From: Candidatus Terasakiella magnetica | GTDB taxonomy: Bacteria > Pseudomonadota > Alphaproteobacteria > Rhodospirillales > Terasakiellaceae | NCBI RefSeq assembly: GCF_900093605.1 | Contig: NZ_FLYE01000009.1 | Coordinates: 1 to 38,872 of the forward strand | Reading direction: 5' to 3' | DNA length: 38,872 nucleotides | In this document: in pieces, positions 1-38,872 of the stretch | How positions within the stretch are numbered: the stretch's first letter is position 1 | Layout: every line of letters begins with the position of its first letter | The notes under the pieces: generated by a model | Database searches by the model: none | Told to the model about the DNA's origin: nothing | What the model saw: the letters and a program-made list of their open reading frames with translations, nothing else | Program-made: the position numbers and the translations under genes

Positions 1-391
1 TTTCTAAAGACTTCCGCCCCCCCTGTAAACACCTTTTTTTCAAAAAAACGCAACAAATGTTATTTTACCTCATAAGTTATTGATTTATATAATTAATTTA
101 ATTCACTTTTGTTTGTCTTTTGGGCCCTTGAGTGCTTAACAAATGGTTAAATTCAGCTCTATTCTTGCGGTTGAACGTGCAAAACCATGGAATCCCGTCT
201 GATTGAAAGCTCAGAAGCCATATTTCTTAGTTTTGGAAACCCTTCCTTAATATTCACTCTTATATAATAGCTCTTATACGGGGTTCAAAGCGTCGAATCC
301 CCTTGACAATCAAGGCTTCAACCATCATTGTCCCTGCTTTATTTGTGGAAATGGACATAACGGTAGAGCCTCTAACTACTGCCGGGTAAAA
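1..391. other. Left-edge intergenic region, AT-rich, no gene seen
   Basis: No convincing reading frame lies here. The first 130 bases are strongly AT-rich. A perfect 6-bp inverted repeat with a 3-base spacer (CCTTGACAATCAAGG, 301-315) overlaps a TTGACA hexamer at 303-308. Seventeen bases later stands CATTGT, a poor -10 match, so a promoter for the M23 peptidase here is possible but weak. A TATAAT at 263-268 has no good -35 partner. The gene that ends or starts to the left is not visible. Confidence 0.5.
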
Positions 392-1783
392 ATGACTAAA
401 CGACCAAACAGGGGATTACGACACATGATACGCCGCCGCTTACCTTTGACGGCCATCATCTCTTCATCACTTATTGCAGGTGGTCTACTTATGTTGGACT
501 TACCCCAATCTGAAGAGACGCCTCACGCGCTTAAAGTACCAATGACACATACGGCTTCTCTCTCAGCCCCAAGTATGAGTGTCGGGTCAAGCGCCAATGC
601 AGCCATTCAGCCTGACCCTGTTTCACAACCTCGTGAAGAACTTCCCCAAAGTTATCTGCGCACCCTTGAAGTGGGGAGCGGCGATACACTAATGAAGATT
701 TTGCTTGGAGCCGGCATTAACCGGGGCGATGCCCATACCGCCATTCAAGCCTTACGTACAGAATATGACCCGCGCCGCTTACGCCCGGGTCAAGAAATTC
801 AGGTGAGCTTCCAACCCGGCCGCCATGAAGATATGCCGCACACCTTCAAAGAAATGCGCCTTAGCACTGGCTTTAATACAGAAGTCTATGTGGCGCGTGC
901 TGAAGAAGGTGAGTATCAAGCCCATGAAGAAACTAAAGAACTGGTAACGACCCTGCACCGCGCAGATGGCGAGATTGATTCTAGCCTTTATTTGGCCGCG
1001 AGCAAAGCCGGTCTGCCCGCCTCTTTATTGATGGAATTTATCTTTGCCTATTCATTCGATGTTGATTTCCAACGTGACATTCAAAAGGGTGATCGTTTTG
1101 AAGTCATGTATGAAAAGGTCGAAACCGAAGATGGCAGCCGCTCTAAAGTCGGTAACATTCTTTTTGCCAGCCTGTCTTTAAGTGGTGATCGCATGCCGAT
1201 CTATCGTTTTAAAGAGAAAAGCGGTCGCATTGCCTATTTTAATGATAAAGGCCAAAGCGCACAAAAGGCTTTGATGCGCACACCAATTAACGGGGCGCGC
1301 CTGTCTTCTGGTTTTGGTAAACGCCGCCATCCGATTCTTGGCTATTCAAAAATGCACACGGGTGTTGATTTTGCCGCCCCACGTGGCACGCCGATTTATG
1401 CTGCGGGTGATGGCGTACTTGATTATGCTGGTCGCAAAGGTGGCTATGGTAAATATATCCGCATTCGTCATAACTCTGAATATCAAACCGCTTATGCCCA
1501 TATGCGTAGCTTTAGAAAAGGTATGTATAAAGGCAAGCGCGTGAAGCAGGGTCAAATCATTGGTTATGTGGGGACAACAGGGCGCTCAACTGGCCCGCAC
1601 CTGCATTATGAAATCATCCGCAATGGTCGCAAAACCAACCCGTTGCGCGTTCGTATGCCCTCTGGCAAAAAGCTTAAAGGGACTGAGCTGGCCCGCTTTA
1701 TGGATACTAAAGTCAAGTTTGATCAACAATATGCCCAACTTGGCCCGGTTATCTCCATCGGTCGTCTAGCCAGTGCTGAATAA
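392..1783 (+). CDS. M23 family metallopeptidase, membrane anchored, OapA/LysM-like N-terminus
   Basis: A murein endopeptidase of the lysostaphin/M23 family, expected to cut peptide cross-links in the periplasm. Residues 14-36 form one hydrophobic segment that would act as signal anchor. Residues 88-140 (LEVGSGDTLMKILLGAGI onward) look like the OapA/LysM-like domain found before many M23 domains. The catalytic domain covers about 300-420. Its zinc ligands are visible as H322 and D326 (HTGVD) and H405 in GPHLHYE, with H370 in TAYAHM, so it should be active. The length (463 residues) is normal for YebA/MepM-type proteins. An alternative ATG at 425 has a better ribosome-binding site (AGGGGA 10 bases upstream) and would remove 11 residues. 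The 3' end overlaps flaF on the other strand by 18 bp. Confidence 0.9.
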   Translation: MTKRPNRGLRHMIRRRLPLTAIISSSLIAGGLLMLDLPQSEETPHALKVPMTHTASLSAPSMSVGSSANAAIQPDPVSQPREELPQSYLRTLEVGSGDTLMKILLGAGINRGDAHTAIQALRTEYDPRRLRPGQEIQVSFQPGRHEDMPHTFKEMRLSTGFNTEVYVARAEEGEYQAHEETKELVTTLHRADGEIDSSLYLAASKAGLPASLLMEFIFAYSFDVDFQRDIQKGDRFEVMYEKVETEDGSRSKVGNILFASLSLSGDRMPIYRFKEKSGRIAYFNDKGQSAQKALMRTPINGARLSSGFGKRRHPILGYSKMHTGVDFAAPRGTPIYAAGDGVLDYAGRKGGYGKYIRIRHNSEYQTAYAHMRSFRKGMYKGKRVKQGQIIGYVGTTGRSTGPHLHYEIIRNGRKTNPLRVRMPSGKKLKGTELARFMDTKVKFDQQYAQLGPVISIGRLASAE

Positions 1784-2128
1784 GCCGCGGGCCACATTCT
1801 GATTAACATCAATTAACCCCTGAAGCGCATGCGGATGGGGTTTTTTGATGACTTCAAGGCAGGTCTTATCCACATACAGGCTGAGCGATAAGAGTTTGGC
1901 CTTTAACTTATCATCGAGTTGATTATCAGGTGATTTCAAATCCGCCTGCACAATGGTCCAGAGTTTACGGGTATATTCCAAGGCTTGTGCTAAAAGCCGT
2001 TTATTTTGAGGGAAATCTTCTGCCCGTTTAAGAAGAGTGACCGCCTTCATGAAGGATTCGGCCTCAAGGGTACGGCCTTTCAGGCTGTTCTTATGGCTGA
2101 TGCCATAAGCTTCATATGCGGATTTCAT
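1766..2128 (-). CDS. flaF: Flagellar biosynthesis regulator FlaF
   Basis: FlaF is a small alphaproteobacterial protein needed for flagellin synthesis or secretion. In Caulobacter it works with the RNA-binding protein FlbT, which controls flagellin mRNA translation and decay. This 120-residue protein has the family's usual length and its pattern: an early aromatic AYEAYG, an R-x-x-E-A segment near residue 20, and a helical middle with KLWTIVQADL and a conserved DNQLDDKLKAKLLSLSLYV stretch. Its start codon overlaps the flagellin stop (ATGA, 2125-2128), so the two genes are translationally coupled. No flbT is visible here. Its end overlaps the M23 gene convergently by 18 bp. The call rests on sequence pattern plus its position after a flagellin. 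Confidence 0.85.
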   Translation of the reverse strand: MKSAYEAYGISHKNSLKGRTLEAESFMKAVTLLKRAEDFPQNKRLLAQALEYTRKLWTIVQADLKSPDNQLDDKLKAKLLSLSLYVDKTCLEVIKKPHPHALQGLIDVNQNVARGLFSTG

Positions 2129-2895
2129 GAGGAAAAGAGGCCGAGAAGCAGACTTTCACTTTGCGCTAAAATGGCTTGACCTTGAAAAGAAAGATCAGTT
2201 CTCACCTGCGCTGCTAAAGTAACAGCGGCTTCTTCGCTCAGGTCTGCATTGACCAATTCATCAATGCCTTCTTGAAAAGAATTTGCCAGATTTGTCGTAA
2301 ATTCTTCTTCCACATCCAACGCAGCGAGTTCGCTGCCAAAATTGGATTGGCGGGTACGCACGTCATCAATGGCTGTATTTATGGAATTAATCGCTGCATT
2401 GATATCGGTAAGGGTGGCAAAATCATTATAATCGATTGAGGCATCGCCGATTCCCAGTAGGTCTGAAGACACATCTGTGAGGCTGGCTTCGCCATCAAAG
2501 CTGCTATCCTTAACCACCTGATCAATCTGGTTGCGCACATTATTAAATTGTTCAGAAAGGGCTTCGCGTTCTACCAAAGTTTCAGCAGTCTTTGCTGCAT
2601 TGGCAAGCCCTTGAAGTTGGCGACCCAAATCTTCGATGGTGCCAAGAGCGACATTGCCGACCTCAATCTGGCTTTGCTCCAGCTCGATAGTGCCTTTTTG
2701 ACTACCCAGATCAGCAACCGCATCAATCAAGGCTTTGGCACGCAAGTAATCGGATGGGTCATCGCGCACTTCATTAACGCGCGTGCCAGATGCCAAATTA
2801 TTCGCACTATCTTCACGCAGCTCTGTTGCGCGCCGTGTAGAACCTACAGACGTGCTTAAAGCGGAATTTATCAGCGAAATACTATCGACCATCAC
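2125..2895 (-). CDS. Short, divergent flagellin
   Basis: A 256-residue flagellin, the filament subunit exported by the flagellar type III system. The N-terminal D0/D1 region is recognisable from SISLINSALSTS and NLASGTRVNEVRDDPSDY, which correspond to the usual N-terminal helix and the 'LSSG..IN.A.DD' motif. The C-terminal D0 helix ends in QAILAQSESLLLGLF, matching 'A.SQANQ....LL..' in the family. The usual variable D2/D3 domain is missing, so only the core is present, which is common for alphaproteobacterial flagellins. The DDPSDYLRAKALID segment differs from the typical DDAAGLAIS. The start is GTG at 2895 or ATG at 2892. The ribosome-binding site and start codon lie inside one arm of a perfect 15-bp inverted repeat. 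The gene is followed at once by flaF. Confidence 0.85.
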   Translation of the reverse strand: MMVDSISLINSALSTSVGSTRRATELREDSANNLASGTRVNEVRDDPSDYLRAKALIDAVADLGSQKGTIELEQSQIEVGNVALGTIEDLGRQLQGLANAAKTAETLVEREALSEQFNNVRNQIDQVVKDSSFDGEASLTDVSSDLLGIGDASIDYNDFATLTDINAAINSINTAIDDVRTRQSNFGSELAALDVEEEFTTNLANSFQEGIDELVNADLSEEAAVTLAAQVRTDLSFQGQAILAQSESLLLGLFSS

Positions 2896-2957
2896 TTACA
2901 CCAATTAAAACAATTGCCCCATCATAACAAAATTTTTCAAAAGGTGTAAGTGATGGT
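2888..2957 (-). promoter_or_regulatory. Perfect 15-bp inverted repeat over the flagellin start site
   Basis: ACCATCACTTACACC at 2888-2902 and GGTGTAAGTGATGGT at 2943-2957 are exact reverse complements with a 40-base loop. In the flagellin mRNA the downstream arm contains the GGTG ribosome-binding-site candidate and the start codons (GTG 2895, ATG 2892). Folding would therefore hide translation initiation if transcription begins upstream of 2957. The 40-base loop holds TATGAT on the minus strand with a CTTACA 18 bases before it, a possible promoter. If that promoter is used, the upstream arm would not be transcribed. Confidence 0.75.
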
Positions 2958-2969
2958 TATCACGCATTG

Positions 2970-5561
2970 TTAAATATCAACCACACGGTGGTCATTAATC
3001 ACCAGTCCCGTCTCATCCGCACTTAAACGGACTTCATCGCCCTCTTGCACTTTGCCTTCCAGCAACAATACAGCCAGTGGGTTTTTCAGGGATTTCTGGA
3101 TGACACGTTTTAACGGACGTGCCCCATAGGCCGGATCATAGCCTTCATTTGCCAACCAATCTAAGGCTTTGCGATCCAGATCAAGGGCGATTTTGCGATC
3201 AACAAGCAGGCTTTCCATGCGTTTGAGCTGGATATCCACAATCCCACCCATATGTTCGCGAAACAAGCGATGGAACAAGATGGTTTCATCCAAGCGGTTA
3301 TAAAATTCTGGCCTGAAGGACGCCTGCACAATCTCCATCACCTGTTCACGGATTTCTGAAGAATCATGGCCCTCTTCTTGCGCCGCCATAATCTCTGCCC
3401 CTAGGTTTGAGGTCATGATAATCAGGGTGTTTTTGAAATCTACCGTGCGACCCTGCCCGTCTGTTAGGCGGCCCTCATCCAAAACTTGCAGTAAAACGTT
3501 AAACACATCGGGATGGGCTTTTTCGATCTCATCAAACAGAACAAGCTGATAGGGGCGACGCCGTACAGCCTCGGTCAAAGCGCCACCTTCTTCATAGCCC
3601 ACATAGCCCGGAGGCGCACCGATCAAACGGGCGACCGCGTGCTTTTCCATATATTCAGACATATCAATGCGCACCAAAGCGGTTTCATCATCAAAGAGAA
3701 ATTCCGCCAAAGCTTTGGTCAGCTCGGTTTTCCCCACACCTGTTGGGCCAAGAAAAAGGAAAGAACCAATGGGACGATTGGGGTCTTGCAAGCCTGCGCG
3801 CGAGCGGCGCACCGCATCAGAAACGGCATGTAAGGCCTCACTTTGACCGATCACCCGATTGCTGAGCTTCTCTTCCATTTGAACGAGTTTTTCACGCTCA
3901 CCTTGCAGCAATTTATCAACAGGCACGCCCGTCCAACGCGAAACAACCGAGGCAATATGTTCATCGCCCACGGCCTGTTCCATGGAGCGGTCCTGCTGGG
4001 CCTCTTCTGCTTCTTGAAGTTTATCTTCCAGTTTTGGAATTTCGCCATAAAGAAGTTGAGAGGCTTGTTCCAGCTTACCCTCGCGTTGGGCAATATCAAC
4101 GGCTGTGCGGGCTTGCTCCAACAGTTCTTTGATTTTGGTTGCATCCGCTAAAGCGTCTTTTTCTTCGCGCCATTTTTTTGTGAGTGTACCGGATTTAATC
4201 TCAAGGTCTTCGAGCTCCTTGATGATGGTTTCAAGACGATCTTGCGAGGCTTGATCATTTTCTTTTTTCAAAGCTTCGCGCTCAATCTTAAGCTGGATAA
4301 TCCGACGATCGAGCTCATCAATTTCTTCAGGTTTAGAATCGACCTCCATGCGCAGACGTGAGGCAGCCTCATCCATCAAATCAATCGCTTTATCGGGTAA
4401 AAAACGATCTGTGATATAACGATTTGACAAGGTTGCAGCTGAGACCAGCGAGCTATCAGTAATGCGCACACCATGATGGAGCTCATACTTTTCTTTAATA
4501 CCGCGCAAGATGGAGATACTGTCTTCCACAGTGGGTTCAGAAACGAAAACGGGCTGAAAACGTCGGGCAAAGGCCGCATCTTTTTCCACATATTTGCAAT
4601 ATTCATTAAGCGTGGTTGCCCCAACACAATGAAGATCGCCGCGCGCCAAGGCCGGTTTGAGCAGATTTGACGCATCCATGGACCCTTCTGAAGCCCCGGC
4701 CCCGACCAATGTGTGCATCTCATCAATAAAGAGGATAATCTCACCGTTAGAAGAACTGACTTCTTCCAACACGGCCTTTAAGCGTTCTTCAAATTCACCG
4801 CGAAATTTTGCCCCGGCGACCAAAGCACCAAGGTCAAGCACAAGCAGTTTTTTATCCAACAGACTTTCTGGCACATCCCCTTGCACAATACGGTTGGCGA
4901 GCCCTTCGATGATGGCGGTTTTACCCACGCCCGGCTCCCCAATCAACACGGGATTATTTTTCGTGCGACGAGACAGCACCTGAATGGTGCGACGGATTTC
5001 TTCGTCACGCCCAATCACCGGATCAAGCTTGCCTTCAGATGACGCTTGAGTGAGATCGCGGGCATATTTATTAAGTGCATCAAAGTTATTTTCTGCATTC
5101 TTCGAGGTTGCTTTGCGCCCTTTGCGTCGCGCATTAATCGCCGCATTTAACGATTGCGGGGTAACCCCTGCTTCTTTTAAGGCGTTTGCTGCGGGGGTGC
5201 CAACCGATAAGGCACAACCAAGAAGGAGCATTTCAACGGTGACAAAATCATCACCTGCTTTTTGTGCGGCTTCTTCAGATTGTTGTAAGAGTTTGGCAAT
5301 CTCTGAAGAGAGATAAAGATTCCCTGCCCCACTGCCTTCCACTTTGGGAATGGCTTTAAAGGCTTGTTCATTTTGTTTGCGCGCAACTTTTGGCTTGCCG
5401 CCTGCATCTTCTATTAAGGAGGTGGCGAACCCTTCTTCATCATCTAAAAGCACTTTTAAGAGATGTTCAGGTGTGAAACGCTGATGGTTATTTGCCAAGG
5501 CCCCCTGCTGGGCAACCTGCAAGAACCCTTGCGCACGTTCAGTATATTTTTCGATATTCAT
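2970..5561 (-). CDS. clpB: ATP-dependent chaperone ClpB
   Basis: ClpB is the hexameric AAA+ disaggregase that works with DnaK to recover aggregated proteins in the cytoplasm. The order is standard: an N domain (residues 1-150, beginning [13 protein letters not shown]), AAA-1 with Walker A GEPGVGKT at about 208-215 and Walker [15 protein letters not shown], a coiled-coil middle domain at about 400-530, AAA-2 with GPTGVGKTE and [16 protein letters not shown], and a C-terminal D2-small domain with GARPLKR. I chose ATG at 5561, giving 863 residues. Family members begin with 'M(D/N)(F/I)EKYTE', and GAGAAGG lies 8 bases upstream. A GTG at 5597 with its own AGAAGG would add 12 residues. It is divergent from the cytochrome pair. 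A possible heat-shock promoter is noted separately. Confidence 0.97.
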
Positions 5562-5632
5562 GTCATTGACCTTCTCGTTATCGACAATTTCCATCACGGC
5601 CCTTCTTGGAAGCGACCATAAAGAAACCTCTT

Positions 5633-5661
5633 TAAGGTTCTAAAACAGAATATGGTTCAAG
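5633..5661 (-). promoter_or_regulatory. Possible RpoH (heat-shock) promoter of clpB
   Basis: On the minus strand CTTGAA (5661-5656), preceded by CCC, is followed after 17 bases by ACCTTA (5638-5633). The CCCTTGAA element resembles the alphaproteobacterial sigma-32 -35 box and its distance to clpB is suitable. The -10 match is poor, so the call is tentative. Confidence 0.35.
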
Positions 5662-5735
5662 GGGTTGGTTGCGCAAGGTTTGATTTTCTGGCACAGTTCA
5701 ATACTTATTCATTCTTATTCTCATTGAGGCTTAAT

Positions 5736-6200
5736 ATGTTTCGCAAAACACTTATGGTTGCTGCAATCTGTGGTGCGGTTTTCACTTTTTCAACGGCTGT
5801 CACACAGGCCCATGATGGCGCAACTGGCGTGATCAAAGAGCGCATGGACATGATGAAACTCATTGCCAAAAACACCAAGCGCATTGCCCCCATCGCTATG
5901 GGTTCTGAGGATATGGACCTCAAGGCGGTTGAAGAAAGTGCCGGCTATATTGCCAAAACCGCTGCCGATGTGATTATGAGATTCCCTAAAGGCAGCACCT
6001 CTATGGTCTCTGAAGCCAAGGAAAACATCTGGACAGATTGGGACAAATTTGCTGCAAGCATGAAAAGCCTGTCCCAAGACGCCGCCGCCCTTGAAAAGCT
6101 GGCAAAAGAAGGCGAGGAGTTTGAGCTCACCGATGCCTTTGGGAAAATGGCAAGTAACTGTAAAAAATGCCATACGGATTTTCGCATGAAAAAAGAATAG
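5736..6200 (+). CDS. Cytochrome c' / c-556 family protein
   Basis: A small periplasmic monoheme cytochrome, 154 residues. A signal peptide covers about residues 1-25 (MFRKTLMVAAICGAVFTFST, cleavage near AHA). The mature part is helical, with ERMDMMKLIAKNTKRIAP as first helix. The single heme site is C-terminal, CKKCH at 142-146, as in the four-helix-bundle cytochromes c' and c-556. I chose ATG 5736 because it begins the signal peptide and has GAGG 7 bases upstream; the frame runs open to 5652 without a signal-like start. The diheme cytochrome gene follows 24 bases later, so the two are probably co-transcribed. Family members bind NO or carry electrons; which applies here cannot be told. Confidence 0.85.
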   Translation: MFRKTLMVAAICGAVFTFSTAVTQAHDGATGVIKERMDMMKLIAKNTKRIAPIAMGSEDMDLKAVEESAGYIAKTAADVIMRFPKGSTSMVSEAKENIWTDWDKFAASMKSLSQDAAALEKLAKEGEEFELTDAFGKMASNCKKCHTDFRMKKE

Positions 6201-6224
6201 GCCTTTTGCTTGATGGAACTTGAT

Positions 6225-7046
6225 ATGAAACGCCTTCTCCCTCTTTTACTGACTTTGACCCTTTATCCTTTGACAGCCTTGGCCCAAGGAGATGTGAAAC
6301 GGGGCAAATATATAATGGGGATGGGCAGCTGCGTTTCGTGTCATAAAACCCCAAAACGCAAAAATGCCGATCTTGGCGGCGGTCATGCCATCAAAACACC
6401 CTTTGGCACTTTTTATGTGCCCAATATCACGCCGGATAAAGACAGCGGGATCGGCGGTTGGTCAGAAAAACAGTTTATAGAGGCCATGACCCAAGGGGTT
6501 TCACCTGAGGGTAAGCATTACTATCCAGCTTTTCCCTATACCTCTTATGCAAAAATGAGCCGTGAGGATTTAGTCGACCTTAAGGCTTATCTTGATACGG
6601 TTGCACCGATTAAAAATGCTGTGCCAGACCATGACCTTGGCTTTCCCTTTAACCTGCGTTTCATGATGTTTGGCTGGAAAATGCTATTTTTTGATGATCG
6701 TCCTTTTGCACCCAATCCTGATAAATCGGATGAATGGAACCGTGGGGCCTATATTGTAAATGGGGCTGCCCATTGCGGGGAATGTCATACAGCGCGCAAT
6801 ATGTTTGGCGGGCTTGATCTCTCAAAAAAGTTCCTTGGTAACTCCAACGGGCCGGATAAAGAAAAAATCCCCTCCATGCTGCCAAAATGGAAGCTTAAGG
6901 AATATTTCATGGCGCTGCGCATAGGCATGAAACCGGATGGAGATTTTCTTGGTGGTTCCATGGGTCATGTGATTAGCCAAACAACATCCAAACTCAGCAA
7001 AGAAGACCTGAAAGCTATTTCGCTTTATCTCAGTGAATATGAATAA
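6225..7046 (+). CDS. Diheme c-type cytochrome
   Basis: A periplasmic electron carrier of 273 residues with a signal peptide (MKRLLPLLLTLTLYPLTALA, residues 1-20) and two class I heme sites: CVSCH at 36-40 and CGECH at 184-188. The N-terminal half (GGHAIKTPFGTFYVPNITPD followed by W at 79 and the MTQGVSP segment) closely follows the cytochrome subunits of membrane-bound alcohol/aldehyde/gluconate dehydrogenases, which usually carry three hemes; this protein has two. No C-terminal membrane helix is seen. ATG 6225 is preferred because GGAA stands 6 bases upstream and the signal peptide starts there; ATG 6213 and TTG 6210 are alternatives. No dehydrogenase subunit is adjacent, so its electron donor is unknown; the cytochrome c' gene upstream is the likely partner. 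Confidence 0.85.
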   Translation: MKRLLPLLLTLTLYPLTALAQGDVKRGKYIMGMGSCVSCHKTPKRKNADLGGGHAIKTPFGTFYVPNITPDKDSGIGGWSEKQFIEAMTQGVSPEGKHYYPAFPYTSYAKMSREDLVDLKAYLDTVAPIKNAVPDHDLGFPFNLRFMMFGWKMLFFDDRPFAPNPDKSDEWNRGAYIVNGAAHCGECHTARNMFGGLDLSKKFLGNSNGPDKEKIPSMLPKWKLKEYFMALRIGMKPDGDFLGGSMGHVISQTTSKLSKEDLKAISLYLSEYE

Positions 7047-7053
7047 TACCCCA

Positions 7054-7092
7054 TAAAAAAACACCCTCGAAGTAACCCTCGAAGGTGTTTTT
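7054..7092. terminator. Bidirectional rho-independent terminator
   Basis: AAAAACACC (about 7056-7064) pairs with GGTGTTTTT (7084-7092), and a further TCGA/TCGA match inside the stem is interrupted by one mismatch. A-rich and T-rich flanks on both sides suit termination of the cytochrome pair (+) and of the DUF4167 gene (-). Confidence 0.8.
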
Positions 7093-7114
7093 AAAATCTA
7101 CAGCCTGAACTAAA

Positions 7115-7837
7115 TCAGCTTGCTTCTTTTTCAGCGCCGCCATCAGCCTCGGCATCATCCGTCTTTTTACGACGGGTGCGCGTGGTTGTGGTTTTGCGGG
7201 TCGTTGTTGTGCGACGTGTGCGACGCTTTGGCTTTTCTTCTTCAGCCTTAGCCTCATCACTAGCTTCGTCATCAACTTCAACCGGACGTGCGAGAAAATC
7301 AGGAACGGCGTTTGTGCCACCGCCCAGTTTTGGCGCATCTTCAGCTGGTTTTTTGCGAGGTGCGCGACGCGGGGCACGACGTTTTGGTTTTTCTTCAACC
7401 ACTTCGTCTTGCTCTTGGCTTGCACTTTCTTCAGCTGGCGCATCACCGTCTTTAATTTCAACGGCGACAGCTTCTGCTTCATCGGAAGCTTCTGAATTTT
7501 CAGAGGCTTCTACAGATGCTTCACTTTCAACTGTAGCTGGTGCTTCTTCTACTTCCGGCTTTGGCTTAGGTGCATAAAGCGCAGCCAAACGACCGTAGTG
7601 GTCCGCATGTTGGAAGAGACTTTCTGCCAATACGCGATCACCTGCAGAAATCGCATCTTTAGCCTGCTGCAAATACTTATCGTGAATTTGCTTCGCAGTA
7701 CCACGGATACGACCTGACGGACCGTTACTGTCAAAATTCTGGTTACGGTTGCCATGATTATTGTGGCGACGATTGTTGTGGTTATGGCCCCGGCCACGTC
7801 CACGACGATTACTCTGATTATTGGAACCTTGTCTCAT
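7115..7837 (-). CDS. DUF4167 domain protein
   Basis: A 240-residue protein with the alphaproteobacterial DUF4167 domain. The N-terminus is rich in Arg, Asn, His and Gly (residues 1-40). Then comes the conserved core at about 40-92: SGRIRGTAKQIHDKYLQQAK, then DRVLAESLFQHADHYGRL. The rest is low-complexity: an acidic Ala/Glu/Ser tract and then Lys/Arg clusters such as KPKRRAPRRAPRKK and RTRRTTTTRKTTTTR. The basic tails suggest nucleic-acid or ribosome contact, but no function is established. It lies downstream of prmC in the usual alphaproteobacterial order prfA-prmC-DUF4167, separated by 214 bases in which I see no gene, so it may have its own promoter. Conservation will be limited to the core. 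Confidence 0.85.
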   Translation of the reverse strand: MRQGSNNQSNRRGRGRGHNHNNRRHNNHGNRNQNFDSNGPSGRIRGTAKQIHDKYLQQAKDAISAGDRVLAESLFQHADHYGRLAALYAPKPKPEVEEAPATVESEASVEASENSEASDEAEAVAVEIKDGDAPAEESASQEQDEVVEEKPKRRAPRRAPRKKPAEDAPKLGGGTNAVPDFLARPVEVDDEASDEAKAEEEKPKRRTRRTTTTRKTTTTRTRRKKTDDAEADGGAEKEAS

Positions 7838-8051
7838 GGATCCTGATATAAAATAAAATGAAATACACTCATTCCAAAATATTGTGTAAACACCCGCTGA
7901 ACACCCAGATACTGGGGCACGCGTTAATTTTGGAAATCTTTGCTAATTCACGGAAAAATCACCAGCCAATCGAATATTATAACAAGCGGCTTACCAATGT
8001 GTCCGTTACCCTTTCAACCTATAGGGTTTCCAACTGCTTTCCAAGCTTTTT

Positions 8052-8903
8052 TTATAGTTTTTTGCGAATTACAAGACACCGTGCAATCGCACCCAAATCT
8101 TTTGGTGCGTCAAGCACCTCCAAACCCGCCCCAACCATCAGTGATGAAACATCCTCAAGCTGACCAATGCCTAACTCAACCACGGCTATTGCCTTGTTTT
8201 TTAACAAGTTTGGCAAGCATTGAGCTAATTTGCGATAATCATCCAGCCCGTCCTCACCTGCAAAAAGGGCCGTATCGGGCTCAAAGTCTTTTACTTCAGG
8301 CGCTAAGGTCTCTTTATCTTTTTTCGGAATATAAGGTGGGTTGGATAAAACCAGATCAAAAGATTCGTCAATACCCGCAGCCCAGTTGCCAAGCTTAAAC
8401 TCACTTCGCGCCGCCAGCCCCAAACGGGTTGCATTTTCAATGGCAACCTCTAAGGCCTTGGGGCTGATATCAATGCCAAGGCCCGAAGCCTGTTTATATT
8501 CAGATAAAACCGTAAGTAACAAACAGCCCGTACCCACCCCCATATCAAGGACGCGCAAAGGTCTGTCTTGATCCGGGATATGGTTAAGCACGGCTTCAAT
8601 CAGGGTTTCGCTATCCGGCCTTGGGGTAAGCGTGTCTTTCGTCACCTTAAAGGGCAGGCTCCAAAATTCCCGCTCCCCCAAAATATGGGACATGGGTTCA
8701 CGCTTACAGCGCCGTTGCACCAAACTGTCCAGCTCATCCATTTGTGCGGGTTCAATCTCGCGCTCGGGATAGCCAATAAGAATTTGGGTTTCAACATGAA
8801 GCACATGGCACAGCAAGAGGCGGGCTTCAAAACGGGCGTTTTCAATACCTGCTTGTTGAAGCGCGGTTTCAATCCAGAGGATGGCTGAACCAATTGTCTG
8901 CAT
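8052..8903 (-). CDS. prmC: Peptide chain release factor N5-glutamine methyltransferase PrmC
   Basis: PrmC methylates the glutamine of the GGQ motif of release factors using S-adenosylmethionine. This 283-residue protein has an N-terminal helical domain (1-80), the SAM-binding VLDMGVGTGCLLL at about 118-130, and the catalytic NPPY at 188-191. The frame is open back to 8966, but ATG 8903 begins the family-like MQTIGSAILWIETALQ, gives the usual length and avoids overlapping prfA, which stops at 8926. No strong ribosome-binding site precedes 8903 (an AAGGGG lies 18 bases away), so translation may depend on coupling to prfA. Its target, RF1, is encoded just upstream in the same operon. Confidence 0.95.
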   Translation of the reverse strand: MQTIGSAILWIETALQQAGIENARFEARLLLCHVLHVETQILIGYPEREIEPAQMDELDSLVQRRCKREPMSHILGEREFWSLPFKVTKDTLTPRPDSETLIEAVLNHIPDQDRPLRVLDMGVGTGCLLLTVLSEYKQASGLGIDISPKALEVAIENATRLGLAARSEFKLGNWAAGIDESFDLVLSNPPYIPKKDKETLAPEVKDFEPDTALFAGEDGLDDYRKLAQCLPNLLKNKAIAVVELGIGQLEDVSSLMVGAGLEVLDAPKDLGAIARCLVIRKKL

Positions 8904-8925
8904 GACGTTTAAGGGAAAGCCCCCC

Positions 8926-9999
8926 TTAACCCAACTCTGCCAGTTTTTGTGCCTGATCTTCTGCAATCAGGGCATCGATTACTTCATCAAGGTCGCCTTG
9001 AAGCACTTCTTCTAAGCGATAAAGTGTCAGGTTGATGCGGTGATCAGAAATACGCCCTTGCGGGAAGTTGTAAGTGCGAATTCGTTCTGAGCGATCCCCC
9101 GAGCCCACCTGACTTTTACGATCGGCGGCACGCTCAGCATCCAGTTGCTGGCGCTCATGATCATAGAGCTTGGCGCGCATCATCTTCATGGCTTGGTCTT
9201 TGTTCTTATGCTGGGATTTATTATCCTGACATTGGGTCACAATCCCACTTGGAATATGGGTAATTCGCACCGCTGAATCGGTGGTATTTACGTGCTGTCC
9301 ACCTGCGCCTTGGGAGCGATAGGTATCAATGCGCAAATCCTTGGTATCGATTTTAATATCCACATCTTCGGCTTCTGGCAAAACCGCTACTGTTGCAGCT
9401 GAGGTATGGATACGCCCACCACTTTCTGTTTCTGGCACACGTTGCACGCGGTGAACACCAGATTCATATTTAAAACGGGCAAATACATTTTTCCCGGTGA
9501 TGGTGGCTGAGACTTCCTTAAAGCCGCCAATGCCGATCTCGTTGAAATCAAGGATTTCAAACTTCCAGCCCATTTTTTCTGCATAGCGTTGATACATGCG
9601 ATAAAGGTCTGCTGCAAAAAGGGCGGCTTCATCCCCACCTGTGCCTGCGCGAATTTCGATGATGGCGTTTTTCTCATCGGCTTCATCTTTTGGCAAAAGC
9701 ATGAGCTGAACTTCGCGTTCCAACTCGGGGATTTGTTTTTTAAGATCGTGGAACTCGGCCTCAGCCAGCTCTTTCATCTCCGCATCGGTTTCGTCATCTG
9801 CCAACAACTGTGCGCATTCTTCGATCTCGTCTTGGGCTGAGCGCAACTGCTTAACGGCTGCCACAACCGGGGTCAGCTCGGCATATTCTTTGGACATTTT
9901 GGTAAAGTCCGATGCATTCATAGAAGACGCATCCGCCATAAGGGCTTCAAGTTCTTCGTGGCGGTTGACCACCTGACTTAATGTTTCTTGAAAACTCAC
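8926..9999 (-). CDS. prfA: Peptide chain release factor 1
   Basis: RF1 recognises UAA and UAG codons and releases the finished peptide from the ribosome. The 357 residues match the family length. Visible motifs are [16 protein letters not shown] (about 121-136), the stop-codon discriminator region with PET at 189-191 where RF1 proteins have P-x-[16 protein letters not shown], and the catalytic GGQ at 233-235 within [16 protein letters not shown]. The start codon is GTG (9999-9997), with AAGGAG about 9 bases upstream inside the end of the hemA gene. hemA ends at 10003, leaving only 3 bases between the genes, and prmC follows. Confidence 0.97.
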
Positions 10000-10002
10000 G
10001 TC

Positions 10003-11265
10003 TTATTTCTCCTTAAGGAATAAATCAGTGATCAACTCACTCGTCTTATTCCATTCCTTCTTCTTTTTCATCGCTGCGAGATTTCGCAGTTCTTCACTTG
10101 GGCTGTGCAATAAGCGGTTGATCAACAACCGGGTTGCTTTTTCTGCATCATCACCATGTGTTGCCAAAACAGATTGGCGTTCTTTTTCAAAATGCTCCCG
10201 CAAGGCACTGACCAATGGTACCGCCCCGCGCTCTTCTTTTCCTTTTAAAAAGCCCGTAAGCTCTTTTTCCAAAATACTTGAAGCCGCGCGCGCTTCTGCT
10301 TCGCGCGATGCGCGGCCTTCCATCGCGACCTGTTCCAGATCATGCAGGTCATATAAAAAGGCGCCATCCACATCATTCACACCGGGGTCCACATCACCGG
10401 GAATGCCCGTATCAATGATAAAGATCGGCTTATTTTTGCGCACCTTTAAGGCAAATTCGACCATTTCTTTGCTGACAACACGAGTGCGTTTATTCATGGA
10501 GGTGAGGATAATATCAGCCTCACAAGCCAAACGGTCACGATTATCAAATTCACCAAAATGGCACGAGAGATGACGCGCAATCATTTTTGCACGCCCGCCA
10601 AAAGAATGAATGCAGGTGAAATCTTTTAAGCCCGTTTCAATCAGGTTCTGGGCGGTAAGCTCCCCCATATCGCCTGCGCCAATCAACAGCCCCTTACAAC
10701 GCGATAAATCCCCATGAAGTTCCTTGGCAATTTGCACGGCAACCGAAGCGATGGAGACGGGGCGTTCCCCAACCGCCGTTTCTGAGCGCACTTTTTTCGC
10801 CGTTGCATAAGCGGCTTGAAAAATACGTTCAAGCTCTGCACCCACACTGCCGGATTCAACAGCAAGGCGATGGGCGTCTTTGACTTGGCCAACCACTTGG
10901 GGTTCACCCACCATCAGACTATCAAGGGAGGATGCCACACGGAAAATATGGCGCACGGCTTCTTCAGCCTGATAAAAATAAAGTTGCCCTTCAATGGTTG
11001 GAATATCAAGCTCAGCACGCTCAGCCAACACTCCAACAATAATTTCACGGGCTTTTTTAAGGTCATGATCCACGCAATGGACTTCCACACGATCACATGT
11101 AGATACCACAAGGCATTGTTCCACCCCTTGGTCTTTGAGCTTATCAAGGAAAGGGATAACTTCCGGCTCATCTAAAAACAAGCGATCGCGCAAAGCAAGG
11201 GAGCTGGAACGATGGTTCGCCCCAATCACCAACACTTGTGCGTCACTTGAAAATAAACCGGTCAT
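10003..11265 (-). CDS. hemA: Glutamyl-tRNA reductase
   Basis: HemA reduces glutamyl-tRNA(Glu) with NADPH to glutamate-1-semialdehyde, the first step of the C5 route to tetrapyrroles. The 420-residue protein shows VIGANHRSSSLALRDRL near the N-terminus, the catalytic cysteine C57 in VVSTCDRVEV, the SLDSLMVGEPQVVGQVK block, the NADPH domain with LLIGAGDMGEL, and a C-terminal dimerisation helix. Many alphaproteobacteria make 5-aminolevulinate by the C4 (Shemin) enzyme, which is also named HemA; this one is clearly the C5 enzyme, as in several Rhodospirillales. It lies 18 bases after hisS and 3 bases before prfA, so it is within the operon. Confidence 0.96.
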   Translation of the reverse strand: MTGLFSSDAQVLVIGANHRSSSLALRDRLFLDEPEVIPFLDKLKDQGVEQCLVVSTCDRVEVHCVDHDLKKAREIIVGVLAERAELDIPTIEGQLYFYQAEEAVRHIFRVASSLDSLMVGEPQVVGQVKDAHRLAVESGSVGAELERIFQAAYATAKKVRSETAVGERPVSIASVAVQIAKELHGDLSRCKGLLIGAGDMGELTAQNLIETGLKDFTCIHSFGGRAKMIARHLSCHFGEFDNRDRLACEADIILTSMNKRTRVVSKEMVEFALKVRKNKPIFIIDTGIPGDVDPGVNDVDGAFLYDLHDLEQVAMEGRASREAEARAASSILEKELTGFLKGKEERGAVPLVSALREHFEKERQSVLATHGDDAEKATRLLINRLLHSPSEELRNLAAMKKKKEWNKTSELITDLFLKEK

Positions 11266-11283
11266 ATTGTCCCAGACGATCCG

Positions 11284-12534
11284 TTAAGCCTTGAACTTTG
11301 CCAGATGTTCGACCAAGCCGTCCAGCGATACTTCATTTTGTTCGCCACTTTCCAAATCACGCACCGTAACCGCACCACGCGCAAGCTCATCTTCACCCAA
11401 TAAAAGAGCGGCAACTGCATTGGCTTTATTGGCACGGTTAAGGCGTTTTTTCATATTGCCGGAATACCCCTGATCCACAATATAACCATTGCTGCGCAGA
11501 AGATGGGCCACTTTTAACGCCTCATCTTGTTGGGCCGCTGAAATTGGGATGATGCAGATGGGGCGTGGCAATTCCACACTATCTTCACCCGCCATCAAAG
11601 CCAGACGTTCCACACCTGAGGCCCAGCCCACGCCGGGAACCTGTGGTCCACCCATCATCTTAATCAGGTTATCATAACGCCCACCTGCCAAGACAGTGCC
11701 TTGCGCCCCCAATGTGGTCGTGGTGAATTCAAAGGCTGTATGGCAATAATAATCTAGCCCGCGCACCAGACGTGGATTTTCCATATAGGGAATACCCAAC
11801 AGATCGAGGCCTTTTTTAACCGTATTGAAAAACTCAAGTGAGCTTTCATTTAAGCTGTCGGTTAAAACAGGGGCGTCTTTTACAATTTCCTTATCACCCT
11901 CATCTTTTGAATCAAGGATGCGCAGTGGATTGGTTTGTAAGCGGTTCTTGCTATCTTCTGAGAGCTTATCTTCAAACTGTGTGAAATATTCCACCAGCTT
12001 ATCGCGATAGGCCACACGGCTTTCACTATCGCCAAGGCTGTTGAGTTCCAGCACCACATCATCTGCCATGCCGAGTTCTTGCAAGAACTGATAGCCCGCA
12101 GCAATTACCTCAACATCAGCTTGAGGTGTTTCCACACCAATGAGCTCAATCCCTACTTGGTGGAACTGGCGTTGGCGCCCTTTTTGCGGACGCTCATAAC
12201 GAAACATCGGGCCGTAGTAATAATGTTTAACCGGTGTTTGTTGCTGCAATCCGTTTGAGATGAAAGAGCGACAGATACCCGCGGTGCCTTCTGGGCGCAG
12301 GGTGATTTTATCGCCACCCTTTGTCTCAAAAGAAAACATCTCTTTGGTCACCACATCAGATGTTTCCCCAAGGGTGCGCGAAAACACTTCTGAAAATTCA
12401 AAGATCGGGGTGGTGACTTCATTAAAGCCATAACGCTCACACACCAGACGGGCCGTTTCTGTCACATGACGGTGCGTTGCACGGTCTTTTGGCAGGAGGT
12501 CGTATGTTCCTTTAACGGATTTTAAGGCAGCCAT
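11284..12534 (-). CDS. hisS: Histidyl-tRNA synthetase
   Basis: HisRS charges tRNA(His). This 416-residue class II synthetase has motif 2 (YYYGPMFRYERPQKGRQRQF), the histidine-specific LVRGLDYYCHTAFEF, and motif 3 in GGRYDNLIKMMGGPQVPGVG with GVERL. The C-terminal anticodon-binding domain covers about 320-416. Its ATG shares the A of the ispG stop codon (TAATG at 12532-12536), showing tight translational coupling with ispG. Confidence 0.97.
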   Translation of the reverse strand: MAALKSVKGTYDLLPKDRATHRHVTETARLVCERYGFNEVTTPIFEFSEVFSRTLGETSDVVTKEMFSFETKGGDKITLRPEGTAGICRSFISNGLQQQTPVKHYYYGPMFRYERPQKGRQRQFHQVGIELIGVETPQADVEVIAAGYQFLQELGMADDVVLELNSLGDSESRVAYRDKLVEYFTQFEDKLSEDSKNRLQTNPLRILDSKDEGDKEIVKDAPVLTDSLNESSLEFFNTVKKGLDLLGIPYMENPRLVRGLDYYCHTAFEFTTTTLGAQGTVLAGGRYDNLIKMMGGPQVPGVGWASGVERLALMAGEDSVELPRPICIIPISAAQQDEALKVAHLLRSNGYIVDQGYSGNMKKRLNRANKANAVAALLLGEDELARGAVTVRDLESGEQNEVSLDGLVEHLAKFKA

Positions 12535-13661
12535 TATGAATTCTCTTTCTCTGCTTCGATTGCATCGGCTTTGTCTTGGACAAGCTTCACAATATGGTCA
12601 ATCATTTCTTCTGAGCTGGTGTTGTGATCGGGCACGCCACCTACATATACTTTGTGGTTATCACTGCCACCACCTGTTAGGCCAATATCGGTTTCCTTGG
12701 CCTCACCCGGCCCGTTTACCACACAGCCGATGATGGAAAGCGAGATCGGTGTGCGGATATGTTGCAAACGTTCTTCAACAGCCGCAACCGTTTTCACCAC
12801 ATCAAAGCCTTGGCGCGCACAAGATGGGCAAGATACGACTTTGACCCCACGGGTGCGAAGACCCAATGATTTTAAAATGTGATAACCGACTTTGACTTCT
12901 TCCACCGGATCAGCTGAAAGCGAGACACGCAAGGTATCGCCAATGCCCGCCCATAAAAGATTACCAATCCCGATGGAAGATAAAACCGTGCCTGCCTGAA
13001 GGCCACCGGCCTCGGTAATGCCTAAATGTAGTGGATAATCGCAGGCCTCAGCCAAGCCCTGATAGGCAGCGACCCCTAAAAAGGCATCTGATGCTTTTAC
13101 ACTGATCTTAAATTCATAAAAATCGTTATCTTCTAAAATACGGGCATGGTTTAGGGCACTTTCCACCATGGCTTCAGGGCAAGGCTCACCATATTTTTCC
13201 AGAAGGTCTTTTTCTAATGACCCGGCATTAACGCCAATGCGCATGGAACAACCATGATCTTTTGCCGCACTGACGACTTCACGCACACGTGCGGCAGAAC
13301 CAATATTACCCGGATTAATGCGCAGGCACGCAGCCCCGGCTTCAGCCGCTTCAATACCGCGCTTATAATGGAAATGGATATCGGCAACGATGGGGACATT
13401 GACCTGTTTGATGATATCTTTAAGTGCGGCTGATGAGGCTTCATCAGGCACTGAAATGCGCACGATATCAGCGCCAGCTTCTTCCATTGCCAAGACTTGC
13501 GCCACCGTTGCATCCACATCAGTGGTCAATGTGTTGGTCATGGATTGAACCGTGATGGGGGCATCCCCGCCGACTAAGACGTCACCCACACGGATTTGGC
13601 GGGATTTGCGGCGAGTGATATCTCTGTAAGGGCGCACAGACATGGCTTGGCTTTTGCTCAT
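12534..13661 (-). CDS. ispG: 4-hydroxy-3-methylbut-2-en-1-yl diphosphate synthase IspG (GcpE)
   Basis: IspG is the iron-sulfur enzyme of the MEP isoprenoid pathway that converts methylerythritol cyclodiphosphate to HMBPP. The 375-residue protein has the TIM-barrel start ([17 protein letters not shown]), the barrel segments [18 protein letters not shown] and RINPGNIG, and the C-terminal [4Fe-4S] ligands C278 and C281 ([11 protein letters not shown]) and C313 ([11 protein letters not shown]), with the catalytic glutamate E320. The start is ATG 13661. It follows the rodZ-like gene after 118 bases, with a hairpin between, and is coupled to hisS. rodZ-ispG-hisS is a common order in proteobacteria. 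Confidence 0.97.
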
Positions 13662-13727
13662 TCAGTTTTAAACGAATGCGCCTTATAGCCTATAATTACG
13701 TTAGAAAAAAGGACTCAAATACGAAGA

Positions 13728-13748
13728 AAGAGCCCACGAAAGGCTCTT
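13728..13748 (-). terminator. Hairpin after the rodZ-like gene, probable terminator
   Basis: AAGAGCC (13728-13734) pairs with GGCTCTT (13742-13748) around a 7-base loop, 31 bases after the rodZ stop. On the minus strand it is followed by a mixed T/C tract. Read-through to ispG is likely, since the genes share an operon order. Confidence 0.5.
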
Positions 13749-13778
13749 CCTTAACATTAACACTCTAAATGGTGAGGC

Positions 13779-15011
13779 TTAGCTTTCGACAGCTTTACCC
13801 GCCATGAGTTTTTCTGGGCTCATAAGTACTTTGCGACGCACTTCACCAGCTTCACCAATCGAGGGGGCTTTTTCCCCATCCACAAAGATTTCCAGACCGC
13901 CCGCATTGCCTGTGCGCAGGATCAAACCTTGGGTCTGTGGAATTTGATACTCCTCACCTTCATTCAAGACTTGTGTATGCAACACCGTGCCTTGATCGTT
14001 GGTGACTTGGATCCATGAATAATCAACCGCCTTGAGCAGAACTTTTTCTGTCATGGGTTGTGGTTTAGCTGGTTCTGGCTCTGCTTCAGCTTCAGTTGTT
14101 TCAACCGCTGTTTCTTCTGCGGCTTGCTCAGTAACTGCTGCAACAACAGCTTCTTCAACTTTTTCTTTGGCTTCTACTTTAACGTCTTGTTTTTTCTCTT
14201 GGACAACGGCTTTAACTTTCTCAACCGCTTTTTCTTTCTTTTCTTCAACAGGCTTTTCAACCTTCTTAGTCACTTCTTTGACTTTTTCTTCAACCTTTTT
14301 CTCGACCTTCTTTTCAATCTTGACGGTCTTAACAGGTTTCACGTCCACTGGGGCTTCAGCCTTGGCCTTGGCTTCGGCTTTTTCCACAGCTTCCATGGCT
14401 TTTTTCGCCATGTCCTGAGTATCGGCTTGGCTTACAGCTTCAACCTTTTCTTCTGCCTTGTCTGAAGATGCCTCTTGGGCTTCGTCTTCAGTCTTAACAG
14501 CTTCTGCCTCAGGTTCTTTTTTAGTGTTTTTAACCTTATCGACCATTTCTGCAAATTTTGCAGGTAGGTCAGGTACCAATTCTGCCATGGAACGATCTTG
14601 TGAGGAGAGGAAATACCAACCGCCATAAGCAGCAAGTAAAACCACCAGACCGATCATAATCACCGCCCCACCGGGAACGCTTTGTTCCGTCACAGGAGAA
14701 GGGAACATCAATTCAGAGCTGGCATCAAGCCCGTCGATTTCCGCTTTAAAGCGATTAACGACTTCTTCTGAATCCAAGCCCAAATGTTCGGCATAGGCAC
14801 GCACGAAACCAACCACATATGTCTTGCCCGGTAAATCTTCATAACGACCGTCTTCAATCGCTTCCAGATATACATAACGAATACGCAACACGTCAGAGAC
14901 GCCCTGCAATTCCAGACCGGCACGCTCACGTGAGGTTTTTAATAATTCGCTGACGCCGGGCCCTGTGTATTCCGGCTCTTTTGGAGCATTTCGCCCTTTA
15001 TTCAATTTCAT
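13779..15011 (-). CDS. rodZ: RodZ-like helix-turn-helix membrane protein
   Basis: RodZ links the MreB cytoskeleton to the cell-wall elongation machinery. The 410-residue protein has the expected plan: an HTH_25 domain at about 18-90 (VSELLKTSRERAGLELQGVS, then YLEAIEDGRYEDLPGKTYV), one transmembrane helix at about 115-137 (GGAVIMIGLVVLLAAYGGWY), and a C-terminal DUF4115 domain at about 330-400 (YSWIQVTNDQGTVLHTQVL). Between helix and DUF4115 lies a long Lys/Glu/Val/Ala-rich tract (about 160-325), which is expanded and strongly charged and probably spans the periplasm. It is cytoplasmic at its N-terminus. Upstream, ptsP ends 67 bases away. The rodZ name is used by domain plan; lengths vary widely in this family. 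Confidence 0.85.
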   Translation of the reverse strand: MKLNKGRNAPKEPEYTGPGVSELLKTSRERAGLELQGVSDVLRIRYVYLEAIEDGRYEDLPGKTYVVGFVRAYAEHLGLDSEEVVNRFKAEIDGLDASSELMFPSPVTEQSVPGGAVIMIGLVVLLAAYGGWYFLSSQDRSMAELVPDLPAKFAEMVDKVKNTKKEPEAEAVKTEDEAQEASSDKAEEKVEAVSQADTQDMAKKAMEAVEKAEAKAKAEAPVDVKPVKTVKIEKKVEKKVEEKVKEVTKKVEKPVEEKKEKAVEKVKAVVQEKKQDVKVEAKEKVEEAVVAAVTEQAAEETAVETTEAEAEPEPAKPQPMTEKVLLKAVDYSWIQVTNDQGTVLHTQVLNEGEEYQIPQTQGLILRTGNAGGLEIFVDGEKAPSIGEAGEVRRKVLMSPEKLMAGKAVES

Positions 15012-15078
15012 GGTTCCTCACAACCCTAGACCTATCAAACAACTACCATAGGCCCTTTTTATTAACAATCAGTATACA

Positions 15079-17343
15079 TTACACTGATATATCGCGATCT
15101 TTTGCGTATTGACGCAAGATCGCACGTAAGCTTCTTTTCGGCTTACTGACTTGTAGTTTCATGAAGTCTTCCAACGCCGAAAGCGTTAAGGACCGGATCA
15201 TCATCTTGACCGGACCAACAGCAGAAGCCGTCATGGATAATTTTCTAAAACCAATCCCCACCAAGGCCATGGCATCAAGTGGGCGCCCGCCCATCTCGCC
15301 ACAAAGGCTTAGGACCACATCTTCTTCATGACATCTTTTTACCACAGAAGATAAGGCATTTAACACAGCGGGTGAAAGCGTATCATAGCGCGATGAAATC
15401 CGTGGATTTCCCCGATCGGATGCAAACAGGAATTGGAAAAGGTCGTTTGATCCCACCGATAGGAAATCGATCTGATCAAGCAAACAATCCATCTGGAAAA
15501 GCAAAGACGGCACTTCCAACATCACCCCGACATTAACCCGTGAGGGCAAACGATGGCCTTTAATGCTTTCGCGCTCAATCTCCATATCCAACAGACGTTT
15601 GGCCTGCATAAATTCAGAAACTTCTGCCACCATGGGGAACATGACATTTAGCTCACGCCCCCCACAAGCGCGGATCAAGCTGCGCAATTGTTGGCGCAAC
15701 AAATAGGGACGATCAAGGGTTACGCGAATAGCGCGCCAGCCCATAGCCGGGTTTTCTTCCCCGTGATTATCCCAATAAGGCAGCACCTTATCCCCACCAG
15801 CATCCAGCGTTCTAAAGACAACGGGCTTACCATCGGCCTCATCCATGATCTTGCGATAAAGCGCTACTTGAGATTCAACACCGGGGATGTCAGAGCGCGC
15901 CATAAATGGAATTTCTGTACGGTACAGTCCCACGCCATCAGCGCCGACTTCTTTAAGATGTTCCAGATCAACCAACAGGCCTGCATTCACATTCAGTGAA
16001 ATTTCAACACCGTCTTTTGTCACCGCTGGCTTATCGCGCAATGAGGCATAAACCGCTTTTTGCTTCTCGCGCGCTTTTACATTTTGCTTAAAGGCAGAAA
16101 GAACATCATCGCCCGGGCGAATAAAGACCTGATTGTTATTGCCATCCACAACAATCGGGTCGCCCGCTTCAATGCGTGCCAATGCTTTTTTAACTTGCCC
16201 GATTACCGGAATATCAAGCGCGCGCGCAATAATCGCCACATGTGAGGTGGCAGAACCTTCTTCCAAAACAAGGGCGCGCAGGCGGGTGCGATCATAATCC
16301 AGCAATTCTGCCGGGCCCATGTTGGTGCCGATCAAAACCGCATGTTCAGGGATATCATCGGGCGCAATTTTTTCCACACCGACCAGATGTTGCAACAATC
16401 GGTTGGCAAGGTCTTGTAAGTCATTGACCCGTTCGCGCAAATAAGGGTCTTGCACCTGCGCCATGCGCGCTTCGGTATCATCATGGACTTTTTGAACAGC
16501 TGCTTCAGCCGTCAGACCAGACTTAATGGCTTCGCGAATGCGCCCCAACCAGCCTGCATCTTCTGCAAACATACGGTAGGTTTCCAAAATATCGCGATGC
16601 TCATCATCCAGACTTTCTGAAGACTGCAACATATCGTCAAGCGCACCATGCATTTCGCTTAGGGCTTGGCGAAGACGTTCCAGTTCAGCCTCAGGGTCTT
16701 CAGCCACAAACTGGGTAATCACCACGCGCGGTTCATGTAAAACCGCCTCACCCATGCCCAAACCGACATTCAGCGTGTTGCCTTCTAAACGCAGCGGCAA
16801 CATCGCGATGCCGTCTGTGGGCAGCGTCTCTTCTTTATTGACCAGCTCACCACCGCCCACCAGCTCGCTAATGATCATGGCAACGGTTTGCAGGGTTTCG
16901 ACCTCTTCGTCGGTATAATGACGTTTGGTCTTATTCTGGATCACCATCACGCCAAGAACGCGCGAGGCACGCACAATCGGCACCCCCATCATGGAGTGAT
17001 AAAGCTCCTCGCCCGTTTCTGGACGATAGGCAAATTCCGGATGGCTTTGGGCTTCTGATAAATTAAGCGGGCGCGCCGAAGCCGCAATGGTACCGACAAT
17101 ACCCTCACCCACACGCAGGCGGGTTAAGTGAACCGCATCGGTCTTTAGACCCTTGGTGGCAAAGAGCTCAAGCACTTCACCTGCGCGCATAATATAGATG
17201 GAACAAACTTCGGCAACCAGATCGGTTGCGACAATGTTGGTCACCAATTGCAGACGTGTTTCCGCCGTCGCATCTGCCTGCATAACAGAGCGCAGGCGCG
17301 ATAAAATCCCCATAGGGGCGGCATGTGTACGTCCGGGAATCAT
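15079..17343 (-). CDS. ptsP: PTS-Ntr enzyme I (phosphoenolpyruvate-protein phosphotransferase PtsP)
   Basis: PtsP starts the nitrogen-related phosphotransferase relay, passing phosphate from PEP to NPr and then EIIA-Ntr, under control of glutamine and 2-oxoglutarate. The 754 residues give an N-terminal GAF domain (about 25-165), the HPr-binding helical domain (200-320), the swivelling domain with phosphorylated H368 in GSATSHVAIIARALDIPVIG, and the PEP-binding barrel with GVGLYRTEIPFM and the C-terminal LSLCGEMGG. The GAF domain separates it from sugar-type enzyme I. It lies between the nitronate-monooxygenase-like gene (23 bases upstream) and rodZ. Linkage of lysC and ptsP is frequent in alphaproteobacteria. 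The partner genes ptsO and ptsN are not in this window. Confidence 0.95.
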   Translation of the reverse strand: MIPGRTHAAPMGILSRLRSVMQADATAETRLQLVTNIVATDLVAEVCSIYIMRAGEVLELFATKGLKTDAVHLTRLRVGEGIVGTIAASARPLNLSEAQSHPEFAYRPETGEELYHSMMGVPIVRASRVLGVMVIQNKTKRHYTDEEVETLQTVAMIISELVGGGELVNKEETLPTDGIAMLPLRLEGNTLNVGLGMGEAVLHEPRVVITQFVAEDPEAELERLRQALSEMHGALDDMLQSSESLDDEHRDILETYRMFAEDAGWLGRIREAIKSGLTAEAAVQKVHDDTEARMAQVQDPYLRERVNDLQDLANRLLQHLVGVEKIAPDDIPEHAVLIGTNMGPAELLDYDRTRLRALVLEEGSATSHVAIIARALDIPVIGQVKKALARIEAGDPIVVDGNNNQVFIRPGDDVLSAFKQNVKAREKQKAVYASLRDKPAVTKDGVEISLNVNAGLLVDLEHLKEVGADGVGLYRTEIPFMARSDIPGVESQVALYRKIMDEADGKPVVFRTLDAGGDKVLPYWDNHGEENPAMGWRAIRVTLDRPYLLRQQLRSLIRACGGRELNVMFPMVAEVSEFMQAKRLLDMEIERESIKGHRLPSRVNVGVMLEVPSLLFQMDCLLDQIDFLSVGSNDLFQFLFASDRGNPRISSRYDTLSPAVLNALSSVVKRCHEEDVVLSLCGEMGGRPLDAMALVGIGFRKLSMTASAVGPVKMMIRSLTLSALEDFMKLQVSKPKRSLRAILRQYAKDRDISV

Positions 17344-17366
17344 ATAAGACCTGTGGGATAAGGCCC

Positions 17367-18383
17367 TTAGCGTGTTTCTAAAACAGCGCAGGCCTGATCA
17401 ACCAGCTCCTCTAAAATTTCTGAAATAGGTTGTTCTTTCTTCACCATACCAACTGATTGCCCGGCCATAACAGAGCCAAATTCAACATCGCCGTCAATGG
17501 CAGCTTTTTTCAAAGCACCCGCCCAGAAATGTTCAATTTCAAGCTGACCGTCAAGTTTCTCAACATCACCATTGTTGAACTTTTCAATCACAGCACGTTG
17601 GGTCTTCATAAACTCTTCTGTGCCTTTATTATTTAAGGCACGCACCGGAATAACCGGGAAGTTCGGATCGATCTGCACGGTGGTCATGGCATCTTTGGCA
17701 CCAGCGCGAATGAACGCTTTCTTGAAGTTTTCATGAGCGATACATTCTTCAGCGCAAACAAAACGCGTACCCATTTGAACACCAGCAGCGCCCATTTCAA
17801 GATAGGACAACATGGCTTCGCCGCGACCAATCCCGCCTGCTACAAAAATCGGCACGTCTTTAATAACGGGCAAGATTTCTTGGGCAAGAACGGAAGTGAC
17901 AACCGGGCCAATATGACCGCCGGCTTCTGCGCCTTCAATCACCAGCGCATCTGCACCGTTGCGGATCAGGCGTTTTGCCAACACCAATGCAGGTGAAAAA
18001 CAAATAACCTTTGCACCAAAATCTTTAGCTTGTTTAATAGAGGCTGCACTTGGCAAGCCACCCGCCAACACCACGTGGGAGACCGCATGTTCTTTACAAA
18101 CATCAATCAACTCATCCAGCTGTGGATGCATGGTGATCAGGTTCACACCAAAAGGCTTGTCCGTGAGGGCTTTGGTGGCAGCGATTTCTTCAGACAGAAG
18201 GTCTGGTCCCATCGAGCCACCGGCAATGACGCCGAAGCCGCCAGCATTAGATAGGGCAGAGACAAGATTTCGCTCAGAAATCCACGACATCGCCCCACCG
18301 AGAATGGCATACTCACAACCCAGAAAATCTTTTCCGCGTTGCCATAGTTTATCCAAATTTTGCTTGGCAGCTTCACTCATCAT
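17367..18383 (-). CDS. Nitronate monooxygenase / FabK-like flavin oxidoreductase
   Basis: A 338-residue FMN-dependent TIM-barrel oxidoreductase of the nitronate monooxygenase (2-nitropropane dioxygenase) family. Visible motifs are AGGFGVIAGGSM near the N-terminus, the flavin-loop segment VIEGAEAGGHIGPVV with the histidine used as catalytic base in characterised members, the phosphate-binding FVAGGIGRGEAMLSYLEMGA, and GVQMGTRFVCAEEC. The family includes nitronate-detoxifying enzymes and enoyl-ACP reductase FabK, and I cannot separate these here. The start is one of two adjacent ATGs (18383 or 18380), with AAGGGA just upstream. It begins 8 bases after lysC and precedes ptsP by 23, so the three form one transcription unit. 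Confidence 0.85.
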   Translation of the reverse strand: MMSEAAKQNLDKLWQRGKDFLGCEYAILGGAMSWISERNLVSALSNAGGFGVIAGGSMGPDLLSEEIAATKALTDKPFGVNLITMHPQLDELIDVCKEHAVSHVVLAGGLPSAASIKQAKDFGAKVICFSPALVLAKRLIRNGADALVIEGAEAGGHIGPVVTSVLAQEILPVIKDVPIFVAGGIGRGEAMLSYLEMGAAGVQMGTRFVCAEECIAHENFKKAFIRAGAKDAMTTVQIDPNFPVIPVRALNNKGTEEFMKTQRAVIEKFNNGDVEKLDGQLEIEHFWAGALKKAAIDGDVEFGSVMAGQSVGMVKKEQPISEILEELVDQACAVLETR

Positions 18384-18391
18384 TTTATCCC

Positions 18392-19618
18392 TTATTCTTC
18401 GTCAGCATCAAGGCCATAGGCAGAGTGCAATGCACGGATTGCCAATTCAAGATATTCTTCTGCGATCAACACAGAGACCTTGATTTCAGATGTTGTGATC
18501 ACTTGAATGTTGATGCCTTTTTCAGCCAATGCTTTAAACATGGTTGCAGCCACACCTGCGTGCGTGCGCATACCCACACCCACAACAGAGATTTTCACAA
18601 CGTCGCTGTCAGAAACCAGACGTTCATAGCCGACTTCTTCTTGCTTTTCTTCCAACAACTGGATGGCACGTTGCAGATCACCACGTGGCACCGTGAAGGT
18701 CACATCTGTTTTTTGACCATCTTCAGAAACGTTCTGAACGATCATGTCCACATTGATGGAAGTGTCCGCCAATGGGCCAAACAGGCCAGCAGAAACACCA
18801 GGACGATCGGCCACACCGATCAGAGTGATTTTTGCTTCATCACGTGAATACGCAATGCCGCTTACGAGTTCTTGTTCCACGATTTCATCCTCCCCGCAAA
18901 CCAAGGTTCCGGGTTTTTCTTCAAAACTGGTCAATACTTGCAGGCGCACATCATGCTTCATCGCCATTTCTACAGAACGGGTCTGCAAAACCTTGGCACC
19001 AAGCGAGGCCAGTTCAAGCATCTCTTCATAGGTGATTTTATCAAGCTTGCGTGCTTTTGCCACAATGCGTGGGTCTGTTGTGTAGACACCATCAACATCG
19101 GTGTAAATATCACAACGGTCCGCCTTGGTTGCAGCCGCCAGCGCCACAGCAGATGTATCGGAGCCACCGCGGCCCAATGTGGTCACACGGTTATCAGAAC
19201 CGACACCTTGGAAACCCGGAACAACAACGACTTCACCGCTTTTAAAGCGTTTATCGAGTTCTTCGGTACCAATATCTTCGATACGCGCTTTTGCATGTAC
19301 GCTATCGGTACGGATCGGAATTTGCCAGCCCTGCCAAGAGCGAGCTGCGACACCCATAGACTGAAGAACAATAGACAGCAGACCGGAAGTTACCTGCTCA
19401 CCCGATGAAACAACCACGTCATATTCGCGGGCATCATACATAGGTGAAGCATCTTCACAATAACCGACAAGCTGGTTTGTCACACCGGACATAGCCGAGA
19501 CGACAACCGCAACTTCGTTACCTGCATCCACTTCGTTCTTCACACGTTGGGCTACATTCCTGATCCGGTCGAGGTCGGCAACTGAAGTGCCGCCAAATTT
19601 CATTACGATCCGAGCCAT
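18392..19618 (-). CDS. lysC: Aspartate kinase
   Basis: LysC phosphorylates aspartate, the first step to lysine, threonine, methionine and diaminopimelate. The 408-residue protein has the kinase signature VMKFGGTSVADLDRI at residues 5-19, the substrate loop TTLGRGGSDTSAVALAAA, and a C-terminal pair of ACT domains (about 265-400, with VADRPGVSAGLFGPLADTSI and VVGVGMRTHAGVAATMFKAL) that carry feedback inhibition. The length is that of the single-chain lysine/threonine-regulated class. It is the first gene of the minus-strand block and is divergent from ubiG, with 156 bases between the starts. Confidence 0.97.
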   Translation of the reverse strand: MARIVMKFGGTSVADLDRIRNVAQRVKNEVDAGNEVAVVVSAMSGVTNQLVGYCEDASPMYDAREYDVVVSSGEQVTSGLLSIVLQSMGVAARSWQGWQIPIRTDSVHAKARIEDIGTEELDKRFKSGEVVVVPGFQGVGSDNRVTTLGRGGSDTSAVALAAATKADRCDIYTDVDGVYTTDPRIVAKARKLDKITYEEMLELASLGAKVLQTRSVEMAMKHDVRLQVLTSFEEKPGTLVCGEDEIVEQELVSGIAYSRDEAKITLIGVADRPGVSAGLFGPLADTSINVDMIVQNVSEDGQKTDVTFTVPRGDLQRAIQLLEEKQEEVGYERLVSDSDVVKISVVGVGMRTHAGVAATMFKALAEKGINIQVITTSEIKVSVLIAEEYLELAIRALHSAYGLDADEE

Positions 19619-19774
19619 TTGACGAAATGTTCCTTAGGCGAAAGTCAAAAAATAGAAAACGAGTGTGCCCATTTTCCTGTGCAAAAATTCATTTTGAACT
19701 GGCAAACGCGCACGCGCGGGTATACATACTCTTAAATCGACCTTTTAAGCAAGCCTCATAACGGGAGTTTTTCC

Positions 19775-20512
19775 ATGTCTTCAACCACTGTTAACCCTGA
19801 AGAAGTCGCATGGTTTACGGCAATTGCCGATGAGTGGTGGGACCCAAATGGCAAATTTCGCCCGCTTCACAAATTCAACCCCACCCGCCTAACCTTCATT
19901 CGTGAACGTTTATGTGCACATTTTGGGCTGGATGAAACAGCTGAACAACCGCTTAAGGGTTTGAAAATACTTGATATCGGCTGTGGCGGCGGATTGATTT
20001 CAGAACCGCTATGCCGCATGGGGGCCCAAATGACCAGCATTGATGCGGGTGATAAAAACATCAAAACCGCCATGGTCCATGCCGAGGCTGGTGGCCTTGA
20101 CATTGATTATCGCTGTGTCTTTCCTGAAGATTTGGCAGCGCAAAATGTGCAGTATGATGCGGTGCTGAATATGGAAGTGATTGAGCATGTCGCCGATATT
20201 GATGCCTTTTTGGATGCATCATGCGCTTTGGTCAAACCCGGTGGCGCCATGATTGGTGCAACCCTAAACCGCACGATCAAGTCTTTTGCCATGGCAAAAG
20301 TTGGGGCTGAATATATCTTGGGCTGGTTGCCCCGTGGCACCCATGACTTTTCCCAATTTGTAAAACCATCAGAATTTGCCGATGGCTTGCGCAAAAACGG
20401 ACTTGAGGTCAAACTTATGAACGGCATGACCTTTAATCCGTTTCGCGACAGCTGGTCCCTAACCAATGACCTGAGCGTCAACTATCTGTTATTTGCGACT
20501 AAACAGACTTAA
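19775..20512 (+). CDS. ubiG: Ubiquinone biosynthesis O-methyltransferase UbiG
   Basis: UbiG carries out both O-methylations of the ubiquinone ring using S-adenosylmethionine. The 245-residue protein starts with the family motif EVAWFTAIADEWWDPNGKFR, followed by PLHKFNPTRL. It has the SAM-binding ILDIGCGGGL at 65-74, the acidic IDAGDKNIKTA, and VLNMEVIEHVADI. ATG 19775 has GGGAG 9 bases upstream. It is divergent from lysC, a conserved arrangement in alphaproteobacteria. A small gene of unknown function follows after 18 bases. Confidence 0.96.
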   Translation: MSSTTVNPEEVAWFTAIADEWWDPNGKFRPLHKFNPTRLTFIRERLCAHFGLDETAEQPLKGLKILDIGCGGGLISEPLCRMGAQMTSIDAGDKNIKTAMVHAEAGGLDIDYRCVFPEDLAAQNVQYDAVLNMEVIEHVADIDAFLDASCALVKPGGAMIGATLNRTIKSFAMAKVGAEYILGWLPRGTHDFSQFVKPSEFADGLRKNGLEVKLMNGMTFNPFRDSWSLTNDLSVNYLLFATKQT

Positions 20513-20530
20513 TCCATACAAAGGCTCATC

Positions 20531-20758
20531 ATGCATATTCTTCATAAACTGACAGGACTTGAAGGTGAAACCGTGCTGGTGCGCCTTGACCAGATTGCCT
20601 GTGCATATCCCTCCAATATGTATGGGGCGGGTGAGAATGAAGATGAGTTTAATGTGGAAACAATGGCCTGCACAAAGATTTCCATGATCAGCGGTGATGT
20701 GCTTCACGTGATTGAAAGCCCCGAAGAAATTTTGGCTCTTTCGCAAATAACTGAATAA
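20531..20758 (+). CDS. Small protein, possibly FlbD-like
   Basis: A 75-residue protein that I do not recognise with certainty. It starts 18 bases after ubiG with AAAGG before the ATG, so it is probably co-transcribed. Its pattern, L-x-G-E-x-V-L-V-R-L-D-Q-I near the N-terminus and ISMISGDVLHVIESPEEIL near the C-terminus, resembles the small FlbD/SwrD fold, in which a strand 'V.L.NG....V.ES.EEI' follows a 'LN...I' segment. The middle (residues 28-48) is acidic and unlike that family. No signal peptide or membrane segment is seen. The resemblance is a by-eye inference and should not be taken as a function. Confidence 0.6.
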   Translation: MHILHKLTGLEGETVLVRLDQIACAYPSNMYGAGENEDEFNVETMACTKISMISGDVLHVIESPEEILALSQITE

Positions 20759-20770
20759 CCGTAAGCCATA

Positions 20771-20798
20771 TTGACCAGACACTTTTAAAATGTATTAT
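20771..20798 (+). promoter_or_regulatory. Probable sigma-70 promoter of the PHB depolymerase gene
   Basis: TTGACC (20771-20776) and TATTAT (20793-20798) are separated by 16 bases, each one base from consensus. They lie 34 bases before the depolymerase ATG. Confidence 0.55.
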
Positions 20799-20832
20799 TG
20801 CGCCTATTAATCTTATAAAGGTAGGGGCGATT

Positions 20833-22056
20833 ATGTTTAAATTTGTTCTATCGCTGGCTTTGTCAGCGGTAATTTCCACAGCACATGCTGCGGGACCGAC
20901 ACCCAAAATTGATGCCGAAAAAATCTCGGTTTCTGGTGTGTCTTCTGGTGCGTTTATGGCGCAACAGCTTCACGTGGCCTATTCCGATATTTTCTCGGGC
21001 ATGGGCTCTGTTGCAGGCGGGCCGTTTTTCTGTGCACAAAATATGAAGCCGGGCGATATCGCCACCATTAAACAGCAATGTATGATGGGTATTGGCGCAG
21101 ACCTAACGGGCACGACCTATATTGATAAGGCAAAACAACTATCTAAAGACGGTAAAATCGCCCCAATCAGCAACCTGAAAAATGATAAAGTCTTTATCTT
21201 TAACTCACAAGGCGATCAGGTCATCAACCCACTTTTGGGCAATACATCCCGCATCTTCTATAAAGAGTTTGTGGATAAAGCGAGCAAGAATGTAAAAGCT
21301 TGGGCGAGCATTCCCTCTTATGGTCCGTTCTACCCCATTGCCCATGGTATGCCCACAACCAAATCCATGTTTGATAAATATGAGAACCTTGGCGATGCAG
21401 CCTTTCCATGTGCACCAAGCAACTCGCAGCAATATTCATGGTTTCCAAACCAGTTGGTCCGCGGCAATGACCCATGGATGTATCACTGTAACTACGGCAT
21501 GATCCCGGGTTACAACCTTGGTAAAGACATCCTGTGGCATATCTATGGGGAAATGAAGACCTCAAAGAAATTTAAGGCCGCAAACCTCTATAGCTTTAAA
21601 CAGCAGCCTTATGTGTCTGACCTGTCTTCTAATAAAGCGCTTAATGAACATGGTATTGGCTCAACAGGCTATGCTTATGTGCCATCAGCTTGTCAGTCAG
21701 GTGAAAAAGATTGCAAAATGCATGTGGCCTTACATGGTTGCCAGCAGTTCCCTGAATGGAAGTTTAAAGGCAAGATTGGCTCGAGCAATTCCGGTAAAGA
21801 AATCACCTTTGGGGACCTGTTCTATAAAAACATCTACAATGACCTTACTGAATCAAATGACATTGTGATGCTTTATCCCCAAGCTCATAACATCGGCACC
21901 AAAGAAGCCGACATAAACCCTTATGGCTGCTGGGCATTCTGGGCAATGTTTGATAATGAAACAGACACCTATTACACCCGTGAAGGCCGTGAGATGAAAA
22001 TGATCGCTAATATGGTCAAGGCATTCCAAGACAAGTCTATCAAGCTTGTAAAATAA
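20833..22056 (+). CDS. Secreted/periplasmic poly(3-hydroxybutyrate) depolymerase-family esterase
   Basis: An alpha/beta-hydrolase of 407 residues with a signal peptide (MFKFVLSLALSAVISTAHA, 1-19). The nucleophile elbow is GVSSG at 35-39 with S37. Downstream come LHGCQQ, the oxyanion-hole motif of PHB depolymerases, and MLYPQAHNIGTKEADINPYG with GCWAFW. A lipase box placed before LHGC is the type II catalytic-domain order, as in the periplasmic PhaZ1 of Rhodospirillum rubrum. No fibronectin-type linker or substrate-binding domain is seen, so action on periplasmic or short oligomers is more likely than on crystalline polymer. AGGGG precedes the ATG. A strong bidirectional terminator follows. 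The natural substrate is inferred, not proven. Confidence 0.85.
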   Translation: MFKFVLSLALSAVISTAHAAGPTPKIDAEKISVSGVSSGAFMAQQLHVAYSDIFSGMGSVAGGPFFCAQNMKPGDIATIKQQCMMGIGADLTGTTYIDKAKQLSKDGKIAPISNLKNDKVFIFNSQGDQVINPLLGNTSRIFYKEFVDKASKNVKAWASIPSYGPFYPIAHGMPTTKSMFDKYENLGDAAFPCAPSNSQQYSWFPNQLVRGNDPWMYHCNYGMIPGYNLGKDILWHIYGEMKTSKKFKAANLYSFKQQPYVSDLSSNKALNEHGIGSTGYAYVPSACQSGEKDCKMHVALHGCQQFPEWKFKGKIGSSNSGKEITFGDLFYKNIYNDLTESNDIVMLYPQAHNIGTKEADINPYGCWAFWAMFDNETDTYYTREGREMKMIANMVKAFQDKSIKLVK

Positions 22057-22062
22057 AACAAA

Positions 22063-22112
22063 AAAGCCCGTCATTCCCAACTTGCGCAAGGATTGACGGG
22101 CTTTCTTTTTTT
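22063..22112. terminator. Bidirectional rho-independent terminator
   Basis: AAAGCCCGTCA (22063-22073) pairs with TGACGGGCTTT (22094-22104), a perfect 11-bp stem with an A-rich left side and a T-tract to 22112. It serves the depolymerase (+) and the chemoreceptor (-). Confidence 0.9.
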
Positions 22113-22119
22113 AAAGGCT

Positions 22120-24582
22120 CTAGCCTTTAATGGCAGCAGCCAGTTTCTTATCAAATGACATGATGTGGTTTACCCACCAGCTGCCCAGCAGACCCGTTAG
22201 ATCCACCTCGGCACCGCTCTCACCATTTTGATATTTGGCATAAAGCCCATCCAGACGTTTCACAAAGCCTTCATGGGCTTTCTTATGGATTTCATAGTCC
22301 GCATAATTCATATTCTGCATAACTTCTTCTTCTGAACCGAAATGCGTTTCGGTGTAATTATGCAGCTCAGAAAAGGCCATCTGGATATCATCTTGGGTCG
22401 CATTGGTTTTCATAAAGTGATAGAGGCTATTGACCATACCCAAGAGCTTCTTATGGTCATCATCGATATGATCCACGCCAAAGGCCAGATCATCACTCCA
22501 TGATACAAGTTCGCTTACTTCATCACCGCTATCAAACTGAACATTCTGCAAGAATTCCGTGACTTTCTTGCGCAACACATCGCCTTGCTTTGACAAAGCA
22601 CCAGACGCCTGACCAATATCGACAGAGGCCGTTTCAGCACGTTCTGCTGAATGCAGCACATGAATGACTTCTTGGGAGACATTCTGCGTACCTTGGGAAG
22701 CTTGTTCCACATTGCGTGCGATTTCTGATGTGGCTGCACTTTGTTCTTCCACGGCTGCTGAAATAGAAGCTGAAATTTCATTCACCTCACCAATGGCACG
22801 CGATACATTGCTGATCGCACTGACCGAGGCATTGGTGGAAGACTGCACTTCTGAGATTTGTTTGCCAATTTCTTCTGTAGCTTGCGAGGTCTGGTTGGCT
22901 AATGTTTTAACTTCTTGGGCCACAACAGCAAAGCCTTTACCCGCATCGCCTGCGCGCGCGGCCTCAATCGTGGCGTTTAGGGCCAACATATTGGTCTGGT
23001 CCGCAATGTCATTAATGAGCCCGACAAACTCACCAATTTTAGAGACATTATCTTCAAGAACGCGGATTTTCTCAGAGGTATTATTGGCCTCACTTACCGC
23101 CGTCATGGAAGAAGTCGCCGCATTGGCAACTTGACTCGAAATTTCAGAAATAGAAGCTGAAAGCTCTTCTGCCGCACTGGCAACTGTTTCCACATTGGTT
23201 GAAGCTTCTTCAGCCGAGGCTGCAACAGTTGCCGACTGCCCTTTGGTCGTAGAGGCAATATCATTCATCTCAATGGAGGTTTCCTGCATAGAGACATCTG
23301 CGGCAGAAAGCCCATCCATCACCGTAACCATGGTCAGTTCGAAATCCTGAATATAGCCTTCCATCAATTTCTGGCGGCGGATTTTTTCTTCCTCCTCAGC
23401 CAGTTTTTCTTGATTGAGTCGCTCCGCTTTAATCAGTCCTTCTTTAAAGAATTCAACCGATTTTGCCATTTCACCAATCTCATCACCACGATCGGCACCT
23501 TCAACACCTACGCTGTGATCACCTTGTGACAAGGCCGTCATCACATTGGTCAAACTATGAACAGGCTGTGTGATCCCGTGAACGATTTGCATGACCACAA
23601 CAACGGTGACAGCCAGAAGGGCTAAAGTGACCAACAAAGCCATATAAAAAGCTGTATCAGCGCCAGAGCGGATATCATTTGTCATACCCACGAGGTCGTC
23701 AGCAACTTTATTTTCAACGGTTTTTAACAGGTTGATCTTCTTGGTGATTGTGTCAAACCAGTAAGGACCTTCAATGCCTTGTGTTGTTCCTGTAACCGCA
23801 CTTTCAATGGCAATTTTGCGCATGCGGTTGACATCATCCACATCCGGGCCTTTAACCGTGTTTTTCATAAAGGCAATTTGTTCTGACGTGGCAAAAATCG
23901 CAAAGCGGCTTAAGAAAGTATTTTGCATGGCGATAAGCTGGAGGAATTTGCGGTAAATAACCGGCTTGAATTTCCCTGCACTAAACCCGCCAGAGCCCAT
24001 GGCGCGTTCAATACCTGCGCGCTCTTTTGCCTGCAAAAAGGCCGTATAGGCCGTAATGGCACCGGTGACTTGCGCATCATTACTCAAGACCGCCATTTCT
24101 TCAACAATGCTGAGGAGCTTGGCAATGGTTGGGGTGTAATAGCCCGCCATTTTTGGGATGGTAAGTTCAAGGCCGGAGACCTGTTTGCGTTTGGCCTGAA
24201 GCTGGGATAAAGCTTTGCTTGCCGTGCTGATTTTGCCTTTCAGCACCTCACTGTAATTATCAACCGGGAAAGTCTTGAAAGCCTGCTGTAACAAGCCGTG
24301 TTTGATATCACTTTCTTGGCGTTGATTATCCAGCTTGGCTTTAAACTTCTGCCCTTTACTGCCAATAAAACCGGCTGAGGTGCCGCGTTCTTTTTGTAAT
24401 TCATGCACCAGCGCACTGATGGTCGGCGCAAGGTCTGCCAAGGTGGTTAAACGTTCCATATTGGTTGAAATCTGGCGTTTATCCAAAACGATGGAGCCTG
24501 CAAAAAACAACAGCCCAATCACAGGTAAGGCCAACGCCAACATAATACGAAACCGAATTTGAAGATTATTCAACGCAGACAT
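22120..24582 (-). CDS. Chemoreceptor with NIT sensor, HAMP, MCP and C-terminal hemerythrin domains
   Basis: An 820-residue methyl-accepting chemotaxis protein. TM1 is at about 8-30 ([20 protein letters not shown]). A large periplasmic helical domain (about 45-310) starts with [20 protein letters not shown], the signature of the NIT nitrate/nitrite-sensing domain. TM2 at about 315-340 and HAMP ([20 protein letters not shown]) follow. The signalling hairpin tip is [20 protein letters not shown] with [20 protein letters not shown]. Residues 689-820 are a hemerythrin domain with every di-iron ligand visible: H710, H747, E751, H766, H770, H806 and D811. It should bind O2 or NO at the receptor's cytoplasmic end, as in DcrH. 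ATG 24582 is chosen because GGGAG lies 8 bases upstream and the membrane helix begins there; the frame extends to 24711. Confidence 0.93.
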
Positions 24583-24639
24583 GCAAAACTCCCACCTTGA
24601 CCATTTACCAGCCAATCTATCCATTCTTATATATTTGAA

Positions 24640-24735
24640 AAGCCTTAAATAACCTACCTTTAAGCGCCATAGGTTATCGTTAACAAAACCAAAACATGAC
24701 AACCCTATCATGTTTAAGGTAGGTTACAAAGGCTT
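24640..24735. repeat. Nested inverted repeat with two alternative pairings
   Basis: AAGCCTT (24640-24646) and TAACCTACCTT (24650-24660) pair with AAGGTAGGTTA (24716-24726) and AAGGCTT (24729-24735), separated by a short internal loop. Inside lies a second perfect hairpin, AAACATGA (24693-24700) with TCATGTTT (24708-24715). A further TAGGTTA at 24670-24676 can pair with the same TAACCTA (24650-24656), so two structures compete. It sits between the DUF1178 gene and the chemoreceptor. There is no clear T-tract, so a simple terminator is not the best reading. Confidence 0.65.
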
Positions 24736-24766
24736 GATTTAAATAGATATACCTAAAATCGGTACT

Positions 24767-25261
24767 TTAGTTGGCTTGTTCTTTATCCGCCAGTTTGGGA
24801 ATAGAGATGACCTCAATGCCTTCATCGCGCAGCTCTTCTGTTTCTTCAGAGGTTGCTTCACCATAAATATCGCGCATCTCTGCATCACCAGAATGAATGG
24901 CGCGGGCCTCTTCTGCAAAATCTTCCCCCACATAGTCGCATGTGTTTTCCACATGTTTTTGCAGTTTACTGACAACTTCCATGAAGGTTTGGGCCGCTTC
25001 TTGCGGGTCGGCCCCACTGCGCATATCGCTTGCCGCTTTTTCAGCAGCTTCAATTGCTGTTTTTTGATCCGCAGACGTGCGCACTTGTACATCCTTGGCA
25101 GAAGCCACAGCAGGTGACATCACGGCTTTTCGGATTTGATCATTACCACAGAACGGACATTGCACTTCCCCATGGGCAGCCTGCTCGTCAAAAGCAGTAC
25201 TATCGCGAAACCATGCTTCAAATTCATGGTCATGTTCACAAAGAAGTTGGTAGCAAATCAT
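24767..25261 (-). CDS. DUF1178 family protein
   Basis: A 164-residue cytoplasmic protein of the DUF1178 family, widespread in alpha- and betaproteobacteria and of unknown function. The N-terminus MICYQLLCEHDHEFEAWFRD is the family signature, followed by a zinc-ribbon-like CPFCGNDQIRKAVMSPAV (about 36-53) that gives, with the earlier Cys3 and Cys8, a possible metal site. The C-terminal half is helical and acidic. The length is typical. It is divergent from the M48 protease, with 177 bases between the starts, and precedes the chemoreceptor by 185 bases, across the nested inverted repeat. Confidence 0.88.
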   Translation of the reverse strand: MICYQLLCEHDHEFEAWFRDSTAFDEQAAHGEVQCPFCGNDQIRKAVMSPAVASAKDVQVRTSADQKTAIEAAEKAASDMRSGADPQEAAQTFMEVVSKLQKHVENTCDYVGEDFAEEARAIHSGDAEMRDIYGEATSEETEELRDEGIEVISIPKLADKEQAN

Positions 25262-25438
25262 CGTCTCATCAGCCTGATCTTTTAAGATTGTGGCGGGTTT
25301 AGCCTGTTTTTACGACCTCTACAAGTAAAATAGCATGAATTATAGGCTTTGATCTCCTTTGTTTTTTGCTTATCTTTTAGAAAAGAGGCTCTCTCCAAAC
25401 CATATAAAGGAGAGACGAGTTTATACGGGTGATTTTTA

Positions 25439-26893
25439 ATGCGTTCCTTTTTCATAGCAGCAAGCTTATGTGCACTTGTGCTTTCCACATCTGGCTGTTC
25501 GGTTAACCCCGCCACGGGGCAACAGAGCTTTACTGGGGTCACTTCAATTGAAGATGACATAAAGTTGGGTAAACAAGAATATCCCAAATTGATCAAGCGC
25601 TTTGGCGGTAAATATGACCATGAAAAAATTCAAAAGTATATAAATGACTTAGGACAACAATTAGCCCGCGTTTCTGAGTTACCAAATTTAGCTTGGGAGT
25701 TTACTGTTCTCGACAATCCAGAAATGAATGCAATGGCTCTGCCAGGCGGCAAAATCACCATAAATCGCGGCATCATTTCTTTAGCAGAAAACGAAGCGGA
25801 AATAGTAGCAATTTTAGGCCATGAAATAGGCCATGTTACAGCTAGACATACAGCACAAAGAATAAGCCAAGGGCAAATAGTTCAATTAGGATCTATACTG
25901 CTCGGAATTGTAGTCGGTGGACCTGCTGGCGATATTGCTAACTACGCTGGAAATGCATTTATTGCAAACTACTCAAGAGATCAGGAAATGGAAGCTGATA
26001 AACTCGGCATTCGTTATATGACCAAGCTAGGCTATGATCCGAAAGCTTCGGCCACTTTCTTTAAGAAGCTGGCTGAACATACCGAGCTTGAAGCCAAGAT
26101 GAAGGGTGAGAAAGGCGAGCAAAGCCATTATTCCATCTTTTCCACTCACCCCGATACACGTGTGCGCATTTCAGAGTCCCAAAAGATTGCCAAGACCTAT
26201 CCAGTTGACCTTGACCTGATTAATCGGCGCACCTATCTCGCGCTCATTGATGGTCTGGAATATGGTGAAAGCATCAAACAAGGCATTATTGACCAACAAA
26301 CCTTCATCCACCCCGACCTGCGCATGGAATTTACAATCCCTGATGACTTCGAATATTTTAATACCCCCAAATTATTAATTGCTACTCACAAAAACGGAAG
26401 TGCCATCCGGTTTGATATTGCTAAACGAAATAATAAGCATCTCCCTATCACACATTACCTCAATGAGATTTGGGCCAATAAATATAACCTGCGCGCTGTT
26501 CAACAGCTTGAGGTCAACGGGCTTGAGGCTGCAACGGGTGTTGTGCGCATCAATACGAAAAAAGGCGTGCGTGATATTCGCTATCTTGCCATTGCAGATG
26601 GGGAAGAGATTTTCCAGTTTCGTTTTCTCACACCGCCGGACCTCACCAGTAAAATGGAAATGGCCTTTCGCCGCACGACCTACAGCTTTCGAAGGCTTTC
26701 TTATCGTGAAGCCAAAAGCATTAAAGGCTTCCATATCGGCTTGCATCGCGTCGGGCATAACGACACGATTTCAGGCCTTGCCCAACGTATGAAAGTTGAA
26801 AAGATGAAAGAAGACTGGCTCAAGGTCCTCAATAAGGAAGCCTTGTCTAACGGCTTGCAAAAAGGTGAGTTCTTAAAGATTGTTACTCGATAA
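25439..26893 (+). CDS. M48 family metalloprotease, periplasmic (BepA/YfgC-like)
   Basis: A zinc protease of 484 residues in the group of BepA/LoiP, which degrade misassembled outer-membrane proteins. A signal peptide ends in STSGCSVNPATGQQ with C20 as probable lipidation site, although the lipobox is not perfect. The catalytic site is HEIGH at 128-132, with a third ligand in the EMEAD segment at 183-187. The middle region (about 285-420) is a beta-rich unknown domain. The C-terminus (HIGLHRVGHNDTISGLAQRM) resembles a LysM-like 'V..GDT...IA' pattern. Codon use changes along the gene: roughly 25560-26030 is AT-rich with clustered AGA, ATA and TTA codons, unlike the rest. A terminator hairpin shared with azoR follows. 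Confidence 0.92.
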   Translation: MRSFFIAASLCALVLSTSGCSVNPATGQQSFTGVTSIEDDIKLGKQEYPKLIKRFGGKYDHEKIQKYINDLGQQLARVSELPNLAWEFTVLDNPEMNAMALPGGKITINRGIISLAENEAEIVAILGHEIGHVTARHTAQRISQGQIVQLGSILLGIVVGGPAGDIANYAGNAFIANYSRDQEMEADKLGIRYMTKLGYDPKASATFFKKLAEHTELEAKMKGEKGEQSHYSIFSTHPDTRVRISESQKIAKTYPVDLDLINRRTYLALIDGLEYGESIKQGIIDQQTFIHPDLRMEFTIPDDFEYFNTPKLLIATHKNGSAIRFDIAKRNNKHLPITHYLNEIWANKYNLRAVQQLEVNGLEAATGVVRINTKKGVRDIRYLAIADGEEIFQFRFLTPPDLTSKMEMAFRRTTYSFRRLSYREAKSIKGFHIGLHRVGHNDTISGLAQRMKVEKMKEDWLKVLNKEALSNGLQKGEFLKIVTR

Positions 26894-26896
26894 AAT

Positions 26897-26928
26897 AACG
26901 GCATACCTAAATATGTAGGCATGCCGTT
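26897..26928. terminator. Bidirectional terminator hairpin
   Basis: AACGGCATACCTA (26897-26909) pairs with TAGGCATGCCGTT (26916-26928) with one mismatch, between the convergent M48 and azoR genes. The T-tracts are short, so efficiency is uncertain. Confidence 0.7.
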
Positions 26929-26943
26929 TACAATCCACTTCTT

Positions 26944-27558
26944 CTATGCTGCCAAGGCCGCTTCAATATCTTTTGTTGCCCCTTCAATAGCGCGCGCGAC
27001 CGCTTCTTCGCCCATGGCAACACCATTGGCCTGAATAAGGCTGACAGTATTCACCCCCATAAAGGCAAGCACCTGTTGCAGGTAAGGTAAAACGAAATCC
27101 AGATGGCTATAGCCGTTTTCTGAATAATCCCCTCCCCGTGCTGAAATCACATACACAGGTTTATCTTCAACCAAACCAACAGGACCGTTTTCACTATATT
27201 TAAAAGTCTCGCCTGCCCGCGCAATATGATCCACATAAGCCTTCAGGCTGGAAGGGATACCAAAGTTATGCATCGGTGCGCCCATGACGATGGCATCGGC
27301 CTCTTTAAACTGGGCAATCAAATCATCAGAACGTTTTACAAGGGCGACTTGCGCGGCGTTGCGTTGCTCAGCAGGCGTGAAAAAGGCGCCAAGGATTTCC
27401 CCATCAAGATGAGGCAGGTTTAGCGAAACCACATCGAGCTCACTCACCTCAACATTCCCATTGGCCTGCTGGTACTTCTCAACAAAGGCTTGGGTCAATT
27501 TACGGGTGACGGAAGTCTCCCCCATCGGGCTGGAATTGATAACAAGTAATGTAGACAT
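26944..27558 (-). CDS. azoR: FMN-dependent NADH-azoreductase
   Basis: AzoR is a homodimeric flavodoxin-fold enzyme that reduces azo compounds and quinones with NADH, generally taken to protect against quinone stress. The 204-residue protein begins LLVINSSPMGETSVTRKLT, the FMN phosphate-binding loop. It has MGAPMHNFGIPSSLKAYVDHIARAGETF, the FMN-ring loop typical of AzoR, and VISARGGDYSENG in place of the usual ARGG block. The start is ATG 27558. It stands alone on the minus strand, 110 bases after the Amt-MCP terminator, so it is probably a separate transcription unit. Confidence 0.93.
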   Translation of the reverse strand: MSTLLVINSSPMGETSVTRKLTQAFVEKYQQANGNVEVSELDVVSLNLPHLDGEILGAFFTPAEQRNAAQVALVKRSDDLIAQFKEADAIVMGAPMHNFGIPSSLKAYVDHIARAGETFKYSENGPVGLVEDKPVYVISARGGDYSENGYSHLDFVLPYLQQVLAFMGVNTVSLIQANGVAMGEEAVARAIEGATKDIEAALAA

Positions 27559-27668
27559 GGGCTGATCTCTTTCTCTAAGCAGTTAATCTTTTCTGCCTAT
27601 GAAGATGCTCTGTTTCACTTATTTTGATAATGACCCGCTTTTGAAAATGATTGTTTCCAAAAATAAAC

Positions 27669-27702
27669 AAAAGGGAATTCGACGCTAACCGAACTCCCTT
27701 TT
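27669..27702 (-). terminator. Rho-independent terminator of the Amt-MCP gene
   Basis: AAAAGGGAATTCG (27669-27681) pairs with CGAACTCCCTTTT (27690-27702) with one mismatch and an 8-base loop. On the minus strand it is followed by TTTTGTTTATTTTTG, a good T-tract, 23 bases after the stop codon. Confidence 0.88.
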
Positions 27703-27724
27703 GCCCAATGATAGTCTTTGAGGA

Positions 27725-30217
27725 CTATTCAGCCGCCTCTTGCGCCATCTTGTGAAGAGACAAGCTGCTCACCAGCTTGTTTAATTGTGCTGCTGATTTT
27801 GAAATTTCCTCAGCTTCGCCTTTTAAATCACGAGCCTGTGTATGGCTAAGGCTCGCCGCCTGTTTCACATCCAAAATACCTTCATTCAGGTTATCTGTCT
27901 GATGAGCGGCGTGGCCTGCCATGCTTGATGCATCGTGCGTATTGCTGGCAACACGGTTAATTTCAGAAGCGACATAAGTGGTCATATCCGTCATTTCACC
28001 AAGGCGACCAGAAATACGCCCTGCGGCAATAGACTGACGATCCACAGCACTGTCGATACCGTCTGCTGTTTCTTTGACATGCTCTACAAGGCCTGCGATT
28101 TTTTCCATCACATGTACCGCATCGCTCGCACCATTTTGCATTGTGGACACACGCTGTTCAATATCTGCAATCGCCTTTGCCGTTTGATTGGCGAGGTTCT
28201 TCACCTCACCCGCCACCACGGCAAACCCCTTGCCCGCTTCACCACTACGAGCAGCTTCAATCGTGGCATTTAAGGCCAGCATATTGGTCTGATTGGCAAT
28301 ATCACTGATCATATTCAAAACATCACTTGTTGCACGGGCAGCTTCGCCAAGGGCTTTCATCTTATCTTGACCTTCACGAACCTCCCCCACTGCATTGCTC
28401 AAAAGGCTTTGCGTCTGATCTGTCGATGAAGAAATTTCATCAATACTGCCCACGACACTGCGGATTTCATTCGCGACATTTTGGACAGTCTGCGACATTT
28501 CATCGGCATTTTCGGCAATGGTTTTAGCAAGGTTTCCTGCCTCACCAACACCGTCAGCCATTTTATTCATATCACCTGAGACATTCTGAGTTGTACTTTC
28601 CAGCTCAAAAGCCCGTGATTGGGTCTGTTCAGCCTGCGCGCTCAAGTCCGTTGACATGCTGGCAAGGTTTTGTGACGCACTGACGAGAACATCAGTGGTA
28701 TTTTTCATCCCCGTAACCAGTGAAGCATTACGATCCATGAGACGTTTGAAATAAAATGCAATTTCATCGGCCTCATCAGCTGCGATAAAATTTGCGTGGG
28801 GTTCCTCCTGTCCATCAGAACCTGCGAAAACATGTTCCATTTCACGCAGCACATGAGAGGCGCCCATGGTTGCAGCATGTTCAGCAAAGTTCAAACCGTT
28901 CAGTTCGTCTTCTTCAGAAACACGCATGCCACCTTCAAACATGGAATTAACAATTTTCAGGATAAAATAAGGTAAGACAAAGGCCCAAACAAAGGCTGTT
29001 GCAACACCAGTTGCCTGCACGCCCAATTGTGCCCACATACCCATTTCAAAAGTGCCTGCTGGTGCAACAAGCGCAAGCGCAAGTGTACCAAAAGCCCCGG
29101 CAACCCCATGCACAGATACCGCACCAACCACATCATCAGCTTTTAATTTCTTCTCAAGGAAATCAGCAGCAAGTACAACGACGACAGCACTGCCTGCCCC
29201 GATAAAGATTGCGCCCCACAGGCTCACCACATCACAGCCAGCCGTTATACCAACAAGCCCACCAAGCACGCCATTGATTGAACGGTCCGGGCGATAATGC
29301 CCATCGACTTTGCGCCCTAAAACCAAGCCAAACAGACCGCCTATTGCACCTGCAACCACCGTATTGGCAATGATATGTGCAAAAGCAGGAGTGCCTGCTG
29401 TTGTAGAGCCGCCATTAAATCCGATCCAGCCGATCCATAAAATGATGCAGCCAAATGTTGCCAGAACTGGGCTATGACCATTAATTTCAACAGGTTTGCC
29501 ATCTTGGTCATAACGGCCCAAACGCGGGCCAATAACCAACACAGCCGCCAAAGCCACCCAGCCCCCAACGGAGTGAACAACCGTTGAACCTGCAAAATCA
29601 ACAAAACCCATGGCAGCTAAGAACGGCTCGTTATCGCCATTAAGCAAATTGCCCCATGCCCAGTGACCAAAGACCGGATAGATCAATAAAGCGATTAAAA
29701 GCGTAACCGCAAGATAGCCGCCAAACTTCATACGCTCTGCAACTGCACCAGATACAATTGTTGCCGCAGTACCACAAAAGACCACTTGGAAAACAAAGAA
29801 GGTGAAGGTCCAATCTTCAACTTTGTCAAAAGCCAAAAGCTCCCAATCAAAGCCGACCAATCCACCAAGAGAATTCCCGAACATCAACATAAAACCAACA
29901 GCGCCAAAGCAAACAGTTGCTAAAATAAAGTCAGCAATATTTTTTTGCGCTACGTTAATTGAGTTTTTTGAGCGCACAAGACCTGCTTCCAATAAAAGGA
30001 AACCGCCCTGCATAAAAAAGACAAGACAAGCTGCAAGCATTGTCCAGATATGGTCAATATTAACCTGCTTCTGATTTAACTCATTTTCGAGAAAAGTGAG
30101 GCGTTCTTCTAATACTTTTGCGTCCATTGCCCACAAATCGCTAATTTGAGCAAGAAGAGTTATGACGACGAGTAGAGAGAAAACGATAGTCTTTGGTACT
30201 TTTTTTAATACCTTCAT
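27725..30217 (-). CDS. Ammonium transporter (Amt) fused to a chemoreceptor signalling domain
   Basis: An 830-residue fusion. Residues 1-30 look like a signal peptide, as in many Amt proteins, followed by a short coiled coil. Residues about 54-445 form a full Amt domain with 11 expected helices. Key AmtB positions are present: the binding-site aspartate (D207 in [10 protein letters not shown]), the twin histidines (H215, and H370 in VSVHGVAG), and [10 protein letters not shown] for the inner gate. The C-terminal tail [17 protein letters not shown] is the normal Amt cytoplasmic tail. After a linker (445-480) comes an MCP domain with hairpin tip [20 protein letters not shown] (636-655) and [16 protein letters not shown]. 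No HAMP lies between. ATG 30217 has GGAG 8 bases upstream. A sigma-54 promoter precedes it. No glnK is adjacent. It probably signals ammonium to CheA. Confidence 0.94.
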
Positions 30218-30280
30218 TGATATTCTCCATTCCATAGTAACGACGGTGCTGATTAACGTCTCAGCCTTTAGGAATAAAAG

Positions 30281-30296
30281 AGCAAAACCAATGCCA
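30281..30296 (-). promoter_or_regulatory. Sigma-54 (RpoN) promoter of the Amt-MCP gene
   Basis: The minus strand reads TGGCATTGGTTTTGCT, matching the consensus TGGCAYRNNNNTTGCW at all but one position. GG and GC are separated by exactly 10 bases. The predicted transcription start is near 30270, giving a leader of about 53 bases before ATG 30217. Confidence 0.75.
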
Positions 30297-30483
30297 GTTT
30301 TTTTGAAAGGGCAGAAACCCTCACTTTTTAAAAATCAGGAATTCAAAATCCAGATTCCTTTAGAATGATTAAAAAATGTGCAATGATCATAAGTTAAACA
30401 TTTGCTCGTTTTTTAATCATAAATTTTGTGCAGCGCGTCATTTTCATAAGCCTTTGTTTTGCAAAGACAAAAGTATGATTTTT

Positions 30484-30500
30484 CGCACTATTCTTTTGTA
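30484..30500. promoter_or_regulatory. Possible NtrC-binding site
   Basis: CGCACTATTCTTTTGTA matches 12 of 17 positions of the enteric NtrC consensus (TGCACTATTTTGGTGCA), with one half-site (GCACTATT) strong and the other weak. It lies about 220 bases upstream of the predicted sigma-54 start, within enhancer range. A chance match in AT-rich DNA is quite possible. Confidence 0.3.
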
Positions 30501-30524
30501 TAGACCGTCATCTAAAGAGGTAAG

Positions 30525-31331
30525 TTATTTACCCTTACCCGGTCCGCCACTGCGCCCGTTTGACAAGAAAGCCACAATACCGCGTAAGGTCTGGACCTCT
30601 TGTAAGGTCAATTCCACACGGGCAAAAATATTGCGGATATTGCGCACCATGGAGGGGCGCTTTTCTTCAATGCGCAGGAAGCCGGAGTCATCAAGCTCAC
30701 GCTCAAGATGCTCATAAAACCCGATGACTTCTTCCTTGGTTGCCGGACGCGCCATCTTGCTTCTGGTCTCAGGAATATAACGCTCTTCAGTGTCATCATT
30801 CATCGTGTACCATTCATAACCGATGAGCAAAACCGCCTGAGCGAGATTGAGCGAGGCAAAGGCTGGATTTAGCGGCAAATGCAAAATCGCATCACACATG
30901 GCCACATCATCATTATGTAAGCCCTTGGCTTCCTTACCAAAAAGAATACCTGTTTTTAACTCCCGCGTAGCAAGTTCCACAGACTCTTTTGCCGCCTGCC
31001 TTGGCGTGACCATGGCCTTCACCATATCGCGCGGGCGTGCCGTTGTAGCATAGATGGTTTCCAAATCAGCTACGGCTTCTTTGGTGGAGGTAAAGAAACG
31101 TGCACGGTCCAACACAAGGCGAGCACCCGAGCTGCATTTTTCCGCCTTATCGCGATCCCAGCCCTCGCGCGGGTTTACGATACGCAGATCGATTAAACCA
31201 CAATTAAGCATGGCACGCGCCACCATACCGATATTTTCCCCAAGTTGGGGTTCTACCAAAATAATAGCTGGCGCATCCTCACGGCAAAAATCTGCGGCTT
31301 CGGATTTGCGACGACGATCAGTTCCCGCCAT
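30525..31331 (-). CDS. trmJ: tRNA (cytidine/uridine-2'-O)-methyltransferase TrmJ
   Basis: TrmJ is a SPOUT-fold enzyme that 2'-O-methylates position 32 of several tRNAs using S-adenosylmethionine. The 268-residue protein has IILVEPQLGENIGMVARAMLNCG (motif 1 with the N and R residues), LKTGILFGKEAKGLHNDDVA (motif 2) and HLPLNPAFASLNLAQAVLLI (motif 3, forming the knot). ATG 31331 has AGGAG 10 bases upstream. Its start overlaps the end of cimA by 14 bases, so the two are translationally coupled. The pairing with cimA has no obvious biochemical logic. Confidence 0.92.
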   Translation of the reverse strand: MAGTDRRRKSEAADFCREDAPAIILVEPQLGENIGMVARAMLNCGLIDLRIVNPREGWDRDKAEKCSSGARLVLDRARFFTSTKEAVADLETIYATTARPRDMVKAMVTPRQAAKESVELATRELKTGILFGKEAKGLHNDDVAMCDAILHLPLNPAFASLNLAQAVLLIGYEWYTMNDDTEERYIPETRSKMARPATKEEVIGFYEHLERELDDSGFLRIEEKRPSMVRNIRNIFARVELTLQEVQTLRGIVAFLSNGRSGGPGKGK

Positions 31332-32928
31332 GAGCTTTCACTCCTGACTTATAGAGTTTGTAAATCAAGCTATCGCGTAAAGCCTCGTATGAGGCATCAA
31401 TGATGTTTGAAGACATGCCAACAGTGGTCCATGTATTGCCCTGACCATCGGCACTTTCAATCATCACCCGTGTGATCGCACCTGTGGCCTGATCACCATC
31501 CAGAATACGCACCTTAAAATCGACCAAATGCAGGCTTTCCAAATCTGGATAGACCGGGATGAGAATTTTGCGCAAGGCCGCATCCAGTGCATTGACCGGA
31601 CCGTTGCCTTCTGCCACATCCATAATGCGTTTATCACCAATAAACAGCTTTACGGTTGTTTCTGACATTTGATTAACATGGGCATGGCGCTTATCCCACA
31701 CACGCTCATCAATCACGCGGAAACTTTCAAGGCGGAAATATTCCGGCACAGCCTCCAGATGGCGACGCGCAAGAAGCTCAAAACTCGCATCCGCCCCATC
31801 ATAGGAATAGCCACTACTTTCCAGTTCTTTAATCTTATCCAAAAGAACATTGACCTTGGCATCTTTTGGGTCCACATCAAGACCAACTTCGCGAAACTTC
31901 GCCACCAAGTTTGAACGTCCGGCCTGATTAGACATAATGATCGTGCGTTTATTACCCACGCTTTCAGGATTTACATGTTCATAACAGCTCGGGTCTTTTT
32001 CAATGGCTGAAACATGTAAGCCCCCCTTATGGGCAAAGGCGGATTCGCCAACATAGGCCGCATTGCGTGCAGGTGCGCGGTTAAGGCGCTCATCCAACAA
32101 TCGTGAAACGGTGACAAGGCGTTTAAGGCCTTCTTTGCTCACCCCTGTTTCAAAGCCCATCTTTAACATTAAGGACGGCAAGATAGAGATCAGGTTGGCA
32201 TTGCCACAACGCTCGCCAAGGCCATTGAGTGTGCCTTGGATTTGACGCACGCCCATGCGCACAGCAGCAAGGGAGTTTGCAACCGCATTGCCCGTATCAT
32301 CATGGCAATGAATACCCAGATGGGAGCCCGGGATATGTTTGGTCACTTCCCCCACAATCGCCTCAATCTCATCGGGCAATGTGCCGCCATTGGTGTCACA
32401 CATGACAATCCAGCGCGCACCGGCTTCATAAGCTGCTTTACAACATTCAAGGGCAAACTCGGGGTTTGCTTTATAGCCATCAAAGAAATGTTCCGCATCA
32501 AACATGGCCTCACCGGCCTTGTCTTTCACATAGGCAATGGAATCGGCAATCATGGCGACGTTTTCAGAACGTTCAATCTCCAAGGCCACATCAACTTGGA
32601 AATCCCAGCTTTTGCCCACAAGTGTGATGGTTTTCACGCCCGTATTGACCAAACCACTTAGGCCCGGATCATTATCGGCACTGCGCCCGGGGCGACGTGT
32701 CATGCCAAACGCACTTAAAACCGCCGTCTCCAGTTTTGGCGGATTGGCAAAGAAATCATCATCGGTCGGGTTGGCACCGGGCCAGCCGCCTTCCACATAA
32801 TCAATGCCCAAACGATCAAGCTCAATGGCAATCGCAACCTTGTCAGCCGCGCTAAAATCCACACCTTGTGTCTGCGCCCCGTCGCGCAGCGTGCTATCAT
32901 ACAGATAGACTCGATTATCGTTGGTCAT
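31318..32928 (-). CDS. cimA: (R)-citramalate synthase CimA
   Basis: CimA condenses pyruvate and acetyl-CoA to (R)-citramalate, opening the threonine-independent route to isoleucine. The 536-residue protein starts with VYLYDSTLRDGAQTQGVDFS, the metal- and substrate-binding start of the HMGL-like barrel, and has YVEGGWPGANPTDDDFF and the metal ligands in GIHCHDDTGNAVANSLAAV. The C-terminal LeuA-type allosteric domain covers about 400-530. The YVEGGWPGANPTD segment separates the CimA group from leuA and homocitrate synthases. Isoleucine feedback is expected for the family. It begins divergently from the DIDALFD-tailed gene, with 211 bases between. Confidence 0.93.
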   Translation of the reverse strand: MTNDNRVYLYDSTLRDGAQTQGVDFSAADKVAIAIELDRLGIDYVEGGWPGANPTDDDFFANPPKLETAVLSAFGMTRRPGRSADNDPGLSGLVNTGVKTITLVGKSWDFQVDVALEIERSENVAMIADSIAYVKDKAGEAMFDAEHFFDGYKANPEFALECCKAAYEAGARWIVMCDTNGGTLPDEIEAIVGEVTKHIPGSHLGIHCHDDTGNAVANSLAAVRMGVRQIQGTLNGLGERCGNANLISILPSLMLKMGFETGVSKEGLKRLVTVSRLLDERLNRAPARNAAYVGESAFAHKGGLHVSAIEKDPSCYEHVNPESVGNKRTIIMSNQAGRSNLVAKFREVGLDVDPKDAKVNVLLDKIKELESSGYSYDGADASFELLARRHLEAVPEYFRLESFRVIDERVWDKRHAHVNQMSETTVKLFIGDKRIMDVAEGNGPVNALDAALRKILIPVYPDLESLHLVDFKVRILDGDQATGAITRVMIESADGQGNTWTTVGMSSNIIDASYEALRDSLIYKLYKSGVKAHGGN

Positions 32929-33139
32929 TGTTCTTTGTCATCCTTATCAGAATATTCGCGCGCGAGAATGCAAAATTATGACCATTTACTCAAGCCTTCC
33001 TTTGCAAAATCGTACGTATTTTTGCTTAAGCCTTCCAAAATGTTATATAGTTTTGTATTTATAGGATTGGGGATGTAAGAAAAATTTAATAAGTTAAAAA
33101 TATAAATAAACGAGAACACTCAAAACTAAGAGGCGCAAC

Positions 33140-33664
33140 GTGGTAGAGGGCATCAGCCCAGAATTTGAGACCTGTCAAGCAAAGGTCAAGGGCACCAACA
33201 TCAACGAAGAGACGTTGTTGGCAACAGATTATCTGAACCATTTCAATGAAGTGGTGATGATGATTGACATGTTGCCAGATATGCCCGATTGCCTAGACAT
33301 GGTCAAAGACTGGCAACCCAAACCCTATAAAGATCATTTTCGTGACAGCACAATTGCCGATAAAGATTTGGCTGTTGACGTTTACGATCATGCGATGCCG
33401 TTTGTTAGAAAAGCCTTTGAAGATACAATTTCCAAAGTCGACGCTGCTATTTTCCAAGCCATTAGCGATGCAGAAGCCGCCATTGAAACCGGGGATATGG
33501 AATTTCTTCGCTTTAAAGTCAGCGAATCGGCGACAGAAATCCACCGCCTGCAAGACCGCCTGAGTGCCATTATTCACGGCACGGCCGACCTTAGTGGTGA
33601 AATGGTTGAAGAAGAAGACCAAATTACTATGGATCAGAACGATATCGACGCCCTGTTCGATTAA
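33140..33664 (+). CDS. Helical protein of unknown function with FliM-like C-terminal peptide
   Basis: I do not recognise this 174-residue protein. It begins with GTG (33140) preceded by AGAGG 6 bases upstream. It has no signal peptide or membrane segment and looks helical throughout, with acidic stretches. Its last residues, ITMDQNDIDALFD, match the peptide type at the N-terminus of FliM (SQDEIDALL), which binds phosphorylated CheY, and at the C-terminus of alphaproteobacterial CheZ-like proteins (SQDDIDALF). The CheZ catalytic segment (QDITGQ) is not present, so this is not an ordinary CheZ. The cyclase gene follows after 80 bases on the same strand, which suggests a shared transcript. A role in motility or response-regulator binding is inference only. 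Confidence 0.8.
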   Translation: MVEGISPEFETCQAKVKGTNINEETLLATDYLNHFNEVVMMIDMLPDMPDCLDMVKDWQPKPYKDHFRDSTIADKDLAVDVYDHAMPFVRKAFEDTISKVDAAIFQAISDAEAAIETGDMEFLRFKVSESATEIHRLQDRLSAIIHGTADLSGEMVEEEDQITMDQNDIDALFD

Positions 33665-33744
33665 TTTTATCAACAAGTACAAGTCTCTCTTTTCAAAGCG
33701 CAAATCTTCGTTCATCCTGAAAGAAATCGCAAATAAGGATCGAG

Positions 33745-35658
33745 ATGGGTACGCACGACAATCAGACCTATGAAGTCCAAGTCTATAACAATGGACGATG
33801 GCAAGTGCAGGCGCGCTATCCTTATCAAGAACGCGTCGTTGCCATTCATGAAGCCAAAGAGCTTGATCATGATAAAGTCGGCCTTGCCATTCGTGTTATT
33901 TTAGAAGATTACAACCCCGATAACGGGCGCCATATGGAATCCCTCATCTGGCGTAATAAGGTTGAGCCTAAAAAGAAAAAAGTTGCACGCACCCGCTCAG
34001 CCAACAGTTGGGCAGATATGGCGGTATCTTCTGATGGTCGGGTTGGCTACCTGTCTGAAGATGTGGATATGTTTCTCGCTGAAGATGACCCAAGTGAGCG
34101 ACTTAAAGCCCATGTCACCCCTGCGATGTTTTTGGGCATTTGCTTTAGTATCCTTGCCATTGGCCTTGGGGCGGGCGGGGCTGCTGCGGGATTGCTATAT
34201 CTATTGATTAAGGGAATGAGCCTCACTGTGGCTGAACATGCCCAGAAGATGATTTTAATGGCAATGTTCAGCATCGTTTTCATCATTGCTGCCACATCGA
34301 CCTACAGCCGCTATGCCGCACGTTTTGAACTCAACCCCTTTCGCAAAAAGAAGAAGCCGACACCAACTGTTGAAAAATCAAAGATTTCACAAGAGATGGA
34401 AAAAGCAGCTGAGGCCATTGATAAAATGGAAGCCGCTGAGCCTGCCCCCGAGCCAGAAGCTGAAGAAGAGTTTGATTTTCACGAGTATATTGATGAAAGC
34501 GAAACCGAGACAGAAGAAGAAATAAAGGAAGTTGCTTTTTCACAAGAGGCTGAAAAACAAAAAGCCTTTTTGATCAATTTCCTTGGCGTCACCCTTGGCG
34601 CACTTAAAGGGCCCGATGCCAGTATGGAAACCTTAAACCGTTTTGGCCTTAATCTGTTTATGTCCGGTGCGGTCCTCAGGTTAGCAAAGGACCATGGGCT
34701 TAGTGATGATGAAACGACTTTGATCCTGCGCCGCCTTCTTGAAATGTTAGGGGCAAAGCCGGACCAAGCCGATCGTTTTGTCAGTGAATTTGGTAAATAT
34801 CTTGAAAATGATCGCCATATCAATCTGTTTAAACAAAGCGGGGATATTGCCGCGCGTCTTTCAAACGGGGATACATCAGCCCAATTAATCATACGTGATG
34901 TGATGCAAGAATGGGTGAACTGGAAGCCCCCTGTTGATGAAAAGATCAACCCACACCTGCTCACCATTATGTTTACTGATATGGTTGGCTCAACAGACCT
35001 GACCACCAAACATGGTGATTTTGCTGCCCAAGAAGTGCTAAAAGCCCATGACCTGATTGTGCGCACCGCGCTCACCAACCTTGACGGGCTTGAGATCAAG
35101 CATTTAGGGGATGGGATTATGGCCTCTTTTAAAGACCATAACAAAGCCTTGGAAGCCGCGGTTGAAATTCACAAACGGGTTGAGGGCAACAATAACGCCG
35201 ATCCGGAATTCCCCTTACATATTCGCATTGGGCTACATGCGGGTGAGCCCATTAAGAAAAACAACGATCTGTTTGGTACCGCAGTTCAACTGGCCGCACG
35301 TTTATGTGATTTCACGCCCAGTGACTCGATCTCCATCTCCCCTGATCTTGTTGAGCTCTGTGGTGAAAAACCCATCTATAGCTTTCTTGACCAAGGTCCA
35401 CAGGAATTAAAAGGCTTTGATGAGCCTAAAAATGTCTTCCAACTTGATTGGACGGCCCCACCGCTTCAATATCCAGATGAAGAACTTGAGGCCGTAATTG
35501 AGGGAGAAGCCCCTCTGGGCGAGGAGCCCCACGCCCCTGACATGGATGTGCAAGCCCCACAAGAAGAGCCCGAAATTGACAAAGGTTTTGATGAAGGGCT
35601 CGTGGTTAAAGAAACTGTCGAGGAAACGCCTAAAAACGTTTCAACACCAGAGACGTAA
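33745..35658 (+). CDS. Membrane class III adenylate cyclase
   Basis: A 637-residue protein. Residues 7-70 form an unrecognised domain (QTYEVQVYNNGRWQVQARYP and EAKELDHDKVGLAIRVILED). Two membrane helices lie at about 126-155 and 168-188. A charged Lys/Glu/Pro linker (196-270) and a helical domain (270-395) follow. The catalytic domain covers about 403-570, with metal-binding D412 (FTDMVGST) and D456 (HLGDG), and adenine-specifying K452 and D508. The transition-state arginine R519 is present, but the usual asparagine before it is Q515 (VQLAAR). The enzyme should make cAMP, possibly at altered rate. The tail (575-637) is acidic and Pro-rich. ATG 33745 has AAGGA upstream. The gene overlaps the convergent phosphatase by 29 bp. 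Confidence 0.9.
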   Translation: MGTHDNQTYEVQVYNNGRWQVQARYPYQERVVAIHEAKELDHDKVGLAIRVILEDYNPDNGRHMESLIWRNKVEPKKKKVARTRSANSWADMAVSSDGRVGYLSEDVDMFLAEDDPSERLKAHVTPAMFLGICFSILAIGLGAGGAAAGLLYLLIKGMSLTVAEHAQKMILMAMFSIVFIIAATSTYSRYAARFELNPFRKKKKPTPTVEKSKISQEMEKAAEAIDKMEAAEPAPEPEAEEEFDFHEYIDESETETEEEIKEVAFSQEAEKQKAFLINFLGVTLGALKGPDASMETLNRFGLNLFMSGAVLRLAKDHGLSDDETTLILRRLLEMLGAKPDQADRFVSEFGKYLENDRHINLFKQSGDIAARLSNGDTSAQLIIRDVMQEWVNWKPPVDEKINPHLLTIMFTDMVGSTDLTTKHGDFAAQEVLKAHDLIVRTALTNLDGLEIKHLGDGIMASFKDHNKALEAAVEIHKRVEGNNNADPEFPLHIRIGLHAGEPIKKNNDLFGTAVQLAARLCDFTPSDSISISPDLVELCGEKPIYSFLDQGPQELKGFDEPKNVFQLDWTAPPLQYPDEELEAVIEGEAPLGEEPHAPDMDVQAPQEEPEIDKGFDEGLVVKETVEETPKNVSTPET

Positions 35659-36781
35659 AATCATCATTCTGTTCAGCACCTGCGCGAAAATCATTTACAA
35701 AAGCAAACAGGTTTTCTGATAAGGAGTGAGCTGAAAGGCTTCTATTTTCCAAGAGATAATCAATCAAGCGCTCTTCAGAAAACTGGTTTTTATCGCGATC
35801 AAAGGCTTCGGTGACGCCATCGGTATAAAAGAAAATGGCATCGCCTTCCCCCAGTTTACAGGTGCAGTTTTCAAAAGGCATATCTTCTTGAACGCCCAGC
35901 ACAATCCCTTCGCGCCCCTCAAGCCCAATGGCACCCTTAGCATCATCATTACTGACTAAATATGGTGGCAAATGCCCGCCATTACTATAGGTGACTTCCC
36001 ATGTTTTGGTATCCACCACACAGTAAAAGACTGATACAAACATGGAATTAATTTCATGCTCACACAGCAGGTTATTCACCTGTGAAAGACAGGCCGCAGG
36101 CGATGGGCTTGTCATGGCTGTTGCGCGCAATAAGGTTCTTGCCACCGCCATAAAAAAGGCCGCGGGAATGCCTTTACCTGAGACATCGGCAACCGCAATG
36201 CCGATCTTGTCATCATCAAGATCAAAGGTATCGTAAAAATCTCCACTCATGCGTTTGGCAGGGGTGAGATGGGCTGAAATTTCCAGATGATCACTTGAAG
36301 GAAAGATGGAGGGCAGAATTTGTTTTTGGATATTCTCTGCAATATCCAGCTCACGCTTAATGGCAGAAAGCTGGGCTTCATTGCGCCATGCTTCCCGGCG
36401 TGCTTCGCAGTCTTTAAAAACTTTATCAACCGTGACCATCAGGTCATCTGCATTCACAGGCTTGGTTAAAAAGTCTGCTGCCCCTTCGTTCATGGCTTTA
36501 CGAATGGATGATAAATCACGCCCACCCGTTAACGCAATACGTGGGACCCGCAGGCGAACACCTTCGAGCTTTTTAAACAGCTCCATGCCAGAAATGTTCC
36601 CACCATCAATGGAGACAATGGCGATATCGAGTTCATCTTCACCTTGAATGATCTTGAGGGCTTCTTCATCAGAATGTGCAAAAATAAAGCGATGCTCACC
36701 CATTGCAGTGGCGCTTCCAATACAGGTTTCACACACCCGTTGAAAGTCTTGATCGTCATCCACCACTAATGTTGTTGGCAT
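35630..36781 (-). CDS. Receiver-domain PP2C (SpoIIE/RsbU-type) phosphatase with altered receiver
   Basis: A 383-residue protein. Residues 1-125 form a response-regulator receiver fold: acidic D8-D10, threonine T85 (ALTGG) and lysine K107 (LTKPVN) are in place, but the phosphoacceptor position is serine S57 (DIAIVSIDGG), with an aspartate two residues later. A helical linker (126-165) with ELDIAENIQKQILPSIFP leads to a SpoIIE-type PP2C domain: metal-binding GDFYD, VADVSGKGIPAAFFMA, YSNGGHLPPYL, FYTDGVTEAFD and a final NDDFTSLVLK. Such proteins dephosphorylate anti-sigma-factor antagonists in partner-switching systems. No anti-sigma or STAS gene is adjacent. It is single, with its 3' end overlapping the adenylate cyclase gene. 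Confidence 0.92.
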   Translation of the reverse strand: MPTTLVVDDDQDFQRVCETCIGSATAMGEHRFIFAHSDEEALKIIQGEDELDIAIVSIDGGNISGMELFKKLEGVRLRVPRIALTGGRDLSSIRKAMNEGAADFLTKPVNADDLMVTVDKVFKDCEARREAWRNEAQLSAIKRELDIAENIQKQILPSIFPSSDHLEISAHLTPAKRMSGDFYDTFDLDDDKIGIAVADVSGKGIPAAFFMAVARTLLRATAMTSPSPAACLSQVNNLLCEHEINSMFVSVFYCVVDTKTWEVTYSNGGHLPPYLVSNDDAKGAIGLEGREGIVLGVQEDMPFENCTCKLGEGDAIFFYTDGVTEAFDRDKNQFSEERLIDYLLENRSLSAHSLSENLFAFVNDFRAGAEQNDDFTSLVLKRF

Positions 36782-36878
36782 TCACCCTAATCCTTTTGCA
36801 CCGTCTGATTACCCACGTTCATATGAAGCTACAACATGCGCCCAAAGATTACCATTTCATTTGTGTTTTTTCTCTGGC

Positions 36879-37157
36879 TTAGCGGATCGTCATTTTATTT
36901 TCATACGATTGCACACCCTCAATGCGTTTAAGCATCGCATCCATCACATAGCGTTGCGTACCATTATCAACACTACCCGTTACGGTGACTTTACCTTCTT
37001 TAACAGTGACCTGATAATCAACTGTTCCTGGCTCATATAGCTTTCCAGCTTCCAACATAATCTTCTCGTAAATATCACGATCAGTTTCTTCATTCGCCAT
37101 TGCATTAAAACTTAATACGACTGCAAACAAAAATGCCAAAGCAATAATTGGTTTCAT
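36879..37157 (-). CDS. Periplasmic BON-domain protein
   Basis: A 92-residue secreted protein with a signal peptide (about 1-21, KPIIALAFLFAVVLSFNAMA) and one BON domain: VDYQVTVKEGKVTVTGSVDN followed by RYVMDAMLKRIEGVQSYENK. BON domains bind phospholipid or surface structures and occur in OsmY-like stress proteins, usually as two copies; here there is one. ATG 37157 is chosen since GAGGG lies about 6 bases upstream; a TTG at 37163 is the alternative. It stands between the phosphatase and the quinone reductase on the same strand, with 97 and about 75 bases around it, and its transcription unit is uncertain. Confidence 0.85.
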   Translation of the reverse strand: MKPIIALAFLFAVVLSFNAMANEETDRDIYEKIMLEAGKLYEPGTVDYQVTVKEGKVTVTGSVDNGTQRYVMDAMLKRIEGVQSYENKMTIR

Positions 37158-37232
37158 TTTCAACCCTCAAATAATAATAATTAGCGAGTTAGAAATAGTA
37201 AACCACCTATGAAATATCAATCCATAATGACG

Positions 37233-37934
37233 TTATTTTTGCGGATAAAGCTGCTCATCAAAATCACTCATTGAGGGAAATTTCAAAAATTCAACCTCAC
37301 CTATATTTGTAAATATCTTCTCACATTCGTCCAGATAACTTTGACGAATTTCATCGCTCACATATGGCACATGCCACGCCACAAACGGGGCCAAAACATC
37401 GAAACCAACATAACGCAATGTTCCCCTTAACAAGGGTCGCAGCATATCTTCAAGCGGGCCATGGATCGCGCCCTCACCAAACATATGTTCACGCCCACCC
37501 AAGGTGCACATCACCAGTGCTTTTTTACCCACAAGGCCACCGCGATCATAAAAGCGTTTTCCGCCATAACAGATACCGGAGACCAAAACGCGATCAAACC
37601 AGCCTTTTAAAATGGCTGGAACGGAAAACCAGTAAATGGGGAAAGAGAAAATCACCAGATCAGCCCAGAGAAGCTTATCTAATTCCGCCTGAATATCGGG
37701 GGCGATGGTTTTATTCTTAACTGCCTTTCTTTGCTCCAACGCATAAACCAGATAATCCTCATTTTCGCGATCCAGAAAATCGTCTGCACTCGCAACCGGG
37801 TTCCAGTTCATCTCATAAAGATCAGACAGGGCAATTTCATGGCCTTGCGCTTTCAGCACCTCAATTGCTTTATCTTTTAACGCAGCCGTAAAGGATTGCG
37901 CCTCAGGATGCGCATGTACAATCAGAATTTTCAT
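37233..37934 (-). CDS. Flavodoxin-fold NAD(P)H quinone oxidoreductase
   Basis: A 233-residue protein of the Flavodoxin_2 (NQO/MdaB/KefF) family, which reduces quinones by two electrons with FAD or FMN and NAD(P)H. Visible motifs are MKILIVHAHPEAQSFTAAL (flavin phosphate loop), WADLVIFSFPIYWFSVPAIL with GWFDRVLVSG, and ALVMCTLGGREHMFGEGAIH. The length fits. It begins 14 bases after the solute-binding protein gene, so the two probably share a transcript. KefF-like proteins regulate potassium efflux, but no kefC is nearby. The physiological substrate is unknown. Confidence 0.88.
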   Translation of the reverse strand: MKILIVHAHPEAQSFTAALKDKAIEVLKAQGHEIALSDLYEMNWNPVASADDFLDRENEDYLVYALEQRKAVKNKTIAPDIQAELDKLLWADLVIFSFPIYWFSVPAILKGWFDRVLVSGICYGGKRFYDRGGLVGKKALVMCTLGGREHMFGEGAIHGPLEDMLRPLLRGTLRYVGFDVLAPFVAWHVPYVSDEIRQSYLDECEKIFTNIGEVEFLKFPSMSDFDEQLYPQK

Positions 37935-37948
37935 TTCAGGTTTTTCGC

Positions 37949-38707
37949 TTAATTAATCCAGTCCGGGTCACCAACCCCATAAGATGCAATAATTTCGCCG
38001 TAGCGTCCAGAAACCTTCATAGCTTCAAGCCCCTTATTAAAGGCTAAACACACATCGGAGTCTTTAAAGACAGAACTGAAATGACTGGGATCAAATAAGC
38101 GGTGATGGACGACTTCTTGGCTTGTATCTGCAACGGATTTCACCGGCATGTGAGTGCGAAACCATTCAAAGATATATCGATCAGCAATGACAACATCCAC
38201 CCGTTTGTTAAAGAGCAATTTATTTTGCACACTTTGATCAGCGATCTCTTTATATTTGGGGTTCGTCTTTGTCATTTGGGCATATTGTGCCCCTAAATAT
38301 TTACTGGCATTTTGAAAAGCTAAGACCGTCTTATCTTGTAAATCAGCCACAGAGTGGATTTCAAGGTTTCGACTTTTTAAAGTTATGGCAAAATTCCAAT
38401 AGGTAATATGCGGATTGGTATAACAGCCGGGTAAATCTTTTTGCCCTGTCGACATAATTCCATCAACTTGGCCGTATTTAATCAGATGCAACGTGCGGCT
38501 CAGTGGAACGTAGACCGGTTCCATTTCATAGCCTTGTGAGTTGAGGACTTCTTTGAGAATATCATACTCAATCCCTTTGGCTTTTTCCTTAATCACATAC
38601 GGCGGGATCGATAAGCCCACAGCAATTTTCAACGTTTTCGCCTGCACAGAGGTTGCAAACAAACACGTAAGGAAAACAAGAAAAATGGCGCCGTATTTTT
38701 TCATCAT
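37949..38707 (-). CDS. Family 3 periplasmic solute-binding protein
   Basis: A 252-residue secreted protein with a signal peptide (residues 1-23, AIFLVFLTCLFATSVQA), then KTLKIAVGLSIPPYVIKEKAKGIEYDILKEVL, the start of the SBP_bac_3 fold. The central segment VADLQDKTVLAFQNASKYLG and the following VDVVIADRYIFEWF also match it. Family members bind amino acids or act as sensors. No ABC permease or ATPase gene follows; instead a quinone reductase begins 14 bases later. Such orphan proteins are common in marine alphaproteobacteria and may serve as receptor partners. Two adjacent ATGs (38707, 38704) are possible; the second is better spaced from AGGG. Confidence 0.87.
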   Translation of the reverse strand: MMKKYGAIFLVFLTCLFATSVQAKTLKIAVGLSIPPYVIKEKAKGIEYDILKEVLNSQGYEMEPVYVPLSRTLHLIKYGQVDGIMSTGQKDLPGCYTNPHITYWNFAITLKSRNLEIHSVADLQDKTVLAFQNASKYLGAQYAQMTKTNPKYKEIADQSVQNKLLFNKRVDVVIADRYIFEWFRTHMPVKSVADTSQEVVHHRLFDPSHFSSVFKDSDVCLAFNKGLEAMKVSGRYGEIIASYGVGDPDWIN

Positions 38708-38766
38708 ACCCTATGAGTTAATGACTCTTTTCTAAACTACAAGAATAAAGATAAGAGCTAATAAAA

Positions 38767-38803
38767 AAAGACCAGCTCACTTTTGCGAAATGAACTAGTC
38801 TTT
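38767..38803 (-). terminator. Rho-independent terminator of a gene to the right
   Basis: AAAGAC-AG-TCA-TT (38767-38782) pairs with AA-TGA-CT-GTCTTT (38788-38803), with single mismatches. On the minus strand it is followed by TTTTTTTAT, so it ends transcripts coming from the right edge. Confidence 0.7.
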
Positions 38804-38817
38804 ATAACTACATTATG

Positions 38818-38872
38818 TCAGCTACCTGGTCCTACGCCTAAAGTTTTGCACTTCGCCTCATTGAGATATCTT
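38818..38872 (-). CDS. Possible C-terminal end of a gene cut by the window edge
   Basis: On the minus strand the frame entering from 38872 stays open for 17 codons and stops with TGA at 38820-38818, ending YLNEAKCKTLGVGPGS. A terminator follows 15 bases later, which supports a real gene end. The product cannot be identified from so few residues. Confidence 0.35.
   Translation of the reverse strand, partial: RYLNEAKCKTLGVGPGS

Follow-up and report, generated by a model that had tools for sequence, protein, structure and literature searches.

A gene on the minus strand of Candidatus Terasakiella magnetica joins an ammonium transporter (Amt) domain to the signalling hairpin of a chemoreceptor (MCP). 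We consider it likely that its product, P0001, is a dedicated ammonium chemoreceptor under sigma-54 control that derives from the known family of sensor Amts, with ammonium uptake left to two separate Amts. Judged by its sequence, the Amt half clusters with Amt receptors that have histidine-kinase or GGDEF outputs, apart from stand-alone Amts. The cell would probably swim according to surrounding ammonium when nitrogen is short.

Inspection of the window, the whole 38,872-nucleotide stretch of DNA that was analyzed, revealed a single open frame at 27725..30235 on the minus strand that counts 836 residues from its first ATG. Read on the plus strand, 27725-30217 contained stop codons throughout. 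The ATG at 30217 is internal, lying six codons into the frame. This ATG (Met7) is probably the true start, because GGAG sits 7 nt upstream, Met7 is conserved in the genus orthologs L104-L106, and the position of Met1 is a stop codon in L105 and isoleucine in L106. Residues are numbered here by the 836-residue frame, that is, as in the first-pass annotation plus 6. Pfam placed Ammonium_transp at residues 64-456 (350 bits, profile positions 2-397 of 399) and MCPsignal at residues 618-769 (112.7 bits against a cut-off of 34.6), and found no further family at E≤0.001. Thus the fusion that the first-pass annotation had reported at 27725-30217 is real, in that one minus-strand frame carries both domains. 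The residues that it had listed as intact (D207, H215 and H370) correspond to D213, H221 and H376 and are invariant in 17 Amt-MCP fusions. The same holds for the other pore residues except S277, which is present in 16 of the 17. Amts have eleven helices with the N-terminus outside and the C-terminus inside, a topology that places the MCP hairpin in the cytoplasm. The terminator-like stem is weak evidence, since the window contains three such sites as compared to 4.3 in shuffled sequences.

Table 1. Features of the Amt-MCP gene, in window coordinates.
Feature	Position	Strand	Basis
Coding region, Met7 of P0001 to stop codon, probably 830 aa	27725..30217	-	Frame, ortholog starts and GGAG
Likely N-terminal signal peptide ahead of the Amt domain	30110..30217	-	Sequence inspection by eye
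Amt domain, residues 64-456	28868..30046	-	Pfam; 6eu6 alignment; fold match to 6eu6 and 8qj3
Predicted Amt ammonium-site residues Q76, E83, N99, D102, T159, S162	within 28868..30046	-	6eu6 (Ks-Amt5) alignment
Amt pore residues W194, D213, H221, F273, S277, H376; tail motif GLN449	within 28868..30046	-	Alignment
Connector, residues 457-505, putative diverged HAMP-like, DE motif 487-488	28721..28867	-	Profile and alignment; model helix-loop-helix of low confidence
Chemoreceptor cytoplasmic hairpin, residues 506-830	27746..28720	-	MCPsignal 618-769; same-genome MCP alignment; model helices
Hairpin tip, residues 648-668 (21 residues)	28232..28294	-	Alignments
Putative sigma-54 type -24/-12 promoter element TGGCAT-N5-TTGCT	30281..30296	-	Pattern match and orthologs
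Putative ribosome-binding sequence GGAG	30225..30228	-	By eye
Terminator-like stem, 20 pairs, directly 3′ of the stop codon	27664..27707	-	Weak

We then considered whether an assembly or sequencing error had joined two neighboring genes, which the first-pass annotation had named as a refuting condition at about residues 445-480. Among 100 genomes searched, the fusion was found in five of the six Terasakiella genomes, the window's own included, with 79-89% identity; the genus genomes include Terasakiella pusilla and T. brassicae. The sixth (G003) had no Amt-MCP match and contains an Amt-GGDEF protein. In T. pusilla (L107, 7800-8200) a stop codon interrupts the frame past the signal peptide, ahead of the first transmembrane helix, and may reflect a true pseudogene, a sequencing error or a restart. 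Across the five genus copies Ka was 0.03-0.30 and Ks ranged from 0.48 to saturated, with similar values in the Amt, connector and hairpin parts. Outside the genus, Amt-MCP proteins of 34-48% identity occur in other Alphaproteobacteria, in one genome of another class and on three plasmids. Because the junction recurs within the genus, in more distant genomes and on plasmids, and Ka is below Ks on both sides of it, a joining artifact, for which we found no point in favor, is excluded in practice.

Surveys of wider taxa identified Amt-MCP fusions in at least 9 of 317 genomes of the order, at least 5 of 385 of the class and at least 3 of 398 of the phylum, each count including the window's genome and each being a lower bound set by strict E-value limits. 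In the class survey the G525 copy was completed, and the G427 copy (L095) is cut by a contig end; L095 and the partial copy L093 were left out of the alignment of fusions. G439 carries a full Amt-MCP frame and a second, incomplete one near a contig start (L093 and L094). Among 72,556 plasmid records, three cover at least 80% of the fusion, two from Tritonibacter and one from Phaeobacter inhibens, the last annotated as an ammonium transporter. In IMG/VR, 1 of 17 loci encodes an Amt-MCP protein.

The nearest solved sequences to P0001 were Sd-Amt1 of Shewanella denitrificans (8qj3, 8qpf) and Ks-Amt5, a sensor histidine kinase of Kuenenia stuttgartiensis (6eu6), with E-values of 1e-93 to 1e-95 as compared to 3e-45 for Af-Amt1. 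Sd-Amt1 is the closest by E-value. Structure was examined with one AlphaFold2 monomer model, which was good over the Amt domain (block pLDDT of about 67-94) and of low confidence in the connector and hairpin. A Foldseek search with this model returned 6eu6 ('Sensor Amt Protein') and 8qj3/8qj4 ('Receptor Sd-Amt1', OFF/ON) at the top, with TM-scores slightly higher than that of Af-Amt1 (0.94 versus 0.92). In the fold match the Amt domain of Ks-Amt5 is 42% identical to that of P0001, and in both proteins a signalling module is joined to the Amt C-terminus. In a quick tree of 80 rows without bootstrap, which lacks Ks-Amt5 and Sd-Amt1 and has very long branches for L003 and L099, all 63 fusion rows formed one clade apart from the stand-alone Amts (SH-aLRT 95), grouping the Amt of P0001 with the receptor type; 13 of 93 rows had been judged redundant and removed. 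Sixteen of the 17 MCP fusions formed one clade (99) together with a single GGDEF protein, and the 17th, from another class, was placed at the base of the fusions. P0001 did not resemble an uptake Amt of the AmtB type, as an MCP is fused to it, its tail reads GLN and no P-II protein was present among the nine window proteins scanned.

The ammonium site of Ks-Amt5 is described as Q24, E31, N47, D50, T51, T109 and T112 in its report (PMC5764959). Alignment with 6eu6 mapped these residues to Q76, E83, N99, D102, F103, T159 and S162 of P0001, so that Q24, E31, N47, D50 and T109 are kept and two of the seven differ (T51 to F103 and T112 to S162). We compared 69 fusions with stand-alone Amts. By motif the fusions fell into 17 MCP, 32 kinase, 18 GGDEF and 2 other proteins, and Pfam was used to check three of the kinase and GGDEF assignments. 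Of 44 stand-alone controls, 42 were used; one of 16 and one of 11 were dropped because the longest-frame rule had given the wrong frame. Q76 and D102 were both present in 68 of the 69 fusions versus 5 of the 42 stand-alone Amts, a comparison that is no random sample, since resemblance to P0001 was the criterion for collecting the fusions and a single signature is shared by the 12 controls that come from viral contigs. All 17 Amt-MCP fusions have this pair, and T51 is not conserved (F103). Similarly, N449, which gives GLN rather than GLD in the C-terminal tail, was found in 69 of 69 fusions versus none of the 42 stand-alone Amts, column 449 being a gap in two further rows.

Because E83 (41 of 42), N99 (32 of 42) and D102 alone (14 of 42) are common in stand-alone Amts, Q76 is the only site residue that discriminates by itself. 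E83, N99 and D102 taken singly, as well as F79, were rejected as receptor marks on account of their frequency in stand-alone Amts, and loop 5 length was rejected because it is mostly equal in stand-alone Amts of this type. GLN at 449 is a simple mark for receptor Amts, stand-alone Amts carrying GLD with no N in 42. We also observed that the stand-alone proteins L048, L086, L087, L089 and L090 have the receptor-type Q and D yet a GLD tail; judged by sequence, they are possibly receptors that act via a partner, or intermediates.

The first-pass annotation had reasoned that the protein may both carry and sense ammonium because its conducting residues are kept. The residues are kept, as stated, yet Ks-Amt5 retains all of its pore residues and binds NH4+ (Kd 41 uM) without efficient translocation, according to PMC5764959, so that their presence is no sign of transport. 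In addition, a P-II gene lies together with two other Amts elsewhere in the genome. If P0001 were a true transceptor, it would conduct ammonium as uptake Amts do, and its chemotaxis signal would arise from the transport cycle itself. Conservation of W194, D213, H221, F273, S277 and H376 would fit such a protein, as would the smaller side chains (L82 and L86) at two of the three pore-blocking positions of Ks-Amt5. Only F27 of that trio is kept (F79), and since F79 is also present in 24 of 24 stand-alone Amts, the pore would be compatible with conduction. Weighed against the precedent of Ks-Amt5, membership of the receptor clade, the combination of Q76 with D102 and the two Amts beside the P-II gene, a transceptor of this kind is unlikely, and we favor a receptor that leaves uptake to those two Amts.

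The Amt domain is followed by a connector that the first-pass annotation had taken to lack HAMP, with the signal going straight to CheA-CheW. Pfam indeed found no HAMP in P0001 at E≤1. However, Pfam HAMP matches at E≤1 were present in 10 of the 17 Amt-MCP fusions and above the cut-off in four relatives (L100, L101, L102 and L097), and two Amt-kinases that were scanned gave weak HAMP matches. When aligned freely with MCPs of the same genome, the connector fell on their HAMP domains. The bend of the hairpin follows the connector's DE motif by 178 residues, which is the HAMP register: the distance was 178 (five) or 179 (four) in the nine genome MCPs whose motif was found by pattern and, by aligned columns, 178-180 in 17 of 25 MCPs, the other eight lying at 165-207. 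Two of five Amt relatives deviated (175 and 162). A profile of the connectors of all 17 fusions matched the genome's HAMPs with an E-value of 7e-5 (1e-5 without the genus and 7e-4 without the four family f18 relatives), compared with 0.011 to 0.14 for six control windows. The genus-only connector did not match the HAMP profile of this genome. The model contains a helix at 459-470, a loop and a helix from 488, with pLDDT of about 40-50. From these alignments and profiles the connector is best read as a HAMP that diverged in Terasakiella. An IMG/VR contig (L123, 2611-4896) encodes an Amt-MCP protein with an apparent second HAMP-like stretch, as judged by eye.

The tip of the hairpin is canonical in the MCP alignment. 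In known receptors this segment contacts CheA and CheW. The turn lies at about 664-668 in both alignment and model, slightly beyond the tip region given in the first-pass annotation (636-655, or 642-661 here). Compared with 25 MCPs of the genome, the hairpin had no heptad-sized gap against most and two compensating 3-residue gaps; L140 carries a 7-residue insertion on each side. The longer tail after the bend first suggested a longer heptad class. The idea of a hairpin four heptads longer than other MCPs was rejected because the alignment indicated the same register with just a longer C-terminal tail.

The genome encodes 37 MCP domains, CheW, and two CheA clusters that both include CheR and CheB; one of the two CheA genes is fused to a receiver domain. 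Such a pair of CheA genes raises the possibility that the MCP half, with the Amt as input, serves another CheA pathway in biofilm formation, c-di-GMP control or development, the more so as sister receptors have GGDEF outputs. However, the canonical tip and an alignment free of heptad-sized gaps with most of the 25 MCPs argue against this possibility, which we regard as doubtful. We prefer an ammonium receptor that would signal to CheA-CheW in chemotaxis. This central proposal of the first-pass annotation agrees with the domain content, the phylogeny, the ammonium-site residues and the two CheA clusters; 'both carry and sense' and 'no HAMP' are the parts of it that we do not retain. Another chemoreceptor in the window (22120-24711, minus strand) has a nitrate/nitrite-sensing NIT domain, HAMP, an MCP hairpin and a C-terminal hemerythrin domain by Pfam, and L145 of the same genome combines NIT with an N-terminal hemerythrin domain.

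Inspection of the DNA upstream of the fusion gene identified TGGCAT-N5-TTGCT at 30296-30281 as the sole match to TGGCAYN5TTGCW in the window, which has four sites at 10 of 12 positions. This match is weak by itself, because 0.28 are expected in the window and 22 of 100 shuffled sequences contain one. We found, however, that an element of this kind (10-11 of 12) recurs in each of the five genus orthologs at an equivalent position, 247-265 nt upstream of the codon for the first helix, even though their upstream DNA has 0-6 10-mers in common per pair. Of the 37 MCP genes, 31 were recovered for a promoter count; the register alignment described above used 25 of the 30 that remain besides the fusion gene. 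Starts were set at the first in-frame Met, and one gene had just 170 nt of upstream DNA; a site of at least 10 was found upstream of 1 of these 31 chemoreceptor genes, the Amt-MCP gene. Outside the genus, 11 fusion genes had enough upstream DNA, and a site of 10 was found in L098 only. The genome has rpoN and ntrC, the latter matching above the cut-off with 706.8 bits. Two observations weigh against nitrogen control. The best matches to an NtrC site upstream of the fusion were no better than those in shuffled sequences, which were as good in 10-79%, and the P-II/Amt region of the genome had no sigma-54 site of 10 or more. By way of this putative promoter, transcription of this single chemoreceptor gene is probably coupled to the nitrogen status of the cell.

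Conservation of this element in all five genus orthologs also bears on whether the fusion is decaying or redundant and lacks a present function. Decay would fit the stop codon that interrupts the T. pusilla copy, the absence of the fusion from G003 and the loss of HAMP similarity within the genus. However, Ka remained below Ks in every part of the protein across five species and the promoter element is kept, and we consider decay very improbable.

Gene neighborhood provided no functional clue and was rejected as one, no functional link having been found among the neighbors. The neighboring cimA, trmJ, azoreductase and cyclase genes are conserved in L104, L106 and L107, whereas L105 did not show them. 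The sole shared neighbor outside the genus that is not an MCP gene was an ORF at 19736-20509, about 10 kb away, which has a 58% match close to where L100 ends. The protein at 33745-35658 (plus strand) has an adenylate/guanylate cyclase domain and matches in L104, L106 and L107; the adjoining gene at 35630-36781 (minus strand) encodes a response regulator with a SpoIIE phosphatase domain and has matches in L104 and L106.

Our model is that the sigma-54 promoter would drive transcription of a receptor-type Amt, of the Ks-Amt5 and Sd-Amt1 kind that evolved from transporters, and that this Amt would admit NH4+ at its periplasmic vestibule. NH4+ would enter past W194 and S277 and be held in an intramembrane site formed by Q76, E83, N99, D102, T159 and S162. 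The resulting conformational change would pass through the Amt C-terminal segment (GLN449) and the diverged HAMP-like connector into an MCP hairpin of normal register, which would control CheA through CheW, with uptake of ammonium left to the two separate Amts. We infer the ligand, the lack of transport, the direction of the response, the nitrogen control and the assembly into arrays and, more loosely, an attractant response under nitrogen limitation.

MCPs are dimers. Amts are trimers (PMC5764959), and this difference in symmetry counts against the model. A tentative extension of the model is a trimeric receptor within the chemoreceptor array, in which the six hairpins that make up a trimer of dimers might come from exactly two Amt trimers, or each Amt trimer might bridge three dimers and seed the lattice. 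The match of two Amt trimers to one trimer of dimers is arithmetic, not evidence. Nitrogen starvation would switch this receptor on through sigma-54, and ammonium taxis would proceed via an intramembrane site rather than a periplasmic ligand-binding domain.

Among known systems, Ks-Amt5 differs from P0001 in that its output is a histidine kinase and, by its authors' account, it has no HAMP (PMC5764959); P0001 in turn has F for T51 and two smaller pore-blocking residues. Sd-Amt1, compared by PDB titles and alignments, is titled a receptor, in an ON and an OFF state, and its chains (644-661 aa) are shorter than P0001. The Amt-HK and Amt-GGDEF fusions of our survey share the receptor clade and Q76, D102 and N449 with P0001, whereas the output domain differs. 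HAMP chemoreceptors of the same genome share the hairpin tip, register and DE-to-bend distance of 178-179 but have other sensor domains, and no upstream sigma-54 element of this strength was found for them. AmtB and the P-II-linked Amts share the fold and pore residues, but they lack Q76 with D102, have a GLD tail and no output domain, and adjoin a P-II gene. To our knowledge, Mep2 of fungi has no fused signalling domain. This ammonium transceptor shares the idea of a signalling ammonium transporter, in a eukaryotic pathway, as summarized in PMC4852598. GrtK, an ammonia sensor kinase of Burkholderia glumae, is another case of bacterial sensing of external ammonia; according to its authors, it has no Amt module and its output is two-component (PMC12918730).

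Amt sensors with a kinase were already characterized (PMC5764959). A 2009 review cited there deals with further Amt fusions, so an earlier mention of an Amt-MCP fusion is possible. Among the matches listed for the open-access literature, none dealt with an Amt-MCP fusion or with Sd-Amt1, and a 2023 review (PMC10433425) does not contain the words 'fused', 'chemotaxis' or 'GGDEF'. Similarly, a direct bacterial receptor for ammonium taxis was not among the matches listed in the open-access literature. The Amt-MCP family is a concrete candidate for such a receptor. It shows a single kind of Amt receptor module combined with kinase, diguanylate-cyclase and chemoreceptor outputs, and it poses the structural question of how a trimeric membrane sensor may drive dimeric chemoreceptor rods.
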